From: a bacterium
Lineage (GTDB): Bacteria; CAIJMQ01; JAADFP01
DNA: 23,254 nucleotides
Assembly: GCA_027021085.1 (NCBI GenBank)
Contig: JALUVB010000280.1
Span: 1-23,254 of the forward strand
Direction: 5' to 3'
Shown: positions 1-23,254 of the stretch, in pieces
How positions within the stretch are numbered: position 1 is the first letter of the stretch
Layout: the number at the start of each line of letters is the position of its first letter
Translations under genes and position numbers: made by a program
The notes under the pieces: model-generated
What the model was told of the DNA's origin: nothing
Seen by the model: only the letters and a program-made list of their open reading frames with translations
Database searches by the model: none

Positions 1-1
1 A

Positions 2-73
2 GTAGCGGGTAGTGAGTAGCGGGTAGCGAGGGGAAGATAGTAAACAGTAAACAGTGAACAGTAAATAGTGAGT
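2..73. repeat. Composite heptamer array (families A and B)
   Basis: Four tandem 7-base units of family A (GTAGCGG, GTAGTGA, GTAGCGG, GTAGCGA at 2-29) are followed by a linker GGGGAAGAT (30-38). Five 7-base units of family B follow (AGTAAAC, AGTAAAC, AGTGAAC, AGTAAAT, AGTGAGT at 39-73). The same A-linker-B order recurs at 20284-20363, so this is a dispersed composite repeat and not chance low complexity. No coding frame fits it. It resembles in kind the short tandemly repeated heptanucleotides known from cyanobacteria, but the sequence is different. Confidence 0.9.
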
Positions 74-100
74 TTGTCCTCCATATCATCTGTCTTTCCC

Positions 101-135
101 GTCTAATGTCTAAAGTCTACGGTCTATAGTCTAAC
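101..135. repeat. Heptamer array, family C
   Basis: Five exact-period 7-base units: GTCTAAT, GTCTAAA, GTCTACG, GTCTATA, GTCTAAC. The first four bases are constant and the last three vary. The reverse complement (NNNAGAC) is the unit type found in the opposite orientation at 20038-20051 and 20102-20136. Confidence 0.88.
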
Positions 136-281
136 ATGGGGGATAGGTGCGCCGACATACGCCGGGACCGATGAACATCGGGGACAACTCGCAACTCTTG
201 GTTAGCATACTTCTCCCTGAGGCGGGCTAAGACAGGAGTCCTGGGCTTATAGGCTATATGTACTCTAAAGTCTGGTAAAAT
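136..281. other. Non-repetitive stretch upstream of the peptide-transporter ATPases
   Basis: About 145 bases with no gene I can support on the + strand. It holds a small inverted repeat CCGAT/ATCGG at 168-181 with a GAAC loop. The - strand is open from inside the next gene down to about 118 and gives protein-like codons (for example RTPVLARLREKYANQELR), but it has no start codon of its own that I can justify. It could be a gene remnant or chance. No convincing promoter was found: a TAAAAT at 276-281 lies too close to the ribosome binding site. Confidence 0.4.
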
Positions 282-284
282 GTG

Positions 285-290
285 GGAGGA
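285..290 (+). promoter_or_regulatory. Ribosome binding site fixing the start of the first ATPase
   Basis: GGAGGA lies 6 bases before ATG at 297. The longer in-frame reading from GTG at 282 would place this site inside the gene, so the ATG at 297 is preferred. Confidence 0.8.
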
Positions 291-296
291 ATTCTT

Positions 297-1271
297 ATGA
301 AAAAAGAACTTCTCAGAATAAAGGGACTTACCATCGAGTTCCAGGGAGAGATTTCTTATCCCATTATCCGTAATCTTGATTTCTCCATCTGGAAGGGGGA
401 AAAGTTAAGCCTGGTAGGGGAGTCAGGGTGCGGGAAAACCATTACGGCTCTTTCCCTTATGGGCTTGCTTCCTTATGCAATAAAGAGGAAAGAGGGGGAG
501 ATTCTATTTCATACTGCCCGTGAGGTTCTTCCTTTGCATTCCTTTTCTCCCGATTCTCCGGAGTGGCTTAAAGTAAGGGGGAAGGAAATTTCCATGGTCT
601 TCCAGGAGCCTTCTGTCTCGCTCAACCCCACTCTCACCGCGGGTTATCAGATAGCAGAGCCCCTGATCTATCGCGGCTGCAACAGAAAGGATGCCAGGGA
701 TAGGGCACTTCGGATAATGGAGAAGGTGGGGCTTCCGCATCCGGCAGATGTTTACAACAGGTTTCCCCATGAGCTTTCGGGAGGAATGCAGCAAAGGGTT
801 ATGCTGGCTATGGCGCTAATTTTAGAACCTTCCCTTCTTATTGCCGATGAGCCTACCACTGCCCTGGATGTTACTATTCAGGCAGGGATACTTGAACTTA
901 TTAAAGAATTAAATGAAAAAATGGGTATGGCCTTTCTTTTGATAACGCATGACCTGGGTGTGGTGAATGATGTGGCAGAGGAGATGATAGTGATGTATGC
1001 GGGTGAGATTTTAGAACAGGGCAAGGTAAAGGATTTGCTGAAGAATCCGTTGCAGCCGTATCTAAAGGGACTGATTGCCTCTCTTCCGTCTCTGAGCGGA
1101 GGGAAGAAAAAGCTTGAGAGTATGCAGGGCAGTGTTCCGCAGCCCTGGGAAAGGCCGGTGGGGTGTGTTTTCTCTCCCCGTTGTGCTTATCGTATGAGTA
1201 TTTGCTCTCGTCCGCCTCTCTGGAAGGAAGTAGAGAATGGGCATTGGGTAAGGTGCTGGCTTTATGAGTAA
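297..1271 (+). CDS. Oligopeptide/dipeptide ABC importer ATPase, OppD/DppD type
   Basis: Cytoplasmic ATPase of the nickel/peptide importer family, 324 residues from the ATG at 297. Visible motifs are Walker A GESGCGKT (41-48), Q-loop Gln103, signature LSGGMQQR (160-167), Walker B LIADEP (181-186) and switch His218. The C-terminal oligopeptide-transporter extension carries four cysteines (290, 296, 303, 320); in this family a Cys cluster of this kind is known or proposed to hold an iron-sulphur cluster. Its stop overlaps the next ATPase by 8 bases, so the pair is translated together, as usual for D/F heterodimers. The permeases and solute-binding protein that normally precede the pair are not in the window; upstream lies repeat DNA. 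The substrate cannot be told from the sequence. Confidence 0.93.
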   Translation: MKKELLRIKGLTIEFQGEISYPIIRNLDFSIWKGEKLSLVGESGCGKTITALSLMGLLPYAIKRKEGEILFHTAREVLPLHSFSPDSPEWLKVRGKEISMVFQEPSVSLNPTLTAGYQIAEPLIYRGCNRKDARDRALRIMEKVGLPHPADVYNRFPHELSGGMQQRVMLAMALILEPSLLIADEPTTALDVTIQAGILELIKELNEKMGMAFLLITHDLGVVNDVAEEMIVMYAGEILEQGKVKDLLKNPLQPYLKGLIASLPSLSGGKKKLESMQGSVPQPWERPVGCVFSPRCAYRMSICSRPPLWKEVENGHWVRCWLYE

Positions 1272-2271
1272 GCAAGAAAGTGTTCTGGAAGTGGAAAACC
1301 TGAGGGTGTACTTTCCTGTTTATCGTGGGTTTCTCAGGAAGGTTTCCGGATATGTCCAGGCATTGGAGAAAGTATGTTTTACAATGGGGAAGGGAGAAGT
1401 GCTTGGTATAGTGGGGGAGTCCGGATGTGGCAAGTCCACTCTCCTGAAGAGTATCAGCATGCTTGTGCCACCCACGGAAGGAAAGATTGTTTTCTCCTGC
1501 AATGGTAATTTTTATGTCCTTAATGAACTCACTTATCATGAGTTGGTGAAGTTGCGGCCATTTATCCAGATAGTATTTCAAGACCCCTTTTCTTCTCTTA
1601 ACCCGAGGATGCGGGTATGGAATCTTCTGGCTGAGCCTCTCCAGCTTCATGCTTCTTTAAGCAGGAGCAAGTTAAGAGATAGGGTGGAAGAAATTTTAGT
1701 TAGTGTAGGGCTTGACCCTTCCCATGTTTATAGGTTTCCCCATCAATTCAGCGGGGGAGAGAGGCAGAGGATTGCCATAGCCCGTGCACTTATTCTCCGG
1801 CCTTCCCTCCTTCTTCTTGATGAACCAACTTCTGCTCTTGATGTATCACTACAGGCCCAGGTTTTAACCCTGCTGGAAAAATTGAAAGAAGAGTATAAGC
1901 TTACCTATATTTTGGTTTCCCATAATCTGGGAGTAGTTAAATATCTTTCCCGCAGGATATTGATTATGTACCTGGGAAGGATAGTGGAAAGCGGAGAATC
2001 AGAGGATGTATTCTTTTCACCCCGGCATCCCTACACAGAGGCTTTAATTCAGGCTATCCCCCGGCTGGATGGGGAAGGAAGGAGAAGAATTATCCTCAAG
2101 GGAGAGGTGCCTAATCCCATTTCTCCCCCCTCCGGGTGTGTGTTTCATCCTCGCTGTATTTATAAAAGGGGGATATGCGAGAAGAAAATCCCCCAATTGC
2201 AGGATGTTTCTTCCCTGCACCGGGTTGCCTGCCACAGGGCAGAAGAGCTTAAACTTGCGGGGTTAGGTTGA
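1264..2271 (+). CDS. Oligopeptide/dipeptide ABC importer ATPase, OppF/DppF type
   Basis: Partner ATPase of the preceding gene, 335 residues, starting inside it (8-base overlap). Motifs: Walker A GESGCGKST (51-59), a Q-loop in FQDPFSSLNPRM near 105, signature FSGGERQR (162-169), Walker B LLLLDE (182-187) and His220. The family's C-terminal extension has cysteines at 292, 298, 305 and 323 in the same spacing as in its partner, typical of Opp/Dpp ATPases and absent from most other ABC ATPases. It ends 14 bases short of the convergent diguanylate cyclase gene, with no clear terminator hairpin between. Function: ATP hydrolysis for peptide uptake with permeases encoded elsewhere. Confidence 0.93.
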   Translation: MSKQESVLEVENLRVYFPVYRGFLRKVSGYVQALEKVCFTMGKGEVLGIVGESGCGKSTLLKSISMLVPPTEGKIVFSCNGNFYVLNELTYHELVKLRPFIQIVFQDPFSSLNPRMRVWNLLAEPLQLHASLSRSKLRDRVEEILVSVGLDPSHVYRFPHQFSGGERQRIAIARALILRPSLLLLDEPTSALDVSLQAQVLTLLEKLKEEYKLTYILVSHNLGVVKYLSRRILIMYLGRIVESGESEDVFFSPRHPYTEALIQAIPRLDGEGRRRIILKGEVPNPISPPSGCVFHPRCIYKRGICEKKIPQLQDVSSLHRVACHRAEELKLAGLG

Positions 2272-2285
2272 TTCATTCAGGGAGC

Positions 2286-3488
2286 CTATACCACTACCTG
2301 GTTTTTCCCCTGCTCTTTTCCTTTGTAAAGTCTTTGGTCTGCTATGGAGAGAATTTTTTCCGGGGTATCACCGTCTTCAGGGTAAGTAGCCACTCCGAAA
2401 GTAATAGTAACATCCTTTTGGGGCATCTTTTCCTCTGCAGGAAATACATACTCTGAAACTTTTTCCCTCAGGTCCTCTGCCAGCTTCACGGCGCTTTTTT
2501 TATCGGTGCGGGGAAGTATCAATACGAATTCTTCCCCGCCGAAACGTGCCACAATATCCTGTCCCTTGGTATTCTTTTTGAGAATATTTGCAATAGTTTT
2601 GAGAACTTCGTCACCTGCAAGATGTCCCTGGGCATCGTTGTAGAACTTAAAATTATCGATATCTCCTATGATTAAGGAAAGAGGCTGGTGAGTTTCTTTT
2701 GCCTTCTGTATTTCAGCCTGGAGCTTCTCCTGAAAATGACGTCTGTTAAATACCTGGGTTAATCCGTCGGTTATAGAGAGGTACTTGGTTTTTTCCAGGA
2801 GCTCGGTATTCTCAATGATTAGTCCTGCATGCAGGGTGATAGAGCTTAGTAGTTCCAATTCCCGCGGAGTGAACTCGTAAAGTTCGCGGGTTAATACGCC
2901 CAGGATACCTATCCCTTTACCCTTTTCCACAAAAGGAGCGGCCAGAAGAGAAGAGAAGTTTTGGGCCATGTCTTTATATTTGGGAAAGGAGGCAAGATTG
3001 TTAATTAGCTTAGCCTGTGCTTTGTCTATAACCTCCTCCCTGAGAATCTCGGGGATTTCTAACCCTGGCTTTGAATAGAAATGAAAGGCAAAGTTTATCT
3101 CTTCCGAATATACTTCCATGAATACTACATCGCCCGGGAAGAATTGTTCTATCTCCTTTGCAATATCTTCCAGTATTTCTTTAAGACCTCTTCCTTCCGA
3201 CGATTTTTCAATTAAGCGGCGGGTAAAAGATAATATATGACTCTCCTGGGTGCGGTCAGTCAGGGCAAGTTCTATTTTCTGATACTTTCTCTGTAAATCC
3301 TTGATTTGTTGAAAGCGGACGGTATTTGTTATTCTCCAGAAAATAAGAATTAAAATAAGGGAAAAATCACAGATAATCAGAATATAGAAAGGATTTCTTA
3401 AAGTACCGTAGCCTACTCCTATATGCAGGGCAACTATGATGGCAATCCATATGGCAAAGAGAAAAGTTGCTATTCTTTCAAGAAACAA
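2286..3488 (-). CDS. Membrane-anchored GAF-GGDEF diguanylate cyclase
   Basis: Predicted to make cyclic di-GMP from two GTP at the inner membrane. The order is two N-terminal membrane segments (about 6-28 and 33-52), a short coiled-coil linker (about 60-85), a GAF-like sensor region (about 85-230), then a GGDEF domain (about 235-400). The active-site loop is GGEEF (317-321), with metal-binding Asp276 in GDIDNF and the usual DGLTQVFNRR entry motif (241-250), so catalysis looks intact. The product-inhibition I-site, normally RxxD five residues before GGEEF, reads KGQD (308-311), so feedback inhibition may be weak. The start is TTG at 3488 with GGGGA about 6 bases upstream; this start keeps the first membrane segment. 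It lies 47 bases downstream of the ABC ATPase and is probably in its operon. The GAF call is by pattern only. Confidence 0.88.
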   Translation of the reverse strand: MFLERIATFLFAIWIAIIVALHIGVGYGTLRNPFYILIICDFSLILILIFWRITNTVRFQQIKDLQRKYQKIELALTDRTQESHILSFTRRLIEKSSEGRGLKEILEDIAKEIEQFFPGDVVFMEVYSEEINFAFHFYSKPGLEIPEILREEVIDKAQAKLINNLASFPKYKDMAQNFSSLLAAPFVEKGKGIGILGVLTRELYEFTPRELELLSSITLHAGLIIENTELLEKTKYLSITDGLTQVFNRRHFQEKLQAEIQKAKETHQPLSLIIGDIDNFKFYNDAQGHLAGDEVLKTIANILKKNTKGQDIVARFGGEEFVLILPRTDKKSAVKLAEDLREKVSEYVFPAEEKMPQKDVTITFGVATYPEDGDTPEKILSIADQRLYKGKEQGKNQVVV

Positions 3489-3535
3489 GTTTTTCCCCGC
3501 TCCGATTACTTCTCTCCACGCTGGAATTATCCTGC

Positions 3536-4267
3536 TTATTCGCCTTCAATTTCACCCACTTCTATGGAAACATCGGCTCTTCTTTCCACTCTTTCTATTC
3601 TTCCGTCTCTTATCCAGAAAATGCGGTCAGATACATCAATCATTTTCAGGTCGTGGGTAGCAGAAATAATGGTAACCTGTTTTTCTCTGTTCATGGTTTT
3701 TAAGAGACTTATAATCTCTTTTCCTGTCTTAAGATCCAGGTTTCCCGTAGGTTCGTCTGCCAGAACGATTGCCGGGTCATTTGCCAGTGCCCTGGCTACG
3801 GCTACCCTCTGTTGCTGTCCTCCCGATAACTCAAAAGGTTTATGGTGTACCCTGGTACCCAGCCCCACTCTTTCCAGCAGTTCTACTCCTTTGTCCCGTG
3901 CATCATCAAGACTCATTCCCGCAAATATCATGGGGAGAGTTACATTTTCCAGGGCAGTCATTACCGGGATGAGGTTGAAAGTTTGAAAGATGTATCCTAT
4001 TTTTCTACATCTTAGCCAGGCTAACTCGTAGGCATCCAGTTGAGCTACATCTACTTCGTCTATGTAAACTCTTCCTTCGCTGGGCTTGTCAAGCCCTCCA
4101 ATCATGTTGAACAGGGTGCTCTTACCCGAACCTGAAGGGCCCATTATGGATATATATTCCCCTCTTCTCACTTCCATATCAATACCCCTGAGTGCTTCTA
4201 CCACTACTTTTCCCAGGTGATAGATTCTTTTGACTCCTCTTGTTCTTACTACCATATCTTCTGGCAT
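3536..4267 (-). CDS. ABC transporter ATPase, LolD/MacB/FtsE-like
   Basis: Cytoplasmic ATPase of 243 residues in the class that pairs with MacB/LolE/FtsX-type permeases (mechanotransmission machines that work on the outer face of the inner membrane). Motifs: Walker A GPSGSGKST (43-51), Q-loop Gln95, signature LSGGQQQR (147-154), Walker B IVLADE (167-172) and His205. DEPTGNLD is typical of this class. The start ATG has a strong GGGAGGT about 7 bases upstream. It follows the mini-permease gene after a 57-base gap on the same strand, so the two form one transporter. The cargo is unknown; the PqqD-like gene just upstream hints at a peptide, which is inference. Confidence 0.92.
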   Translation of the reverse strand: MPEDMVVRTRGVKRIYHLGKVVVEALRGIDMEVRRGEYISIMGPSGSGKSTLFNMIGGLDKPSEGRVYIDEVDVAQLDAYELAWLRCRKIGYIFQTFNLIPVMTALENVTLPMIFAGMSLDDARDKGVELLERVGLGTRVHHKPFELSGGQQQRVAVARALANDPAIVLADEPTGNLDLKTGKEIISLLKTMNREKQVTIISATHDLKMIDVSDRIFWIRDGRIERVERRADVSIEVGEIEGE

Positions 4268-4324
4268 TTTTTTACCTCCCTCTGTCGCTCCTCCTTAATT
4301 TCAAAAATTATAATTCCCTTACCT

Positions 4325-4960
4325 TTATTCTTCTCTTCTCATTGCTTCTGCCGGTACCATGCGAGCTGCCCTGTAGGCAGGATAGATTGCCCCCAGTGTG
4401 GTCAAGACTATTCCCACCACCAGGGAGAAAAGTATATAACGGAACAACTCAAGAAGGGGAAATACTCTGAGTACTTCACTTCCGTAGTTTATCAGGCTTA
4501 TCAGGGTTACCCCTAAGGTTCCTATAATAATACCCAGCAGAGAGCCTGCTATCCCCTGGAAGAGTGATTCCAGCAGAAACAATCTAATTACAAAGCTGTC
4601 CAGGGCACCTAAGCATTTCATGGTACCAATCTCCCTGTATCTTTCTGTAACAGACATGAGCATGGAATTTGTTATCCCCACTGCACATACTAATAACGAA
4701 AGAGAAATTAGCCACCTCATGCGGGCCTGGGTGCTTTCGTCCACTGTTATTTTTGCCGCTATGGCAGGCGAGCCACGGGAAATTAAAGCATTCTGGATAG
4801 ATGCCTGAGCTAAGATTGACATTAAGAATGCTATAGTCAGTAGTATTCCCATGATGGTAATGAACGACCTTCCCAGTCTTATGCGCATAGAGTTAAAACT
4901 TATTCGTACAGAAACGGAAAAAGGAAGAACAATCTGCCTACCCACTTTTTCCTGATTCAT
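4325..4960 (-). CDS. Minimal MacB/FtsX-family ABC permease lacking the periplasmic domain
   Basis: A 211-residue permease with four predicted membrane segments (about 31-52, 81-102, 128-157, 168-192). Family signatures are clear: the N-terminal SFNSMRIRLGRSFITIMGIL, the coupling-helix motif TERYREIGTMKCLGA (104-118), and the C-terminal PAYRAARMVPAEAMR (194-208). MacB/LolE relatives usually have about 370-650 residues, with a roughly 200-residue periplasmic core between segments 1 and 2. Here that loop is only about 28 residues. There is no frameshift sign: the reading frame is clean, the start overlaps the PqqD stop as ATGA, and the end retains the conserved tail. It therefore looks like a naturally reduced form. 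A permease of this shape would probably act within the membrane or recruit another periplasmic partner. Confidence 0.85.
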   Translation of the reverse strand: MNQEKVGRQIVLPFSVSVRISFNSMRIRLGRSFITIMGILLTIAFLMSILAQASIQNALISRGSPAIAAKITVDESTQARMRWLISLSLLVCAVGITNSMLMSVTERYREIGTMKCLGALDSFVIRLFLLESLFQGIAGSLLGIIIGTLGVTLISLINYGSEVLRVFPLLELFRYILFSLVVGIVLTTLGAIYPAYRAARMVPAEAMRREE

Positions 4961-5322
4961 ATTTTCCTCCCCGTAATATTAAGCCCTATAAGGTGTTTGG
5001 ACATTAACTTCCTGAGATATTCCAGCGTAGAGACCTCTGCCTCCTTTCTGCTAAGATTATAACGTTCTTGGATAGATTTGACAATATCCTGGACAGAATT
5101 TTTACCGTTACACATTTTCCAGACCTCTGAACCCAGTAAATCCAGGTGGATATTTTTCTGCTCCGGAAACCCGAACAAAAAGCGCCACAACCTGGAAGGT
5201 TTGCTTTGTTTCATGGGAACACGTAGTTGCAGTTCTTCTTCATTATCGTCCCAGGTAATCAGGGTATTCCTGAGAGGCTTTGCGCTGAGCAACGTTTTCC
5301 GGTCAATTGGTAGTTTCTTCAT
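4957..5322 (-). CDS. PqqD-fold protein (RiPP-recognition-like)
   Basis: A 121-residue protein from ATG at 5322. That start is chosen because it forms an ATGA overlap with the upstream gene's stop; a TTG at 5337 would add five residues. The C-terminal half matches the PqqD family pattern: a strand with DLLGSEVWKMCNGKNSVQDI, then helices ending near LRKLMSKHLIG. PqqD domains bind leader peptides in RiPP pathways, alone or fused to radical SAM enzymes, but many stand-alone family members have no proven role. The N-terminal half (about 55 residues) is basic and unassigned. Its stop overlaps the permease start by 4 bases, so it is probably made in proportion to the transporter. No radical SAM enzyme or precursor peptide is visible nearby. 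Confidence 0.75.
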   Translation of the reverse strand: MKKLPIDRKTLLSAKPLRNTLITWDDNEEELQLRVPMKQSKPSRLWRFLFGFPEQKNIHLDLLGSEVWKMCNGKNSVQDIVKSIQERYNLSRKEAEVSTLEYLRKLMSKHLIGLNITGRKI

Positions 5323-6155
5323 TTTTCCTGATGACAATATATTTTAAGCAGGGAGGGATCAGTATTTCCGGTTACCAGAAAAATCCGCCGGGAAATGGGA
5401 CAGTACCATGAAACGCCTTTTTCCCAGGCAAGAGAAAGTGTCTTCTTTTTGTAGCGGAAGTAAAAGTAAGAGTGGTTATCTCTTTCTTCCTGTTTCTCTT
5501 CTATAATTTTCCCTCCCATTCTCTCTTTGGTCCAGGCGGAAAGGGGTTGCTTCTTCAGGAGAATATTTCCCAGGGCTATCTGGGAGAGAGAAATCTCTCC
5601 CTTTCCTTGTGTCTCCTGGAAGGTGAAGGTAATATCTCCTGCTTTGAGGGATGAACTTATTCTTTTTAAGTTTTCGGGGGCAGAGAAGACCAATTTGTAA
5701 ATTGCCCAGGTCTCCCGCCCTTGCTCAGGGTGTTCCGAGAGAGAATTTAATATGCGGGTAAAAATTTCCTTACTACGCCTTTTGTCCGGAAAATAGACCC
5801 TCAGGAAGAGTACCCGGCCGCACTTTTTGCAGTAAGATACGCTTGAATAACCCTCTTCATGGTTTTTCCAGTGGAGTATGGCTCCGCTTTTATCTGCAAA
5901 AAAGTTAGTTTTGATTTTTACGATATTGCATTTAATATTCTTGCCTTTTTTAATCAGCTCTTTCATGTATTTTTCTATTAGATTTTCCATGGAGAAGGTG
6001 GATTTGGGGTACTCCCACTCTACCTCCACCCTTATACTGTACCCATCGTCCAGGGAGAAGGTTCCCTTCTCACGGTTGCCATCTACAGAGGAGAGCTCCC
6101 AATCTTCGGGAACTGACAGGTTAATGCCTTCCCATCCGGTGAGTTTCCAGTTCAT
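5319..6155 (-). CDS. Uncharacterised cytosolic protein with two similar halves
   Basis: I do not recognise this 278-residue protein. It has no signal peptide or membrane segment. The first half (about 10-140) begins GINLSVPEDWELSS and continues with strands, a helix (about 55-70), then GAILHW, a CxxC pair (Cys109, Cys112) and a closing helix. The second half (about 150-275) repeats the plan: KLVFSAPENLKRISSS, FTFQETQGKGEISL, a helical part, then YFYFRYKKKTLSLAW and WYCPISRRIFLV with Cys252. The VPEDWE opening resembles PsbP/DcrB/Mog1-fold proteins, but that is only a guess. It overlaps the Gfo/Idh gene before it and the PqqD gene after it by ATGA, so it is probably part of the PqqD-transporter cassette. 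Confidence 0.7.
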   Translation of the reverse strand: MNWKLTGWEGINLSVPEDWELSSVDGNREKGTFSLDDGYSIRVEVEWEYPKSTFSMENLIEKYMKELIKKGKNIKCNIVKIKTNFFADKSGAILHWKNHEEGYSSVSYCKKCGRVLFLRVYFPDKRRSKEIFTRILNSLSEHPEQGRETWAIYKLVFSAPENLKRISSSLKAGDITFTFQETQGKGEISLSQIALGNILLKKQPLSAWTKERMGGKIIEEKQEERDNHSYFYFRYKKKTLSLAWEKGVSWYCPISRRIFLVTGNTDPSLLKIYCHQEK

Positions 6156-7066
6156 GAGAGAGATTTTTTCAATATTTCCCTGATTTTGCAGGCTAATGCT
6201 AATGAATCCAGGGCTTCTTCCCCTCTGACCAGGGGTTGGGTATTATTTTTTATTGCCTTGATGAAATCCAGCAGTTCTTCCCTTAAAGGATCTGGGTTCC
6301 GGAAGGTTTTGGTGTACTTAACTATCTTTTCCTTCTCTTTTCGGTAGATTTTCATTTCTCCCTCCGGGAAACTGAGAGAGAAGTACCCCCCCTGCTCAAA
6401 AACTCTGAGCTTTCTGATTCTTTCTTCTGATACCCGGGAAGCCGTAATATTTGCCACGCATCCGGAGGAAAAAGTAATCCGTACGTTTGCAATGTCTTCG
6501 TGAGAAGATATCACGCATGCACCCAGTGCCTCGATTTTTTTTACGGGCTCCCGGAGAAGGGAAACTATTAAATCCAGGTCATGTATCATCAAGTCCATTA
6601 TTACGCCTGTATCTGTACCCCGGTAAGGAAAAGGGCCCAATCTGTGTACTTCTATAAAGCGGGGAGAAGAGATCTTTTTCTTTAGAAACTGGATACCTGG
6701 GTGGAATCGTTCAATCATACCTATTGCTATAATGGCCTTTTTATCTCTGGATAATTCTACGAGTCTTTTTGCCTGCCATAAGCGTAAGGTAAAAGGTTTT
6801 TCTATAAGTATGGGGAGGGAAGCGGAGAGGAAAAATCTGGATATGTCATAATGAGAAGAAGCGGGGGTAGCAACGATAACTCCCTGGGATGCCTGCCTTA
6901 GTTCCTTTAATGATTTAAGCACCGGTGCTTCCACATCTTTTCCCAGCCCTTCGGCTCTCTCAGGAGATATATCCACTATGCCGCTTATTTTTACTCCTAA
7001 TTCTTTTAATTTGCGGGCATGCTTCCTGCCCTGTGCACCTGCTCCTACGATTCCTATTTGCAACAT
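6152..7066 (-). CDS. Gfo/Idh/MocA-family NAD(P)-dependent sugar oxidoreductase
   Basis: A 304-residue dehydrogenase of the glucose-fructose oxidoreductase family. The N-terminal Rossmann fold has GAGAQG (8-13) and VDISPERAEG, which sets cofactor binding. The catalytic EKP triad is at 89-91. The C-terminal half has the MIHDLDL motif (160-166), whose His162/Asp163 are the usual substrate and proton-relay positions. Such enzymes oxidise or reduce a hydroxyl of a sugar or nucleotide sugar. One family member, GnnA, oxidises UDP-GlcNAc for lipid A with diamino sugars, and the lipid A genes lie just upstream on the same strand. However, a 206-base repeat-containing gap separates them and no GnnB aminotransferase is visible, so the substrate stays open. 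The ATGA overlap with the next gene ties it to the PqqD cassette. Confidence 0.88.
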   Translation of the reverse strand: MLQIGIVGAGAQGRKHARKLKELGVKISGIVDISPERAEGLGKDVEAPVLKSLKELRQASQGVIVATPASSHYDISRFFLSASLPILIEKPFTLRLWQAKRLVELSRDKKAIIAIGMIERFHPGIQFLKKKISSPRFIEVHRLGPFPYRGTDTGVIMDLMIHDLDLIVSLLREPVKKIEALGACVISSHEDIANVRITFSSGCVANITASRVSEERIRKLRVFEQGGYFSLSFPEGEMKIYRKEKEKIVKYTKTFRNPDPLREELLDFIKAIKNNTQPLVRGEEALDSLALACKIREILKKSLS

Positions 7067-7145
7067 TTACCCTAACCTCTGGCCGCTAAAATTTTACTAA
7101 TTTTACACCATGTGCGACTTTTAACGTTAACTGTCCATAAAATGC

Positions 7146-7185
7146 CCTGCCCGCTTCTAACCCCGATTTATATCGGAGGGGCAGG
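7146..7185. repeat. Nested inverted repeat between the lipid A operon and the Gfo/Idh gene
   Basis: The outer stem is CCTGCCC (7146-7152) with GGGCAGG (7179-7185); the inner stem is CCGAT (7163-7167) with ATCGG (7172-7176) around TTAT. The inner hairpin recurs at 20423-20438. On the - strand it lies downstream of lpxI and is followed by only a short run (GCATTTTATGG), so it might end lpxI transcripts weakly. I call it a dispersed repeat first. Confidence 0.7.
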
Positions 7186-7198
7186 AATCTATTCTCCC

Positions 7199-7212
7199 TA
7201 ACTACTCGCTAC
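7199..7212 (-). repeat. Two-unit remnant of heptamer family A
   Basis: Read on the - strand this is GTAGCGA then GTAGTTA, two units of the family-A heptamer. With the inverted repeat at 7146-7185 it shows that this 206-base gap holds decayed pieces of the same repeat types as the window ends. A perfect palindrome TTAACGTTAA also lies at 7121-7130. I see no gene in the gap. Confidence 0.5.
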
Positions 7213-7272
7213 TAAATTCATCATTAAGGTACCTTCACTCATTCAAATTCAAAAGAAAAGTCGTACATAGGG

Positions 7273-8067
7273 TTAACTTTCCCTTATCCATCCGCTTATG
7301 CTTATGTCCAGCGAATTTGCCATCTCCAGAAATTTTTCTTTCTCCATGATTATAGTTTTTCCTGCCCCTATTGCCATGGCTTTTATGCCTGCCTTATGCA
7401 TTACCTGCAGCGTTCTTATTCCTACGGCAGGAGGGTCCCAGCGGAGGTCTTCAACGGGACGGGGTACTTTGGCTATCCCGCCTTTTTTTCCCCACTTTCC
7501 TCCTCTAAGTATGGTCTCGTCTGTGCCCTCTACGGCTTCTACTGCTGTAACCGTACCATTCCTGGCTACCACTGTATGCCCTATTCCCAGGGAAGAGAGT
7601 ATTTTACCAGCTTCCCAGGCTATACGCAGGTCTTTTTCTTCTTCTTCATCAGGCTTTCTCCGGGTAAGTATTCCCTTTTCTGCCAGCCATGAAGCCAGGA
7701 ATTTCCCGGGGTCGGGAAAGAGAAATCCTTCCCGGAGCAGTAATTTCTCCAAACCATTGAGAATAGTCTTATCATGGAAATTCTTCAGGGAGGCGAAAAT
7801 ATTCTGGGCTAATTTGTCCCATGCGTTGTAACCCATTATTTCCCGCTTGTCTATTTTGCCAGAGAAAAATAAATTTTTTACTTTTTCTTTCTTCAGAAGG
7901 CTGATAAGTTTTGCGAGTTCTCCCAGTTTAACCCAGTAATGGGGAGAGAATGGGGGAGGGGATTCAACAATACCTACGGTCACAAGGCATTCTCCTTTTT
8001 CCTCGATTTTATCTTTGAGGTAATGAGAAATAACTCCTTTTCCTGCTATAAGTGCCCACTTGCTCAT
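7273..8067 (-). CDS. UDP-2,3-diacylglucosamine pyrophosphatase LpxI
   Basis: Cleaves UDP-2,3-diacylglucosamine to lipid X and UMP, the fourth step of lipid A synthesis, at the inner face of the inner membrane. This is the LpxI (DUF1009) family, unrelated to LpxH. The 264 residues match family length. Seen: N-terminal WALIAGKG, SGKIDKREIM (69-78), TVTAVEAVEGTDETILRGG (172-190) and the C-terminal WDPPAVGIRTLQVM (210-223), whose Asp211 corresponds to the conserved metal/catalytic Asp region. The start ATG overlaps the lpxA stop as ATGA. It is the last gene of the envelope operon. LpxB, which often follows, is absent here. Confidence 0.93.
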   Translation of the reverse strand: MSKWALIAGKGVISHYLKDKIEEKGECLVTVGIVESPPPFSPHYWVKLGELAKLISLLKKEKVKNLFFSGKIDKREIMGYNAWDKLAQNIFASLKNFHDKTILNGLEKLLLREGFLFPDPGKFLASWLAEKGILTRRKPDEEEEKDLRIAWEAGKILSSLGIGHTVVARNGTVTAVEAVEGTDETILRGGKWGKKGGIAKVPRPVEDLRWDPPAVGIRTLQVMHKAGIKAMAIGAGKTIIMEKEKFLEMANSLDISISGWIRES

Positions 8068-8840
8068 CGGTGGAAACCTCTCTTAGAAGTTCTAATGAAT
8101 CCTATTAATTCCTGTATTTCTTTAATGTCACCTTCTTCCTTCTCCAGTAATTGCAGTGATTCTTTGAGAGCCTGAGAAGAACGAAATATTATCCGGTAGG
8201 CCTTCTTGAGAGCTTTTATTGTCTCTTTACTAAAGCCTTTGCGTTTTAACCCTATGCTGTTTAGCCCGTATATTTTCAGCGGATGTCCGTCTGCCTTGAG
8301 GTAAGGACATACATCCATGGAAACCTTGGAGCAGGCCCCAATGATAGCCAGCTTGCCAATTCTGCAAAATTGATGTATTCCCACTAACCCTCCGATGACC
8401 GCGTGGTCCATTATTTCCACGTGTCCGGCCAGGGATGCACAGTTAGCCATTACCACGTAATTACCTACCACGCAGTTGTGAGCTATGTGTGAGTAAGCCA
8501 TTAAATAGTTATGGCTACCTACGCGGGTTACTTTTTCCTTTCCGGAAGCGCGGTGGATGGTGGAGAATTCCCGGATGATATTCTCATCCCCGATTTCCAC
8601 GAATGTTTTCTCTTCCTGATAAAAAAGGTCTTGAGGGGGTGTGCCTATGACCACAAAGGGAAAAATTTTGTTGTTCTTCCCTATACGTGTCCATTTTTCT
8701 ATATGTGTATGGTGCTGGATTACTGTGCCTTCCCCAATGAACACCTCTTCTCCTATATTAACGTATGCTCCTATTTCTGCCCCTTCCGCGATGATTGCGG
8801 AGGGGTGAATGGTAGCTGTGGGGTGAATGATTTTAGCCAT
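8064..8840 (-). CDS. Acyl-ACP:UDP-N-acetylglucosamine O-acyltransferase LpxA
   Basis: Moves a 3-hydroxyacyl chain from acyl carrier protein to the 3-position of UDP-GlcNAc, the first lipid A step. At 258 residues it is the usual length for this left-handed parallel beta-helix trimer. Hexapeptide repeats run from about 3 to 180 ([19 protein letters not shown] onwards). The catalytic His121 sits in HIAHNCVVG, matching His125 of the E. coli enzyme, and GIHQFCRIG and [11 protein letters not shown] are family hallmarks. The C-terminal helical part (about 190-258) is present. It overlaps lpxC/fabZ by 8 bases and lpxI by 4, so the three are translationally coupled. The acyl chain length cannot be read safely by eye. 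Confidence 0.95.
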
Positions 8841-10119
8841 ACTGTTTTTCTGCCAGGGAGAAGAGGAATTCCCCTTCTACTACGAGGTTCCCCTTTACAG
8901 AGGCCTGAGCCCTGACTTTTCCGTGGCGAGGCTTTAGTTTTGTGATTTCTGCTTCGATAAGCAATTGGTCGCCTGGTTTTACTATTTTACGAAATTTTGC
9001 CTTCTCAATGCCGGCAAAGTAGGCTATTTTCCCCTTGTTTTCTGTACGGGAAAGCAATAAAACCCCGGCTACCTGGGCCATTGCCTCCAGCATGATTACT
9101 CCGGGCATGATGGGATAACCAGGAAAGTGCCCCTGAAAAAAGGCTTCGTTAAAAGAAAGATTTTTAATCCCTACCACACGTTTCTCCCCTTTGACGATGA
9201 TTCTGTCCACAAAGAGAAAAGGATAGCGATGGGGAAGTATCTCCATAATTTCTTCCACGCTCATCTCTTTTTCCATGTTTTCCCCCTTCTTTATCTGTTG
9301 AGCCATTTTTATGTTTAGAGAATGGCCTGTTTTTACCGCCTTTACAAAAACGTTCCTGAGTGTTTTGCCGGAAAGGAACAAATCCCCCCATAGATCCAGG
9401 ATTTTATGCCTGAGAAATTCGTCCGGGAATCTCAAAGAAGGGGAGATTACTTGCTCTTTGTCAAGGAGTATGGTATTCCCCAGATCCCCTCCTTTGTAAA
9501 AGCCTTTTTCAATAAGGGGCTGTAGCTTTTCCTGGAATCCGAAGGTGCGGGCAGGGGCAATTTCCCGGCGAAATGTCTCCCTATCCAGGGAGAATTCGCC
9601 GTAAAGGTTGGAGAGTAAAGGATGCGGGAAGTCCAGCAGGTAACCTATCTTATTTAAAGGAGAAGGAATTATAATAATATAGGAATCTTCTTCCTGGACA
9701 CACCAGGGATAGGAAGGAGCCCAGGATTCCTTGGTCCCCTTCAGCTCTTTTATTCCGGCTTCCTCAAGGACTTCCACAAAGGGCAGGGCACTGCCATCCA
9801 TTATGGGGGGCTCGTCGCTGTCTATTTCGATGGTGAGGCTGTCTATACCTATTCCTGCCAGTGCTGCCAGGAGGTGTTCTACCACCCTTATCTTTACCCC
9901 TTCTTTCTCCAGCACCGTGCTGGAGAATTCATGCCGGGCAAACTCGCAGGAAGCAGGAACCAGCGGCCTGCCCGGAATATCAATTCTCCTGAATACTACG
10001 CCCTGGCCCGGGGAAGAAGGAATAAATTTCAGGCCTACTGCTCTTCCGCTTAAAAGCCCCTTCCCTTTAATCTTAGCTTCTTTGAAAAGTGTGGTCTGTG
10101 AAAGGTTATTTTCCTTCAT
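8833..10119 (-). CDS. LpxC-FabZ fusion: lipid A deacetylase plus 3-hydroxyacyl-ACP dehydratase
   Basis: One 428-residue chain with two enzymes. Residues 1-280 are LpxC, the zinc deacetylase that commits UDP-3-acyl-GlcNAc to lipid A. VEHLLAAL carries Glu81 and zinc ligand His82, IMDGSALPF is at 106-114, and [13 protein letters not shown] carries His238 and Asp242, with His266 in TGHSLN. Residues 282-428 are FabZ, which dehydrates 3-hydroxyacyl-ACP. [13 protein letters not shown] leads into [12 protein letters not shown] with catalytic His331, and Glu345 lies in LEAMAQ. Both active sites look intact. Such fusions are known in Bacteroidetes and some other diderms. The fusion links enzymes that compete for the 3-hydroxyacyl pool. 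It overlaps skp by 14 bases and lpxA by 8. Confidence 0.96.
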
Positions 10120-10609
10120 TTACATACTTTACTATTTGCTCGGTAACATCCAACCCTTCATCTACGTAGAGTGCGCTCTTTTTATCCAGGATTATCTGGT
10201 AGCCTTTCTCCTTGGCGAATTTAGCAACCTTTGCTTCCAGGTCCTGGAGTATTTTGTCAACTTTTTCCTTTCTTTCCTGCATCATTGTCAGGTTAGAAGA
10301 TTTAATTTTTTCTTCCAGGGCCTGTTTCTTTTCTGCTAACTCCTTGCTTTTTTGTGCCTTTGCTTCCTTTGAAAGTGTCCCGGATCCCAGGACCTTTTCC
10401 AGGGAAGAAATATCATTCCTGATTTTACTTATTTCCTCCTGTAAACTATTAGCTTTTGCTTTCAAGTAGGCATCGGCTTTCTTTGTCTCAGAGTAAGATT
10501 GAAACACCTTAAATAGATCAGCACAGGCTATCTTTGTTGTACCTGCGTAAAGTGTCCCTGTTATTAACACCATGAAACCTACCAGTACCAACAATCCTAA
10601 CTTTTTCAT
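10106..10609 (-). CDS. Skp/OmpH-family periplasmic chaperone
   Basis: A 167-residue secreted protein expected to hold unfolded outer-membrane proteins on their way to BamA. Residues 1-22 are a signal peptide (basic MKK, hydrophobic core, cleavage near LYA-G). The mature part starts with a strand ([14 protein letters not shown]), continues as long charged helices that would form the coiled-coil tentacles (about 45-130), and ends in a strand pair around [21 protein letters not shown], all typical of Skp. AGAGGTG lies about 6 bases before the ATG. It sits 25 bases after bamA, the classic order, and overlaps lpxC/fabZ by 14 bases. LpxD, often next in this operon, is not here. Confidence 0.92.
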
Positions 10610-10634
10610 TTTTCACCTCTTTCTCTGAAGGTTA

Positions 10635-12890
10635 CTAAAAAACATACCCAAAGGAGAAGTTTAACCTTCCTCCTTTTTTGCCTAAAGGTATGCCGTAATC
10701 CACTGACACAGGACCTATGGGAGTCTGGAGCCTTATCCCCGCTCCTACACTCTCTTTGAGGTCGCCAAAGTTTATATCTCCGGGCTCTCTCCATACATCG
10801 CCAGCATCAAAAAATAATACACCTTTTAATACTTTCTCTACCAAGGGGTACTTGTATTCCAGGTTGAAGAGGAAATATGCTTTCCCACCGATGGGATTGC
10901 CCTCTTTGTCTTCCGGGCCTATCCCCCGGTAAGGATAGCCACGTACACTTCCCAGTCCTCCCAGGAAGAACCTTTCAAATATAGGCACTTCGTCGGAAGA
11001 GCCGTAGTTATTAACGTATCCTCCCTCTACATGGGTACTCCAGACGAATCTTTCTTTCCAGGGGAAGTAGCGGAGAAAACTACCCCGCAGTTTGTAGAAA
11101 TCCCGGTTTCCTCCCAGTGGCCCACCGGCTATTTCCAGGCTTCCCGAAGTAATAATGCCCCGGGAGGGATCAAATACGTTGTCCCGCGTATCCAGGGTGA
11201 TCCCGGCCATTATGCTGGAAGTATCATTCGTGCCTTCTTCCTTCTTAATTTCTTCTCCTACGTCCGAGGCCAGGTTGGATATATTAACCGTTTGGTATCT
11301 GTACCTTGCATAGAGGGAAAGGTCTTCTGAAAGTTTTTTCCCTGCTCTTATGGCTATACCCTTCCTTCTTTCGTCGTATTTATCCCACTGCCTGAGAGTA
11401 TTAAACAGGTCGAATCCCAGGGATATGGGCCTATCCCGGAAATATGGCTCGGTGAAACTGAGGGAATAATCTTCTCTTACACTGCCTATGGTGGCAGAGA
11501 GTTTTATTTTTTGCCCGCCTCCTGTAAATGAGGGAGGATTGGTTATATCAAAGTTATTCTGTTTTAGCTCTACGTATCCTATTGCCTGTTCAATGGATGA
11601 GTAACCCAGGCCAAAGGTGAGCATACCTGTTTTTTTCTCTTCTACTTCGAAAATTAAATCACGGTAGTTTGGGATACTGGTAGGCCTGGTGGTTACCTTT
11701 ACTTCTTTAAAGTATCCCAGGTTGAATATCTTCTCCCTGCTTCTTCTTACCTTGTCACCCTGAAACGGTTCACCGGGTTTAATGGTAATCTCACGCCTGA
11801 TTACCTTGTCTTTAGTGCGTGTATTCCCTTTTATTTCAATCAAACGGACATATATTTTGGGGCCTTCTTCTATCTCGTAGTGGATATTTACCTGTTTTGT
11901 AGCATTGTTAATGTCCGGTACAGCCCAGACCCTGGTGGTTATGTAGCCGGAATTGGCATAAAGGTTCTCTATCTTTTGGGCTTCCCATTCCAGGATGAGG
12001 GGGTTATAAGGTGAGCCTGCTTTCATGCTGAGCACGGAGAGGAGTTTTTTGGAGGAAAAAAGTTTATTGCCTGAGAAATCTATTGCTTTGACCTGGTACC
12101 TATCTCCTTCCTTTATTTTTATGGAAAGGGTGAGAAATCTTCCTGTGGGGTCGTAAGATACCTCTTTTTTCTCAATTTTTGCATTGATAAATCCCTTGCT
12201 TTTGTAGAGGTTTATTATTCGGCCGAGGTCTTCTTCCAGCACCTCTTTCCCAAAGGTTCCTCTCCAGAAAAAACTGGCTTTCTTGGTTTTCATTACCTTG
12301 AGAATCTGGGGAGTGGGAATGTGCTTGTTTCCGCTAATTTTAATTTCTTTTACTTTTATTCTTGGCCCCTCATTGATATTAATTACCACTTCCACTTTTC
12401 CCTTGTTTTCCTGGTAACTTGGAGTAACCTTAACTTTGTAGAATCCTTTCTTCTCGTAGAGTGCAACTATCCTCTCTATATCCTTCTTCAAAGCTGTATC
12501 TACGAAAATATCTCCCTCAGAAAGAGCCATGGCTTTTTTAATCTCGTCCTCGTTTAATGCCTGGTTACCGCTTATTTTAATACTGGATATGTAAGGTTTC
12601 TCTACTACCAAGAAGGTGACTTTTACTCCGTTGCGAAAATCACTAACATCTACCGAGACATCGGAAAAATAGCCCAGCGAATATATTCTCTTTATATCTT
12701 TCTTCAGGATTTCCCGGGAAAGTGGTTCCCCTACTTTTGTTCTTACCCGGGAAAGGATAAAAGCAGAGGATACTCTACGGTTTCCTCTAACTTCCAGTTT
12801 CTTTACTACCTTCCCCTCCTGGGCAAGCAGTAGCAGAGAGAATGAGAAAATCAGCAATGCAAGGATGAGTATAGTAGGCTTTCTATGCAT
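10635..12890 (-). CDS. Outer-membrane protein assembly factor BamA (Omp85)
   Basis: Central subunit of the machine that folds beta-barrel proteins into the outer membrane. Of 751 residues, 1-23 form a signal peptide (LILALLIFSFSLLLLA). Five POTRA domains then fill roughly 29-420, visible as repeated KEIKISGNKHI/KAIDFSGNKLF-type starts, each with a GEP/GDIF strand and a YxxxGY helix. The rest is a 16-strand-type barrel. The conserved lid-loop motif VRGYPYRG is at 649-656, and the chain ends in Phe751, the aromatic C-terminal residue expected of such barrels. The start overlaps accD by 8 bases and has GGAGAGG just upstream. No BamB-E lipoproteins are seen nearby. Confidence 0.97.
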   Translation of the reverse strand: MHRKPTILILALLIFSFSLLLLAQEGKVVKKLEVRGNRRVSSAFILSRVRTKVGEPLSREILKKDIKRIYSLGYFSDVSVDVSDFRNGVKVTFLVVEKPYISSIKISGNQALNEDEIKKAMALSEGDIFVDTALKKDIERIVALYEKKGFYKVKVTPSYQENKGKVEVVININEGPRIKVKEIKISGNKHIPTPQILKVMKTKKASFFWRGTFGKEVLEEDLGRIINLYKSKGFINAKIEKKEVSYDPTGRFLTLSIKIKEGDRYQVKAIDFSGNKLFSSKKLLSVLSMKAGSPYNPLILEWEAQKIENLYANSGYITTRVWAVPDINNATKQVNIHYEIEEGPKIYVRLIEIKGNTRTKDKVIRREITIKPGEPFQGDKVRRSREKIFNLGYFKEVKVTTRPTSIPNYRDLIFEVEEKKTGMLTFGLGYSSIEQAIGYVELKQNNFDITNPPSFTGGGQKIKLSATIGSVREDYSLSFTEPYFRDRPISLGFDLFNTLRQWDKYDERRKGIAIRAGKKLSEDLSLYARYRYQTVNISNLASDVGEEIKKEEGTNDTSSIMAGITLDTRDNVFDPSRGIITSGSLEIAGGPLGGNRDFYKLRGSFLRYFPWKERFVWSTHVEGGYVNNYGSSDEVPIFERFFLGGLGSVRGYPYRGIGPEDKEGNPIGGKAYFLFNLEYKYPLVEKVLKGVLFFDAGDVWREPGDINFGDLKESVGAGIRLQTPIGPVSVDYGIPLGKKGGRLNFSFGYVF

Positions 12891-13731
12891 TTTTTCCTCT
12901 CCTATTTAAAAGGTCCAAAATTTTAATTAGCATATTTTTGAGGTCTTTTCGCTTCACCACTATATCAAGCAATCCGTGTTTATGTACAAATTCTGCCCTC
13001 TGGAAACCTTCCGGAAGTTTCTGCCCGATAGTTTTCTCAATCACTCGGGGGCCCGCGAATCCAATCAAGGCTTTTGGCTCAGCAATAATAATGTCTCCCA
13101 GATAGGCAAAGGAAGCACTCACCCCTCCTGTAGTGGGGTCAGTAAGCACTGTGATATAGGGGAGGCCTGCCTCGTGCAGTTTTCCCACTGCAGCCGAGGT
13201 CTTGGCCATTTGCATGAGAGAAAGTATGCCCTCCTGCATTCTGGCTCCTCCGGAGGCACACACCATTACTACGGGGAGGTTTTCTTTCATGGCCAGTTCC
13301 AGAGCACGCGTAATCTTTTCGCCCACAACTGACCCCATGCTGCCTCCTAAAAAGGAAAAATCCATGATTCCAATGACTACTCTGTGGGGTCCTATGTTGC
13401 CTGTGCCGGTTACTATGGCTTCCTGTAGCCCGGTTTTCTCCTGGGCTGCTTTTAATCTATCGGAATAATTTTTTAGGTCTACGAAATTAAGCGGGTCAGT
13501 AGGAAGAAGGTCTGTATCTATCTGCTGAAAGGAATCGGGCTCTACGAGTTGCTCCAGTCTTTCTTTCCAGGTAAGCCGGAAATGGTAATTGCATTTCGGA
13601 CATACTTTCAGCTTTGCCTGTAACTCTCTGGCATAAACTATCTCCTCGCAACTGGGACACTTGGTCCATACCCCATCCGGTATCCCTCTTTTTCTCCGTA
13701 AACGCGAAAGAGTATCTTTAAGTCTTGGCAT
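12883..13731 (-). CDS. Acetyl-CoA carboxylase carboxyltransferase beta subunit AccD
   Basis: Half of the carboxyltransferase that moves CO2 from biotin to acetyl-CoA to make malonyl-CoA. The 282 residues are a normal length. A four-Cys zinc ribbon lies at the N-terminus (Cys25, Cys28, Cys44, Cys47). The crotonase-like core has IGIMDFSFLGGSMGSVVGEKI, the SGGARM oxyanion motif (160-165), TDPTTGGVSAS and GFAGPRVIE (224-232). No accA, accB or accC is present. It is the first gene of the envelope operon. An in-frame TAG lies two codons before the ATG, so the gene cannot start earlier, and there is no Shine-Dalgarno sequence. A promoter sits immediately upstream, and the message may be leaderless. 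Confidence 0.96.
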   Translation of the reverse strand: MPRLKDTLSRLRRKRGIPDGVWTKCPSCEEIVYARELQAKLKVCPKCNYHFRLTWKERLEQLVEPDSFQQIDTDLLPTDPLNFVDLKNYSDRLKAAQEKTGLQEAIVTGTGNIGPHRVVIGIMDFSFLGGSMGSVVGEKITRALELAMKENLPVVMVCASGGARMQEGILSLMQMAKTSAAVGKLHEAGLPYITVLTDPTTGGVSASFAYLGDIIIAEPKALIGFAGPRVIEKTIGQKLPEGFQRAEFVHKHGLLDIVVKRKDLKNMLIKILDLLNRRGKNA

Positions 13732-13737
13732 AGGCTA

Positions 13738-13766
13738 AGTTTACCCGCTCAATTTCCAAAAGTCAA
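13738..13766 (-). promoter_or_regulatory. Sigma70-like promoter of the accD-bamA-lpx operon
   Basis: Read on the - strand: -35 TTGACT (13766-13761), a 17-base spacer, and -10 TAAACT (13743-13738). Seven bases on from the last -10 base the predicted start of transcription is 13731, which is the A of the accD ATG. With no Shine-Dalgarno upstream, this predicts leaderless translation. Matches are 5/6 and 4/6 to consensus; no experiment supports it. Confidence 0.5.
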
Positions 13767-13799
13767 ACCTGTGGATTTACCTCTATGGTACGCAAATTC

Positions 13800-13820
13800 T
13801 AAAAATACCCGGCTCCGGGG
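13800..13820 (-). terminator. Possible weak terminator after the ABC-2-type ATPase gene
   Basis: On the - strand, CCCGGAGCCGGG (13819-13808) forms a 4-bp GC stem with a 4-base loop, followed by TATTTTTA (13807-13800). The stem is short, so this is weak evidence. It would separate the TrkA/ABC transcript from the accD promoter. Confidence 0.25.
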
Positions 13821-13912
13821 AAAGCCAAAAAGCTTCTCTTGAGTGGCTTGTTGGGAGAGACAAATTCCCTTTGGAATCTGTGCCTAAAATTTTAAGATTT
13901 GCCATAGTTCCT

Positions 13913-13926
13913 CACTTACCACTTAC
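13913..13926 (-). repeat. Perfect two-unit heptamer tandem
   Basis: CACTTAC occurs twice in a row (GTAAGTG twice on the - strand), a period-7 duplication resembling families A and B. It lies in the 205-base gap 13732-13936, which otherwise holds only the accD promoter and the weak terminator. I see no gene there, notably no permease for the adjacent ABC ATPase. Confidence 0.5.
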
Positions 13927-13936
13927 TAATTCTATC

Positions 13937-14866
13937 TTATTCCCGGGTAGTGAGGCGTAAAAATATGTCTTCCAAAGTAATTTCTATGGGCCTGAATTCC
14001 AGTATAATCCCATTTTTTTCTACGATGCGGTGAAATATATCCTCTCTTATGTCTTTATTCTCTTCAGCTTCTATTTCCAAAATAGTAAGGCTGTCTGTAA
14101 GTGATACTTTCACCTTTTTAACCCCTTTGATTTTCTTTAGCATTTCACTCTGGGAAGGGGAGAAGTTCTTTAATCTCAGGAAATATTTCAATCCCTGGCT
14201 AATCTTGCGGGACAGGTTTTCCGGCGTGCCTTCTGCTTTTATCTCTCCCTGGTCAATTATCACCACCCGGTCGGAGGTAACTTCTACCTCGGGGAGTATA
14301 TGGCTGGAAAGGATTATGGTCCTCTTCCCGCGCCAGCTTTTTATGAGTTCTCTTATCTCGATTATTTGCTTTGGGTCAAGTCCCGAAGTTGGTTCGTCAA
14401 GCAATAATACTTCGGGGTCATTTACCAGAGAGGCAGCTAATCCTGTTCTCTGTCTATATCCGCGGGAAACATGGGAAAGGAGGCGGTGAGCCACTGAGTT
14501 GAGACCGGTGGCTTCTATAGCCATCTCCACTTTCTTTTTTCTTTCTTTTCTATTAACTCCCTTAATCTCTGCTACAAAACTCAGGTAATCTTTCACCCGC
14601 ATCTCGGGATAAATAGGCGGATTTTCCGGCAGGTATCCTATGCGTTTTTTAATCTCCCGGGCATTCTCAAAGATGTCTAACCCGCCAATCTTTATTTCTC
14701 CTTCGTTCGGCGGGAAAAAACCAGAAATTACTCTCAGGGTAGTGGTTTTGCCTGCTGCATTGGGTCCGAGGAATCCGAGAATCTCTCCCTTTTTAACAGA
14801 AAAACTTATCCCTTTTAAGGCAAGGAAATTACCGTAATACTTTGTAATTCCTCGCACCTGAATCAT
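13937..14866 (-). CDS. ABC-2-type exporter ATPase, GldA/NatA-like, without a permease
   Basis: A 309-residue ATPase of the ABC-2 exporter class. Walker A is GPNAAGKT (34-41), with Ala where Gly is usual but the Lys and Thr intact. Next come Q-loop-region GYLPENPPIYPEMRVKDYL, signature VSRGYRQR (133-140, the form seen in gliding-type GldA and NatA relatives), Walker B VLLLDEP (153-159) and switch His189. A C-terminal domain of about 90 residues follows, as in GldA-like proteins, ending with EITLEDIFLRLT. The start overlaps the TrkA-like gene's stop as ATGA. The membrane permease normally found next to such ATPases is missing: downstream is a 205-base gap and then accD. It may act with a permease encoded elsewhere. 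The cargo is unknown. Confidence 0.9.
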   Translation of the reverse strand: MIQVRGITKYYGNFLALKGISFSVKKGEILGFLGPNAAGKTTTLRVISGFFPPNEGEIKIGGLDIFENAREIKKRIGYLPENPPIYPEMRVKDYLSFVAEIKGVNRKERKKKVEMAIEATGLNSVAHRLLSHVSRGYRQRTGLAASLVNDPEVLLLDEPTSGLDPKQIIEIRELIKSWRGKRTIILSSHILPEVEVTSDRVVIIDQGEIKAEGTPENLSRKISQGLKYFLRLKNFSPSQSEMLKKIKGVKKVKVSLTDSLTILEIEAEENKDIREDIFHRIVEKNGIILEFRPIEITLEDIFLRLTTRE

Positions 14867-15528
14867 AGCTTACCTCCGGTAATTTTTTCCAGGGAGGAAT
14901 TTGCTGCGATGACTACCAGGATATCCCCTTCTTCGATTTTGTAATCAGGGGAAGGGATGTTGTCTATTTCTTCGCTTTTGCTGGTTTTCTTTTTTATGGC
15001 TACAACATTAATCCCGTATCTTTTTCTCATATCCAGGTCAGAGAGTTTTTTCCCGATAAATTCGAGCGGAGTTTCAATACGGGCTATAGAATACTGGGGA
15101 GAAAGAGGAATAAAATCTAAAAGCGAAGGGAAAAGAAGCTTCTGTGCCAGCCTTTTCCCCATTTCCTCATCGGGCAATATTACCTCGTTGACTCCTATTT
15201 TCTTCAGGATTTCCTTTTGAATCTTGGTGTTGGCTCTTCCTATTACCTTGGCAATTCCCAGCTGCCGCAGGTTCACTGCGGTAAGGAGGTTTGCTTCAAA
15301 GTCTTCCCGTATGCATACCACGGCAGTATCTACATTCTCAATTCCCTGGGCACGTAGAGCATCTATCTCTGTAGAGTCTATTGCTACAGCAAGAGCTACC
15401 TTGTCTTTTATCTCTTCTATCTTCCTGGTGTCTTTGTCTATGGCTAAAACTTCTGCTCCCTTATCCGAGAGCGTAATAGCCACCGAAAAGCCGAACCTGC
15501 CCAATCCAATTACTGCTATCCTTTTCAT
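14863..15528 (-). CDS. TrkA/KtrA-like RCK protein (potassium channel regulatory subunit)
   Basis: A 221-residue cytosolic gating subunit for Trk/Ktr potassium uptake. An RCK-N Rossmann domain (about 1-125) has GLGRFG (8-13) and the acidic end of strand 2 in VLAIDKD, which favours NAD(H) or adenine-nucleotide binding. An RCK-C ligand domain fills about 135-215 (ARIETPLEFIGKKLSDL, then EEGDILVVIA). The length matches single-RCK-pair KtrA proteins, not the double TrkA of E. coli. The membrane partner TrkH/KtrB is not in the window. AAGG stands 6 bases before the ATG. It is the first gene of a two-gene unit with the ABC ATPase and diverges from murA across 82 bases. Confidence 0.88.
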   Translation of the reverse strand: MKRIAVIGLGRFGFSVAITLSDKGAEVLAIDKDTRKIEEIKDKVALAVAIDSTEIDALRAQGIENVDTAVVCIREDFEANLLTAVNLRQLGIAKVIGRANTKIQKEILKKIGVNEVILPDEEMGKRLAQKLLFPSLLDFIPLSPQYSIARIETPLEFIGKKLSDLDMRKRYGINVVAIKKKTSKSEEIDNIPSPDYKIEEGDILVVIAANSSLEKITGGKL

Positions 15529-15562
15529 CTCTACCTTCTCATTTTATAAAAGATTAACCATC

Positions 15563-15591
15563 TTTACAAACAGCAAGGGTTATTATACTAT
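15563..15591 (+). promoter_or_regulatory. Promoter for the murA-hisD-manC-nadC operon
   Basis: TTTACA (15563-15568) and TACTAT (15586-15591) are 17 bases apart; the overlapping TATACT (15584-15589) is an alternative -10 with a 15-base spacer. The predicted start near 15596-15598 gives a leader of only about 13-15 bases, with no clear Shine-Dalgarno before the murA ATG. The opposite strand of this 82-base region must also hold the trkA-side promoter, for which I see only a poor candidate. Confidence 0.45.
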
Positions 15592-15610
15592 AAAACAGCA
15601 TTAAGAAAAA

Positions 15611-16873
15611 ATGAAGAAAATAATCGTAGAAGGCGGGGTATCGTTACAGGGCGAAGTGCAAATCTCAGGCTCAAAAAATGCTGTCCTGCCCATAATGGCT
15701 GCTACTCTCCTTTACCCTGATATTTATACCATTTCCCGTATTCCCCATCTCAAAGATGTTAGAACCATGTCTTCTCTGCTGGAGGTATTGGGAGCACAAA
15801 TAGAAAACAAGGGTGATACTTGTGTAATCGATACACGGGAGGTAAATAGGTGGGAGGCACCCTACGAGATAGTGAGCACCATGAGGGCTTCCGTGTGTGT
15901 GCTGGGTCCGCTTCTGGCAAGATTTGGCAGGGCAAAGGTATCCTATCCGGGCGGATGTGTGATAGGGACGCGTCCCATTGATTTGCACTTGAAGGGGATG
16001 AGGATGTTAGGGGCTGAGGTAAGCATGGAAGATGGGTATGTATATGTGGAATCTTCCCGTCTCAAAGGAAGGAGGATATACCTGGGGGGTGCTTTTGGCC
16101 CCACGGTGCTGGGTACGGCAAACGTGATGATGGCGGCGGTAAAGGCAGAAGGGGAGACAGTTATTGAGAATGCTGCATGTGAGCCGGAAGTTGTTGACCT
16201 GGGTAATTTCCTGCTGAAAATGGGGGGTGATATCAGGGGGCTGGGTGGTCCTACTATCACTATACGGGGAGTAAATAGTCTCAAGGGGGCAGATTACCGG
16301 GTGATACCGGACCGTATAGAGGCAGGAACATATATCTTAGCCGGAGTGATTACCGAAGGTAAAGTGAGGGTAAAGGATGTTGTACCTGCGCATCTTTCTT
16401 CCTTCCTGGATGCCCTTTCCAGCACGGGATGTAAGATTGAGGAAGGGGAGGACTGGGTAATGGTGTCCAGGGAAGGCAATCCCTCTCCCCTCCAGATAAC
16501 CACTCTTCCTTACCCGGGTTTCCCCACTGACCTTCAGGCGCAAATGACAGTATATTTGACTACTCTTCCGGGGATAAGCATTGTGCAGGAACGGGTTTTC
16601 CCCGACAGGTTTATGCATGTGGCAGAGCTTTTACGCATGGGAGCAAAGATAATGAGAGAAGGGCCCAAGGCATTTGTCATGGGCCCTACACAGCTCATTG
16701 GGGCTCCGGTAATGGCCTCTGACCTCAGAGCATCGGCAGCCCTGGTGCTGGCAGGCTTAAGGGCCAGGGGTAAAACAGTGATAAGCAGGATCTATCATAT
16801 TGATAGAGGTTACGAGGAAATAGAGAAAAAACTTTCATTACTGGGAGCAAAAATAAGGAGAGAGGAAGAATGA
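15611..16873 (+). CDS. UDP-N-acetylglucosamine 1-carboxyvinyltransferase MurA
   Basis: Adds enolpyruvate from PEP to UDP-GlcNAc, the first committed step of peptidoglycan, in the cytoplasm. At 420 residues it is full length. Lys22-Asn23 lie in GSKNAVLP, and the reactive Cys116 in PGGCVIGTRPID is the residue attacked by fosfomycin, so it should be a drug-sensitive form rather than the Asp variant. Also present are DRIEAGTY, PGFPTDLQAQ and ENRF-like ERVFPDRFMHV, then DLRASAALVLAGL. The N-terminal MKKIIVEGG start is typical. It is the first gene of a four-gene operon; its stop overlaps hisD as ATGA. Confidence 0.97.
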   Translation: MKKIIVEGGVSLQGEVQISGSKNAVLPIMAATLLYPDIYTISRIPHLKDVRTMSSLLEVLGAQIENKGDTCVIDTREVNRWEAPYEIVSTMRASVCVLGPLLARFGRAKVSYPGGCVIGTRPIDLHLKGMRMLGAEVSMEDGYVYVESSRLKGRRIYLGGAFGPTVLGTANVMMAAVKAEGETVIENAACEPEVVDLGNFLLKMGGDIRGLGGPTITIRGVNSLKGADYRVIPDRIEAGTYILAGVITEGKVRVKDVVPAHLSSFLDALSSTGCKIEEGEDWVMVSREGNPSPLQITTLPYPGFPTDLQAQMTVYLTTLPGISIVQERVFPDRFMHVAELLRMGAKIMREGPKAFVMGPTQLIGAPVMASDLRASAALVLAGLRARGKTVISRIYHIDRGYEEIEKKLSLLGAKIRREEE

Positions 16874-18120
16874 AGGTGTGGAAGGAAAGTAAAAGGTTAA
16901 AGGAGAGGAAAGCGTTTCCCGGCGAACTGGAGCACAGAGTAAGAGAAATTATCCGGGAAGTGCGGGAGAAGGGAGATAAAGCAATCAGGGAATTTACCAG
17001 AAGGTTTGATGGATTGGAATTGGATTCGTTTGAGGTGGAACGGAGAGAAATAGAAGAAAGTGCCAGTCTTCTGAAGGAAGAAGAAAGAGAAACCTTGAAG
17101 GAGCTAAAGAGAAGGATAGAAGATTTTTCCCTGCAAGAGAAGAGAAGATACACCTCCTATTCATGCGGCGAGAAAAATGTAAAACTGGGTAAAATATTTG
17201 TCCCCCTGGACAGAGTAGGAGTATATGTGCCGGGAGGCAAAGTTCCCTTACCATCCTCTCTTCTTATGGCTAACATCCCGGCCAGGATTGCCGGGGTAAA
17301 AAAAATTGTAGTGGCCACTCCCCCGCAAAAAGCAGGAAAAATACATCCTTCCATACTCTATGCAGCAAAGATTTCCCAGGTAGATGCTGTATACAGCATA
17401 GGAGGGGCGCAAGCCGTGGCAGCACTTGCCTTTGGGACGGAGACTATCTCAGCAGTGGAGAAAGTTGTGGGGCCGGGAAACGTATACGTCACTCTGGCGA
17501 AAAAGTTAATTTTTGGAGAGGTGGGGATAGATATGTTAGCCGGTCCTTCGGAGGTAGTGGTGATAGCTGATGAAGATATGCCGGGGGAATGGGTTAAATC
17601 CGACCTTTTGAGTCAGTTGGAGCATGGAGTGGGTTCCATAGGGATTCTTATTACTACTTCCCCTACCTTGCCATCCTGGATTAGCAAGGAAATGACAAGG
17701 TTAGAGGGGAACCTCCGGGCAGCCTGGGAAGCAGGGGGTGGTATATACCAGGTGGAAACTGTAGAGGAGGGAATAAATTTAGCGAATGATATTGCTCCAG
17801 AGCATCTTGTCCTGGGAGTAAAAGAAGCCGAGATCTGGGTAAAAAAGGTTAAAAAAGCTGGCACGGTTTTCCTGGGATACCTTTCTCCTGTGTGTGCGGG
17901 AGATTTGGCCGTAGGAGTGAATCATATACTGCCCACGGGTGGGAATGCTTCTTTTTCTTCTCCCCTGGGAGTAAAGGATTTTATAAAGGAAATCAACACG
18001 GTCAACCTGAACAAAGAAGGATTGGAGGAGATAAATTCTCTGGTGGAAACTCTGGCACGCCTGGAAGGTTTACCTTTACATGCCCGGGAAATAAAATGCA
18101 GAAGGGAGGGTTTAAAATGA
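16870..18120 (+). CDS. Histidinol dehydrogenase HisD
   Basis: Oxidises L-histidinol in two NAD-dependent steps to L-histidine, the last reactions of that pathway. The 416 residues are normal. The family signature region GPGNVYVTLAKKLIFGEVGIDMLAGPSEV is at 201-229. Zinc ligands are Gln249 and His252 (SQLEHG), Asp345 (CAGD) and His404 (LPLHARE). The catalytic pair Glu311-His312 is in PEHL, and HILPTGG is present. The N-terminal 95 residues are unusually charged (many Lys, Arg, Glu). No other his gene is in the window; here it is wedged between murA and manC with ATGA overlaps on both sides. A role outside histidine synthesis is possible but not indicated by its intact active site. Confidence 0.96.
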   Translation: MKVWKESKRLKERKAFPGELEHRVREIIREVREKGDKAIREFTRRFDGLELDSFEVERREIEESASLLKEEERETLKELKRRIEDFSLQEKRRYTSYSCGEKNVKLGKIFVPLDRVGVYVPGGKVPLPSSLLMANIPARIAGVKKIVVATPPQKAGKIHPSILYAAKISQVDAVYSIGGAQAVAALAFGTETISAVEKVVGPGNVYVTLAKKLIFGEVGIDMLAGPSEVVVIADEDMPGEWVKSDLLSQLEHGVGSIGILITTSPTLPSWISKEMTRLEGNLRAAWEAGGGIYQVETVEEGINLANDIAPEHLVLGVKEAEIWVKKVKKAGTVFLGYLSPVCAGDLAVGVNHILPTGGNASFSSPLGVKDFIKEINTVNLNKEGLEEINSLVETLARLEGLPLHAREIKCRREGLK

Positions 18121-19172
18121 GAGTATGCAGCGTGATTATAGCCGGGGGAATCGGTGAGAGACTCTGGCCCCTTTCCAGGGAGAATCTTCCCAAGCAGATG
18201 TTGTGCCTGTGTGAAAAAGAGACCTTGATAGAAGCTGCCATAAAAAGGATTGAGCCTCTTTCCGGAAAGGAGGGGATATTGATATTTACTTCCCGCTCTC
18301 TCAAACCCCACCTGGAAAGAGCACTGCCTTATATTAACCCGGAAAATATTATAGGTGAGCCGTGCAGGAGGAACACAGGCCCGGCTATTGGGCTGGCTGC
18401 TTACTGGATAGAGAAAAATTTTGGAGAAGCAGTTATGGTGATTCTCCCCTCTGACCACTTTATAAAGGAAACAGAAAAATTCAGAAAAGTTATGAACCGG
18501 GGGGTGAATGCAGCCCGGGAAAATGATGCGCTGGTAACGGTAGGGATTACGCCTGATCGTCCGGAGACCGGTTACGGCTACATAGAGAGGGGAGAAAAGG
18601 TAGAAGAGGGAGTATGGAAGGTGGCAAGATTTATAGAAAAGCCCTCGCTGGAGAAAGCCCGGGAATTTGTTTCATCCTCTGCATTTTTGTGGAATAGCGG
18701 TATGTTGATTGGGAAGACTTCTACCGTTCTGAAAAACATAAAATTGTACCTTCCTTCCGTTTTCCAGGGACTGGAGGAAGTGTTACAGGAAAAGAAAAGC
18801 TTGCAGGAAGTTTACCCCACCTTTCCTGATATTTCCTTTGACTACGGAGTGCTGGAAAAAAGTAAAGATGTATTGATGGTGGAGGGTGAGTTTTTCTGGG
18901 ACGATGTGGGGAATTGGTCGGCCATGGAAAGGATTCTGCAGAAAGATAAAAAGGGTAACGCAAAGAGAGGATTATCCTTGACCCTTGATTCCTGCGACCT
19001 TATTATCTGGGGGCAGGAAGGTAAACTCGTGGCTACCCTGGGGGTAAAAGATTTAATTATCGTAGATACTCCTGATGCTTTACTGGTGATGGATAAGGGC
19101 AGAGCACAGGAAGTTAAGAAAATAGTTGCCCGCTTAAGGGAAGAGAAAGAGAAATTTGAGAAGTACCTATGA
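18117..19172 (+). CDS. Mannose-1-phosphate guanylyltransferase (ManC/GMP type)
   Basis: Makes GDP-mannose from mannose-1-phosphate and GTP, for surface glycans. From ATG 18117 it has 351 residues, the length of single-domain GMPs that lack the isomerase domain. Nucleotide-binding loop GGIGERLWPLSRENLPKQ (10-27) has the Arg and Lys expected; LPSDH (110-114) carries the metal-binding Asp; TGYGYIE (151-157), FIEKP (172-176), FLWNSGM (190-196) and DDVGNW (262-267) are family motifs. An upstream in-frame reading to 17892 lies wholly inside hisD and is rejected: AAGGGAGGG stands before ATG 18117, which overlaps the hisD stop as ATGA. The sugar specificity is by family resemblance. Confidence 0.93.
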   Translation: MRVCSVIIAGGIGERLWPLSRENLPKQMLCLCEKETLIEAAIKRIEPLSGKEGILIFTSRSLKPHLERALPYINPENIIGEPCRRNTGPAIGLAAYWIEKNFGEAVMVILPSDHFIKETEKFRKVMNRGVNAARENDALVTVGITPDRPETGYGYIERGEKVEEGVWKVARFIEKPSLEKAREFVSSSAFLWNSGMLIGKTSTVLKNIKLYLPSVFQGLEEVLQEKKSLQEVYPTFPDISFDYGVLEKSKDVLMVEGEFFWDDVGNWSAMERILQKDKKGNAKRGLSLTLDSCDLIIWGQEGKLVATLGVKDLIIVDTPDALLVMDKGRAQEVKKIVARLREEKEKFEKYL

Positions 19173-20017
19173 AAAAGCAAGCACAGCAACTTATTGAGAT
19201 AGCTTTGCAGGAAGATGTTGGCAAAGGAGATGTGACCACCGAATTGCTTTTCCCTTCCCCGGTTGTTTGTCGGGGAGAGATAGTGGCAAAGGAAAAGGGT
19301 ATTGTTTGCGGGTTGGAAATTGTAAGGGAGGTATTTCTTCGCCTGGATTCATCTCTTACCTTTTCTTCTCTTAAAGAGGAGGGAGCAAGGGTGGAAAAAG
19401 GAGAAAAGGTGATGCTGGTGGAGGGAGACGGGAGGAATATTTTGAAGGGTGAGAGGGTAGCTCTGAATTTCCTGGGACATCTTTCCGGAATAGCTACCCA
19501 AACAAAGAATTTTGTAGAGAAAGTTAAGGATTTACCTGTTTATATCCTGGACACCAGAAAAACCACCCCTGCCTGGCGGGAATTGGAGAAATACGCGGTG
19601 CGAACAGGAGGGGGTAAAAATCATCGCATGGGACTTTATGACATGGTGCTTATAAAAGATAACCATCTTGCAATCCTGGGAGGGGAAAGAAAAGAGGCGA
19701 TAAGAAAAGCGCTCAGGGCTTCTTGTGGTAAAGGATTTAAGGTAGAGATAGAGGTGGAGAGCCTGGAAGAGGCCCTCGTTGCTGCAGAGGGAGGAGCTGA
19801 CATTATTATGCTGGATAATATGAACAAGGAAGAAATTCTTGCAGCAGTGGAAAGAATCCGTGAAAAGAACAGCAAAGTAATCATTGAAGTTTCCGGAAGG
19901 GTTAACCTGGCCACGGTGCGTGAATTTGCCCTTACCGGAATAGATTGGATATCAGTGGGGAAAATAACGCATTCTGCTCCTGTCCTGGATTTTTCCCTTG
20001 ACCTTTACCCTTTGTGA
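19169..20017 (+). CDS. Nicotinate-nucleotide pyrophosphorylase (carboxylating) NadC
   Basis: Converts quinolinate and PRPP to nicotinate mononucleotide, CO2 and pyrophosphate, the entry into NAD from de novo synthesis. The 282 residues are normal length for the hexameric or dimeric type II fold. Motifs: EDVGKGDVTTE (15-25), the helix KGERVALNFLGHLSGIAT, TRKTTP (129-134), GGGKNHRMGLYDMVLIKDNH (147-166, phosphate and quinolinate contacts), EVE at 193-196, LDNM (215-218) and ISVGKITHSA. NadA and NadB are not here. It overlaps manC by ATGA and is the last gene of the operon; beyond it lies repeat DNA with no convincing terminator. Confidence 0.96.
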   Translation: MKKQAQQLIEIALQEDVGKGDVTTELLFPSPVVCRGEIVAKEKGIVCGLEIVREVFLRLDSSLTFSSLKEEGARVEKGEKVMLVEGDGRNILKGERVALNFLGHLSGIATQTKNFVEKVKDLPVYILDTRKTTPAWRELEKYAVRTGGGKNHRMGLYDMVLIKDNHLAILGGERKEAIRKALRASCGKGFKVEIEVESLEEALVAAEGGADIIMLDNMNKEEILAAVERIREKNSKVIIEVSGRVNLATVREFALTGIDWISVGKITHSAPVLDFSLDLYPL

Positions 20018-20037
20018 GTTTTTCCCTGAAGTTAGGT

Positions 20038-20051
20038 TATAGACTATAGAC
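20038..20051 (+). repeat. Two-unit heptamer, family C
   Basis: TATAGAC twice in tandem, then TGGG. It is the reverse-complement orientation of the array at 101-135. It starts 20 bases after the nadC stop and opens the 489-base repeat-filled gap 20018-20506, in which I see no gene. Confidence 0.7.
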
Positions 20052-20080
20052 TGGGAAAGGGAAGATGCAAGATGTAAAAA

Positions 20081-20094
20081 GTAGTGAGTAGCGG
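20081..20094 (+). repeat. Two-unit heptamer, family A
   Basis: GTAGTGA followed by GTAGCGG, the two alternating forms of family A seen at 2-29 and 20284-20311. Confidence 0.7.
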
Positions 20095-20101
20095 GGAATT
20101 T

Positions 20102-20163
20102 TAGACTTTAGACCATAGACCTGAGACTTTAGACTGGGAGATAGTGAGCAGTGAATAGTGAAT
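20102..20163 (+). repeat. Heptamer arrays of families C and B in tandem
   Basis: Five period-7 units of family C (TAGACTT, TAGACCA, TAGACCT, GAGACTT, TAGACTG at 20102-20136), a 6-base linker, then three units of family B (AGTGAGC, AGTGAAT, AGTGAAT at 20143-20163). Each unit keeps its core and varies at the last bases, which suggests old duplications that have since drifted. Confidence 0.85.
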
Positions 20164-20171
20164 AGATGGCT

Positions 20172-20200
20172 GGTATCCTGGTATCTTGGTAATCCTGGTA
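20172..20200 (+). repeat. Octamer array GGTATCYT
   Basis: GGTATCCT, GGTATCTT, GGTAATCCT (one base longer), then GGTA. This family has period 8, unlike the heptamers around it. It recurs at 20369-20392. Confidence 0.75.
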
Positions 20201-20254
20201 TAACTTTGAGGGATGTTAGGATTTGCAAGAATGACAAGCAACCAGTCCACCTGT

Positions 20255-20276
20255 CATGCCTGCGGAAGCAGGCATG
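20255..20276. repeat. Perfect hairpin with GGAA tetraloop
   Basis: CATGCCTGC (20255-20263) pairs perfectly with GCAGGCATG (20268-20276) around GGAA, a GNRA-type loop. The flanks read CTGT on the left and CAGG on the right. Palindromes of this look (TGTCATGCC...GGCAT.CAGG) are common as dispersed repeats in many bacterial genomes. No T-run follows, so a terminator role is unlikely. Confidence 0.8.
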
Positions 20277-20283
20277 CAGGAAA

Positions 20284-20363
20284 GTAGTGAGTAGCGGGTA
20301 GTGAGTAGCGAGGGGAAGGATAGTAAACAGTAAATAGTGAACAGTAAGCAGTGAACAGTGAAT
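20284..20363 (+). repeat. Second copy of the composite heptamer array
   Basis: Four family-A units (GTAGTGA, GTAGCGG, GTAGTGA, GTAGCGA at 20284-20311), linker GGGGAAGGAT (20312-20321), then six family-B units (AGTAAAC, AGTAAAT, AGTGAAC, AGTAAGC, AGTGAAC, AGTGAAT at 20322-20363). It matches 2-73 in order and orientation, with a linker one base longer and one more B unit. Confidence 0.9.
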
Positions 20364-20368
20364 TTCCC

Positions 20369-20392
20369 GGTATCTTAGTATCCTGGTTTCTT
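20369..20392 (+). repeat. Octamer array, second copy
   Basis: GGTATCTT, AGTATCCT, GGTTTCTT: three period-8 units related to those at 20172-20196, directly after the heptamer array. Confidence 0.7.
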
Positions 20393-20414
20393 GCCCGCAT
20401 GTCATGTCCGTATG

Positions 20415-20440
20415 CTCCCGACCCCGATTTATATCGGGAG
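20415..20440. repeat. Inverted repeat with two alternative stems
   Basis: CTCCCGA (20415-20421) can pair with TCGGGAG (20434-20440), or CCCGAT (20423-20428) with ATCGGG (20433-20438) around TTAT; the two stems exclude each other. The inner hairpin is the same as at 7163-7176. It lies 67 bases before birA. Confidence 0.75.
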
Positions 20441-20506
20441 GAGGGCAGGCGGGTATCCAGCACAGGCAACCTTAAAAGTTGCATATGGCGTTAGTTAATA
20501 GGGAAA

Positions 20507-21229
20507 ATGACATATAAAACATTCTTCTATTCCGAGGTCTCTTCCACCCGGGAAGTTGCGCGTCAGATTATACGGAACGGGGAAAAGGAAAGTTTTGTCG
20601 TGGTAGCAGAGAAGCAGGTTTCCGGGAGGGGACGGGGAAAAAGAATCTGGTGTTCTCCTCCGGGCGGAGTTTACCTCTCCATAGCTATTCCCTCTTCAGA
20701 AATTACAGAAAAGGGCTTATCATTTCTTTCTGCCTGGGTGGTAGCGGAAAGTATAAAAGAAGAGACATCAATTACTCCCCGGGTAAAGTGGCCTAATGAT
20801 ATACTTATACAAAATAAAAAAATCTCCGGGATATTAGTGGAGACAGGAAGGGGTAAGAGGGCTTTCTCCCTCATAGGAATAGGTATTAACCTGAATTCCC
20901 GAAAAGAAGATTTCCCTGCTTACCTGAGGGAAAGAATAGTTTCTCTTAAGGATGTTGCAGGGAGAGAAATTCACCCGGAACACTTTTTGCACCTTCTTTT
21001 AGATAACTTTTTTCAGGGCTTAAAATCATTGAAAGAAAAAGGCTTTTCCTATATACTTAACAAATGGTTAGAGTTCTCGCTGCCCCTGGGAGAACCAATA
21101 ACCTTCCACTCTGCTTCCCGCGTAATAAAAGGCTTATACTGGGGAGTAGGAGGAGAGGGGGAGTTGTATATTCGCACCATGGAAGGGAAAATCCTCTCTT
21201 TTGAAGAGGGCGAGATAATAAATAATTAA
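20507..21229 (+). CDS. Biotin--[acetyl-CoA-carboxylase] ligase, BirA without HTH
   Basis: Activates biotin with ATP to biotinyl-AMP and attaches it to the biotin carrier lysine of acetyl-CoA carboxylase and similar enzymes. The 240 residues begin straight in the catalytic domain. The biotin/AMP loop GRGRGKRIWCSPPGG is at 40-54, KWPNDI (94-99) holds the catalytic Lys, and GIGINLNS follows. A small C-terminal SH3-like cap covers about 190-240. The N-terminal winged helix of E. coli BirA is absent, so it cannot repress biotin genes that way. The start ATG has only a weak AGGG upstream. It follows the repeat gap and probably starts the birA-coaX-guaB3 unit. Its product is needed by the enzyme of which accD encodes a part. 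Confidence 0.94.
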   Translation: MTYKTFFYSEVSSTREVARQIIRNGEKESFVVVAEKQVSGRGRGKRIWCSPPGGVYLSIAIPSSEITEKGLSFLSAWVVAESIKEETSITPRVKWPNDILIQNKKISGILVETGRGKRAFSLIGIGINLNSRKEDFPAYLRERIVSLKDVAGREIHPEHFLHLLLDNFFQGLKSLKEKGFSYILNKWLEFSLPLGEPITFHSASRVIKGLYWGVGGEGELYIRTMEGKILSFEEGEIINN

Positions 21230-21253
21230 GTTTTAATTTATTCCCCTTGTATC

Positions 21254-21260
21254 GGGAGGG
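21254..21260 (+). promoter_or_regulatory. Ribosome binding site for coaX (GTG start)
   Basis: GGGAGGG ends 8 bases before GTG 21269. It supports GTG as the true start, which keeps the conserved MIITVDIGNT N-terminus whole. Confidence 0.75.
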
Positions 21261-21268
21261 AAATTCCG

Positions 21269-22030
21269 GTGATTATTACTGTTGACATAGGAAATACTAT
21301 CATTGATGTGGGAGTTTTCCAGGGTAGTAAGATAGTTAACAGGGTTAAGTTGTCCACCCGCAAAGAGGCTACCAAGTTTGAATATGCAGGTTTGCTCTTT
21401 CCTTATTTTTCTGATTTTAAAGGAAAGATAAAAGGAGCAATAATATCTTCCGTTGTCCCTACTCTTACCTCTCGTTTTGTAGAGCTGGCAAAAGAAGAAT
21501 GGGGTAAAAAAGTTATAGTGGTAAATGCTAACATGTGCACCGGCTTAAAAATTCTTTACCATAAGCCTGAGGAACTCGGGGCAGACAGGATAGCTGATGC
21601 AGTGGCAGTTACCCATTATTATAATCTTCCTGCGGTAGTGGTGGACTTTGGCACGGCTTTAACCGTGGAGCTGATTACAGAGGGGAAGGAGTATCTGGGA
21701 GGAGTCATTGTCCCGGGCGTATCGATTTCCCTTGCCTCTCTTTACGAAAAGACATCTTTACTGGCTCCTGTCAGGTTGTCGATACCTGATTCACTGATTG
21801 GAAAGAACACCAGGGAAAGCATTCAGGCAGGAATAATATACGGGTATGCCTGCCTGGTGGAAGGTATGGTGAAGAAATTTTCTAAGAGTTTGCAGAAAAA
21901 ACCACAGGTTATATTTACAGGCGGAGATAGCGATTTGATTAGCCAGGTGGTAGAAATTGAACATTCAGTAGATTCATTATTAACCCTGAAAGGTCTGAGA
22001 ATTCTTTTCGAAATGAATGAAGGAGGTTGA
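21269..22030 (+). CDS. Type III pantothenate kinase CoaX
   Basis: Phosphorylates pantothenate, the first step of coenzyme A synthesis. This type III enzyme is an ASKHA-fold kinase unrelated to E. coli CoaA, is not feedback-inhibited by CoA in the family members studied, and needs a monovalent cation. Its 253 residues fit the family. Seen: N-terminal phosphate loop VDIGNT (5-10), SSVVPTLT, LGADRIADA (103-111), VVVDFGTALTVE (123-134) with Asp126, GGVIVPG (144-150) and TGGDS (217-221). The start is GTG. It sits 39 bases after birA and 3 bases before guaB3, whose ribosome site lies inside the end of this gene. Confidence 0.95.
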   Translation: MIITVDIGNTIIDVGVFQGSKIVNRVKLSTRKEATKFEYAGLLFPYFSDFKGKIKGAIISSVVPTLTSRFVELAKEEWGKKVIVVNANMCTGLKILYHKPEELGADRIADAVAVTHYYNLPAVVVDFGTALTVELITEGKEYLGGVIVPGVSISLASLYEKTSLLAPVRLSIPDSLIGKNTRESIQAGIIYGYACLVEGMVKKFSKSLQKKPQVIFTGGDSDLISQVVEIEHSVDSLLTLKGLRILFEMNEGG

Positions 22031-22033
22031 GCA

Positions 22034-23194
22034 ATGGGTGAGTGGATAGGAGTAAACAGAAGGGCGCGTAGATGTTATGGGTTTGACGAAGTGGCTTTAG
22101 TCCCGGGAAGAAGAAGCATAAATCCGGAAGATGTAGATACATCAATTGAACTTTGCGGCTTTAAATTGCCCGTGCCTATCCTGGCAGCTGCCATGGATGG
22201 GGTGGTGGATACAAAATTTGCTGTGGCCATGTCAAAGATGGGCGGGATAGCAGTGTTAAACCTGGAAGGAATATATACCCGCTACGAAGACCCCTATGAA
22301 GTAATAAACAGGATAGTGGAAGGGACTGATGAAGAGGCAACAAAGATTTTCCAGGAAATCTACCTGGAACCAGTAAAAGAAGAATTAATATATAAAAAAA
22401 TTAAGGAAATCAAAAAGGCGGGAGGGCTATGTGCCGTCTCCAGTATTCCCCAGAAAGCTTTCCAATACGGGAGAATAGCCCAGGAAGCAGGGGCAGATAT
22501 TTTTGTTATCCAGGCAACCGTTCTTACCGTGAACCATTTTTCCTCGCAGTACGAACCCATTAAGCTGAAAGAATTTTGTGAAGAGATAAAAATACCCGTA
22601 ATAATGGGGAATTGTGTTACCTACGAAGTGGCACTGGACCTGATAGAGGTGGGAGCAGATGCTATCCTGGTAGGTGTAGGCCCCGGGAATGCCTGTACTA
22701 CCAGGGGGGTTCTGGGGATAGGTATCCCTCAGGTGACGGCTACCCTGGATGTATCGGCTGCACGTGATTACTATTACAAGAAAACCGGCAAATATGTCCC
22801 GGTAATTACAGACGGGGGAATGCGCAGAGGAGGAGATATATGCAAAGCTGTGGCGGCAGGTGCTGATGCGGTGATGATTGGTTCGGCTCTTGCCAGGGCA
22901 CAGGAAGCGCCGGGGAAAGGATATCATTGGGGTATGGCCACTCCTCATCCCTACCTTCCCCGCGGCACCCGGATTTTTGTGGGAACAACAGGAAGCTTGA
23001 AAGAAATCCTCTTTGGCCCGGCAAAAACAGATGATGGCTCCCAGAATCTGGTAGGAGCTCTGCAGACTTCTATGGGTAATCTTGGGGCCAGGACAATCCG
23101 GGAAATGCACGAAGTGGAGATAATTATTGCCCCTTCTATACAGACAGAAGGCAAGCTATTTCAGGCAGTGCAGCGAGTGGGGATGATGAAGTGA
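22034..23194 (+). CDS. IMP dehydrogenase-related protein of the GuaB3 family
   Basis: A 386-residue TIM-barrel enzyme of the IMPDH/GMP reductase superfamily. The barrel starts with [15 protein letters not shown], then [12 protein letters not shown]. The catalytic loop [10 protein letters not shown] has Cys221, [15 protein letters not shown] has Asp260, and [14 protein letters not shown] follows. The two CBS domains of ordinary GuaB are absent: the chain runs on from the early barrel without the roughly 120-residue insert. The flap region ([19 protein letters not shown]) differs from the Arg-Tyr flap of true IMPDH. The family is well known from actinobacteria and cyanobacteria, and its reaction has long been uncertain. 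AGGAGG lies 7 bases before the ATG, and coaX ends 3 bases upstream. XMP formation from IMP is a reasonable guess, not shown. Confidence 0.9.
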
Positions 23195-23254
23195 AAAGTT
23201 TTACAGGGCAGGAAGGACTTCTGCTGTATCCCCCCTTTTTATCGATTTGAAAAG
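23195..23254. other. Last 60 bases, no feature recognised
   Basis: After the guaB3 stop I see no start codon followed by a lasting open frame, no repeat unit and no clear hairpin with a T-run. The stretch CCCCCCTTTTT near 23230-23240 has no paired stem before it. Confidence 0.4.

Follow-up and report, generated by a model that had tools for sequence, protein, structure and literature searches.

A PqqD-family protein and a miniature MacB-type permease that co-occur with giant permeases: a candidate asymmetric type VII ABC system

What does a PqqD-family protein do beside a stripped-down ABC transporter? The question is raised by a bacterial contig of 23,254 nucleotides (JALUVB010000280.1; the whole stretch analysed is referred to here as the window), in which the following genes lie side by side.

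2286..3488, minus strand: diguanylate cyclase with two TM segments, GAF and GGDEF; accessory
3536..4267, minus strand: ABC ATPase of the LolD/MacB type, motifs all intact
4325..4960, minus strand: PERM, a 211-aa type VII (MacB-type) permease with four TM helices and without periplasmic core domain
4957..5322, minus strand: PqqD-family protein, 121 aa from the ATG (126 aa from a TTG at 5337)
5319..6155, minus strand: REP2, a cytosolic two-repeat protein of unassigned fold, with Cys/His motifs in most copies
6152..7066, minus strand: Gfo/Idh oxidoreductase resembling UDP-GlcNAc 3-dehydrogenase

A preliminary description, made from the letters of the window, took these genes for a RiPP-like export or sensing unit without the usual modifying enzyme, in which PqqD and REP2 may capture a peptide or protein tail and hand it to a mini-transporter with c-di-GMP signalling attached. 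The comparison with other genomes reported below points to a larger machine.

The cassette and its proteins

The six genes, their coordinates and their minus-strand orientation agree with the preliminary description, as do the four-base ATGA overlaps that join Gfo/Idh to REP2 (6152–6155), REP2 to PqqD (5319–5322, with PqqD read from its ATG start) and PqqD to PERM (4957–4960). PERM is separated from the ATPase by 57 bases and the ATPase from the cyclase by 47. Pfam scores of the window proteins were 71.1 bits for FtsX (PF02687), 116.7 for ABC_tran, 171.9 for GGDEF and 76 for Gfo/Idh. Upstream of the cassette are genes for LpxI (assigned by Pfam) and for LpxA, an LpxC-FabZ fusion, OmpH and a BamA-like protein (assigned by reading the translations); LpxC and FabZ are apparently fused in a single ORF at 8833–10119. 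Intergenic repeats were seen at 1–71 and 20134–20368 (AGTAGCGGGTAGTG / GTAAACAGTGAACAG type) and at 7153–7176 with 20414–20437 (CCCCGATTTATATCGG), and the promoter and terminator scan gave matches not above chance level. The sole close relative in the named-genome scan was a Caldisericota MAG with the same gene order and a PqqD protein of 93% identity.

The assignment of the 121-aa protein to the PqqD family holds (PF05402, 45.4 bits at a curated cut-off of 23.4), and solved structures of the family matched it at 3.9e-9, the best being lasso-peptide and PQQ chaperones. What it shares with PqqD and RiPP recognition elements is the core, LD.IG..VW..CDG, which scores above the Pfam cut-off. It differs from canonical PqqD in a conserved N-terminal extension (R..L.A.P.RN) and in an amphipathic insertion ahead of the core (S(K/R).F..P..R), and further from these elements in its tie to a transporter, with no maturase or precursor found.

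REP2 matched no Pfam family and gave no credible match among solved structures. Its two repeats, as previously claimed, are real: the profile of the N-terminal half matched that of the C-terminal half at 95.8% probability, as compared with at most 1.1% in 20 column shuffles. Cys/His motifs are present in both repeats of the window protein (5319–6155) and a terminal Cys-His pair in most relatives, possibly forming a metal site. Neither a TM segment nor a signal was predicted for REP2 or for PqqD.

In PERM, approximately 32 residues lie between TM1 and TM2; in MacB and LolC/E this position is taken by a periplasmic domain of approximately 200 residues (PMC5985334). The protein fits the type VII (MacB) superfamily by PF02687, its four TM helices and its coupling helix, while the periplasmic core domain typical of that superfamily is missing. 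The coupling helix, which contacts the ATPase in this class, reads VTERYREIGTMKCLGA, and ERxxEIG is present in 19/19 PERMs. Walker A, signature and Walker B motifs were intact in all ATPases examined. The ATPase is 67–85% identical to its counterparts outside the genus of the window, which is high for such a wide spread of relatives.

Distribution of the genes and a giant partner permease

The order REP2-PqqD-PERM-ATPase-cyclase is common to the window, to a genome of its class (G005) and to one from outside the class (G044). Identities to the window in these two genomes were 85 and 84% for the ATPase, 57 and 52% for PERM, 40 and 37% for PqqD and 30 and 28% for REP2. Since the order REP2-PqqD-PERM-ATPase recurs in unrelated families, the cassette is not a product of chance.

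Among 386 genomes, a giant permease (GIANT) was found in 19, and PERM, counted at E 1e-30 or better, in precisely those 19, with a single copy in each. If the genomes were independent, the chance of identical 19-genome sets would be 1e-32, a figure inflated by their relatedness; 14 families are involved. The PqqD subfamily is present in 16 of the 19 and in none of the 367 others, with a clear gap between the weakest true match (5e-37) and the best match in any other genome (6e-17). REP2 was found in 14 of the 19 and, at 1e-8, in 0/367 others. Scattered genes, or the lack of a PqqD match, would have counted against the preliminary description; instead, the genes co-occur in related genomes, and the proposed tie of PqqD to the mini-permease is supported by this co-occurrence. 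The idea of a stand-alone stripped-down transporter did not survive: within the 386 genomes PERM was seen only together with its giant partner, and with zero cases of PERM without GIANT this candidate was rejected.

Three genomes (G130, G267, G352) are without PqqD and REP2 and two (G223, G081) without REP2 only; in G130 and G267, PERM and ATPase are present in the absence of both adaptors. As all genomes lacking PqqD (3/19) or REP2 (5/19) are at least 90% complete, neither adaptor is indispensable. The core thus consists of PERM, GIANT and the ATPase, to which PqqD and REP2 are added as dedicated components that can be dispensed with.

PERM is not always adjacent to GIANT. A single cluster GIANT-OPT-REP2-PqqD-PERM-ATPase is found in G044 and G342, and in G394 one run reads DUF6785-TPR-GIANT-OPT-REP2-PqqD-PERM-ATPase. 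The cassette of G044 is directly preceded by a 1478-aa GIANT and a 656-aa OPT-like protein. The GIANT of the window genome (1462 aa, 50% identical to that of G044) is encoded on another contig (G000:C8, locus L033 5675–10063), preceded by a DUF6785/DUF6784 gene and followed by an OPT-like gene. In the genomes of the window, G223 and G352, the gene for the SRP receptor FtsY is found immediately upstream of GIANT genes (L033 2057–5662, L071 7102–8034). Between FtsY and the TPR/GIANT genes, an unannotated 73-aa two-helix membrane protein is encoded at L033 2929–3150 (G000:C8), and such an ORF is likewise upstream of GIANT in G001, G081, G130, G223, G267 and G352. Two related ATPases each were seen in G045, G190 and G322 (L014/L171, L077/L173 and L076/L172, respectively), one by PqqD near GIANT and the other by an unlinked PERM.

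GIANT starts with a segment resembling a signal peptide; the remainder of its N-terminal part holds a domain similar to M28 peptidases, additional domains and three TM helices. The C-terminal part is a MacB-type core (a fourth helix, a periplasmic core domain and three more helices) followed by a tail of approximately 150 residues. The periplasmic core domain matched PF12704 at 2.8e-6 in G044 and 1e-8 in G190, and the coupling helix follows SVYERxxEIGxYSxVGLAP, a pattern that in its strict form fails in 3/21 GIANTs. All 20 sequences covering the region have Phe, Tyr or Pro in place of the first metal-ligand His of the M28-like domain, and all have lost the catalytic Glu pair, for which most GIANTs have a pair ending in His. 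We therefore rejected GIANT as an active M28 peptidase, and this loss suggests that the domain serves in binding or has a structural task. LysM domains occur in the three longest GIANTs only (G045, G322, G190).

GIANT is carried by 58 of 64 genomes in the G287 phylum, by many of them in several copies, and each of the 17 GIANT-bearing genomes tested besides G287 has a single PERM and a single PqqD. Four genomes of the GIANT-less family f146 contained no true PERM or PqqD; only weak matches were returned, which in the case of PERM were permeases of approximately 420 aa. The closed genome G433 has at least six GIANTs at six places, with 36–53% mutual identity. Only one of these is followed by OPT, REP2 and PqqD, and PERM-ATPase is at a different place. 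From gene counts alone, we infer that in genomes with multiplied GIANTs a single PERM and a single PqqD are shared among them.

The genes at the edges of the cassette are less firmly linked. Gfo/Idh, previously counted as a member of the unit, adjoins REP2 in the class of the window only, and there it stands beside LpxI; with its linkage so confined it was excluded from the system and probably belongs with the lpx genes. It scored 166 bits against the UDP-GlcNAc 3-dehydrogenase model, under the cut-off of 450, and its place next to LpxI suggests a GnnA-like function in a lipid A variant with a 3-amino sugar. The cyclase has an intact GGDEF motif (GGEEF) and, in the window copy, KGQD instead of RxxD at the inhibitory site. 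It adjoins the system in 7/19 genomes, so that attached c-di-GMP signalling applies to these seven and not to the rest.

For the RiPP context, 18 system loci were scanned. No radical SAM gene was found within 5 kb using a profile built from three proteins of the window genome; other maturase classes were judged by the annotation of the main genes. Near PqqD, no small precursor-like ORF was conserved between genera at these loci, a comparison that a lineage-specific precursor would escape. The small conserved ORF upstream of some GIANTs encodes the two-helix membrane protein and not a leader-type peptide. These scans give no support for a RiPP cluster in the window. Elsewhere in the genome, at L104 (G000:C239) 6863–11177, a second, canonical PqqD is accompanied by three radical SAM genes, with an O-antigen-ligase-like gene adjacent; this is likely a true RiPP-type or cofactor cluster.

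A proposed asymmetric complex and its alternatives

We assign a probability of about 0.62 to the reading that REP2, PqqD, PERM and the ATPase of the window would, together with GIANT, make up an asymmetric type VII ABC complex, as its cytosolic, energising half. Against it count that PqqD and REP2 can be absent, that PERM does not always adjoin GIANT and that three genomes have two ATPases. The ATPase dimer would bind two unlike permeases, PERM and GIANT, as their anatomy and co-occurrence suggest. On binding of ATP, the helices of PERM and GIANT would close and so move the giant periplasmic arm, by analogy with mechanotransmission in MacB and LolCDE. The OPT-like proteins, whose genes lie next to that of GIANT, are probably partners of the complex, and PqqD and REP2 may serve as dedicated cytosolic adaptors docking a polypeptide onto the complex, most likely a tail of the cargo or the cytosolic tail of GIANT. 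AlphaFold models of PqqD and REP2, calculated from two-sequence alignments, had mean pLDDT values of 45 and 36, respectively, and were left out of fold searches; because these models are too poor, we can only infer the asymmetric complex. Its likeliest job would be to move peptide-like or lipid-linked cargo at the interface of inner membrane and periplasm, a proposal which we hold with considerable doubt, the cargo being a guess. With MacB and MacAB-TolC the system has in common the type VII permease fold, the coupling helix and, in GIANT, the periplasmic core domain. It differs in that the ATPase is separate, the permeases are two and unlike, and no MacA or TolC partner was recognised in the clusters.

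A LolCDE- or YbbAP-like machine might instead extract lipoproteins or hydrophobic molecules from the inner membrane, with GIANT as acceptor arm and the OPT-like protein as accessory. This is rather unlikely, even though the closest models are LolD for the ATPase and LolC/E and MacB for PERM and two unlike permeases with a four-TM core stand beside a LolD-type ATPase, as in LolCDE. The scores all remain under the NCBIfam cut-offs (231.7 of 307.75 bits against LolD, 55.6 of 362.45 against LolCE), PERM is without the periplasmic domain, GIANT is 3–6 times as long as LolC/E, OPT-like and PqqD partners are added, and the window genome has a further FtsX-type permease, of normal length (385 aa, C250). 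YbbAP-TesA joins a type VII ABC to a hydrolase (PMC12646458), which recalls the M28-like domain; in GIANT, however, permease and hydrolase-like domain form one polypeptide, and the site of that domain looks inactive.

Nearly every GIANT adjoins an OPT-like gene, and an ATP-coupled importer could therefore be envisaged in which an OPT-like pathway is gated by GIANT, PERM and the ATPase. The inactive M28-like domain, its fold retained and its catalysis lost as in a binding domain, would act as a receptor for a peptide or another substrate. DUF6785 and the OPT-like protein, aligned over their whole length by hhalign (92.7%, E 4e-7), are distant homologues as judged by these profiles, which also fits. 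We consider an importer unlikely, as the similarity to OPT is weak (31.0 bits against PF03169, above the cut-off of 25.8; 19.8 bits against TIGR00728, below that of 128.35) and we know of no type VII ABC that drives an OPT protein.

Cell-wall signalling in the manner of FtsEX, in which a machine controlled by c-di-GMP would regulate a peptidoglycan enzyme through its GIANT arm, appears more doubtful still. The separate ATPase and permease, the LysM domains and the adjacent cyclase in seven genomes agree with it, but LysM is confined to those three longest GIANTs, no hydrolase was recognised within the clusters, and the scores stay under the cut-offs (FtsE, 196.9 of 264.85; FtsX, 35.5 of 255). 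Moreover, multiple GIANTs per genome suit varied substrates better than a single division signal.

A RiPP-like unit without maturase, whose PqqD would recognise a small peptide by its leader and pass it to the mini-transporter, is unsupported and very improbable. In its favour, the PqqD match exceeds its cut-off, with lasso-peptide and PQQ chaperones as the best solved relatives, and a PqqD-like protein encoded close to a transporter is usually the sign of a RiPP cluster (PMC7470986); the authors of RRE-Finder nevertheless caution that such proteins also occur outside RiPP contexts (PMC7470986). It was rejected because the scanned loci showed neither a radical SAM maturase nor a precursor-like ORF conserved between genera; moreover, three genomes keep the transporter without PqqD, and the window genome has its separate canonical PqqD/radical-SAM cluster.

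Significance

A literature search with most subscription journals outside its coverage returned no paper that joins PqqD, FtsX and an ABC transporter; in the same search DUF6785/6784 went unmentioned, and PqqD and MacB were found together only in two unrelated genome papers. As far as could be found, a PqqD-linked giant MacB-type machine is previously undescribed. The genes define an uncharacterised system of several proteins that is widely conserved, with representatives in 14 families of the 386-genome sample and in 58 of the 64 genomes of one phylum. A recognition fold of the RiPP type is here linked to an ABC machine with no RiPP context in sight. The ratio of one core to many GIANTs leads to a concrete prediction, namely exchangeable ABC subunits. 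Speculatively, and with odds well against it, this would be a new envelope machine in which one core of ATPase, mini-permease and PqqD powers interchangeable giant permease-receptors with OPT-fold partners, and PqqD, taken from RiPP biology, may recognise a cytosolic tail.
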